Below, piece after piece: positions 1-36,348 of a DNA stretch of 36,348 nt. The stretch covers positions 1 to 36,348 of the forward strand of contig JAUYJT010000045.1 in assembly GCA_030700225.1 (NCBI GenBank). The letters run 5' to 3'. The notes under the pieces were generated by a model. The model saw nothing but the letters and a program-made list of their open reading frames with translations, was not told where the DNA came from and made no database searches. The DNA comes from Candidatus Nanopelagicales bacterium. Lineage in GTDB: Bacteria > Actinomycetota > Actinomycetes > S36-B12 > GCA-2699445. The number at the start of each line of letters is the position of its first letter. Positions within the stretch are counted from its first letter, which is position 1. The translations under genes and the position numbers were made by a program.

Positions 1-45
1 GCCCATCCTTCGCTACATCCTCACTATGACGACGCACATGAACAA

Positions 46-279
46 CTACATGACGGGGTCCCATGCGGCCATCGCATCGCTGAAAGACCAGCCCACCGTG
101 ACGGCATCATCCTCAGCCAGCCTGGCGGTCAACACTCGGCCACGAGCAAGCGAGGAGTTGTCCACCCCAAGTTCGGCGGCGACAGCCCGCGTAGACATAC
201 CCCGGGCACGAAGCTCGACCTCACTCGCCAACCGCTCCGAGAAGTGTCCAACTTGGACCCAGTCACACTCAGCGAACCG
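46..279 (-). pseudogene. Helix-turn-helix gene fragment, probably decayed
   Basis: The minus strand encodes about 78 residues ending in a stop at 46. They contain a plausible helix-turn-helix, RARGMSTRAVAAELGVD, starting near position 200 and resembling ParB/KorB- or resolvase-like HTH segments. No ATG, GTG or TTG with a ribosome-binding site begins this stretch. The open frame instead runs back into the tRNA gene at 432-503, so an intact gene is unlikely. I read it as a 3' remnant of a DNA-binding protein. A short real gene with an unusual start cannot be excluded. I recognise nothing in 1-45 or in 280-431. Confidence 0.25.
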
Positions 280-431
280 GCGGTGACGCTGAGAGGGGGA
301 CGTTCGAACGCTACCCCCACGGGGCCGTCCTGGCGCCCCCCGTGAAAACGCAACCCCGGGGGGTAGGCGGGCTGGACACCCGGCCGCTCTGACTAGGGGA
401 TTTACGAGGGAATCAGGAAGGAAACACGAGG

Positions 432-503
432 CGCCCCCGACAGGATTCGAACCTGCGCACATGGCTCCGGAGGCCACTGCTCTATCCCCTGAGCTACGGG
501 GGC
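432..503 (-). tRNA. tRNA-Arg (anticodon CCG)
   Basis: The minus strand folds as a complete cloverleaf. The acceptor stem is GCCCCCG (497-503) with CGGGGGC (433-439), and the D-stem is GCTC/GAGC. The anticodon stem is GTGGC/GCCAT with loop CTCCGGA, giving anticodon CCG, which reads CGG (Arg). The T-arm is GCAGG-TTCGAAT-CCTGT. The variable loop is short and the discriminator base is G. The 3' CCA is not encoded, as is usual in actinobacteria. A single-copy gene not flanked by other tRNAs; no integrase gene lies next to it. Confidence 0.95.
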
Positions 504-579
504 TCGGGAGCCCAATGCTAACAGCGGACCCGCGAATGGCCGCCAGCAAGATTCGGCCAAACGACGGGCCAAGTCGCCC

Positions 580-951
580 TCAGCGCTCACTGCTGTCGGC
601 GAACAACGCGACCCACACCGTGGCCTGAGTCTCATCGGTCCAGCTAACCCGATGACGGCGATGGGCGGGCAGCAGCACAGCATCCCCCGCGCCGAGCTCT
701 AGGTCAACCTGGCCTGCTACCTCTAGCCGAGCGGAGCCTGCCAGGACCGCGACCCATTCATCTTCTTCCTGGTCGTACCACTGCCCCTCGGGCGTGGTTT
801 GACCCCGAGAAATGATCCGCTCCAGACGCCAACCCGTGCCCGCCAGAAGCACTTCGACGTGTTCGCCTTCCTCGCCCAAACTCGCGACATCGGTGAGTCG
901 CTGGACGCGGACCCTCTCCGGCAGTTCCGACTCGCGCTCTGCGCCCGCCAA
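580..951 (-). CDS. Cupin-domain protein
   Basis: Small (about 123 residue) single-domain cupin of unknown substrate. The double-stranded beta-helix pattern is visible: an early metal-site-like segment (EGQWYDQEEDEWVAVLAGSARL) followed by GAGDAVLLPAHRRHRVSW, the usual second cupin motif with its Pro-Ala-His turn. Acidic residues stand where the first His pair of the classical motif would be. I chose the TTG at 951 because GAAGGG lies nine bases upstream and the start then falls six bases after the aldose-epimerase stop. This implies coupling with that gene. An upstream in-frame extension to 1035 would overlap the epimerase. Function beyond a cupin fold cannot be inferred. Confidence 0.75.
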   Translation of the reverse strand: MAGAERESELPERVRVQRLTDVASLGEEGEHVEVLLAGTGWRLERIISRGQTTPEGQWYDQEEDEWVAVLAGSARLEVAGQVDLELGAGDAVLLPAHRRHRVSWTDETQATVWVALFADSSER

Positions 952-956
952 CCGAA

Positions 957-2030
957 TCAGCCCTTCGCCGGTGCTTCTTCGACTCTTAGCTCCACTACCC
1001 CGGTCCAGCTTTCGTCTGGGCCTAGCACCCGCCATCCGACATCTCGGCCGTCATCGACCGTCATGTGGATCGCGTCCGTCGGACACGTATAGGGCTCGAT
1101 CGCGAATGAGGCCCGGTTCGCGGGCGTGAACACGACGATGTCCCGCCAATTCGAGTCGCAACGCATGACCATCGCGAAATCGCCACCAACCAGTCGCGCC
1201 CGATCCATCAGACCGTCGCCGCCTGAGTCGAACCTCGACAGCTCGGTAAGGACGTCATCCAACTGCCGATCCCCGATCTCTGGCGAGCTGCGGAAATCGC
1301 GGAGTTTGTCGACAGGAAGCACTTCTCGGGTCGGAATGCATCCTTCGAGTCGCCAGTAGCCATGGGAGTCGATCCACACGCCGCACTCTTCGATCGACCC
1401 GGCCCCGAGCGGCGAGAAGTACGGATGGAAACCAAGTCCGAACGGGACAGGGTGATCATCCGGGTTGCTCACGGTCGACGTGACCTTCAGAGCTTGGTCG
1501 GTGAGGGCGAACGTGACCGCGAGGACGAGATCGCCGGGCCACTGGCCTAGATGCTCGGGTGCGTCTTCCGAGATCCGGAAGACTCCCATCACGGAAGAAC
1601 CCTCGTCGGCGTCCCCAGGCTGGAATCGTGTCCAAGGCGTATCGCAGGCGAAACCGTGCAGGCAGTGGCGACCGTCAGGGTCATTGGCAGTCAGCTGGTA
1701 GTCCGTTCCATCCCACTCATAGCGTGACTCGGCGATCCGGTTGGGCCACGGGAAGAGAATCGGAATCCCGTTGTGAGTTGGACTGCCACCCGCCAATACA
1801 TCAGGCTCAGAGTGGATGACTGGGACGATCCTCTCGCCGATCCGGAGGCGCAGGTCTATGCAGTTGAAGCCGAGCGCTGGGTAGATCGTGGCGGCCGCGC
1901 CGCCTTCAGTGCTGAGCTGGATGAGTGTTGGATCGCGGTCTGACTGGCCCACGGCGTGCGCCTGATCTGCACGTCCGCCAAGACCTGGCACGGTGATGCG
2001 CCTTCCGCTCGGGTCAACGTAAACGGTCAT
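957..2030 (-). CDS. Aldose 1-epimerase family protein
   Basis: Mutarotase-like protein of 357 residues that would interconvert alpha and beta anomers of a hexose or act on a related sugar phosphate (GalM / YeaD superfamily). Visible family signatures are GIPILFPWPNRI near the N-terminal third, LHGFA with the first catalytic His, GLGFHPYF with the second His, and SFAIEPYTCPTDA with the catalytic Glu. The ATG at 2030 (MTVYVDPSGRR) is preferred over the longer open frame to 2096, which would run into the divergent phosphodiesterase. No strong ribosome-binding site is seen. The cupin gene follows immediately, so the two are probably co-transcribed. The exact sugar substrate is unknown. Confidence 0.88.
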   Translation of the reverse strand: MTVYVDPSGRRITVPGLGGRADQAHAVGQSDRDPTLIQLSTEGGAAATIYPALGFNCIDLRLRIGERIVPVIHSEPDVLAGGSPTHNGIPILFPWPNRIAESRYEWDGTDYQLTANDPDGRHCLHGFACDTPWTRFQPGDADEGSSVMGVFRISEDAPEHLGQWPGDLVLAVTFALTDQALKVTSTVSNPDDHPVPFGLGFHPYFSPLGAGSIEECGVWIDSHGYWRLEGCIPTREVLPVDKLRDFRSSPEIGDRQLDDVLTELSRFDSGGDGLMDRARLVGGDFAMVMRCDSNWRDIVVFTPANRASFAIEPYTCPTDAIHMTVDDGRDVGWRVLGPDESWTGVVELRVEEAPAKG

Positions 2031-2093
2031 AGGCGCATGGTTCCAGAAACTGATGCCCGAGTGGTCCCAAGACTGCCGACGCGATCCCGGTGG

Positions 2094-2099
2094 CATGCT
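2094..2099 (+). promoter_or_regulatory. Possible -10 hexamer CATGCT for a leaderless start at 2106
   Basis: CATGCT keeps the conserved second A and last T of a -10 element. It ends six bases before the GTG at 2106, which has no ribosome-binding site. No convincing -35 is visible. This is inferred from the same arrangement seen at better-supported starts in this window. Confidence 0.3.
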
Positions 2100-2105
2100 G
2101 TTCGC

Positions 2106-2651
2106 GTGGCAGAAACCAGGGCAGCCTCGAGCCTCCGCCGCTTCCTCGCGATCTGGCCAGACGAAGGAGCAGTACTCGATCTGGCCCAGCGCACCGATAG
2201 TTTGCGCGAGACTTCGCCGCGATGGGTGAGATGGCAGTCACCACAACGCTGGCACGTAACCATCATGTTCCTGGGCACCCGTGAGATCAGCCAGCGCCGC
2301 CTAACGAAGGCGGCATCCCGGATCGCGGCCGAGACGACGGCTACCCCCATACGGCTTGAAGGGAGCGGCCGTTTCTGCGACGTTCTCTGGGTCGGAGTCG
2401 AGTCTGGACCTTGGCTCGGATCGCTGGCGCGACTCCTGTCTGAGCGCCTCGCACCAGGAACTCGGCCGGAGACGTTCCGCCCTCACCTGACCGTAGCCCG
2501 TGCGCGGGGCAGGGCGCTGCCATCGGACCAGCAGGCCAAGCTCAGCTCGTACCGGGGACCGACCTGGCAGCCGGCGAGTCTGACTTTGGTCACGTCGACG
2601 CTTGGGCCACGGCCCACCTACCAGATTGTCGAGAGCTACCCATTCGCGTGA
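2106..2651 (+). CDS. thpR: RNA 2',3'-cyclic phosphodiesterase (LigT/ThpR family)
   Basis: A 181-residue 2H phosphoesterase that would open 2',3'-cyclic phosphate RNA ends, and may ligate 2'-5' in vitro. Both HxTx motifs are present: HVTIMFLG near residue 48 and HLTVARAR near residue 125. The family-typical opening RRFLAIWPDE follows closely after the chosen GTG at 2106. That start leaves 75 bases to the divergent aldose epimerase. The longer open frame back to 1956 would overlap it and carries no family sequence. The 3' end overlaps the convergent HD-domain gene by 16 bases. Confidence 0.88.
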   Translation: MAETRAASSLRRFLAIWPDEGAVLDLAQRTDSLRETSPRWVRWQSPQRWHVTIMFLGTREISQRRLTKAASRIAAETTATPIRLEGSGRFCDVLWVGVESGPWLGSLARLLSERLAPGTRPETFRPHLTVARARGRALPSDQQAKLSSYRGPTWQPASLTLVTSTLGPRPTYQIVESYPFA

Positions 2652-3289
2652 TGCGGCCCCCGCAACGCGTCGAGGTGACGACGAAACTCCGCTACGAGGT
2701 TCGTCGATAACGCGGGCTCCAACGCGGCGAACATCGCACCGTAGTACCAGCGCGTGCCTTCCGGTCCTCCGCGGAATCGATCCAGGTAGCCCTCTCCGTC
2801 GCGCGCCACGCCCTCCGCCGTGGCAGACAGGTTGTCCAGCTTGTCGGCGGCGATCACCAGGCAAGCCCCCCTGTCAGGCGCACTTAAGCCGTCAGCGGGC
2901 GATGCGAGCTCACGGACAGAAGCGATGTGCCGCTGTTTGCGTTCCAGCCACGGAGGCTTCGTGGCCGGATTATCGGCGAGGCTGTCTGTGGCAGCGGCCA
3001 CGACTTGGCAAACCCTCGCGCCGAACATCTCCTCGATCTCATTCAGCCGGGCCTGACCCCCAGCGTCCTCGGGAACATCGTGGAGAACCGCGGCGATGAC
3101 CAGTTCCTCCAACTCCCCCGATATGAGCGGGTCTCCAAGGCCGTGTCTCCAAACCAGTGTCCCCACAGCCATCGGATGAGTGATGTAGGGGGTACCCAAG
3201 TCATCCTTGCGACGCTGCCACGCGCACGCGACAGCCGCGTACGCCAGCGCCCCCGGAAGCTTCTCCGAGTACAGCGCGTCAGGGCGCAT
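2636..3289 (-). CDS. HD-domain phosphohydrolase (RelA/SpoT-like HD domain)
   Basis: A 217-residue metal-dependent HD hydrolase resembling the hydrolase half of SpoT/MESH1. It contains the early GTPYITHPMAV segment, the HD pair in AAVLHDVPEDAGG, and a late AADKLDNLSA segment with a further metal-binding Asp. No synthetase or TGS domain is attached, so it could act on (p)ppGpp like small alarmone hydrolases or on another nucleotide. I chose the ATG at 3289 (MRPDALYSEKLPGALAYA). GTG starts at 3301 and 3346 are also open. It lies just downstream of the Ala/Lys-rich gene on the same strand and converges with thpR. Confidence 0.8.
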   Translation of the reverse strand: MRPDALYSEKLPGALAYAAVACAWQRRKDDLGTPYITHPMAVGTLVWRHGLGDPLISGELEELVIAAVLHDVPEDAGGQARLNEIEEMFGARVCQVVAAATDSLADNPATKPPWLERKQRHIASVRELASPADGLSAPDRGACLVIAADKLDNLSATAEGVARDGEGYLDRFRGGPEGTRWYYGAMFAALEPALSTNLVAEFRRHLDALRGPHHANG

Positions 3290-3358
3290 ACCGAACGGCA
3301 CCCGGAAACAGAACTCCCCGACGCGTCCAGCCACCCCAGGACTCACGAAAGTACGGGG

Positions 3359-3820
3359 CTACTTCTGAGGCGGAGCCGTCTTCTTCGCCGCGGCTTTCTT
3401 CGGCGTCGCCTTCTTCGCGCCTGGCTGACTCGCTACCTGCTTCTTGCTAGCGGCCTTCTGCGCCGACTCACGCGCTGCGTTGCCAGCTACGTCGGCCGCC
3501 TCAGCGGCGACACCCGAGGCATTCTTCGCAGCCGCGCCAGCCGCGCCCTCGGTCTTCTCGGCGGCTGCGGCAGCAACCGAGCCGACCGTGGCTGCGGCAT
3601 CCGAAACTCTCTGGGCAGCGCGGTCGGTCGCGACCGCAGCCTCCTTGGCGACTTCGCTGACAGTGCCGGCAGCCTTCTGCGCCGCCTGCCCAACAGCATC
3701 AGCCCAAACGTTCACCCGATCAGAAACCTCGTCCGCGTCGGATGATCCCCGACGCTTCGCCACAGCGAGGCCAGCGATTGCCCCGGCCGCCGCGATCACG
3801 ATCAATAGCGCTTTCTTCAT
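3359..3820 (-). CDS. Ala/Lys-rich membrane-anchored protein, YtxH-like, with histone-H1-like tail
   Basis: A 153-residue low-complexity protein with three parts. Residues 1-21 form a single hydrophobic helix followed by KRR. Residues 25-125 are a long Ala-rich amphipathic stretch likely to be helical or coiled-coil. The last 25 residues are rich in AKK/PKK, like the C-terminal tails of histone H1-like actinobacterial proteins. The ATG at 3820 has a GAGGTGAG ribosome-binding site. Role unknown: the first two parts recall YtxH/general-stress proteins, while the tail would bind nucleic acid or acidic polymer. The composition is strongly biased, so homology calls would be unreliable. Confidence 0.7.
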   Translation of the reverse strand: MKKALLIVIAAAGAIAGLAVAKRRGSSDADEVSDRVNVWADAVGQAAQKAAGTVSEVAKEAAVATDRAAQRVSDAAATVGSVAAAAAEKTEGAAGAAAKNASGVAAEAADVAGNAARESAQKAASKKQVASQPGAKKATPKKAAAKKTAPPQK

Positions 3821-4065
3821 ATGCGCTCACCTCGTCCCATTCCACACGCATGGCGCACCGCCTGCGTCTCTCACAGCCGACGCTAGCAACTACGAGCGTC
3901 GAACATCGAGTCTCTTGAACTCCTGCGGGGTCCTACCCGTGCCCATTCCCCCCAAACTGGGCGCACGCCCGACGGTCGAGTGGCAGATATCACTTGCTGG
4001 CCAACCTTGCGATTTCACCGGAACCATCGGCGGGGTGTCGTTAGGCTGACCCAAGGAGGTGCTAC

Positions 4066-5481
4066 GTGACGCGCAAGGTGGACAGTCGAATGGGCGTTTT
4101 CGACGCTGTCATGTGGGGCGTTGAGGATGATCCTCTGCTGCGTTCAGTGGTCACGCTTGTTGTGATGCTCAACAAGAGACCGAACCGGAAGATCCTGCGC
4201 CAGCGCTTCGAGGAGATGACCGTACGGGTCCCGTCGATGCGCCGCCGCGCTGTTGGAAACCCGATTTCTCTAGTGCCGCCCCGATGGGAGTCAGTCGAAG
4301 ACTTCGACCTCGACTTCCATCTCCGATACCGGAGGGCGTCAGGCAGCCGCGATCAAGCCCACGTGCTGGACATCGCAGAGCACATGGCCGAGATGGACTT
4401 CGACCGCGCCCGACCGCTCTGGGATGCCGTCGTGATCGAAGGCCTCAAGGACGCGAAAGCCGCGATGATCATGAAGATCCACCACGCCATCACAGACGGG
4501 CTCGGCGGCATGGCCATCGCCGCCACAATCTTCGACCTGACCGAAGAGCCTTCCCGCGCGATCGCGGACGAAGATCTGGAAGTCGAGGAGACAGGACACG
4601 AGGACTTCAAAGAGCGAGTCGTGGAGGGGTTGGAGTACCAGGCCAGGACAGCTGTCGACCAGGTCCGGGCAGTAGCGGACAAGGGCAAGAGCATCGTCAC
4701 GGGCGCTGTTACGAACCCCGTCGGCACCGTCAGGAGCGGGGTTGATTTCACGTCGTCAGCGGCCCGGATACTGGCGCCAGCGTCGACGCCAATGAGTCCA
4801 GTCATGCGCGGACGATCCCTCGGTGTGCATTTCGCGGTCCTGGAAGCTCCCCTGGAAGCGCTCAAGCGAGTCAGTCACGGGCAGGGAGCCACGCTCAACG
4901 ACACCTTCATGGCAGTCGTGGCCGGGGGGATCGCTCGCTATCACGCGGCGCATGGCGTGACTCTGGAGGAGGCTCCGGCCGTCCGGGTCAACATGCCGGT
5001 CAACTTGCGCCATCCGGGAGAGGCTCCCACGCAGGGGAACAGATGGGTACCAGCGAGGTTCCCTCTGCCCCTGGGGCCGAAGGATCCCGCCGGTCGAATC
5101 CAGGAACTTCACCCGATCTTGAAGCAGGCTCGCACTGAACCCGCCTTGGAGATAAGTGAACCTGTCTACAGGTTGTTGACGTCACTACCGCGACCAGCGA
5201 CCGCAGCCCTGGCTGCCGGGATGATGAAGGGCACGGACGTGGCGGCGACCAACGTGCCTGGGCCCCCTGTTCCCATCTGCTCGGCCGGCGCCAGAGTCGA
5301 GCAGCTCATCCCGTTCGCCCCCAAAGGCGGGGCCGCCATGAACATAGCGCTGCTCTCTTACGACGGAAGAGCGGAGCTGGGGATCAACATCGACACCGCT
5401 GCGATCTACGACCATGAAGTGATGGTCCGGTGTCTTTCGGAAGCCCTGGACGAAATCCTGGCGCTTAGCGACGCGGACTGA
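4066..5481 (+). CDS. Wax ester synthase / diacylglycerol acyltransferase (WS/DGAT)
   Basis: A 471-residue acyl-CoA-dependent acyltransferase that would make triacylglycerols or wax esters at the membrane or lipid-droplet surface. The catalytic HHxxxDG motif appears as HHAITDG at residues 139-145. The C-terminal DUF1298 region carries NVPGPPVPI and a late GINIDTAAIYDHEVM segment typical of the family. Length fits the usual 450-480 residues. The GTG at 4066 is fixed by a perfect AAGGAGGT eight bases upstream. The 245 bases before it hold no other gene. It converges with the aldehyde dehydrogenase gene, 38 bases apart. Confidence 0.93.
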   Translation: MTRKVDSRMGVFDAVMWGVEDDPLLRSVVTLVVMLNKRPNRKILRQRFEEMTVRVPSMRRRAVGNPISLVPPRWESVEDFDLDFHLRYRRASGSRDQAHVLDIAEHMAEMDFDRARPLWDAVVIEGLKDAKAAMIMKIHHAITDGLGGMAIAATIFDLTEEPSRAIADEDLEVEETGHEDFKERVVEGLEYQARTAVDQVRAVADKGKSIVTGAVTNPVGTVRSGVDFTSSAARILAPASTPMSPVMRGRSLGVHFAVLEAPLEALKRVSHGQGATLNDTFMAVVAGGIARYHAAHGVTLEEAPAVRVNMPVNLRHPGEAPTQGNRWVPARFPLPLGPKDPAGRIQELHPILKQARTEPALEISEPVYRLLTSLPRPATAALAAGMMKGTDVAATNVPGPPVPICSAGARVEQLIPFAPKGGAAMNIALLSYDGRAELGINIDTAAIYDHEVMVRCLSEALDEILALSDAD

Positions 5482-5505
5482 TCGCGGTTCTGAGACCGGC
5501 CGCGA
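5482..5505. terminator. Possible hairpin between convergent genes
   Basis: TCGCGG and CCGCGA form a 6-bp inverted repeat with a 12-base loop in the short gap between two convergent genes. No T-run follows, so it would be an atypical terminator at best. Confidence 0.25.
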
Positions 5506-5519
5506 CCAAGTCGCTGCGT

Positions 5520-6956
5520 TCATGGAAGCCTGAGTACGACGAGCCTCTCCTCAGTCATCTCATGGATCGCCCAAGCCGGTCCTTCTCTTGTGTTGCCGCT
5601 GTCCCGGAGGCCGCCGTAGGGCATCTGGTCCGCGCGCCAGGTGGGAACTTCGTTAACTAGCACGCCGCCGAAGTCAAGCTCTTGGACCGCCATCATGGCG
5701 ACATCGAACTTGTCCGTGAAGATTGCCGCTTGGAGCCCGTACTTGGTGTCGTTCGCCTCCGCGACTGCCTCCGCCAACTGCGAGTAGCCGCGCACGACAA
5801 CGACCGGGCCGAATATCTCATTGGCACACACGTCGTCGTCGGCGCGAGCGTCGATCAGGACCGTTGGCCTCAAGACGCCCTCAGGGGTCATGGTCCCGCC
5901 GGTCGCCACGCTGGCTCCGTTTTCGACAGCGGCCTGTATCCAACCGGCCACGCGATCCCGCTCCGCGGTTGAGATCATCGCCGAGACCTCAGTCTCCTCG
6001 CTCAGTGGATCCCCCACGACCAGCGACTCGACTTGATTGACCAGCGCCTCAATGAAGCGGAGCTTCACGGACTCCTCCACAAGGATCCGCTGCGTGGAGA
6101 TGCACGACTGCCCAGCGTGGCCGAAACCCGCCAGCCGCACCCCCGCAGCAGCGCGCTCCACGTCAGCGTCTTCGCAAATGATCAGCGGCGAGTTGTTGCC
6201 GAGCTCCAGACCGACTCGCTTGCGGGGAGCCTGCTGGCGGATAGCCCACCCAACCGGCGGCGAACCAGTGAACGAGATCAGTGCCACGTCGGGGTGATCG
6301 ACCAAGGCACTGCCAACCTCACTCCCAGGCCCAGGGACAACGCTCAAGTACTCCAGCGGAAGGCCAGCGTCGAACAGTGAGCTCGCCAGCGCCAGAGCCG
6401 ACAACGGCGTCTGCCCAGCGGGCTTGACCACGACCGGGCACCCAGCGGCGATGGCGGGGCCCACCTTGTGCGCGACAAGATTCAAGGGGAAGTTGAACGG
6501 ACAGATGGCCCCGACAACCCCAATCGGCCGCCGCATGACGAAGCCGATATGGCCCTCCCCCGCCGCGGACGCGTCCAGGGGCACGTACTCTCCGCCAATC
6601 GTGCGGGCCCCGGCCGCACTGAAACGCAACGTTGAGGCAGCGCGGTCCACTTCTCCTCGCGCCTGGGTGATTGGCTTGGCGGCTTCCAGCGCGAGCGTGC
6701 GGGCAATTGACTCCTTGCGCTGCTCCAGGTTCTGTGCGGCGAGGTCCAGGATCGCCGCACGTCTGTGCCTGGGAAGTGGGTTGGTTCGCAACGCAGCGCG
6801 CCCTGCTTCGACTGCCCTGTCGATGTCCGCAGCTCCGAATTGAGGCACGGTGGCGATGATGGACCCATCGAACGGGGCGCGCACTTGCGCGCTGTGCCCT
6901 CCGGATCCCCAATCCCCAGCTACCGGGAACTCCCGGGTCGACTCCGATACGTCCAT
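5520..6956 (-). CDS. NAD(P)-dependent aldehyde dehydrogenase
   Basis: A 478-residue ALDH-superfamily enzyme that would oxidise an aldehyde to its acid. Key residues are all visible: Asn155 in CPFNFPLN, Lys178 in VVKPAGQTP, Glu251 in GLELGNNSP and the nucleophile Cys285 in GHAGQSCIST. The sequence resembles the lactaldehyde / succinate-semialdehyde / non-phosphorylating GAPDH branch. The unusual ELGNN (normally ELGGN) next to the general base is worth noting. The ATG at 6956 is preferred over the open frame to 7046 because a TAGGAT -10 hexamer sits seven bases before it, making the mRNA leaderless. Substrate not determinable. Confidence 0.92.
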   Translation of the reverse strand: MDVSESTREFPVAGDWGSGGHSAQVRAPFDGSIIATVPQFGAADIDRAVEAGRAALRTNPLPRHRRAAILDLAAQNLEQRKESIARTLALEAAKPITQARGEVDRAASTLRFSAAGARTIGGEYVPLDASAAGEGHIGFVMRRPIGVVGAICPFNFPLNLVAHKVGPAIAAGCPVVVKPAGQTPLSALALASSLFDAGLPLEYLSVVPGPGSEVGSALVDHPDVALISFTGSPPVGWAIRQQAPRKRVGLELGNNSPLIICEDADVERAAAGVRLAGFGHAGQSCISTQRILVEESVKLRFIEALVNQVESLVVGDPLSEETEVSAMISTAERDRVAGWIQAAVENGASVATGGTMTPEGVLRPTVLIDARADDDVCANEIFGPVVVVRGYSQLAEAVAEANDTKYGLQAAIFTDKFDVAMMAVQELDFGGVLVNEVPTWRADQMPYGGLRDSGNTREGPAWAIHEMTEERLVVLRLP

Positions 6957-6963
6957 GCCCGAG

Positions 6964-6969
6964 ATCCTA
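6964..6969 (-). promoter_or_regulatory. -10 hexamer TAGGAT, leaderless aldehyde dehydrogenase promoter
   Basis: TAGGAT on the minus strand matches TANNNT perfectly. It is followed by seven bases and then the ATG at 6956, so transcription would begin at the start codon. No -35 match is evident. Confidence 0.5.
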
Positions 6970-7030
6970 TTGGCCCCCGTCCGACTGATGCCGGTCGGTG
7001 CCTGTCGATGCCGACCCCGCCTGCACTTAG

Positions 7031-7125
7031 CGGCCGTTCCCAACAAACGCGACCGTTAGGGTACAGACGCGACCGTTGCAACGCCCGTTTCTTGGCGTAA
7101 CCGTCGCGTCTGTCGGGAACGGCCG
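7031..7125. repeat. 28-bp imperfect inverted repeat with three copies of an 11-bp motif
   Basis: Arms 7031-7058 and 7098-7125 are complementary at 25 of 28 positions, separated by 39 bases. Inside and across the arms an 11-bp motif ACGCGACSGTT occurs three times: direct at 7047-7057 and 7067-7077 (20 bases apart, about two helical turns) and inverted at 7099-7109. A perfect palindrome CGTTGCAACG lies at 7074-7083. The element sits between the divergent aldehyde dehydrogenase and sulfite-reductase promoters. It could be an operator for a dimeric regulator or a small palindromic mobile repeat. There is no target duplication that I can see. Confidence 0.7.
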
Positions 7126-7173
7126 TTTCCGCGGTGGAGAGGGGTGCGGCGAGGGAGCAATCGCCCGGCCGCG

Positions 7174-7203
7174 TTGACGAAGCCGGACCTCGTAGGGCAT
7201 CCT
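7174..7203 (+). promoter_or_regulatory. Promoter of the leaderless cysteine leader peptide
   Basis: TTGACG (7174-7179) and CATCCT (7198-7203) are spaced by 18 bases. The -10 ends seven bases before the ATG at 7211, so the transcript should start at the A of the leader-peptide ATG. This is one of the few promoters in the window with a clear -35. Confidence 0.55.
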
Positions 7204-7210
7204 GTTTGTC

Positions 7211-7282
7211 ATGCGCGTGATGAGCACCGGAGTCGCCCCTGCGGCGGCACCGATGTGCTGCGTCATGTGTTGTCCTGCCTGA
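7211..7282 (+). CDS. Poly-cysteine leader peptide (attenuator uORF)
   Basis: A 23-codon open frame starting at ATG 7211 and ending TGA 7280-7282. Its last ten residues read PMCCVMCCPA, with four cysteines in six codons (7256-7273). It has no ribosome-binding site but a promoter placed for leaderless initiation. Leaderless poly-cysteine short ORFs are established in mycobacteria as cysteine-responsive attenuators in front of sulfite-assimilation operons. The gene here precedes the same kind of operon (nirA-like, cysH, che1) by 102 bases. Inference: when Cys-tRNA is scarce the ribosome stalls on the Cys codons and frees the downstream operon. Too short for ordinary gene calling. Confidence 0.8.
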   Translation: MRVMSTGVAPAAAPMCCVMCCPA

Positions 7283-7344
7283 AGCCCGCCCACTTGGACG
7301 TGCGGCGCTCGGGCAGGGACCTGAACCCGTTGCGCGGGGCAGGA
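7272..7344 (+). promoter_or_regulatory. Alternative RNA hairpins after the leader peptide (attenuator)
   Basis: The end of the leader ORF (GTCCTGCC, 7272-7279) can pair with GGCAGGGAC (7312-7320, one bulge) or with GGCAGGA (7338-7344, perfect 7 bp). CGGGC (7310-7314) can instead pair with GCCCG just after the leader stop (7284-7288). CCCG/CGGG at 7326-7329 and 7335-7338 makes a further small hairpin. These pairings exclude one another, as expected for translation-coupled attenuation. Folding was done by eye only. Confidence 0.5.
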
Positions 7345-7360
7345 TCTCACCCGATCACCA

Positions 7361-7383
7361 GCGTCCGGAATCACCGGAGACGC
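7361..7383 (+). promoter_or_regulatory. Hairpin masking the ribosome-binding site of the first sulfite-reductase gene
   Basis: GCGTCCGG (7361-7368) pairs with CCGG-ag-ACGC (7374-7383) across a five-base loop. The GGAG ribosome-binding site (7376-7379) lies within the 3' strand, five bases before the ATG at 7385. This suggests translation of the operon's first gene can be occluded, complementing the leader peptide upstream. Confidence 0.5.
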
Positions 7384-7384
7384 A

Positions 7385-9061
7385 ATGAAGTCGGACACGC
7401 GGACACTTCAGCAGAGCCGCGCACCCCGTTCCGAGGGCCAATGGGCGCTCGGGGAACTAACGCCCCTGAACAACAGTGAGCGCATCAAAGCTGGGGGAGG
7501 CTTGCTGGATGCCCGCGAGCGCATCGAGCAGATCTACGCGCTAGGCGGCTACGAATCCATACCGCCGGACGACCTGAGAGGTCGCATGCGATGGGCAGGG
7601 GTTCATGTTCAGCGCAGACCAGGGATTCCCGGCGGCAAGACGGCCACGTTGGCTCCTGAGGATCTCGAGGACGAACTCCTCCTGATGAGAGTGCGAATCG
7701 ACGGGGGCGCCCTGTCCAGTGAGCAAGCCCGAGTCCTCGGCGCGATCTCCGAGCGATTCGCCCAGAACACGGCGGACCTATCAGATCGTCAGTGCGTGCA
7801 ACTCCACGGCGTACGAGTTGAGGACACACCCGAGATCTGGCGCATCATGGACTCTGTCGGCCTAACCACCTCAGGATCCTGCGCCGACACCCCCGCCGTG
7901 GTCCTGGGCTCACCGTTAGCCGGAGTCGCGGCTGACGAGATCATTGACGGCACACCCGCCATCGACGAAATCGTCCGTAGATTCGTGGGCACCGAAGAGT
8001 TCTCTAACCTGCCACGCAAGGTGAAGAGCGCCATCTCGGGGGCGCCGGGCGGAGATGTCGTCCACGAGATCAACGACGTCAGCTTCGTCGGCGTGATTCA
8101 CCCCGATCATGGGCCAGGCTTCGACCTGTGGGTCGGCGGAGGTCTATCGAAAGCCCCCAAGCTCGCCCAAAGGCTGGGCACATGGGTGCCTTTGCCGGAG
8201 GTCCCCGAGGTCTGGCAAGCCATCAACGCACTCTTCCGCGATTACGGCTACCGGCGGAACCGAAACAGGGCGCGGATGAAGTTCCTGATCTCCGATTGGG
8301 GGGTTGAGCGTTTCCGTGAGGTGCTCGAATCCGAGTATCTGAACCGGCCCCTGCTCGATGGACCGCCCCCCGAGCGGGTGAAGATCCAGCGAGACTACGT
8401 AGGAGTACACGCGCAACGCGACGGCCTGTTCTATGTCGGGGCGGCGCCGACCGTCGGTCGCCTGTCGGGCACGATCCTGCAGCGCGTAGCGGATCTGGCC
8501 GAGAGCTACGGGTCCGGCCGAATCCGACTCACGATTCACCAGAAGCTCGTGATCCTCGATGTCCCCGGTGAACGAACCGACGAGCTTGCCGCAGAACTTC
8601 TGGAGCTGGGTCTTTACGTCAACCCTTCGCCATTCCGCCGCTCGACCATGGCCTGCACTGGCGTCCAATACTGCAAGTCCGCGATAGCGGAAACCAAGGG
8701 GAGGGCAGCGGCCCTGATCGACGAACTCGAGCGACGCCTGCCGAATCTGGACGTTCCGATCACGATCAGCGTAAACGGCTGCCCAAGCTCCTGCGCCCGC
8801 TTCCAAATAGCCGATATCGGGCTCCGAGGAGTGCTCGTCGCGGGAGATGACGGAACGCAGATCGAGGGGTTCCAAGTTCTGCTCGGCGGATCACTCGGAC
8901 ACAGATCCGCCTTCGGACGCGCGCTGCGGGGGCTTAGGCTCGCGGCTGACGACTTGTCCGACTACGTGGAACGCCTGATCAACCGGTACTTGGCACAGCG
9001 CGGCGACAGCGAGTCGTTCGCCGAATGGACATCACGCGCCGACGAGGAGGCACTGAGATGA
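7385..9061 (+). CDS. Sulfite/nitrite reductase-like protein, divergent paralogue (copy 1)
   Basis: A 558-residue sirohaem-[4Fe-4S] reductase of the NirA type. Cluster/sirohaem ligands are intact: Cys424 and Cys430 in CTGVQYC, Cys466 and Cys470 in GCPSSC. It is clearly paralogous to the gene at 9780 along its whole length. Compared with that copy and with M. tuberculosis NirA (numbers from memory), it differs at the active site. Tyr69 of the Tyr-Cys crosslink is His74 here and Trp66 is Ala71. Arg166 is Ala171 and Trp137 is Gly142. The partner Cys161 (Cys166) and Lys207/209 (Lys212/214) are kept. It may therefore use a different substrate, be a slow enzyme or be non-catalytic. ATG with GGAG; cysH starts within its stop codon. 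Confidence 0.9.
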   Translation: MKSDTRTLQQSRAPRSEGQWALGELTPLNNSERIKAGGGLLDARERIEQIYALGGYESIPPDDLRGRMRWAGVHVQRRPGIPGGKTATLAPEDLEDELLLMRVRIDGGALSSEQARVLGAISERFAQNTADLSDRQCVQLHGVRVEDTPEIWRIMDSVGLTTSGSCADTPAVVLGSPLAGVAADEIIDGTPAIDEIVRRFVGTEEFSNLPRKVKSAISGAPGGDVVHEINDVSFVGVIHPDHGPGFDLWVGGGLSKAPKLAQRLGTWVPLPEVPEVWQAINALFRDYGYRRNRNRARMKFLISDWGVERFREVLESEYLNRPLLDGPPPERVKIQRDYVGVHAQRDGLFYVGAAPTVGRLSGTILQRVADLAESYGSGRIRLTIHQKLVILDVPGERTDELAAELLELGLYVNPSPFRRSTMACTGVQYCKSAIAETKGRAAALIDELERRLPNLDVPITISVNGCPSSCARFQIADIGLRGVLVAGDDGTQIEGFQVLLGGSLGHRSAFGRALRGLRLAADDLSDYVERLINRYLAQRGDSESFAEWTSRADEEALR

Positions 9062-9783
9062 CGGACGTAGACCTGCTGCCGACGCGCCGCAGCACCGACC
9101 ACTTGCGTGCGCTCGCAGACGAGGGAGCGGCGATCTTCGGAGAAGAACCGGACCCGACAGAGTTGCTTGAATGGTTCGGTAGCGCCTTGGGCATCGATCG
9201 CATCGCCGTGGCCGTGTCGTTCTCCGACGGAGTGATGGCGCATCTGGCCGGGCATGCATTACCAGGCGTGGACCTCCTATTCGTCGACACCGGATACCAC
9301 TTCGCCGAGACCCTGGGCCTTCGCGAGGCAGTCGCGGCGACACTGCCGGTCAACGTTCGTTCCCTGACACCGGAGCAAACTCACGCCGAACTTGACGAAC
9401 AGTTCGGCGAGAACCTCTGGGAGCGCGACCCGGACTTGTGCTGCGCGATCCGCAAGACAGCACCGATGGCCGCGGCTCTGAGGGGCTACGACGCCTGGGC
9501 AACGGGACTTAGGCGCAGCGACCACGACGGCCGCGCCCAAACCCCGGTCGTGCACTGGGATGACACCAACGGGCTCATCAAGATCAATCCGATCGCGGCG
9601 TTCACCGACGGGGATCTGGAAACCCACATCCAGGAGCACTCGATCATGGAGAACCCCCTCAAACAGATCGGATACCGCTCCATCGGCTGCGCCCCCTGCA
9701 CCAGAGCCGTCGAAGCGGGCGAGGACGAACGGGCCGGACGCTGGGCCGGGCGCGCGAAAACGGAGTGCGGACTTCACCTGTGA
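9058..9783 (+). CDS. cysH: Adenylylsulfate (APS) reductase
   Basis: A 241-residue cytosolic enzyme that reduces adenylylsulfate to sulfite in assimilatory sulfate reduction. The [4Fe-4S] cysteine set of the bacterial APS type is present: Cys128-Cys129 (DLCCAIRK) and Cys211/Cys214 (GCAPC). The catalytic Cys237 lies in the C-terminal ECGLH. The nucleotide-binding loop reads SFSDGVMAHLA. The ATG at 9058 overlaps the upstream stop (ATGA) and has GGAGG ahead of it. The next gene's GTG overlaps this stop. No ATP sulfurylase genes (cysD/cysN) occur in the window, so activation of sulfate must be encoded elsewhere. Confidence 0.95.
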   Translation: MTDVDLLPTRRSTDHLRALADEGAAIFGEEPDPTELLEWFGSALGIDRIAVAVSFSDGVMAHLAGHALPGVDLLFVDTGYHFAETLGLREAVAATLPVNVRSLTPEQTHAELDEQFGENLWERDPDLCCAIRKTAPMAAALRGYDAWATGLRRSDHDGRAQTPVVHWDDTNGLIKINPIAAFTDGDLETHIQEHSIMENPLKQIGYRSIGCAPCTRAVEAGEDERAGRWAGRAKTECGLHL

Positions 9784-11444
9784 CCGCCCTGACCAGTCGC
9801 AAGCCCCGCACTGAGGGCCAGTGGGCTCTCGGCCAGACGGACCCTCTGAACGACATCGAGCGCATCAAGGCCACGGGAGACCCGCTGGCCGTTCGCGAGC
9901 GGGTCGAGCAGGTCTACTCGCGAACGGGGCTTCGATCGATCCCGCTCGACGATCTACGGGGCCGCATGCGGTGGTGGGGCCTTTACACCCAGCGCAGACC
10001 GGGGATCCCAGCGTGGAAGATGGGGTCAGTCCCGCTGGACGAGCTTGAGGATGAGGTCCTGCTGTGGAGGATCCGCACCGACGGCGGAGCCCTGACGAGC
10101 GAGCAGGCCCGCGTCCTCGGCGGAATCTCGCAGGAGTTCGCGCGAGACACGGCGGACATCTCAGACCGCCAGAACATCCAGTTCCACTGGATCCGCGTTG
10201 AGGACACCCCGGAGATCTGGCGACGTTTGGACTCAGTCGGGCTAACTACGGCCGGGGCGTGCGGCGACACTTCGCGGGTCGTGCTGGGCTCTCCGCTCGC
10301 TGGCGTGGCGGCCGACGAGATCGTGGACGCCACGCCCGCCATCGCGGAGATCGCGAGGCGGTTCGTCGGCAGCGAGGAGTTCTCGAACCTGCCTCGGAAG
10401 TTCAAGAGCGCGATCTCCGGATCGCCCCGTGGAGACGTAGTCCACGAACTCAATGACATCAGCTTCGTCGGAGTGATCCACCCCGATCATGGGCCCGGCT
10501 TCGACCTCTGGGTGGGAGGCGGCCTGGCCGCCGCTCCGAAGCTGGCGGTACGGCTGGGTGCCTGGGTCCCGCTGGCAGAGGTACCGGAAGTCTGGCGGGC
10601 AGTGACCTCAGTCTTCCGTGACTACGGCTATCGCAGGAACCGTAACCGGGCTCGGATGAAGTTCCTTGTCACCGAATGGGGTCCGGACAAGTTCCGCGCG
10701 GTCCTGGAAACCGAGTATCTGAAACGGCCACTGATTGACGGCCCGCCTCCGCCCCAAACCGCGACCGGCCAGCGCGACTACGTTGGCGTCGCACCACAGC
10801 GCGATGGCCTGTTCTATGTAGGAGCCGCCCCAACCGTGGGCCGCCTGTCCGGAACGGTTCTGAAGCGTGTTGCCGACCTCGCGGAGGAGTACGGCTCAGG
10901 GCGCATCAGGCTGACCGTCCAGCAGAACCTAGTGATCCTGGATGTGCCCGGCGACCGCACCGCCGACCTGTCCGCCGAATTGCTCAGATCCGGCTTGCGC
11001 GTAGACGCATCGGGATTCCGCCGCCTTGCCATGGCCTGCACCGGTATTGAGTACTGCAAGATGGCGATCACTGAGACGAAGGCTCGCACGGCCGCGCTCC
11101 TCGACGAGCTAGAGCGCCGATTGCCCGACGTGGATGTTCCCATCGCGATCCACGTCAACGGATGCCCCAACTCGTGTGCGCGTTTCCAGGTCGCGGACAT
11201 CGGGCTTCGCGGAGTACTGGTCCAAGACGACGCCGGGCACCCGGCAGAAGGATTCCAAGTCACGCTAGGCGGATCGCTGGGGGAACGGTCAGGATTCGGG
11301 CGCACCCCGCGTGGGCTTCGCCTGGCCGCGGACGATCTGCCGGACTACGTCGATCGCGTAGTGACCCGGTACCTGACCGCGCGAGGCAAGAACGAGTCAT
11401 TCGCCGAATGGACTTCACGCGCGGACGAGGACGCACTGAGGTGA
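9780..11444 (+). CDS. nirA: Sirohaem-dependent sulfite reductase (NirA type, copy 2)
   Basis: A 554-residue assimilatory sulfite reductase taking electrons from ferredoxin to make sulfide. Cluster ligands are CTGIEYC and GCPNSC. With the GTG at 9780 its numbering matches M. tuberculosis NirA as I remember it: Tyr69 in WWGLYTQR, Cys161 in TTAGACGD (the covalent Tyr-Cys pair), Arg97, Arg166, Lys207 and Lys209 for the anion. This agreement and the GTGA overlap with cysH support that start; a GTG at 9765 is also open. It is the canonical copy, in the known order nirA-cysH-che1 apart from being downstream of cysH. The copy at 7385 is its divergent paralogue. Confidence 0.94.
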   Translation: MTALTSRKPRTEGQWALGQTDPLNDIERIKATGDPLAVRERVEQVYSRTGLRSIPLDDLRGRMRWWGLYTQRRPGIPAWKMGSVPLDELEDEVLLWRIRTDGGALTSEQARVLGGISQEFARDTADISDRQNIQFHWIRVEDTPEIWRRLDSVGLTTAGACGDTSRVVLGSPLAGVAADEIVDATPAIAEIARRFVGSEEFSNLPRKFKSAISGSPRGDVVHELNDISFVGVIHPDHGPGFDLWVGGGLAAAPKLAVRLGAWVPLAEVPEVWRAVTSVFRDYGYRRNRNRARMKFLVTEWGPDKFRAVLETEYLKRPLIDGPPPPQTATGQRDYVGVAPQRDGLFYVGAAPTVGRLSGTVLKRVADLAEEYGSGRIRLTVQQNLVILDVPGDRTADLSAELLRSGLRVDASGFRRLAMACTGIEYCKMAITETKARTAALLDELERRLPDVDVPIAIHVNGCPNSCARFQVADIGLRGVLVQDDAGHPAEGFQVTLGGSLGERSGFGRTPRGLRLAADDLPDYVDRVVTRYLTARGKNESFAEWTSRADEDALR

Positions 11445-12106
11445 CACACGGCGCGGTCGTGCTGATAGCGCACGGCAGCGAAGACAGCAGACATCGTTCC
11501 GCCATCGCCGACATCGCTTCAGCGATTCAGCAGCGGACCTCGGTCTCGATCGCGGTCGCGTACCTTCAGCACAACCGGCCCTCACCCGCCGAAGCGGCCG
11601 CACGCTTGCGTTCGCCCGCTATGTTGCCGCTCCTGCTCGCCGCGGGCGCCCACTGGGCCAGAGACGTCAGCCTGGCGCTGCGCGGAATCGAGCCGACACC
11701 TCGACTCATCGAACCGCCAACACCGGTTCAGCTCGTTCCGGCCGTCATCGAAGCGGTTAGCTCGCTGCGAGAAGGGGGCGAAACGGTAGTTCTGGCCGTC
11801 GCGGGCAGCACCGCCAACGATCAATCCAGGCACTTCCAGCCGCTCGCGACCGCCGTCGCGGCCTCGCTCGGCACCACATGCTCAGTCGCTCCTAGCCCGG
11901 AGGCGGTGCGCGGGCTCGCGTCCCCCGGAGCGGTCATCGTACCCATCCTGACTTCTCCGGGATTCCTCGACGACCGAATCCGCGCCCAGGCCAGCCAGGC
12001 TGGGGCCCAGGCCACCGCGACCGTCGGGTCAACCTCGTCTTTCGTACAGATCCTCAGCGACCTCGTGCGGGCCGCAACCAGGCCGAGTAGTTCGGAACAA
12101 GCCTGA
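11441..12106 (+). CDS. Sirohydrochlorin chelatase (CbiX/SirB-like, Che1)
   Basis: A 221-residue chelatase that would insert Fe2+ into sirohydrochlorin as the last step of sirohaem synthesis, feeding both sulfite reductases. It has two CbiX-like halves: residues 1-100 with the metal-binding His in VLIAHGSEDSRH and residues 105-215 beginning VVLAVAGSTANDQSRH. In the second half Gly-Ser replaces the catalytic His, as in other two-domain actinobacterial members. The GTG at 11441 overlaps the upstream TGA (GTGA), so it is translationally coupled. A cobalt-specific role is less likely because no other cobalamin genes are present. Confidence 0.85.
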   Translation: MTHGAVVLIAHGSEDSRHRSAIADIASAIQQRTSVSIAVAYLQHNRPSPAEAAARLRSPAMLPLLLAAGAHWARDVSLALRGIEPTPRLIEPPTPVQLVPAVIEAVSSLREGGETVVLAVAGSTANDQSRHFQPLATAVAASLGTTCSVAPSPEAVRGLASPGAVIVPILTSPGFLDDRIRAQASQAGAQATATVGSTSSFVQILSDLVRAATRPSSSEQA

Positions 12107-12143
12107 ACGGCCTCTAACACTCCGCCGCCGGGCCCGCGTCTGG

Positions 12144-12149
12144 CAGGCT
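12144..12149 (+). promoter_or_regulatory. Possible -10 hexamer CAGGCT before the ABC ATPase
   Basis: CAGGCT ends six bases before the ATG at 12156, which lacks a ribosome-binding site. The same CAGGCT with a six-base gap precedes the GTG at 35305. This suggests the transporter could have its own leaderless transcript besides read-through from the sulfite operon. Confidence 0.3.
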
Positions 12150-12155
12150 TGTGGC

Positions 12156-13073
12156 ATGCCCGGCCCGGTGTTCGACTTCGAGAACATGACGAAACGATTC
12201 GGGCGCCATGGCCCCCTGGCACTGGACAGCGTGTCATTCCAGGTCCAGCCGGGCCGCATCACCGGCTTCCTGGGGCCGAACGGCGCGGGCAAGACCACCG
12301 CACTTCGCTGCTTGCTGGGACTTGTGACGCCAACAAGCGGATCCTGCCTGATCGACGGGCGTCAGTACGGGCAGCTGCGAAGGCCATGCCAGACAGTCGC
12401 AGCGGTCCTGGAAGCGACGGGCTTCCACCCGGGCCGTACAGCGCTCAACCACCTGCGCATACGAGCAAGGGCGCTGGGCATGCCGGCGTCCTCCGCCACC
12501 GATGCGCTAGTTCGCGTGGGCCTGAGCGACCACGCGGAACAGCGAGTCGGCCAATACTCCCTTGGCATGCGCCAACGGCTGTCCATCGCGATGGCCCTGT
12601 TGCCCCAACCACAGGCCCTCGTCCTGGACGAACCCTCCAACGGGCTCGACCCCGCCGGGATCGCATGGCTGCGCGAACTCCTTCGGTCGCTGGCTGAACA
12701 GGGGCAAACGGTCCTTGTGTCCAGCCACCTGCTAGCGGAGGTCCGCCAAAGCGTTGACGATGTCGTGATCCTCGTCGCCGGCCGAGTTGTGAAGACAGGA
12801 TCCCTGCGCCAGATTCTGCGGGCCGAGGGACGGGGAGTAGTCAGCGTCGAAGGGCCTGACCTGTCGGCTCTGCTCGCCAAGGTGCCAAAGACCGGCGGCG
12901 AACTGCTTGAGTCATCTCCAACGTTCGCACGCGTCTCGGGCACAACCGCTGGGGCGATCGGGCACCTGGCCTGGAGAGAGCACGTTGAGATTCACCGCCT
13001 AGACGAAGACCAACCCGAACTGGAAAGCGTCTACCTCGCGCTCACAGCGGGCGAAGGCGAGGATGGCAAGTGA
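12156..13073 (+). CDS. ABC transporter ATP-binding protein
   Basis: A 305-residue cytoplasmic ATPase of the ABC-2/drug-exporter class. Walker A is GPNGAGKT (40-47), the signature YSLGMRQR (134-141), Walker B ALVLDEPSNGLDP from residue 154, and the H-switch is His191 in VSSH. A C-terminal accessory region of about 90 residues follows, as in DrrA/CcmA-like exporters. It lies 49 bases after the sirohydrochlorin chelatase and its stop overlaps the permease start. The substrate is unknown. Its position between chelatase and sirohaem synthase makes a tetrapyrrole or sulfur compound conceivable but unproven. Confidence 0.93.
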   Translation: MPGPVFDFENMTKRFGRHGPLALDSVSFQVQPGRITGFLGPNGAGKTTALRCLLGLVTPTSGSCLIDGRQYGQLRRPCQTVAAVLEATGFHPGRTALNHLRIRARALGMPASSATDALVRVGLSDHAEQRVGQYSLGMRQRLSIAMALLPQPQALVLDEPSNGLDPAGIAWLRELLRSLAEQGQTVLVSSHLLAEVRQSVDDVVILVAGRVVKTGSLRQILRAEGRGVVSVEGPDLSALLAKVPKTGGELLESSPTFARVSGTTAGAIGHLAWREHVEIHRLDEDQPELESVYLALTAGEGEDGK

Positions 13074-13822
13074 TCCAACTCATCGCCGCCGAATGGATCA
13101 AAGCCACGACGACCCGCGCCTGGTGGATCCTGTCCCTAGTCGGGGTGGCAATCACGGCACTCGGCATAGTGCCAATCATCCTCGCGGCGGGAATGGAGGG
13201 CTTCCCAGCTCTGACTGACGCGAGCATGATGCTGGCGTTGTGGTCGGGACTCGGTTCCGCCTCCGTAGTCGCGCTCATCATCGGCATCACGTCAGTCACA
13301 GGCGAATATCGGCACCAAACCATCACAGACGCGTTCCTGACCGAACCGGATCGTGGCCGCTTCATGGCAGCCAAGGCGTCCGCTCAGGCGCTTGTTGGGG
13401 CGATCCTCGGCGTCGTGTGCACCGTGATGGGCATCGGCATGGCTCTAGCGCTCCTCCCTCTGCGCGAGCACGCTCCCATCGACTGGCTCGCCGTTCTGCA
13501 AGCTGCGGCGGGGGTGTTGCTGTGCTTCGCCCTGTTCGCGATCCTGGGATGCGCGTTCGGGGCGCTCGTCACGAATCAAGTCGCCGCCCTAGTCCTGGCC
13601 TTGCTTTGGGTGATGCTCGTCGAGCCGTTGATCGTGGCCTTCCTGCCCTCGGTCGGCCAATGGTTGCCAGGCGGTGCCGCGTCTTCCGTCCTGGGCGCGG
13701 GCACGACCTTGGAGGGCGCGGGTCTACTGCCGACATGGGGCGGAGCGCTCGTCATGCTCGCCTACGCGGTGGCGTTCAGCGCCCTCGCGGTCACCACGAC
13801 CCTGCGCCGAGACATCACCTGA
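13070..13822 (+). CDS. ABC-2 type permease
   Basis: A 250-residue integral membrane subunit with about six hydrophobic helices (residues roughly 20-40, 58-78, 104-126, 138-160, 168-190 and 222-242). The N-terminal Glu-Trp-Ile-Lys segment (AAEWIKATTTRAWW) is typical of ABC-2 permeases paired with exporter-type ATPases. The GTG at 13070 overlaps the stop of the ATPase (GTGA), so the two form a pair. The stop codon lies inside a palindrome shared with the convergent sirohaem-synthase gene. Confidence 0.88.
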   Translation: MIQLIAAEWIKATTTRAWWILSLVGVAITALGIVPIILAAGMEGFPALTDASMMLALWSGLGSASVVALIIGITSVTGEYRHQTITDAFLTEPDRGRFMAAKASAQALVGAILGVVCTVMGIGMALALLPLREHAPIDWLAVLQAAAGVLLCFALFAILGCAFGALVTNQVAALVLALLWVMLVEPLIVAFLPSVGQWLPGGAASSVLGAGTTLEGAGLLPTWGGALVMLAYAVAFSALAVTTTLRRDIT

Positions 13823-13840
13823 ACAGATCCGCGTCAGGTG
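13816..13840. terminator. Palindrome spanning two convergent stop codons
   Basis: CACCTGA (13816-13822) and TCAGGTG (13834-13840) form a perfect 7-bp inverted repeat with an 11-base loop. Each arm contains the TGA stop of one of the convergent genes. A bidirectional terminator is plausible, although neither side has a T-run. Confidence 0.4.
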
Positions 13841-15066
13841 TCGACGACCCGGCGGACCTCGCCCAGGACATCGGGCATGCCCGCCACGGCCCCGATCACT
13901 ATTACTGCGGGCGGCTTGATACAAGCCGAACGGGCATCGGCCGCGGCGGAAGCCAGATCTGACCGAACGATGCGCTGCTCGGGAGTCCACCCTCGCTCGA
14001 CGATGACGACTGGAGTGCTCGGGTCGCGACCAGCCCCAATCAGCATCGATGCCGTCGCGTCAAGGCGCGATACCCCCATCAGCAGCACGAGCGTCGTCGC
14101 CGGTCCGCACGCCAGCGCCTCCCGAGCCGCCTCGTGTCCCGACGCGACCATGAACGAGGTGCTAAGCCCCCTCTGGGTGACGGGAACGCCAGCAGCAGCC
14201 GGGACCGCTACGGCGGAAGTGACGCCTGGAACCCACTCGACAGCGACTCCATGGGCCAAACAGTGCCGCGCCTCTTCCCCCCCGCGACCCAGCACAAACG
14301 GATCGCCGCCCTTCAAGCGAACGACCGCAAGCCCAGCCTTGGCGTTCTCCACGAGGATCTCGTTGATCTCCTCCTGCTGAACTTGATGCCTGCCGGGCTG
14401 TTTGCCTACGTCGATCACGCGCACGTCGTCGGGAACATCTGACACAAGCTCGGGCGGAACAAGCCGATCGGTAACAATGACGTCGGCCAGCGACAGCAGT
14501 TGGCGTCCGCGAACCGTAATCAACCCGGCGTCACCCGGACCCGCCCCCACCAGCGCCACCCATCCCGTCCCACCCAGCCGGCGGCGACGTACAGGCAGAC
14601 TCCCGCTTGCCAGCGCGTCGGACACGGCTGAGGCCAGCGCACGGGCCCTGGTCGGATCGCCCCCGCCGCTGACGGCCACCGAGACGCCGTCCGGGCCCTG
14701 GGCCGCCGCTGCGACCCAGGCTGGCGAATCCTTTGACGACGCCGCGTCGACACACCAGACGCCGGCGGCCTCAGCCTCCGCAGCCACTGCCAGATCCGTG
14801 TCTGTTCCCGTGGCAGTGTGTACCAGCCATGGGCGTCCGGACGCGAGCACATCACCGGCCCGGAACTCCCGTTCCAGCCAAGACAGCTCACCGAGGTCGG
14901 CCAGCTCCCCGATTCTGGGTCCGGCCCGCGGCGCGATAACAGTCACGACGGCACCGCGCTCAAGGAGTCCTTGGATCCGGCGCTCTCCGAGTCGGCCAGC
15001 ACCCACGCACAACACCGGGCGACCCTCAATGTCGAGGAAGACGCCCAGTCGGGGAGCTTTGCCCAT
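13834..15066 (-). CDS. cysG: Sirohaem synthase: precorrin-2 dehydrogenase fused to uroporphyrinogen-III C-methyltransferase
   Basis: A 410-residue two-part enzyme making sirohydrochlorin from uroporphyrinogen III. Residues 1-160 are the NAD-dependent dehydrogenase with GAGRLGER (22-29). Residues from about 167 are the SAM-dependent methyltransferase: VALVGAGPGDAGLITVRG, RLKGGDPFVLGRGGEE and a PGVTSAVAVPAAAGVPVT segment. Length is shorter than E. coli CysG (457). Chelation is probably left to the CbiX-like protein at 11441. The ATG at 15066 is preceded by TAGCCT with a six-base gap (leaderless). It converges with the ABC permease. Confidence 0.93.
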   Translation of the reverse strand: MGKAPRLGVFLDIEGRPVLCVGAGRLGERRIQGLLERGAVVTVIAPRAGPRIGELADLGELSWLEREFRAGDVLASGRPWLVHTATGTDTDLAVAAEAEAAGVWCVDAASSKDSPAWVAAAAQGPDGVSVAVSGGGDPTRARALASAVSDALASGSLPVRRRRLGGTGWVALVGAGPGDAGLITVRGRQLLSLADVIVTDRLVPPELVSDVPDDVRVIDVGKQPGRHQVQQEEINEILVENAKAGLAVVRLKGGDPFVLGRGGEEARHCLAHGVAVEWVPGVTSAVAVPAAAGVPVTQRGLSTSFMVASGHEAAREALACGPATTLVLLMGVSRLDATASMLIGAGRDPSTPVVIVERGWTPEQRIVRSDLASAAADARSACIKPPAVIVIGAVAGMPDVLGEVRRVVDT

Positions 15067-15072
15067 CCTGCG

Positions 15073-15078
15073 AGGCTA
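15073..15078 (-). promoter_or_regulatory. -10 hexamer TAGCCT, leaderless cysG
   Basis: TAGCCT, then six bases, then the ATG at 15066; no ribosome-binding site. Identical hexamers stand before the starts at 19118 (six bases) and 29928 (seven bases). No -35 recognised. Confidence 0.45.
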
Positions 15079-15108
15079 GTCGGCGAGAGTTCGCCTGGCC
15101 CAGGCTGG

Positions 15109-16080
15109 TCACGCGGCGGGGAGAGTCAGAACGATCTTGCCGAAGATCTCGCCGCCTGCCATCGCCGCCAGCGCCTCACGAGCCTGCGCCATCGGCATCT
15201 CCCGGTCGATGACGGGACGAACTCCAGACACTTCGCACAGCTTGAGCAGACGCCGCAGTTCGTCCCTGGTCCCCATCGTGGATCCGACTACTGAAAGCTG
15301 CTTGAAGAAGATACGGACCAGGTCAGCGGGAGGGTTGCCTCCCGATGTGGCTCCAGACACCACGATCCGGCCACCGGGCTTGAGCGCCTTCATGGAATGG
15401 TCCCAGGTGGCCGCGCCAACAGTTTCCAACACCGCATCCACGCGTTCCGGAAGCCTCTGGCCGGGCCGGAACACGTCGTGCGCACCACATTGGCGTGCTC
15501 GTTCGCGCTTGTACTCGTCGCGTGAAGTGGCCCAGACCCGTAGCCCCATCGCTCGGGCGAGAACAATCCCGGCGCTCGCGACTCCGCCACCGGCGCCCTG
15601 GATCAGGACCGTGTCGCCAGGGCGAAGTCCGGACCTTGTCGCGAGCATCCGATAGGCCGTAAGCCACGCCGTCGGAAGGCAGGCGGCCTCGGCCCACGTC
15701 AGGCACGCCGGTTTCGGAAGCAGATTGCGCCGTGGAACGTATACGTACTCCGCGAAAGTCCCCGGATAGATCTCTGACAGCAGGCTGCGGCGTGGGTCCT
15801 CGGTCTCATCCTCACACTCGGGGTCAGCGATGACTGAGTGAACGACTACTTCGTGACCATCCTCGTCGACCCCAGACGCATCGCAACCCAGGATGATCGG
15901 GAGTCGTTCCGGCGAGATGCCGACTCCGCGCAGGGTCCACAGGTCATGGTGGTTCAGGCTCGCCGCGCGAACTTCGACCCTGGCCCATCCAGTCTCACCC
16001 GTCTGTTCCGGACGTTCGCCGACGACGAGTCCGGCGAGCGGGTAAGCGGGATTGATCGATTCGGCGAACACGGCGAACAT
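15109..16080 (-). CDS. Zinc-free MDR oxidoreductase (quinone-reductase-like)
   Basis: A 323-residue medium-chain dehydrogenase/reductase. The GroES-like N-terminal half has VEVRAASLNHHDLWTLRG and the Rossmann half carries VLIQGAGGGVASAG for NADPH. The catalytic-zinc cysteine near residue 40 is replaced by His/Asp (NHHDLW) and no structural-zinc Cys4 lobe is visible. It therefore belongs with the NADPH:quinone-reductase-like members rather than the alcohol dehydrogenases. The ATG at 16080 has GGTGAGG upstream. It lies 42 bases before cysG on the same strand, though cysG seems to have its own promoter. Substrate unknown. Confidence 0.88.
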   Translation of the reverse strand: MFAVFAESINPAYPLAGLVVGERPEQTGETGWARVEVRAASLNHHDLWTLRGVGISPERLPIILGCDASGVDEDGHEVVVHSVIADPECEDETEDPRRSLLSEIYPGTFAEYVYVPRRNLLPKPACLTWAEAACLPTAWLTAYRMLATRSGLRPGDTVLIQGAGGGVASAGIVLARAMGLRVWATSRDEYKRERARQCGAHDVFRPGQRLPERVDAVLETVGAATWDHSMKALKPGGRIVVSGATSGGNPPADLVRIFFKQLSVVGSTMGTRDELRRLLKLCEVSGVRPVIDREMPMAQAREALAAMAGGEIFGKIVLTLPAA

Positions 16081-16113
16081 GAGGCCTCACCGTACAGTTA
16101 GCGGCGGCGACTT

Positions 16114-16467
16114 TCATTCGACGACTATCTTTCCCACGTTTCCGCGTCGGATCGGCCAGTAGCGAGCCACCACGACTGCCTCAACAAGCGCGTCAGGGAC
16201 CGAGCCGAAGGCGCGGCTGTCGGTACTGTCCGCTGGGCTGTCCCCCTCGACCCACCAGCCATCCGATGTCCTACGGACGGCACGCTTCAGAATCAGCCTG
16301 GAGCGAACCCGAGGGTCCCGCACCAGAACGACGCACCCGGTCCATGGCCTGATCCGCAACGCCAGCAGCCAGTCACCCGGACTGTACGTAGGCAACATCG
16401 ATCGGCCACGCACTTCAACCCTAGTTACGCCAAGAATCCCCGGTCGCAACGAGTATCGCCAAGCCAT
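16114..16467 (-). CDS. sodX: Nickel-type superoxide dismutase maturation protease
   Basis: A 117-residue S26-family (LexA/signal-peptidase fold) protease that removes the SodN propeptide to expose the nickel-binding His1. The catalytic pair is visible: Ser23 in RGRSMLPTYSPGDW and Lys61 in RLILKRAV. The family hallmark GDSPADSTDSRAFGSV follows. The ATG at 16467 is chosen because a TACTCT -10 sits seven bases before it. The open frame back to 16539 would overlap sodN. It is divergent from sodN with 70 bases between, the standard partnership for Ni-SOD. Confidence 0.92.
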   Translation of the reverse strand: MAWRYSLRPGILGVTRVEVRGRSMLPTYSPGDWLLALRIRPWTGCVVLVRDPRVRSRLILKRAVRRTSDGWWVEGDSPADSTDSRAFGSVPDALVEAVVVARYWPIRRGNVGKIVVE

Positions 16468-16474
16468 ACCCGGC

Positions 16475-16484
16475 AGAGTAGGGT
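16475..16484. promoter_or_regulatory. Overlapping divergent -10 elements of sodX and sodN
   Basis: On the minus strand TACTCT (16475-16480) lies seven bases before the sodX ATG, fitting leaderless transcription. On the plus strand TAGGGT (16479-16484) would start sodN transcription near 16491, leaving a leader of about 47 bases with an AAGGAG site. The two hexamers share two base pairs, so polymerases would compete. Confidence 0.45.
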
Positions 16485-16537
16485 CAGCGCCAGGGCCATC
16501 AGCCCTCCGCCCATGCGCTGCGAGGAAGGAGACTCTC

Positions 16538-16939
16538 ATGCTGCGCAGACTGCTAGAGCCGAAAGCCGTTGCCCACGCCCATTGCGACCTGCCCTGCGGC
16601 GTCTACGATCCGGCTCAGGCCCGCATCGAGGCCCAGTCGGTCAAGGCCTGCATGGACAAGCACAACGCCTCCGACGATCCCGACTTCAGGGCCAGGGCGA
16701 TCACGATCAAGGAACAGCGATCATCGATGGTCAAGGAGCACTTGTGGGTGCTGTGGACCGACTACTTCAAGCCAGCCCACTTCGAGACCTACCCCCAGCT
16801 GAACGAGTTGTTCAACCAGGCAACGAAGCTCGCGGGGGCGGGCGGCACGAAGGGAACGAACGACCCAGCCGTGGCCGATGCCCTCTTGGCGAAGATCGAC
16901 GAGATAGCTGAGATCTTCTGGGCAACGAAGAAGGCCTGA
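16538..16939 (+). CDS. sodN: Nickel superoxide dismutase
   Basis: A 133-residue precursor of the cytosolic homohexameric Ni-SOD that dismutates superoxide. The nickel hook is exact: after cleavage behind Ala14 the mature chain starts HCDLPCGVYD. This provides His1, Cys2 and Cys6 as ligands plus Tyr9. The 14-residue propeptide ends HA, matching the SodX site. The rest shows the usual four-helix pattern with KEHLWVLWTDYFKP. The ATG has AAGGAGA seven bases ahead. The stop lies only seven bases before usfX, suggesting co-transcription with the stress sigma factor unit. A Nur operator was not recognised. Confidence 0.97.
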   Translation: MLRRLLEPKAVAHAHCDLPCGVYDPAQARIEAQSVKACMDKHNASDDPDFRARAITIKEQRSSMVKEHLWVLWTDYFKPAHFETYPQLNELFNQATKLAGAGGTKGTNDPAVADALLAKIDEIAEIFWATKKA

Positions 16940-16946
16940 TCCGTCA

Positions 16947-17345
16947 GTGACCCCCGCCAACCCAGCCGATGATGCCATCCGCCTGACCATCCCAGCCGCG
17001 AGTTCCCATTTGGCGTTGGCGCGGGCCGCGACCGCGAGCATCTGCGCCCGCCTGGGCTTCACCATCGACCGGCTGGACGACATGACGCTGGCGATCGACG
17101 AGGCTGTGGCCCTGATGCTGTCCGACGCCGTGCCGGGGACCCAGATACGGTGCGAATGGACACCCGAGCCGAATGGTCTCCGGATCGATGTGACCTCGGT
17201 GAGTAGCTCGGGGCGGCCGCCTCGGCGGAAGACATTTTCCTGGATCGTCATGTCAGCCCTCGTGGACGAGCTGACCACTTCGCTGTCAGGCAACGAGGCG
17301 ACTCTCACATTCCGGACAGCCCGCAACGCGTCGGTCGCGTCGTGA
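16947..17345 (+). CDS. Anti-sigma factor (UsfX/RsbW-like)
   Basis: A 132-residue protein resembling the anti-sigma factor of mycobacterial SigF. The C-terminal block KTFSWIVMSALVDELTTS parallels UsfX. The helix LDDMTLAIDEAVALML corresponds to the ATP-binding N-box of RsbW/SpoIIAB, but the canonical Asn and the DxGxG loop are missing. Kinase activity is thus doubtful, as with other UsfX-type proteins. The GTG at 16947 follows sodN by seven bases and its stop overlaps the sigma-factor start. It would sequester the sigma factor until released by an anti-anti-sigma factor, none of which lies here. Confidence 0.82.
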   Translation: MTPANPADDAIRLTIPAASSHLALARAATASICARLGFTIDRLDDMTLAIDEAVALMLSDAVPGTQIRCEWTPEPNGLRIDVTSVSSSGRPPRRKTFSWIVMSALVDELTTSLSGNEATLTFRTARNASVAS

Positions 17346-18139
17346 GAGCCAGGTCGGGCGAGAAATCCGCTCGCTGGTCGCCGGAAATCAGGGCTCGCGA
17401 GCATGAGCTGCTTGCACGCCTGGCCGCAACCCCGCTAGATGATCCTCAAAGGGCGAGGCTTAGGGACGATCTCGTCACGATGAACCTGCCTCTGGTCGAG
17501 CACCTTGCCAGGAGGTTCCGCGATCGCGGAGAGAGTCGCGACGATCTCGTTCAGGTGGGGACGGTCGGACTTATCAACGCGGTCGATCGCTTCGACACAT
17601 CCAGAGGAGTTGAGTTCTCGACGTTCGCAACACCAACCATCGTCGGGGAAATCAAGCGCTACTTCCGTGACAAAGGCTGGGCTGTCAAAGTCCCGCGGCG
17701 ACTGCAGGAGCTCCGACTCGCAATAGTCCGCTCATCCGCGGAACTCGCGCAGAAGTCGGGGAGCTCACCCACCGTGGCAGAGCTCGCCGCCGAGCTGAAG
17801 ATCTCCGAGGAAGAGGTTCTGGAAGGTCTGGAGTCGGCCCAGGCCTACGCGACGTCATCACTTGACGCGGGATCGTCGGACCCCGACGAATCGGCTACGC
17901 TCAGCGACACGCTCGGCACCGACGACAAGGACCTTGAGGGAGTCGACAACCGTGAGTCCCTTAAGCCACTGCTAGCGGCACTCCCCGAGCGGGAACGACG
18001 AATCCTGCTGCTGCGCTTCTTCGACAACAAGACCCAATCGGAAATCGCCGAGGAAATCGGAATCTCCCAGATGCACGTGTCACGGCTTCTGGGCAGCACC
18101 CTGGCGGACCTGCGCGAAGGGCTCCTCGACGAGTACTAG
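17342..18139 (+). CDS. sigF: RNA polymerase sigma factor, SigB/SigF/SigG family
   Basis: A 265-residue alternative sigma factor for general stress. Region 2 includes LVTMNLPLVEHLARRFRDRGESRDDLVQVG and GVEFSTFATPTIVGEIKRYFRD. Region 3 carries SPTVAELAAELKISEEEV. Region 4 has LPERERRILLLRFFDNKTQSEIAEEIGISQMHVSRLL with the -35-reading HTH. Length and motifs match actinobacterial SigF. The GTG at 17342 overlaps the UsfX-like stop (GTGA), the usual anti-sigma/sigma coupling. It ends 55 bases from the convergent lipid-kinase gene; no terminator hairpin was recognised there. Confidence 0.93.
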   Translation: MRARSGEKSARWSPEIRAREHELLARLAATPLDDPQRARLRDDLVTMNLPLVEHLARRFRDRGESRDDLVQVGTVGLINAVDRFDTSRGVEFSTFATPTIVGEIKRYFRDKGWAVKVPRRLQELRLAIVRSSAELAQKSGSSPTVAELAAELKISEEEVLEGLESAQAYATSSLDAGSSDPDESATLSDTLGTDDKDLEGVDNRESLKPLLAALPERERRILLLRFFDNKTQSEIAEEIGISQMHVSRLLGSTLADLREGLLDEY

Positions 18140-18194
18140 GACGTACCTCTCGATCCCGGCAAGCTCTCGCTCGCTGGTTTGGACTGGCCTTGGG

Positions 18195-19118
18195 CTAGAC
18201 CACGATCCTCAAGGCCCGAGGCACACTGCGCACGTGCAGGACCTCCTGCTCGCCCAGACTCTCGCCGTCCACCTGAGCAGTCGTCGGGCGACTAGCGGTA
18301 ACAGTCAACTCCGGGATGTCGTGGCCCACGATGAGGCCCTTGACCGACCCGGCGCGGCTGCCCATGAATATCCGCCGGGCCCATCGCAGGGCCGACACAA
18401 CGCGCAAATCCCGGACTGCGAACAGATCCAGATCCTCGTCGAAGCTGGCTTCCGGGCTCGGGTTCATCGCGACGTCACCAAGGAACGTCCAAGGCGCGCC
18501 ATTCTGAATCACTACGACGTACACGCCCGTGATGTCCTCCTCGCCCGGGCGGCTCACCGTGATCGGCGCATTGCGCCGGTCCGTGCGGATGAAGAACTCA
18601 CGCAGCGCCGTCGCGAAGTAGCGCATGGACGTAGCCTGGTGTCCCTTGGCGCGCTGCGATTCCATCGCGGTGATGATCTCCGCGTCCAGGCCCATCCCCG
18701 CACTCATCGTGAACCAACGGTCATTGGCGAGGCCAAGGCTTATGGTCCGGATGAGTCCCTCACGCAACCCAGCCATGATCATCCCCGTGGCCTCTACCGG
18801 GTCCTTGGGCAAGCCCGCTGATCGCGCCAGGACGTTGCCTGAACCACCGGGAACCGTCGCGAGCGCTGGGACATCGGGCCCCGGTCCATCGACAAGCATG
18901 CCGTTAACGGCCTCGTTGATCGTCCCGTCACCACCCAGGGTTACAACAACGTCCAACCGCTCGCGCAGAGCCCGCTCCCCCAGTTCCCTGGCGTGGCCTG
19001 GCCGTGTGGTGACCACGACCTCGAGATCCAATTGGTCCGAGAGGGCGTGCACCAACACATCCCTGACTCTTTCCGTTGTCGTTGTCGCATTTGGATTCAC
19101 AACCAGCAGCCCGCGCAT
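18195..19118 (-). CDS. Diacylglycerol kinase catalytic-domain (DagK/YegS-like) lipid kinase
   Basis: A 307-residue DAGK_cat family kinase that would phosphorylate diacylglycerol or a similar lipid at the membrane. The ATP-binding core GGDGTINE lies at residues 62-69, followed by VPGGSGNVLARSAGLP, the second nucleotide-site segment. FTMSAGMGLDAEII and the C-terminal VDGESL segment are also typical. The ATG at 19118 (MRGLLVVNPNA) is preceded by TAGCCT and a six-base gap, so it is probably leaderless. It is divergent from whiB1. DagK-like genes next to whiB1-type genes recur in actinobacteria, as far as I recall. Confidence 0.92.
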   Translation of the reverse strand: MRGLLVVNPNATTTTERVRDVLVHALSDQLDLEVVVTTRPGHARELGERALRERLDVVVTLGGDGTINEAVNGMLVDGPGPDVPALATVPGGSGNVLARSAGLPKDPVEATGMIMAGLREGLIRTISLGLANDRWFTMSAGMGLDAEIITAMESQRAKGHQATSMRYFATALREFFIRTDRRNAPITVSRPGEEDITGVYVVVIQNGAPWTFLGDVAMNPSPEASFDEDLDLFAVRDLRVVSALRWARRIFMGSRAGSVKGLIVGHDIPELTVTASRPTTAQVDGESLGEQEVLHVRSVPRALRIVV

Positions 19119-19441
19119 CTCGTGAGGCTATCGCTGACGCCATCGCGATGCCCCCGACACGTCGACGATCTCCGGCCAGAGGGGGCGAAGACCCCATTCC
19201 TGGCTTAGTCAAGCGCGCCACATGTGACGAACACGACACCAATGATCGCGACCCGGGCGACTCAAGCCCTTGTTTGAGGCGCACTGAACTGTAACCCTTG
19301 AGTCGCCGACAAGGGGGTCGGCCGCAAATCGAAGTCGTAATCCAGGTTACTTGGTGCGAATTCGACACGCTGCCTGGCCCCTCTGTTCGCGGATGAATGG
19401 AAGTTAGGCAAGCCCCACAAGGGCTTCTATGAGGAGGACGC
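19119..19441. promoter_or_regulatory. Divergent control region between the lipid kinase and whiB1
   Basis: No gene fits in these 323 bases. TAGCCT at 19125-19130 (minus) is a likely -10 for the lipid kinase. Toward whiB1 there are nested inverted repeats. CGACTCAAG (19258-19266) pairs with CTTGAGTCG (19297-19305), and CCCTTG (19295-19300) can alternatively pair with CAAGGG (19310-19315). Immediately before the ribosome-binding site, AAGCCC (19410-19415) and GGGCTT (19421-19426) form a 6-bp hairpin with a 5-base loop. These could serve transcriptional or translational control of whiB1; I cannot identify the whiB1 promoter with confidence. Confidence 0.45.
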
Positions 19442-19693
19442 ATGGACTGGCGACACCGAGGCGCCTGCCGTGACGAAGAGCCGGAACTCTTCTTCCCGAT
19501 CGGGAACACCGGGCCCGCGCTGATGCAGATCGAAGAGGCCAGGCAAGTCTGTCAGGCCTGCGAAGTCATGGACGTGTGCCTTGAATGGGCAATCGAGACG
19601 GGCCAGGACGCAGGGGTCTGGGGTGGAATGAGCGAGGACGAGCGCCGGTCGCTCAAGCGACGTCGCGCCCGCGAACGCGCCAGGCTGGCCTGA
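19442..19693 (+). CDS. whiB1: WhiB1-type [4Fe-4S] transcriptional regulator
   Basis: An 83-residue WhiB protein with the four cluster cysteines at 9, 37, 40 and 46, the same positions as mycobacterial WhiB1. The GVWGG turn and a basic C-terminal tail (KRRRARERARL) follow for DNA contact. The opening MDWRHRGACRDEEPELFFP is also WhiB1-like. WhiB1 is known as an essential, NO-responsive protein that binds the primary sigma factor. The ATG has GAGGAGG upstream, and the 5' region holds several inverted repeats. It ends 22 bases from the convergent SIS gene. Confidence 0.95.
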   Translation: MDWRHRGACRDEEPELFFPIGNTGPALMQIEEARQVCQACEVMDVCLEWAIETGQDAGVWGGMSEDERRSLKRRRARERARLA

Positions 19694-19715
19694 GACACAC
19701 CAGCTGCTGCCGCGA

Positions 19716-20753
19716 CTACCAGGTCTGGGTGACTTTCGACAACCCGCGAGGTTGATCGGGGTCATAGCCGCGAGCCACCGACATCTCTAGCGCGAGTTGC
19801 TGCAGAGGAATGATGTCGATGATGGGCGCAAGCTCCTCAGGCTGATCCGGCAGCAGATACCCAACAGTTGTCAGATCGATCGAATCCGCTCCAACGAACC
19901 CCGCTACGTCAGCTCCACGCTCCTTGAGCCGTTCGAGGACGGGGCGCATGGCCTCACCGCCAACACCGTCGGGCACGACCGCCACAACCGGATGGTCGCG
20001 GTCGATCATCGCAAGAGGGCCGTGCAGAAGGTCCGCGCCGCTGAACGCGTGGGCGGCGACATACGCGGTCTCCATCAGCTTCAGAGCCGCCTCCCTCGCC
20101 GTCGGGTAGGAGTACCCGCGCCCGGTGGTCACGAGGCGGTCAGTGAACCTGTACCTGGTCGCGATCGCCGCCACTTCGTCTCTTCGCTGCACGAGGCCTT
20201 CGGCCAACCCCGGAAGCGAGCGAGCCTGCTCACTGTCGCGGCCAGACCAACCGTTGATGAGCAGCCACAGCGCCATCAGTTCGGCGGAGTATGTCTTGGT
20301 GGCAGCTACGGCTCGCTCCTTGCCCGCGACGACATCAACGTGCCAGTTCGCGGCCTTCGCCATCTCCGACTCTGGGTTGTTCGTCACCGATAGCGTGAGT
20401 GCTCCGCACTCCCGCGCGACCGAGACCGACTCAAGCAAGTCAGGGGAACCTCCAGACTGGCTGACGCCGATCACCAGCACGCCCCCCAGATCGGGGCGCG
20501 CGCCGTACGCGGTCAGAGTTGACGGAGACGCCAACCCGGTCGGCAGTCCGAGCAGTACCTCGATCAGGTACTTCGCATACAGCGCAGCGTGATCGCTGGT
20601 CCCACGAGCGGCAAGCAGCACGAATCTGGGTGATCTCTCGGCGATCTCGCGAGCCGTCGCGACGATCTGCGGCTCACGATCCAGCAGCCTCGCCAGAACT
20701 TCCGGCTGCTCGGCGATCTCTGACGCCATGAGTGCGCCCGCCTGCTTGGCCAT
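19716..20753 (-). CDS. SIS-domain aminosugar phosphate isomerase/deaminase-like protein
   Basis: A 345-residue protein with two SIS (sugar isomerase) domains, like the C-terminal half of glucosamine-6-phosphate synthase but with no glutaminase domain. The first domain has FVLLAARGTSDHAALYAKYLIE and VIGVSQSGGSPD. The second has LVTTGRGYSYPTAREAALKLMET and FSGADLLHGP. The C-terminus GLSKVTQTW matches the conserved end of this group. It probably acts on glucosamine-6-phosphate or a related sugar phosphate (NagB-II/AgaS type). Without an amidotransferase domain, GlmS-type glutamine-dependent synthesis is unlikely. The ATG at 20753 has AAGGGG upstream. Confidence 0.88.
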   Translation of the reverse strand: MAKQAGALMASEIAEQPEVLARLLDREPQIVATAREIAERSPRFVLLAARGTSDHAALYAKYLIEVLLGLPTGLASPSTLTAYGARPDLGGVLVIGVSQSGGSPDLLESVSVARECGALTLSVTNNPESEMAKAANWHVDVVAGKERAVAATKTYSAELMALWLLINGWSGRDSEQARSLPGLAEGLVQRRDEVAAIATRYRFTDRLVTTGRGYSYPTAREAALKLMETAYVAAHAFSGADLLHGPLAMIDRDHPVVAVVPDGVGGEAMRPVLERLKERGADVAGFVGADSIDLTTVGYLLPDQPEELAPIIDIIPLQQLALEMSVARGYDPDQPRGLSKVTQTW

Positions 20754-20953
20754 GTCTTGCCCCTTCGTTCAACTCGGTCGTCACCATTGATCCGAGCCTA
20801 GGGAACTGGCGGCGGCAACGCGCGACGATCGAACTGGACCTCATTGAACGAGATGAGGTCGTCGCGCAACAGTCGCGGACCTGCTGCGAGAACTGCTTAG
20901 CGATAACAGGACGTCGGGGGTCGACCCGAATCGTTGATGTAGCGTCAGATCCC

Positions 20954-22627
20954 GTGACTAACGCCCCAGCCCCGCCGCCCTCGTTGCACGGACACGGCGG
21001 CACGCACGCCGTCGCGGCCGCTCGGGCCCACGGACAAAGCGTCTTGTGGACCTTGTCCGGCGCGCATATCTTCCCGATGCTCGATGCCGCCGTCAACGCG
21101 CCGGAATCGCCCTTGCGCATCATTGACGTGCGCCATGAGGCGACTGCGGTGTTCGCGGCCGAGGCGACGGGGAAGCTGTCCCGGTCCCCTGGCTTCGCTT
21201 CCGTGACGGCAGGTCCGGGTGTCACCAACTCCGTCAGCGCGATTGCCAGTGCCTGGTTCAACGGGTCCCCATGCGTTGTGCTGGGCGGCCGGGCGCCAGC
21301 GGGGCGCTGGGGCACCGGGGCACTTCAGGAGCTCGATCACCCGCCGCTGGTCTCGAGTATCACCAAGGAAGCGTTCACGATTACCGATCCGGCCAGCGCC
21401 GCGCCTGAACTGGATCGGGCATTCGGGCTCGCGGCTAGTCCGCATCGGGGCCCGGTCTTCGTTGACGTACCAATGGACGTGCTCTTCTCGTTCGCGGAGG
21501 CTCCTCATCCCGCGGGCCCGGCGCTAAACCGTCTGCTGCCCGATCCTGACTCGATTCAGCGCATCGCCGAGGCTCTCCAGCAGGCCAACCGTCCGGTCCT
21601 GGTCATTGGAGGGGACGTCTGGGCCGACGGGGCCGAGGGAGCGGCGCTCGCCCTCGTGGATCAGCTGCGAATTCCGACGATCGCCAACGGCATGGGGCGC
21701 GGGATCCTGCCGCGCGGCCACGACTGCCTGGTGACCCGGGCACGGTCCACCGCGTTCGGCCAGGCCGACCTGGTTCTAGTCGTCGGCGCGCCCCTGGATT
21801 TCCGGCTCGGATACGGGATCTTCGGAGGTAAGGACGGGGCCGATCCCGCTGACGTGATTCACATCGCGGACTCGCCAGGAGAAGTGGCCCGTCACACCAC
21901 ACTGCGCGACTCGACGTGCGGCGACCTGTCAGCCGTACTCACCGGACTGGCCGACGTGTACGGGAAACGTGGACAGGTGCGGGACCATTCGGAATGGCTG
22001 AACACGCTGACGGGAGTGGCCCGGAAGGCACGAGCCGACGACGACGACCTACTAGGTAGAGCGGCTGATCCGATACACCCGGCCCGGATCTACGGCGAGC
22101 TGATTCCGCGGCTGGCGGACGACGCGATCGTGATCGGCGATGGAGGCGATTTCGTGTCCTTCGCCGGCCGCTTCATCGAGCCGCAGCGGCCGGGGCACTG
22201 GCTGGACCCGGGACCGTTCGGCTGCCTAGGCACCGGGCTCGGCTACGCGATGGCCGCTCGCGCGCATCGCCCAAGTGGCCAAGTCGTGCTTCTTCTCGGC
22301 GACGGCGCGGCCGGCTTCAGCCTGATGGACGTGGACACCCTGGTCAGGCATCAGATGCCCGTCGTGATGGTCGTGGGCAACAACTCGGCTTGGGCACTGG
22401 AGAAGCACCCGATGCGTTTCCTGTACGGATATGACGTAGCGGCAGACTTGAGGCCCACCGAATACGACGCTGTCGTGAGCGCCCTGGGAGGGGCGGGCGA
22501 AACCGTGCGGGCGCCTGAGGGCATTGGACCGGCGCTGGACCGCGCGTTCGCCTCCGGGGTCCCCTATCTGGTGAATGTGATGACCGACACCGATGTCGCC
22601 TACCCTCGCTCAACAACCGGGGTCTAG
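20954..22627 (+). CDS. Thiamine-pyrophosphate enzyme, acetolactate-synthase-like
   Basis: A 557-residue TPP-dependent decarboxylase/ligase of the IlvB family. The catalytic Glu62 lies in VRHEATAVFAAEA. The TPP/Mg motif runs from GDG (449-451) to Asn476 in VVGNNSAW, 28 residues as expected. The central domain (about 190-330) shows RPVLVIGGDVW. No small regulatory subunit (ilvN) is adjacent, so the true reaction may differ, for example oxalyl-CoA- or sulfoacetaldehyde-type chemistry. I chose GTG 20954 (VTNAPAPPP); a TAGCGT hexamer lies eight bases before it. The open frame extends to 20732 without family sequence. The end overlaps the convergent crotonase by four bases. Confidence 0.87.
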   Translation: MTNAPAPPPSLHGHGGTHAVAAARAHGQSVLWTLSGAHIFPMLDAAVNAPESPLRIIDVRHEATAVFAAEATGKLSRSPGFASVTAGPGVTNSVSAIASAWFNGSPCVVLGGRAPAGRWGTGALQELDHPPLVSSITKEAFTITDPASAAPELDRAFGLAASPHRGPVFVDVPMDVLFSFAEAPHPAGPALNRLLPDPDSIQRIAEALQQANRPVLVIGGDVWADGAEGAALALVDQLRIPTIANGMGRGILPRGHDCLVTRARSTAFGQADLVLVVGAPLDFRLGYGIFGGKDGADPADVIHIADSPGEVARHTTLRDSTCGDLSAVLTGLADVYGKRGQVRDHSEWLNTLTGVARKARADDDDLLGRAADPIHPARIYGELIPRLADDAIVIGDGGDFVSFAGRFIEPQRPGHWLDPGPFGCLGTGLGYAMAARAHRPSGQVVLLLGDGAAGFSLMDVDTLVRHQMPVVMVVGNNSAWALEKHPMRFLYGYDVAADLRPTEYDAVVSALGGAGETVRAPEGIGPALDRAFASGVPYLVNVMTDTDVAYPRSTTGV

Positions 22628-23394
22628 CGGCGAAGCGCCGCCACGACTGATCGAACTTGCTCCTGACCGGCAGCGCTGAACCACGTCTCCAGCCACGAAT
22701 CCAGCTCGCTTTCGCCGCAGCGCTCGATCTCGGCCACCACGGGCCTGAGCAAGGAACTCTTGATTTGAGCGAACGCGGCTGGGGACCCAGCCAGACTCCC
22801 GGCTCGGGCGATGGCGCGATCAACAACACCGGACGGCTCGGTCACTTCGTCTACTAGCCCCAGCCCAAGGGCGTCATCGGGGCTCCACAATTCGCCAACC
22901 AGGGCGATGGGAGTCAGGGACGATGCTGGCACCCGGAAGCGCAGCGCCTCCACGACCATCGCGGGCAACCCGATGCTGAGTCTGACTTCGGTCAAGCCGA
23001 TCCACCGTGCTGAGGAGCTCATGACACGCAGGTCGCACATCAACGCCAGGACGCACCCTCCAGCGATCGCCGGCCCATCGATCGCCGCGATAGTCGGAAT
23101 CGGAAGAGTCAGGATGTCCTTCATCCCCGCGTCGACCGAACTCATGAACGAAGCCATGTCGGCTCTATCGAGGTCGATCAGGTCCGGCAGGGCCAGTCCG
23201 GCGCTGAAGAAGCGGCCGTCACCGGTGAACACGGCAGCCTCCGCGTCGCTGGCCCGAACTTCCGCGACCGCGTCGCTCATCAGCGACAACATCTCCGCCG
23301 ACATCGCATTGGCGCGCCCAGCGCGCATGCGGATCACGGCGACCGCGCCGACGCGCTCGATGCTCACCTGGCCAACGGTCTTAGGTATTGTCAC
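22624..23394 (-). CDS. Enoyl-CoA hydratase/isomerase (crotonase) family protein
   Basis: A 256-residue crotonase. The oxyanion-hole segments are FFSAGLALPDL and AAIDGPAIAGGCVLALMCDLRV. Of the two catalytic glutamates of true hydratases, the one in TEVRLSIGLP is kept. The one in the GG-C-E-L-A-L position is Val here (GGCVLAL), so it is probably an isomerase or has another activity. The GTG at 23394 overlaps the thioesterase stop, indicating a coupled pair. The 58-residue extension open upstream lies within the thioesterase gene and was discarded. Confidence 0.87.
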   Translation of the reverse strand: MTIPKTVGQVSIERVGAVAVIRMRAGRANAMSAEMLSLMSDAVAEVRASDAEAAVFTGDGRFFSAGLALPDLIDLDRADMASFMSSVDAGMKDILTLPIPTIAAIDGPAIAGGCVLALMCDLRVMSSSARWIGLTEVRLSIGLPAMVVEALRFRVPASSLTPIALVGELWSPDDALGLGLVDEVTEPSGVVDRAIARAGSLAGSPAAFAQIKSSLLRPVVAEIERCGESELDSWLETWFSAAGQEQVRSVVAALRR

Positions 23395-23804
23395 GGGCCG
23401 GAGCCTACAGGGGGCTTGGCGAATCGGGTCTGGAAGTCCCCGCGGTCGACGATCGCCCGGGATACGCGACCGCTGAGCACCTGCTTGTTGATGCCGTCTG
23501 GCTGGCAGTTGTGTGCCGTGACATCGAAGTCGATGCGGCTGCCGGTACTCGCCGAAACCACGGCACACACCTCGACTTCCGCGCCGACAGGGGAGGCGGC
23601 CAGATGCTTGACGTCAATGGCCACTCCGACGGACGTCTGACCCGGCGCCAGCAGCGACACCGCCGCGAGAACCGTCGCGGCCTCTGCCCAGGCGATCAGC
23701 CTCGGGGTTGCCAGCACCGCCACATCGCCACTGCCGAGCGACTCCGCTGTGTCGGCGGGGCCGACGACTCGCACGACGGCAGCCCGATTCGTGGTTGAAC
23801 CCAT
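23391..23804 (-). CDS. Hotdog-fold thioesterase (FlK-like)
   Basis: A 137-residue single hotdog domain similar to the fluoroacetyl-CoA thioesterase FlK family: TPRLIAWAEAATVLAAV carries the helix Glu, and GQTSVGVAIDVKHLAASPVGAEVEV the strand with the conserved His. It would hydrolyse an acyl-CoA or act as an acyl-CoA housekeeping enzyme. The ATG at 23804 (MGSTTNRAAVV) was chosen. A longer start at 23861 would overlap pilT. It lies 13 bases after pilT and overlaps the crotonase start by four bases, so all three may be co-transcribed. Confidence 0.8.
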   Translation of the reverse strand: MGSTTNRAAVVRVVGPADTAESLGSGDVAVLATPRLIAWAEAATVLAAVSLLAPGQTSVGVAIDVKHLAASPVGAEVEVCAVVSASTGSRIDFDVTAHNCQPDGINKQVLSGRVSRAIVDRGDFQTRFAKPPVGSGP

Positions 23805-23817
23805 TGTGCGCCCGCTC

Positions 23818-24948
23818 TCAGGTGGCCAGGCCGAGTCGCCGAAGCTCAACGGCAAGGTCATGAGGGTTAGTGGAGCATGCCAGAGCGGCGTCCATGGTTA
23901 TCACGCCCTCCGCGAAGAGCTTCGTGAGGTGCTGATCAAAAGTCTGCATGCCGTAATAGGAACCCTCGGCCACGAGTTGGCCGATCGTCGACGTCTTCTC
24001 CGCGTCGGCGATGGCATCCGCCACGCGCCCGGTATTTATGCAGACCTCCATAGCGACGACACGGCCTTCCTCGCCCTTCTTGGGGACCAGCCGCTGACAC
24101 AGTATCCCGCGCAGAGAGCCAGCCAGGCTAAGCCGAGCCTGGCGCTGCTCGTGCGGAGGGAAGAAGTCGATGATGCGCGCGATCGTCTCTTCGGCGTCAA
24201 CGGTGTGGAGGGTCGACATCACGAAGTGGCCCGTCTCGGCGGCTGATATCGCGGCCCTGACGGTCTCAATATCTCTCATTTCCCCCACGAGGATCACGTC
24301 GGGGTCCTGCCGCATGGCCGCGCGCATCGCCACAGCGAAGCTCGCGGTGTCCACATGCACTTCGCGCTGATTGATCATGGCGACGTCATCGGTGTGCAGG
24401 ACCTCGATCGGGTCTTCGATGGTGACGATGTGGACCTCGCGCGTCCTGTTGATGTGATCAACCATCCCGGCGAGCGTGGTGGTCTTTCCGCAGCCGGTCG
24501 GTCCGGTAACGAGGACAAGACCACGCGGCTCCAGCGATAGGGGCGCTATGACGTCCGGCAGCCCCAACTCGGACAAAGGAACAGCCCCCATCAACACCGC
24601 CCGGAAGACCAGTCCGACCGAGCCGCGCTGGCGGAATGCGTTGACCCGGAAGCGGCCCACTTGCTTCATCGAGTAGGCGAAGTCCGCCTCGTTGGTCTCG
24701 TCGAACTTGTCAACCAGGTCGCTTCGCAGGACCTCATGGGCCATGTGCTCTGTGTCGGACGCCGACAGAGCGGGGACATCTAGGTGCCGCAGCCGACCGT
24801 CAACTCGGATTCGAGGTGGCGATCCGACCTTGCAATGTAGGTCCGAGCCGCCCGACTCGGCCAGCGCCCGAAGGAACGGCAACACCGACATCGGGGCACG
24901 GTTCTTGGCAAACCGATCTCGAGCTCCGCCGGAAGTCCTCGTGCTCAC
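23818..24948 (-). CDS. pilT: Twitching-motility (pilus retraction) ATPase PilT
   Basis: A 376-residue type IV pilus retraction ATPase. The N-terminal part has SGGSDLHCKVGSPPRIRVDGRL. Walker A is GPTGCGKT (149-156). The Asp box VHIVTIEDPIEVLH, Walker B-containing QDPDVILVGEMRD and His box TGHFVMSTLHT follow. A LCQRLVPK segment marks PilT. I chose the GTG at 24948 because GGTGAGGAT precedes it. An ATG at 24891 is a shorter alternative, and the open frame back to 25317 crosses bL37. No other pilus gene is adjacent; PilB lies 7 kb away. Confidence 0.93.
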   Translation of the reverse strand: MSTRTSGGARDRFAKNRAPMSVLPFLRALAESGGSDLHCKVGSPPRIRVDGRLRHLDVPALSASDTEHMAHEVLRSDLVDKFDETNEADFAYSMKQVGRFRVNAFRQRGSVGLVFRAVLMGAVPLSELGLPDVIAPLSLEPRGLVLVTGPTGCGKTTTLAGMVDHINRTREVHIVTIEDPIEVLHTDDVAMINQREVHVDTASFAVAMRAAMRQDPDVILVGEMRDIETVRAAISAAETGHFVMSTLHTVDAEETIARIIDFFPPHEQRQARLSLAGSLRGILCQRLVPKKGEEGRVVAMEVCINTGRVADAIADAEKTSTIGQLVAEGSYYGMQTFDQHLTKLFAEGVITMDAALACSTNPHDLAVELRRLGLAT

Positions 24949-25016
24949 CGCATCCTCACCGATCGCTAGTCTGGGTCGGCCCGCTGGCCCTGGTCTCAAT
25001 GCTATCGGCGCGGGGC

Positions 25017-25022
25017 TACGCT
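25017..25022 (+). promoter_or_regulatory. Possible -10 TACGCT for bL37
   Basis: TACGCT fits TANNNT and lies 36 bases before the bL37 ATG, which also has a GGAGG ribosome-binding site. No -35 recognised. Confidence 0.3.
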
Positions 25023-25058
25023 TGTGATGTTCAAAGAAACGAAGCACCGGAGGACTCC

Positions 25059-25133
25059 ATGAGCAGGCGCACGCGTAAGCGCAAGGCGCGCAAGAAGAGC
25101 AACGCCAACGGCGGGAAGCGCCCCAACGCCTGA
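25059..25133 (+). CDS. 50S ribosomal protein bL37 (24 residues)
   Basis: A very short basic protein, beginning MSRRTRKRKARKK and ending GGKRPNA, encoded by 25 codons with a GGAGG site five bases before the ATG. The Arg/Lys-rich start and the GKRPN end match bL37 as found in mycobacterial 70S structures, as I remember that sequence. It is normally missed by gene callers. It stands alone between pilT (divergent) and rsrA (convergent). Confidence 0.78.
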   Translation: MSRRTRKRKARKKSNANGGKRPNA

Positions 25134-25166
25134 CCGACACTCGCAGCCACTGGCTGCCTCTTGGAG

Positions 25167-25436
25167 CTAGCTGGTCGCCCCAGTGGCCTGGAACTCGGTG
25201 ATGCGAGTGATTATCTTGGACTTCAGCTCCGCGGGCGCTGGCCCGCCAGCGCAGGATCGCATCACTAATTGACAGACCATTTGCTCGATCCCGACTTGTC
25301 TGTAGCAATGAGCGCACTTGACCAGGTGTCGCTTGATCGCTTCAGTCTCCGACGAGCCCATCTCTCCGTCCAAGTACTCGTAGACGTGATCGATCACCTC
25401 GCCGCAGTCGATATCGGTCGTATCGGAGCAGTTCAT
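25167..25436 (-). CDS. rsrA: Zinc anti-sigma factor RsrA/RshA
   Basis: An 89-residue redox-sensing ZAS-family anti-sigma factor. Residues C3, C11, H37, C41 and C44 (HLVKCAHC) stand at the same numbers as in Streptomyces RsrA. There His37, Cys41, Cys44 and Cys11/Cys3 bind zinc and form the disulfide that releases SigR. Two extra cysteines (C55, C62) occur later. The ATG at 25436 overlaps the sigR stop (ATGA), so the pair is coupled. It would hold SigR inactive until thiol oxidation. Confidence 0.93.
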
Positions 25437-26080
25437 GGCTCCACCTCCCTGATCTGCGCGAGACCTCGTTCGCGGGCATAGTCGGCCAACAGATGCCGCA
25501 TCTGTCTGCGTCCCCGGTGCAATCGGGACATGACCGTTCCGACCGGCGTGCCCATGATCTCGGCTATTTCCTTGTAAGCGAAGCCTTCGACGTCAGCAAG
25601 GTAGACGGCTATCCGGAATTCCTCGGGAAGCCTCCCAAGCGCGTCAACCACGTCCTCGTCCGGCAGATGGGCCAGTGCTTCGATTTCCGGTGGCCGGAGT
25701 CCCTCCGTCGGCTGCGCGCCGACCTTCGCGAGTTGCCAGTCCTCAAACTCCCCCATGGCGACCTGCTGCGGCCGCCTCTGTCGGCGCCGGTAGCTGTTGA
25801 TGTAGGCATTCGTGAGAATACGGAACAGCCACGCCTTGATGTTCGTCCCGTCGGCGTACTGGTGGAAGCTCGAATACGCCCTAACGAAGGTGTCCTGAAC
25901 CAAGTCCTCAGCATCAGTTGGGTTGCGTGTCATCCGGAGCGCGGCACCGTACAGCTGATCCATGTGGGGCAGCGCGTCCCGCTCGAAGCGAGACTTGCGC
26001 TCCGACTCGGTCTCCGCGGGTCCGGTCGGCCCCGGCGGCTCGGCAGCGCGCTCCAGATCCCGCCCGCGGGATTCACTCAT
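25433..26080 (-). CDS. sigR: Thiol-stress RNA polymerase sigma factor (SigR/SigH, ECF)
   Basis: A 215-residue ECF sigma factor. Region 2 reads [37 protein letters not shown] and continues [25 protein letters not shown]. Region 4 is [45 protein letters not shown]. It would control thioredoxin, mycothiol and protein-repair genes under disulfide stress. The ATG at 26080 has GGGAG three bases upstream. A SigR-type promoter at 26110-26138 excludes the longer start at 26125. rsrA overlaps its stop. Confidence 0.94.
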
Positions 26081-26109
26081 CGTCTCCCAGCCTATCTCGC
26101 GCGCTGGCA

Positions 26110-26138
26110 AACGATCCACGCTCATCAGGCCAGATTCC
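26110..26138 (-). promoter_or_regulatory. SigR/SigH-type promoter, likely autoregulatory
   Basis: On the minus strand GGAAT (26134-26138) and CGTT-containing -10 (GTT at 26110-26112) are separated by 21 bases. The actinobacterial SigR/SigH consensus is GGAAY-N17-22-GTT; 21 is at the long end. It lies 29 bases before the sigR ATG, so SigR probably drives its own operon. Confidence 0.5.
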
Positions 26139-26171
26139 ACGTCGCCTCCGGAGTTGACACAACTACCCTCA

Positions 26172-26918
26172 TCAACGCGGCAACAACGGTCCGCCATTCC
26201 CAGTGCGGTGCAGCAGCGCCATCCTCGCGCCCTCAACCAGCACCATGGCTACCTCATCTGACGTGACATTCGCCTTCGCGGGCGTCTGGAAGGAGTGATC
26301 CGACAGCGGAACGGACAGCACAGCACCTCTGGCACCACCATCGGCGAGCGCCGCGGCGACTTCCAGCGGGGTCCCCATGGCATCGCGCTCTCCCTGCAGA
26401 ACCGTCAGCGGCATGAGCTTGGCCGCAGCCACCAGTTCGGCACAACGATCCGCTGCCGGGGCCTTGCCACGGTTGTGCAGGGGGAAAGACAAGCACATGA
26501 CCGCGTCGGCCTCGACAGACGCGGCAGCGCGGCAGGCGACTCTCGCCCCATGACTCCTTCCACCTACGACAAGGCGTCGCAGTCCCTCGCCCGAACGGCG
26601 CAAGTCAGTGACGACCTCACGAAACGCGGCTTCGAGCTTCGGCATTCCGTCGCTGGCGTGTCGGCCAGCCGCGACCCACGGCTGCTCCACCTGGATCACG
26701 GCCACGCCAATATCCGGCAGACTGCGCGCGAGCACGTTGAGGTCCCAGCTATCGATCCCGTGCTTGTCGGCGCCCTGACCAAGAACCAGAGTCGCCCGCG
26801 GTACCCCCCTGGGTACGGGGAAGTAGTGTGCTTTGGCAATGCCGACTGTCGTCTCGATCTCCCGGACTGTGTCCCTGGCCAGCACGTTGCCATCTTCGCG
26901 GGCCCAGAGCCCAGGCAC
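26172..26918 (-). CDS. Alpha/beta hydrolase (KANL3/Tex30-like)
   Basis: A 248-residue hydrolase-fold protein. The nucleophile elbow is [10 protein letters not shown] (Ser122), the acid is probably the Asp of [10 protein letters not shown] and the His that of SDHSFQTP. The overall pattern [17 protein letters not shown] fits the KANL3/Tex30-like group of dienelactone-hydrolase-related proteins, whose substrates are unknown. The start is uncertain: GTG 26918 gives the longest protein, but a GTG at 26885 is also possible, and neither has a clear ribosome-binding site. It is followed by the sigR promoter. Confidence 0.75.
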
Positions 26919-26948
26919 AAGCGGCGAGCAGCCCCCGATCCGTCGCGA

Positions 26949-27671
26949 TCAGGTCCCGGGAGGAACTGGCTGAAGAAGCTGAGGTCCGTTATTCCGCACG
27001 TTGTTCACCGCAGAGCTGACGGGATCCGCCCGCAGCCACCCAGGCGACACTGGCCGCAGCACGCCCAGGACCTCAGGTCCGACTGCGGGATTCAGCCACT
27101 CATCCCACAGATCCGGCTCCAGGCATACGGGCATCCTGTCGTGGATGCGACCCAGGTCCGCCTCGGCTTTCGTCGTGATCACCGTCGTCGTCCGCAGCAA
27201 GGAAGCCGGATCGTCCTCAGGGACTTCTGGATCCCGCCAGAACTCGTACAAGCCAGCCATGGCCAGAACCGACCCATCGGCCGGACGGATGAAGAACGGT
27301 TGCTTGACTGGCTTGTGCCCTACGGGCCCGGAAGGCGTGTACCACTCGAAGTAGCCATCGGCGGGAAGCAGGCACCTCCTGCTCGCCAGAGCCCTGCGAA
27401 AGGCGGGTTTGGTCGCCACGGTCTCCACCCGGGCATTGATCATGCGGCTGCCGATGGCCGCGCTCTTCGCCCATGGCGGTACCAAACCCCACTTCGCCAC
27501 GTTCAGCTCGCGGCGCAGTCTGTCACCCTTGAGCCGGTCCATGACCGCGTAGACGCGCTTGGATGGAGCCACGTTGTAGTCAGGCGGAAGCGCTTCATCG
27601 GTCGCGCGGTCGATCCCGAACTCCACTACCAGCTTGGCCTTGTCCCGACTCGCCGCGTAGCGTCCGCACAT
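26949..27671 (-). CDS. SRAP-domain abasic-site protein (HMCES/YedK)
   Basis: A 240-residue SRAP protein that crosslinks to abasic sites in single-stranded DNA through Cys2 and shields them. Processing leaves Cys2 as N-terminus, matching MCGRYAAS. Other family signatures are PDYNVAPS, WGLVPPWAK, MINARVETV, RRCLLPADGYFEW (catalytic Glu) and GRIHDRMPVCL (active-site His). The ATG at 27671 is therefore preferred over the open frame to 27701. The upstream gene on the same strand stops one base earlier, implying co-transcription with an unrecognised secreted protein. Confidence 0.95.
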   Translation of the reverse strand: MCGRYAASRDKAKLVVEFGIDRATDEALPPDYNVAPSKRVYAVMDRLKGDRLRRELNVAKWGLVPPWAKSAAIGSRMINARVETVATKPAFRRALASRRCLLPADGYFEWYTPSGPVGHKPVKQPFFIRPADGSVLAMAGLYEFWRDPEVPEDDPASLLRTTTVITTKAEADLGRIHDRMPVCLEPDLWDEWLNPAVGPEVLGVLRPVSPGWLRADPVSSAVNNVRNNGPQLLQPVPPGT

Positions 27672-27672
27672 G

Positions 27673-28737
27673 TCACAGCGGCCCGTCGCTGGCCCACCCA
27701 CTCCACCGGAAACCGGAAACGCTCGAAGGCTCGGGTTGCGACTTGAACGGCGCAGGGGGGAACCAGGGAGTGATATTCAGCTTTCTGTGGTGAGGCAGTA
27801 GCAGAATCCGGACACGTTCGCGGGAGCGTGTGCGATCGCCGATGGTCGCGGTTCGATGCACCTGGACGCGCCAGCTCCTCTCTCCTGCCACGTGGATTGG
27901 GTCGCGCAGGGATGCGCTGAATGAAGCCGACCGTCCACTCCGTCGCATGTAGCGCACCCTAAGACCCAGATACTTGCCGATGCGCCGTACGTCCTCCCGC
28001 GGTATGTAGCCGACTCGGCTGGCGAGAACAGACGCCACCTTGACCTTCATCCTCCAGGCGTGGCGGGCACGCGACAGCACAGAACGTCTCGGCGCTCCGA
28101 TCCGGTAGGAGTAGAGGGACGAGGCTCCGTTCGTACGCTTCGACATCCGCGACACACGTTTTGGGTGTGCGATCCCCGAGGAAATGTCAAGAAGTGCGCC
28201 TATTGTCTCCGACTCCAGCGCATCAAGATCGATCGTTGACCTTTCCCGTTTCGGAATCGGGACTCCCATGACGAGGTGCCGATTCTGGGCCCGTGTGGTC
28301 TTCCAGGTGGCCGCGGCGACTATCTCACCGCCGCGGCGAGGTCCTCTGTTGAATCCCACGTTGATCGCGAGCTGACTCGCACTCGTGTCGAATCTCCTCG
28401 TTGTTGACCCAACCATGTGGAATCGCGCCCATGTCGAGCCCGCGTCACTGGTCACCGCGAACATGCCGTCAGCGAACGCGACATCCAACTCAGCCTTCGG
28501 AATGGAACGTCGGCCCGCCGACCCGAACATGCTGACCCGCGCGGTGAGACCGTCCCTGGAGATCGCGTCGCCCGCCTGTAGAGCAGCCTCAATCTCAGCG
28601 AGCAGCTTGCGAACTTCGCTGGGCGACGAGGAAGCGGGCGTTGCCGCAGCCGCCGGACCCGAGAGCACGGAAGCGCCCACACACACACCTGCCAGAGCGG
28701 CAACGACCCTTGGAGAGAACAAGAGCAGCGACTTCAC
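27673..28737 (-). CDS. Unrecognised secreted protein
   Basis: A 354-residue protein I do not recognise. Residues 1-32 form a Sec signal peptide with hydrophobic core and an AAAA cleavage region (LSGPAAAATP). The next 80 residues resemble an extracellular sensor or lipoprotein-like fold, with SEVRKLLAEIEAALQAGD and FADGMFAVTSDAG. The C-terminal 200 residues are basic, with many Arg/Ser. No lipobox, membrane helix after the signal or repeat is visible. GTG 28737 is chosen because AAGGGGGA precedes it; TTG 28740 is the alternative. It ends one base before the SRAP gene. Confidence 0.7.
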   Translation of the reverse strand: MKSLLLFSPRVVAALAGVCVGASVLSGPAAAATPASSSPSEVRKLLAEIEAALQAGDAISRDGLTARVSMFGSAGRRSIPKAELDVAFADGMFAVTSDAGSTWARFHMVGSTTRRFDTSASQLAINVGFNRGPRRGGEIVAAATWKTTRAQNRHLVMGVPIPKRERSTIDLDALESETIGALLDISSGIAHPKRVSRMSKRTNGASSLYSYRIGAPRRSVLSRARHAWRMKVKVASVLASRVGYIPREDVRRIGKYLGLRVRYMRRSGRSASFSASLRDPIHVAGERSWRVQVHRTATIGDRTRSRERVRILLLPHHRKLNITPWFPPAPFKSQPEPSSVSGFRWSGWASDGPL

Positions 28738-28787
28738 CAATCCCCCTTCTCAGATGTCAACTGTCAACGGCGACCGAACAGCGCCAC

Positions 28788-29759
28788 CTACGCCGGAGGC
28801 GTGAACTTCTGGGTCCTCTGGAAACCCGCCGCGCGGCCCTTTCCTGCGATCACAAGCGCCATCTTGCGGCTAGCCTCATCGATCATCTCGTCGCCCATCA
28901 TGACCGCGCCCATCGCGCCACCCTCGGCCGACGTGTAGTACGCGTAGGCGTCAAGTATCAGTTCGGCGTGATCGTAGTCTTCCTGCCGGGGGCTATAGAC
29001 CTCGTTCGCGGCTTCCACCTGGCCCGGATGAAGAACCCACTTGCCGTCGAAGCCGAGGGCGGCGCTGCGGCTGGCCACGCGCCTGAATCCGTCCACATCA
29101 CGAATCTGAAGGTACGGCCCGTCGATCGCCTGCTTGTCGTGAGCGCGGGCCGCCATGAGGATCCTCATGAGGATGTAGTGGTAGGCGTCGCCGACGTCAT
29201 ATCCAGGCGGCTGCTCCCCCACGACCAGCGACTTCATGTTGATGCTGGCCATGAAGTCCGCCGGGCCGAAGATGATCGTCTCAACACGTGGAGACGCGGT
29301 CGCGATCGCGTCAACGTTGACCAAGCCGAGCGCGTTCTCGATCTGCGCTTCGATGCCGATTCGGCCCAACTCGAACCCCATGGTCTTCTCGATCTGAGTC
29401 AGGATCACGTCCAGCCAGTTCACCTGCTCGGCGGTCTGCACCTTGGGCAGCATGACGCAGTCCAGGTTCTGCCCGGCGTTCTCGACGACCTCCACGACAT
29501 CCAGGTAAGTCCACTGCGTGGTCAGGTCATTCACGCGAACGACGCGCACTTTCTCGTCGTAGCCACCTTCGTTGAGGGCGGCCACGACGTTCTTGCGCGC
29601 TTCAGGCTTCGCGATTGGAGCCACGGAGTCCTCCAGATCCATGAAGATCTGGTCGGCTGGCAAGCCCTTCGCCTTCTCAAGCATCTTTGGACTGGAACCC
29701 GGAACCGCGAGATTGGAGCGTCGCGCACGCAGCGAGCGGGTAGTTGACTGGTCGGCCAT
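28788..29759 (-). CDS. HpcH/HpaI-type CoA ester lyase (L-malyl-CoA/beta-methylmalyl-CoA lyase-like)
   Basis: A 323-residue TIM-barrel lyase of the citrate-lyase-beta/malyl-CoA-lyase group. The opening has RRSNLAVPGSSPKMLEKA with the CoA-contacting Arg. IFMDLEDSVAP gives Glu/Asp for Mg2+. IEAQIENALGLVNVDAIA and IIFGPADFMASI carry the second metal-binding acids. It could cleave malyl-CoA to glyoxylate and acetyl-CoA, or methylmalyl-CoA to glyoxylate and propionyl-CoA. The ATG at 29759 has AAGGTG upstream. No neighbouring glyoxylate-pathway gene confirms the pathway. Confidence 0.88.
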   Translation of the reverse strand: MADQSTTRSLRARRSNLAVPGSSPKMLEKAKGLPADQIFMDLEDSVAPIAKPEARKNVVAALNEGGYDEKVRVVRVNDLTTQWTYLDVVEVVENAGQNLDCVMLPKVQTAEQVNWLDVILTQIEKTMGFELGRIGIEAQIENALGLVNVDAIATASPRVETIIFGPADFMASINMKSLVVGEQPPGYDVGDAYHYILMRILMAARAHDKQAIDGPYLQIRDVDGFRRVASRSAALGFDGKWVLHPGQVEAANEVYSPRQEDYDHAELILDAYAYYTSAEGGAMGAVMMGDEMIDEASRKMALVIAGKGRAAGFQRTQKFTPPA

Positions 29760-29914
29760 CAGGTCACCTTCCATGCTGAGGCGCCCCTAGCGGCTTCCCG
29801 TCCAGACGCGCGAGGACTCAGCGTTAACGGTATCTGGCAGGAGCGGGACGTCAGCCAAAGGGGCCGCCGACAGCGTGCCAGGGCGAAGACCCCGCCCGCG
29901 AGCCCCTGCGCCGG

Positions 29915-29920
29915 TAGCCT
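29915..29920 (+). promoter_or_regulatory. -10 hexamer TAGCCT before a leaderless MgtE-like gene
   Basis: TAGCCT ends seven bases before the GTG at 29928. It is the same hexamer seen before cysG and the lipid kinase. No ribosome-binding site intervenes. Confidence 0.45.
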
Positions 29921-29927
29921 GCCGAGT

Positions 29928-31223
29928 GTGAGCCACTCATCAACGCGAGTGTTCCTGGCTCGGCTCGCCGGGGTTCCCGCCTTTGACCCCAACGGCGACC
30001 AGGTCGGGAAAGTGCGCGACTTCGTCGTGACCGTAGGCGCCGACGGCCCTCCGCACGTCCTGGGGTTGCTGACAGAGGTGCCAGTCCGTCGACGCATTTT
30101 CCTGCCAATTTCCCGCGTACGCTCCTTCGCGGCCGGTCAGGTTGTGGTCAGCGGTCTTGTGAATCTGCGCAGGTTTGAGCAACGTCGCTCAGAGACTCTC
30201 GTCATGGGGGAGTTACTGGATCGTCGGCTGACTCTGCTCGCGGATGGCACAACGGTGACGCTGACCGATGTGGCAATTGAGCAGAGCCGAACCAGCGACT
30301 GGTACGTGACAGCGCTGTACGTGCGGCGAGGCGGCAGGTTCGGCCGTCGCGGAGACAGCTTCGTGGTGGACTGGGACGAAGTGTCCGGCCTGGGCCGTGC
30401 CGATCCCACACAAGGCGCTGACGAGCTCCTCGCCAAGATCGCCCGTCTACGACCCGCGGACGTCGCGCACATGCTTCACGAACTGCCAGACGCCCGCAGG
30501 GCCCAAGTGGCCCTGGCCCTGGAGGACAGCCGACTGGCGGACATCCTCGAGGAACTACCCGACGACGACCGCGTTGAGATCCTGTCTGCCATGGACGTGG
30601 AGAGAGCGGCCGATGTACTAGAGCAGATGGATCCCGACGACGCCGCCGACTTGATCTCAGACTTGAACCCGCCGCAGGCGACCGAACTCCTGGGGCGGAT
30701 GGAGCCAGATGATGCGGATGACATCAGGCTGCTGCTCACCTACGACGAGCGAACCGCCGGTGGACTGATGACAACCGAGCCGGTGATCGTGGGTCCGGAC
30801 GCGACCGTGGCCGACGCCCTGGCTCGGATAAGGGAATCCGACGTACCGCCCGCACTCGCCTCACAGGTCTACGTCGCGCGCCCGCCGCTGGAGTCGCCGA
30901 CCGGCAGGTACCTAGGCGCGGCGCACTTCCAGGCTCTGCTGCGCGAGCCACCGTTCTCTCTGGTTTCGGCGATCGTGGACTCCGAGCTCACACCGATCTC
31001 CGCTCAGACCCCACTGAGCGAGGTGACTCGATACTTCGCCGCGTACAACCTGGTCGCGGCTCCAGTCGTGGACGGCGCCGACCACTTGCTAGGCGCCGTG
31101 ACGGTCGATGACGTCTTGGACCACATGCTTCCTGATGACTGGCGGGAAGTGCCCCCACCCCGCGACGCGGACGACGATACGCCAGGACCGCGATCAGGCG
31201 GGGACGTGACCCATGGCCGATAG
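29928..31223 (+). CDS. Soluble MgtE-N/CBS protein with PRC-barrel start
   Basis: A 431-residue protein with three parts. Residues 8-130 look like PRC-barrel repeats (GVPAFDPNGDQVGKVRDFVV and again VVDWDEVSGLG near 145). Residues 160-275 are the MgtE intracellular N-domain (ELLAKIARLRPADVAHMLHELP and EILSAMDVERAADVLEQMDPDDAADLI). Residues 280-410 are paired CBS domains (TVADALARIRESD and APVVDGADHLLGAVTVDDVLDHM). The membrane domain of MgtE is missing, so it cannot transport Mg2+ itself. It may sense Mg2+ or nucleotides. The GTG at 29928 looks leaderless; the 3' end overlaps the DUF1003 gene. Confidence 0.88.
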   Translation: MSHSSTRVFLARLAGVPAFDPNGDQVGKVRDFVVTVGADGPPHVLGLLTEVPVRRRIFLPISRVRSFAAGQVVVSGLVNLRRFEQRRSETLVMGELLDRRLTLLADGTTVTLTDVAIEQSRTSDWYVTALYVRRGGRFGRRGDSFVVDWDEVSGLGRADPTQGADELLAKIARLRPADVAHMLHELPDARRAQVALALEDSRLADILEELPDDDRVEILSAMDVERAADVLEQMDPDDAADLISDLNPPQATELLGRMEPDDADDIRLLLTYDERTAGGLMTTEPVIVGPDATVADALARIRESDVPPALASQVYVARPPLESPTGRYLGAAHFQALLREPPFSLVSAIVDSELTPISAQTPLSEVTRYFAAYNLVAAPVVDGADHLLGAVTVDDVLDHMLPDDWREVPPPRDADDDTPGPRSGGDVTHGR

Positions 31224-31746
31224 CAAGCGCGCCAGGTCCCGATCGCCGCTGCGTTCCAGACGAACGCGTCTCGATCAGCCCTACAACCGCAGCTCCGTAT
31301 GGCGTCTCCAATACGACCCGGAAACGTTCGGGAAGTGGAGCGAGGGCGTTGCGCGATACATCGGTTCGTGGCGGTTCATCGCCTGGATGACAGTCATCGT
31401 TGTCGCCTGGGTTTCGTACAACATCATCATCCCGGCGGATTGGAGAGCCGACCCCTACCCCTTCATATTCCTGACTCTGTTGCTGTCGCTGCAGGCGTCG
31501 TACGCGGCCCCTCTGATCCTCCTGGCTCAGAACAGGCAAGACGACCGGGACCGAGTGCAGTACGAGGAGGACCGAGCACGAACTGACCGTCAACTCGCCG
31601 ACACTGAGTACCTGATGCGGGAGATCGCGTCGCTGCGTTCGGCTCTCGGCGAGATGGCCACGCGTGACTACCTTCGAAGCGAGCTCAGGGACATGCTGGA
31701 GGAGTTGCAGGCCGACCCCGAAGGGGGGGACCCAGATGCCTCGTAG
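31213..31746 (+). CDS. DUF1003 membrane protein
   Basis: A 177-residue protein of the DUF1003 family. Two transmembrane helices (about 56-73 and 87-105) flank a short loop that includes the conserved PYPFIFLTLLLSLQASYAAPLIL segment. A charged coiled-coil (RDRVQYEEDRARTDRQLA) follows at the C-terminus. Function unknown; the family is frequently next to MgtE-type genes, which supports a link to Mg2+ or cation homeostasis. The ATG at 31213 has GGGGAC upstream and overlaps the preceding gene by 11 bases. The next gene starts inside its end. Confidence 0.9.
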   Translation: MADSKRARSRSPLRSRRTRLDQPYNRSSVWRLQYDPETFGKWSEGVARYIGSWRFIAWMTVIVVAWVSYNIIIPADWRADPYPFIFLTLLLSLQASYAAPLILLAQNRQDDRDRVQYEEDRARTDRQLADTEYLMREIASLRSALGEMATRDYLRSELRDMLEELQADPEGGDPDAS

Positions 31747-33433
31747 GTTGGGCGACGTCCTTCTCGAGTGGGGGACAGTCACTCAGGATGAGCTAGCCGC
31801 AGCGCTGGCGCGGCAACGCGAAGATCCCACGCACAGAAGGCTGGGCCACCTGCTGGTCGAGCACGGTGAACTCGACGAGAAGACGCTGGCTGCCGCACTA
31901 GCCGCAACGCACAATCTGCAGAGCGTAGACCTAGACGCCGTCGAAATCGACCGCAATCTTGCCCGCAAAGTCCCGCGCACCATAGCTGAGCGGCATCTCG
32001 TTCTCCCGATCTCGCAAGACAATGAGGTGATCACAGTCGCCGTCGGGGACCCTGTTGACGTCGTGGCACTTGACGAAGTCCGCTCGCGGCTCAGTTGCGA
32101 TCGCGTCAACATCGTCGTTGCGCCCGAGTCCCAGATCCGCCACAGGTTGGCTGGCATCTGGGGGGATGCGGTAAGCCGACAAGTGGTTGAGAAGTTCGTT
32201 GAGGACCTGCCCGTCGACACCAAGCAGCAGGAGGGCGATGACCCTGACGCCGGGGCAGTCGCGGTAGTGAACCAGATCCTGTCCAGCGCCGCTCACCGGG
32301 AGGCCAGTGACATCCACATCGAGCCGCTGATCGATGGTGTTCGAGTACGGATCCGGGTCGACGGAGTCCTGCAGGAGCTTCTGCGACTTCCGCGGGCAGG
32401 ACTGGGCTCGCTCGTGGCCCGTCTGAAGATCGTTTCCGGATTGGACGTGATGCAAAGGCGAGTGCCGCAGGACGGTCGCACTACCCTGCGAATCGGTCGA
32501 CAGAACAGGGACATCCGAGTGTCCACGCTTCCGTCGATCCACGGCGAGACCATCGTCTTGCGACTGCTCCCGACGCACTCTGATCTACCCTCGCTGGACG
32601 CTCTCGGGATGACGAAGGGCCAGATCGAGTTGCTCAGGGAAACACTCAACCGACCCCAGGGACTAGTGCTAGTAACTGGCCCCACCGGGTCAGGCAAGTC
32701 GATCACGCTCCACGCATCGCTTGAGGAAGTCCGCGACGACAAGCGCAACATCATCAGCTTGGAAGACCCCGTCGAAGTTGACATGCCCGGCCTGACGCAG
32801 GTTCCGATCAACGACGCGATCGGGATGACGTTCCCGACGGGCCTGCAAGCGGCTCTCCGCCAAGACCCCGACGTGATCATGGTGGGGGAATCGCGCGATC
32901 TGGAAACCGCTCAGATGGCCGTTCGGGCCGCGCTCACCGGCCACCTAGTGCTGACCACGCTGCACACGCTAGACGCGCCTTCGGCACTTACCCGGCTGAT
33001 GGAAATGGGCATCCCCACCTACCTTGTCACCGCGAGCCTGCGACTAATCATCGCCCAACGCCTCTTGCGCCGACCCTGCCCCAAATGCGCGAAACCTCAT
33101 GTTCCCGACGACGACACCTGTGCCAGGCTCGGCCTGGCGCCTGAGCAGGCGAAGCGCATGGTGCGCGGCGAGGGATGTCGGCAGTGCGACAAGACAGGGT
33201 TCAAGGGGCGGATCGGCGTGTACAGCTTCCTCAACGTCGGCGAGAGGGTTCGACAGAACCTGCTCGACGGAGTCAGCGAGCCAGAAATGCTCGCAACAGC
33301 ACGGGCAGCCGGCTGGCAGACGCTAGCAGAGCGTGCCGTTGAGATGGCGATGGAAGGGTTGACTACACCCAGCGAGATCCTGCGAACGATCGTCACCGAG
33401 TACGACCCCCGGCCCACTGTGTCGGAGCCGTAG
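31736..33433 (+). CDS. pilB: Type IV pilus assembly ATPase PilB (GspE family)
   Basis: A 565-residue extension ATPase for type IV pili or a type II-like secretion system. The N-terminal MshEN domain carries LGDVLLEWGTVTQDELAAAL and its repeat. Walker A is GPTGSGKS (315-322) followed by Ile-Thr instead of the usual Thr-Thr. The Asp box is IISLEDPVE, Walker B QDPDVIMVGESRD, the His box TGHLVLTTLHT. A zinc module of two CxxC pairs (448/451 and 481/484) completes it. The ATG overlaps the DUF1003 gene and has GGGGGGA upstream. Pilin, PilC and PilM-N-O genes are absent here. Confidence 0.94.
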   Translation: MPRRLGDVLLEWGTVTQDELAAALARQREDPTHRRLGHLLVEHGELDEKTLAAALAATHNLQSVDLDAVEIDRNLARKVPRTIAERHLVLPISQDNEVITVAVGDPVDVVALDEVRSRLSCDRVNIVVAPESQIRHRLAGIWGDAVSRQVVEKFVEDLPVDTKQQEGDDPDAGAVAVVNQILSSAAHREASDIHIEPLIDGVRVRIRVDGVLQELLRLPRAGLGSLVARLKIVSGLDVMQRRVPQDGRTTLRIGRQNRDIRVSTLPSIHGETIVLRLLPTHSDLPSLDALGMTKGQIELLRETLNRPQGLVLVTGPTGSGKSITLHASLEEVRDDKRNIISLEDPVEVDMPGLTQVPINDAIGMTFPTGLQAALRQDPDVIMVGESRDLETAQMAVRAALTGHLVLTTLHTLDAPSALTRLMEMGIPTYLVTASLRLIIAQRLLRRPCPKCAKPHVPDDDTCARLGLAPEQAKRMVRGEGCRQCDKTGFKGRIGVYSFLNVGERVRQNLLDGVSEPEMLATARAAGWQTLAERAVEMAMEGLTTPSEILRTIVTEYDPRPTVSEP

Positions 33434-33473
33434 GGGGACACGGTCGCGGCATCTGCGCCCAACTGGCGCAGCG

Positions 33474-33479
33474 TAGTCT
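33474..33479 (+). promoter_or_regulatory. -10 hexamer TAGTCT, leaderless mrp
   Basis: TAGTCT matches TANNNT and ends six bases before the ATG at 33486. There is no ribosome-binding site and no clear -35. Confidence 0.45.
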
Positions 33480-33485
33480 GCCGTC

Positions 33486-34622
33486 ATGGCGCAAGTAACA
33501 ACCGATGCGGTTCACTCAGCTCTTGACTCAGTGCTCGATCCGGAGATCGGCAAGCCGATCACAGAACTGGGGATGGTCGGCCCCATAGACATCCGTCCCG
33601 ATGGATCCGTCGACGTCACTGTGCTGCTCACGATCAGCGGTTGCCCCATGCAGGACGCGATCAGAACCCGCGTGACCGAGGCGGTAAGCGCGGTGGCTGG
33701 GGTCACAGCCGTCTTGGTGCGCCTGGAAACCATGAGCGAGGAGCAGCGCAAGAACCTGCGAGACAGACTCAGCGGCCCGGTCAGGGAGATTCCGTTCAAC
33801 CGCCCAGGCTCGCTGACACGCTGCTACGCCGTCACGTCCGGTAAGGGCGGGGTCGGCAAGTCTTCCATCACAGTCAACATCGCCGTCTCACTCGCGTCGC
33901 GCGGCCTGGCGGTGGGGGTACTGGACTCAGACATCTACGGTCATTCGGTTCCGGGGATGCTGGGCATCAAGCAGAATCCGACGGTCGTGGACGGGATGCT
34001 CATGCCGCCGTCCGCCAACGGCGTGAAGGCGATCTCGATGCTGCCGTTCAAGCCTGGAGGATCCACTGAGCCGGTCGCGTTCCGCGGCCCGATGCTGCAC
34101 CGCGCCGTGGAGCAGTTCCTGACCGATGTCTACTGGGGCGACTTGGACGTCCTTCTGCTCGACCTCCCACCGGGGACTGGCGACGTGCCGATCTCGGTCG
34201 CCCAGCTACTGCCGTCAGCCGAGCTGTTGGTCGTCACGACCCCGCAATCGGCAGCTGCCGAGGTGGCCGTGCGCGCCGGGATGCTGGCGAAGCAGACGCA
34301 TCAGAAGATCGTCGGCGTCGTTGAAAACATGAGCGCGTTTCCGTGCCCTCACTGCGGGGAACCGATCGAGCTGTTCGGCACGGGTGGAGGAAAGCTCGTC
34401 GCCGAGACGCTGTCGCAGGCTCTGGGCGCGAACGTTCCCCTGATCGGCCAAGTTCCGTTCGATGTTCGATTGCGTGAAGGCGGTGACTCCGGCGAGCCGC
34501 TCGTCGCGCATGAGCCACAATCCCAGGCGGCGCGTGCCCTGGATGCGATCGCTGATCAGCTCGCCGACAACAAGCGCGGGCTCGTCGGGATGGACCTCGG
34601 CATGACCCCGGTCGGCCGCTAG
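33486..34622 (+). CDS. mrp: Mrp/ApbC-family Fe-S cluster carrier ATPase
   Basis: A 378-residue protein that would carry and deliver [4Fe-4S] clusters to apo-enzymes. The N-terminal MIP18-like domain (residues 5-85) has LDPEIGKPITELGMV and ISGCPMQDAI. The deviant Walker A GKGGVGKS (119-126) follows, then LLLDLPPGTGDVPIS. The cluster-binding pair is Cys287/Cys290 (CPHC). Many cluster-requiring enzymes occur in this window, though not next to it. The ATG at 33486 looks leaderless. The end overlaps the convergent gene by four bases. Confidence 0.94.
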   Translation: MAQVTTDAVHSALDSVLDPEIGKPITELGMVGPIDIRPDGSVDVTVLLTISGCPMQDAIRTRVTEAVSAVAGVTAVLVRLETMSEEQRKNLRDRLSGPVREIPFNRPGSLTRCYAVTSGKGGVGKSSITVNIAVSLASRGLAVGVLDSDIYGHSVPGMLGIKQNPTVVDGMLMPPSANGVKAISMLPFKPGGSTEPVAFRGPMLHRAVEQFLTDVYWGDLDVLLLDLPPGTGDVPISVAQLLPSAELLVVTTPQSAAAEVAVRAGMLAKQTHQKIVGVVENMSAFPCPHCGEPIELFGTGGGKLVAETLSQALGANVPLIGQVPFDVRLREGGDSGEPLVAHEPQSQAARALDAIADQLADNKRGLVGMDLGMTPVGR

Positions 34623-35305
34623 GGTCCCTCAGCCGACAGGCCTGGCCCGTCAGTTCCGCTGGGACCCTGATTCTCGTCCTCATCGAAGAACAGGGACTGC
34701 ACTTCATCGGTAATGAACGGCAGCGCCAGAGGCGGCTCAGCTGCACGCATCGCCTGCTGGGCGATTAGCCACGTCGACTCGATCCGGCCATCGTCTTTGG
34801 CGAGCGATGCCGGGTCCGAGGATCCCGCCCCGAGGTAGGCGACCCAGGCGGCATTGTGGCCCAGGTAGGCCTGTTGGGCAGCTAGCAGGTCTGTGTGCCA
34901 GGGCAGGAACGACAGGTCGGCCACCGACCGTCCCGCAGCCTCGACGGCAGCCTTGCCCTCACCGGCGATCGCAGCAATCTCATCTGACGCCTTCGCTGCA
35001 TCCTCATCGGTCGGGCGCCCCTCCCCCTTCTCGGGCACGGCCACATCCGACATGCGGTCCTGTGCGATCGTCATGCCCGACTCTGACGCCGCCACGGTCT
35101 CCAGCAGACGAGACATCTCAATCGTCCTGGCTGCCCAGTCCCCCACGACAGATGCCATTCCGAGGACCACGACTGCCACGACTATCCAAACCACCGGGTG
35201 CGGTCCGCGCCGCGTCGGCTCGGTCGGTGCGGGCGCGGCGCCAATCGGAGCGGGAACAACTATCGGGAACTGGCCGGGGGGCGGCCACTGAACATACTGA
35301 GTCAC
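34619..35305 (-). CDS. Single-pass membrane protein with Pro-rich N-terminus
   Basis: A 228-residue protein I do not recognise by family. Residues 1-35 are Pro-rich (QWPPPGQFPIVVPAPIGAAP). Residues 40-60 form one transmembrane helix (VVWIVVAVVVLGMASVVG), and the rest, acidic and rich in Ala, would lie outside the membrane. The GTG at 35305 is preferred: CAGGCT sits six bases before it, as before the gene at 12156. An ATG at 35323 and the long frame to 35380 are alternatives. It overlaps mrp by four bases, tail to tail. Confidence 0.65.
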   Translation of the reverse strand: MTQYVQWPPPGQFPIVVPAPIGAAPAPTEPTRRGPHPVVWIVVAVVVLGMASVVGDWAARTIEMSRLLETVAASESGMTIAQDRMSDVAVPEKGEGRPTDEDAAKASDEIAAIAGEGKAAVEAAGRSVADLSFLPWHTDLLAAQQAYLGHNAAWVAYLGAGSSDPASLAKDDGRIESTWLIAQQAMRAAEPPLALPFITDEVQSLFFDEDENQGPSGTDGPGLSAEGP

Positions 35306-35311
35306 AGTGCA

Positions 35312-35317
35312 AGCCTG
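35312..35317 (-). promoter_or_regulatory. Possible -10 CAGGCT, leaderless start at 35305
   Basis: On the minus strand CAGGCT is followed by six bases and the GTG at 35305. It is the same arrangement as upstream of 12156. Confidence 0.3.
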
Positions 35318-35387
35318 GACCATCCGGCCGCCGAACGGTAGAGCTTCTACCCACTTCCCGACCTCCGCGGGAGGCCGCACCTCGCGG

Positions 35388-35429
35388 CCGTGCCCGGTTC
35401 CTCCGTGGCCGTGCCCGGTTCCTCCGTGG
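35388..35429. repeat. Two perfect tandem copies of a 21-bp unit
   Basis: The 21-bp unit starting CCGTGCCCGGTT occurs twice in exact tandem (35388-35408 and 35409-35429), with a decayed third start (CCGTTCCGG) after it. It is non-coding, between the membrane-protein gene and the HNH gene. Confidence 0.85.
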
Positions 35430-35463
35430 CCGTTCCGGCGGCTTCAAGCCTCACGCTGGGGGT

Positions 35464-35488
35464 CCCTCCCCCACTTCGTGGGGGGGGG
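35464..35488. repeat. Strong hairpin with a three-base loop
   Basis: Bases 35464-35474 pair with 35478-35488: eleven base pairs including one G-T, loop TTC. It is C-rich on the left and a run of G on the right. No T-run follows on either strand. It could end transcription in either direction or be part of a repeated palindrome linked to DUF222/HNH genes. Confidence 0.6.
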
Positions 35489-35531
35489 CTTGGTCCCGAC
35501 CCACGCAGGAACCCGTCCCGCGCCCGCGTGG

Positions 35532-36347
35532 CTAGGGCGGGGGTCTTCGCCATCGGTGTCGAGGTGTCGGGGTGACGGTCCACCACGGCTGGGATGGATC
35601 GCCCGCGGAGGGTTCCCCGACCCCGGGTTGGCCCGCCTCGGGTTGGCCCGCCTCGGGTTGGCCCGCCTCGGGTTGGCCTGGATCGGTGTCGCGTGTCAGT
35701 TCCCACCGGCCGAGGTCGAGTTGACGATGATGTGGCCAACAAACACTGGCCAGTGAGTCCAGGTCGGTAGCGCCTCCCAGGGACCACGCGGTGACGTGAT
35801 GCGGCTGGGTGTGCTCAGGACCCACATCACAACCCGGGATCACACACCCCCCGTCTCGAACAGCCAAGGCCCTGCGCTGCGCTGGGGTCGCAAGACGAAC
35901 CGAACGGCCCACCGCCACAGGCTGTAGTTGAGTCAAACCCAAACGGTTCAACAACGAACGCGGATCCACCGGTTCGCGAGGCTCAGCGATCACGGGAGTG
36001 ATCTGGCAGGAACACAACCCGAACCGGGCACCGGCATGTCCTAGGACCTGATCGTGGCCCAGCTGGCCCAAACCGGCACCGCCAGCGCACCACCTGTCGC
36101 CACAACCGCCACCGTCGGCGTCGGTGTGGGGTTGGCCGGGGGAGGTGTTGGCGACTTGTTCGGCTTGTGCCATGGTCATGGTCAACGTGACCGCCGCTGG
36201 TAGGCCACCGTGTTTGGGAAGGTCGGCTTTGCTGACCAGAAGCATCAAAGCGTCAGCGTTGCGCTGCGCGCGGGTCAAACCGTCGCCCTCGACGCGAAGC
36301 GATTCAGCGCACGCCGCCACAGCTTCTTCGAACGCTTTGCCGTCCAC
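35532..36347 (-). CDS. DUF222/HNH endonuclease (13E12-type), 5' end cut by window edge
   Basis: The C-terminal 271 residues of a DUF222-HNH protein; the true N-terminus lies beyond the window. The HNH domain is complete: TPAQRRALAVRDGGCVIPGCDVGPEHTQPHHV, then LASVCWPHHRQLDLGRWEL. It holds CVIPGC and the CWPHH cysteine/His set for zinc and the catalytic HH. After it come perfect 15-bp repeats encoding GQPEA. These proteins are common and multi-copy in actinobacteria, and many sit near mobile or variable regions. Their cellular role is not settled. Confidence 0.9.
   Translation of the reverse strand: MDGKAFEEAVAACAESLRVEGDGLTRAQRNADALMLLVSKADLPKHGGLPAAVTLTMTMAQAEQVANTSPGQPHTDADGGGCGDRWCAGGAGLGQLGHDQVLGHAGARFGLCSCQITPVIAEPREPVDPRSLLNRLGLTQLQPVAVGRSVRLATPAQRRALAVRDGGCVIPGCDVGPEHTQPHHVTAWSLGGATDLDSLASVCWPHHRQLDLGRWELTRDTDPGQPEAGQPEAGQPEAGQPGVGEPSAGDPSQPWWTVTPTPRHRWRRPPP
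35632..35678. repeat. 15-bp tandem repeat in the HNH gene tail
   Basis: A unit GGGTTGGCCCGCCTC occurs three times in perfect tandem with a partial fourth. It encodes GQPEA repeated in the C-terminal tail of the HNH protein, so the tail length is likely to vary between strains. Confidence 0.8.
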
Positions 36348-36348
36348 A

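Follow-up and report, generated by a model that had tools for sequence, protein, structure and literature searches.

A candidate cysteine-sensing poly-Cys leader ahead of a two-copy sulfite-reduction operon in an actinobacterium

Does an open reading frame (ORF) of only 23 codons that ends in a run of cysteine codons control the sulfite-reduction operon behind it, and by what means might it do so? The question is raised by a stretch of DNA of 36,348 nucleotides from a Candidatus Nanopelagicales bacterium (hereafter the window, whose positions are used throughout). Leaderless short ORFs, either Cys-rich or Cys-containing, were described before nirA/Msmeg_4527 and cysA2 (PMC4633059). Two papers (PMC9031893, PMC13236596) credit Canestrari 2020 (PMID 32181921) with the finding that leaderless poly-Cys ORFs of M. 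smegmatis attenuate in response to Cys, and the former states that such ORFs regulate downstream translation through the speed of the ribosome on Cys codons. An earlier comparative study proposed candidate Cys leaders for Mycobacterium, P. acnes and B. longum and found no conserved hairpin in them (Seliverstov 2005, PMC1262725).

The leader ORF of the window runs from an ATG at 7211 to a TGA at 7282 and carries its Cys codons in two pairs close to the stop:

7211-7282, + strand: poly-Cys leader peptide, putatively leaderless, MRVMSTGVAPAAAPMCCVMCCPA, with the C-terminal end MCCVMCCPA
7256-7261 and 7268-7273, + strand: Cys codons TGC TGC and TGT TGT of the leader, found in the same place in the related loci L003-L007, L010 and L012

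The 23-codon ORF ending in PMCCVMCCPA that the initial annotation had placed at 7211-7282 is present, with MRVMSTGVAPAAAPMCCVMCCPA* as its translation. Dinucleotide-shuffled windows give an expectation of 0.02 Cys-tailed short ORFs per 36 kb, a Cys tail being defined as at least four Cys among the last nine residues. The nucleotide pattern TGYTGYN{0,12}TGYTGY has 90 matches in the whole 2.6-Mb genome, which is below the count of the reversed-pattern control; among these matches, of which the Cys-frame ones were checked, a short ORF with both a start codon and a −10-like element is found only at 7211-7282. A whole-genome pattern search, which low-Cys leaders could escape, returned no convincing second poly-Cys leader, RRHVD-type leader or NF042934 match, and no leader precedes cysD or cysK-cysE in this genome. 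Since no sister leaders were found there, a multi-operon set of Cys responses is not seen in the window's genome. Two longer ORFs overlap the leader, at 7027-7398 on the − strand and at 7144-7479 on the + strand; neither has a Pfam match, and both were taken as non-coding.

The initial annotation had named the conservation of the Cys codons in related genomes as the check to be made, and the codons are kept: a Cys-containing leader stands at the equivalent site in all eight genomes of the family that have the gene, i.e., that of the window and seven others. The leaders of these seven are MRSATTTAPVMCCCMCCSA, MRSATTTSPVMCCCMCCSA, VLAVSDLKNMPNGMRCCMCCCS, VTYCSTAISAAGPTARGVRCCMCCCS, VLTAGVIRDMPYGMRCCMCCCS, VSIKTSGPQSQNLRLVRQPEFFMCCMS and VYTLRPADGLPRVCAMCEMP, and the Cys-bearing segments of the family include RCCMCCCS, MCCCMCCSA, FFMCCMS and CAMCEMP. 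Ahead of the Cys codons the peptide sequence varies among these leaders and an RRHVD motif is absent, while the run of Cys codons is retained. The window leader thereby shows the clustered, conserved Cys codons near the stop by which the attenuator class is recognized.

Outside this family the leader looks different. A scan of upstream regions that covered the order, a sample of the class and 80 named loci (nearly all Streptomyces) gave a candidate leader upstream of the sulfite-reductase gene in 156 loci, and the typical leader elsewhere in the class reads LVxRRHVDxxRxxSAxC. The RRHVDxxRxxSAxC core is strongly conserved class-wide (e.g., in L033, L127 and L172), often with a single Cys codon. 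From identical leader peptides we infer that the genus labelled g48 is Streptomyces, which would put the window in the same class. Two profile models of the National Center for Biotechnology Information (NCBI) were used for comparison, namely NF042936 (leader_Ms4527A, cut-off 45 bits) and NF042934 (cis_reg_atten, cut-off 27 bits). Four leaders of family f9 exceed the former at 50-56 bits, serving as a positive control, and a Streptomyces leader passes the latter at 32.9 bits. The window peptide gives no match to either at E ≤ 1, and matches no NCBI leader model. The peptide of L003 was profile-scored with one extra residue, owing to a 20-residue minimum, and its lack of a match was never used alone.

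A leaderless leader requires a promoter immediately in front of its start codon, and a candidate can be read there:

7174-7203, + strand: leader promoter, with the −35 element TTGACG at 7174-7179, an 18-nt spacer and the −10 element CATCCT at 7198-7203

The TTGACG-18-CATCCT promoter asserted earlier is in this sense borne out, its support being comparative and its −10 element weak. CATCCT, which ends 7 nt from the leader ATG, matches TATAAT at three of six positions, and because of this weak −10 element a generic sigma-70 scan misses the promoter of the window. In the family, a sequence resembling GGCATNNT precedes the start codon by 6-7 nt, and most members have TTGAC about 18 nt upstream of that sequence; expressed as NANNNT, the element is separated from the RTG by 6 nt in most members and by 7 nt in the window. 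The −11 A and the −7 T are common to 73-74 of the 75 Streptomyces leaders. The leaderless promoter geometry, as judged from sequence, is conserved, suggesting that the leader mRNA begins at the ATG at 7211.

Directly upstream of this promoter lies an imperfect palindrome of about 95 nt (7031-7125) whose hairpin has a predicted energy of −53.7 kcal/mol. It is a dispersed repeat with at least 40 copies in the genome at about 80-90% identity (68 candidates, 40 scored), and it is almost absent from 19 relatives, with one partial match in G002; it resembles a REP or MITE and seems restricted to the window's lineage. A tRNA-Arg (CCG) gene is found at 430-503 on the − strand.

Downstream of the leader, the following genes form the operon in question:

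7385-9061, + strand: SiR1, ferredoxin-type sulfite/nitrite reductase, NirA/SirA-like (Pfam NIR_SIR, NIR_SIR_ferr; NCBIfam)
9058-9783, + strand: CysH, PAPS/APS reductase (Pfam PAPS_reduct; NF002537 above cut-off), ATGA overlap with SiR1
9780-11444, + strand: SiR2, second sulfite reductase, in-paralogue of SiR1, GTGA overlap with cysH
11441-12106, + strand: CbiX-domain protein, sirohydrochlorin chelatase-like (Pfam CbiX, 3.5e-11), GTGA overlap with SiR2

The gap from the leader stop to the SiR1 ATG at 7385 spans 7283-7384 and measures the 102 nt that had been claimed for it. The term "two-copy operon" is likewise correct for SiR1-cysH-SiR2-cbiX, because each gene overlaps the next by ATGA or GTGA and the two reductases are 73% identical. 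SiR1 and SiR2 pair in the tree with a support of 100/100, the SiR1 branch being the longer (0.34 vs. 0.20), and the CX5C/CX3C Fe-S ligands are kept in both. The side-by-side duplication flanking cysH occurs only in the window's genome among the relatives searched, so leaders of this kind are not specific to operons with two copies. What the leader heads is a cysteine/sulfur-metabolism operon, as is characteristic of leaderless poly-Cys attenuators. Near the operon, a siroheme synthase CysG-like gene with uroporphyrinogen methyltransferase and NAD-binding domains lies at 13834-15066 on the − strand.

How the leader could act on SiR1 depends on the RNA between them, for which the folds and the alignment of seven family members (A1) give these elements:

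7274-7290, + strand: element 1, comprising the last two codons, the stop and the next 8 nt (CCUGCCUGAAGCCCGCC), from predicted folds
7294-7301, + strand: element 2, UUGGACGU, the 5′ arm of the anti-sequestor, predicted to pair with 7361-7368
7294-7368, + strand: predicted anti-sequestor, a long imperfect stem from the post-leader to the pre-Shine-Dalgarno segment that leaves the Shine-Dalgarno sequence (SD) unpaired
7361-7383, + strand: predicted sequestor hairpin, GCGUCCGG-AAUCA-CCGGAGACGC, −9.3 kcal/mol
7376-7379, + strand: SiR1 SD, GGAG, beginning 9 nt before the ATG at 7385

According to the predicted folds, element 1 pairs with approximately 7304-7320 if free of ribosomes, and most relatives have its equivalent as a conserved CGUCC:GGACG helix just past the stop (A1). 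The GGACG of element 2 is invariant in the seven family members, and the GCGUCC of element 3 is retained amid otherwise variable sequence in the same number of members. Full folds pair element 3 (7361-7368) with the SiR1 SD, i.e., element 4, to give the sequestor. The anti-sequestor, in which the SD is unpaired, is the main stem of an isolated fold of −41.1 kcal/mol (z −3.0; 1 of 100 shuffles as good), and the two structures are mutually exclusive in the predicted folds. No intrinsic terminator (a hairpin with a T-run) was found in 7050-7500, so that in this respect the locus departs from the classical trp-type attenuator. Rfam gave nothing relevant at gathering score, the window yielding only a tRNA and the leader region two sub-threshold matches to miRNA families. 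In the family, the Cys-codon stretch UGCAUGU could also base-pair with an ACGUGCR that lies past element 2 (columns 7-13 with 49-55 of A1, about 7262-7267 with 7298-7304 in the window), which may constitute an extra competing helix.

Comparative evidence for the 2:3 pairing was obtained in two ways. The consensus fold of the seven-member family alignment found the 2:3 helix unprompted, and a helix as long was reached in 1 of 3000 column shuffles. The 13-pair structure shows 14 changes on both sides of a pair, compared with 5.5 for shuffles, none of 500 of which equalled it, a count made on the same alignment from which that structure was derived. These compensatory changes lie in the outer helices of the anti-sequestor; within the 6-pair 2:3 helix taken by itself, the family alignment has no such changes, since element 2 hardly varies among its members. 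The covariation evidence is therefore that of the outer pairs and of a swap test, in which the duplex energies of each post-leader segment with every pre-SD segment were double-centred and own partners were compared with permuted ones. Over 23 loci of the order, own partners are favoured by 3.89 kcal/mol, a margin reached in 0 of 5000 permutations (sd 0.75), and with one locus per genus the test gives p 0.0002; none of six coding-region controls gives a signal. For the 6 loci of the family the advantage is 2.51 kcal/mol with p 0.014, and for 48 loci elsewhere in the class it is 1.92 kcal/mol (0 of 5000), the signal being absent by this test in ten Streptomyces loci. The complementarity between element 3 and the SD gives a weaker signal, with p 0.007 over the order and no significance within the family. 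Read in this way, the comparative evidence for a predicted RNA switch is strong within the order and less so across the class.

Together, these observations suggest that the leader is probably a Cys-sensing element, translated from the very 5′ end of the mRNA, which controls the translation of SiR1-cysH-SiR2-cbiX via SD sequestration. When charged tRNA-Cys is plentiful, ribosomes would complete the leader and depart, the ribosome-free leader would form the 1:2 pairing, and the 3:4 sequestor would close the SiR1 SD, leading to low translation. When Cys is short, a ribosome would dwell on TGC TGC .. TGT TGT and cover element 1, thus freeing element 2 (GGACG, 7296-7300) to pair with element 3 (GCGUCC, 7361-7366) and exposing the SD at 7376-7379. 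The NTGA overlaps would then hand initiation on to cysH, SiR2 and cbiX. Canestrari and coworkers reportedly found that ribosomes stalled in a poly-Cys tract release a sequestered ribosome-binding site.

The proposed switch was modelled by masking the ribosome footprint and computing pairing probabilities. Upon masking, the 2:3 pairing rises from 0 to about 0.94-1.0 in L005 and L006, with best values of about 0.99 and 1.0, respectively, and from 0 to 0.58-0.86 in L010, with an effective leading edge of the footprint about 15-21 nt beyond the last Cys codon in these three loci. Opening of the SD was obtained in the model for L005 and L010, where the modelled switching is strong, and little or inconsistent opening for L003, L004, L006, L007 and L012. 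In the window, Cys-stalled ribosomes raise the SD openness from 0.39 to no more than 0.54 if 20 nt of the coding region are included, and 45 nt give no change. A simple footprint model shows no switch for the window, and other edges and 3′ ends keep the effect small. Because of this small effect, the mechanism is held at moderate confidence. In addition, occlusion at the stop codon acts in the model much like a stall at Cys, so only the dwell time could tell the two apart. The folding models back the switch in two or three relatives and weakly in the window. The conserved RNA elements are well supported, and the window's own RNA may switch in the same manner.

Other accounts of the leader differ in where they place its output. 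In transcription attenuation, fast translation of the leader would expose the gap to Rho or to a hairpin, and a ribosome stalled at Cys would prevent the stop; such attenuation has been proposed for the mycobacterial cys leaders because C/U-rich tracts but no terminators were found there (PMC1262725). For the window this seems unlikely, as no terminator-like site was found in 7050-7500 and the folds predict a hairpin that sequesters the SD. The covariation with the pre-SD segment also counts against it, because it is the translational switch that needs that segment. The output is thus likely to be translational, through SD sequestration. A different sensor, namely a nascent arrest peptide that responds to Cys or to the redox state rather than to starvation for Cys codons, would agree with the RRHVDxxRxxSAxC peptide conserved in most of the class, which often has only one Cys and fits a role of the amino acid sequence; starvation for Cys codons does not by itself readily account for such leaders, and this points to a role of their nascent peptide. 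However, in the window's own family the motif is absent, the sequence before the Cys codons varies and the run of Cys codons is kept, which makes an arrest peptide quite improbable at this locus.

That the ORF encodes a functional small peptide that binds a metal or a thiol in trans is very improbable. CCxxCC could conceivably bind a metal, but the position is fixed near the predicted mRNA 5′ end while the rest of the peptide varies, and the ORF keeps a fixed relation to the downstream RNA elements. Short ORFs are common, and one might arise by chance in GC-rich intergenic DNA, yet this is hardly conceivable for the leader in view of its shuffle expectation per window and of its uniqueness in the genome by the criteria used. 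The conservation of a Cys leader in every family genome with the gene refutes it, and the leader is not a chance ORF. The reading in terms of Cys-codon sensing and SD sequestration is therefore preferred.

A broader idea, offered tentatively as possible rather than probable, is that one RNA switch, the pairing of the post-leader with the pre-SD segment, is used across much of the class with two sensors, namely a conserved RRHVDxxRxxSAxC peptide with as few as one Cys (perhaps an arrest peptide) and, in the window's family, a plain run of Cys codons. If true, one sensor would have replaced another in this family while the switch was kept, implying that the RNA and the sensing parts evolve separately. 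Whether the single-Cys leaders with a conserved core sense cysteine as the Cys-run leaders would do has become a testable question. If the leader acts as proposed, the control of sulfite reduction by cysteine codons, known from mycobacteria, would reach into a distant actinobacterial family, whose peptide is of a type that current annotation models miss. It also provides comparative evidence for a specific RNA switch, in contrast to the earlier comparison of mycobacterial cys leaders, which found no conserved hairpin.

Among the known systems, the mycobacterial Ms4527A leader (NF042936) is similar in standing before a NirA/SirA-type reductase, in its leaderless start (a predicted one in the window) and in its Cys codons by the stop, and Cys sensing is presumed for the window as well. 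However, peptides that pass this model end in RRHVDxKRVCSCCCLP, and the window peptide is without RRHVD. The NF042934 "putative leader peptide" occupies the same site before sulfite reductase, both in Streptomyces and in families of the window's order other than its own; unlike the window peptide, these leaders have a conserved RRHVD..SAxC core, often with a single Cys. With the attenuators of M. smegmatis (cysA2/Msmeg_5788 and others), the window leader shares a Cys run near the stop of an ORF that heads a Cys-metabolism operon, whereas M. smegmatis has such leaders at several operons and the pattern search of the window's genome found no second one. The candidates of Seliverstov 2005 (PMC1262725), which precede cys or cbs genes, likewise have a Cys run close to the stop and no obvious terminator; no conserved hairpin was found for them, in contrast to the conserved sequestor/anti-sequestor proposed here. 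The initial annotation had described the locus as the mycobacterial nirA device in another actinobacterium. The kind of device holds up, while the peptide is of a poly-Cys type and does not belong to the Ms4527A family. The principle is thus already known from mycobacteria, and the window is a distinct poly-Cys version of it from another actinobacterial lineage.
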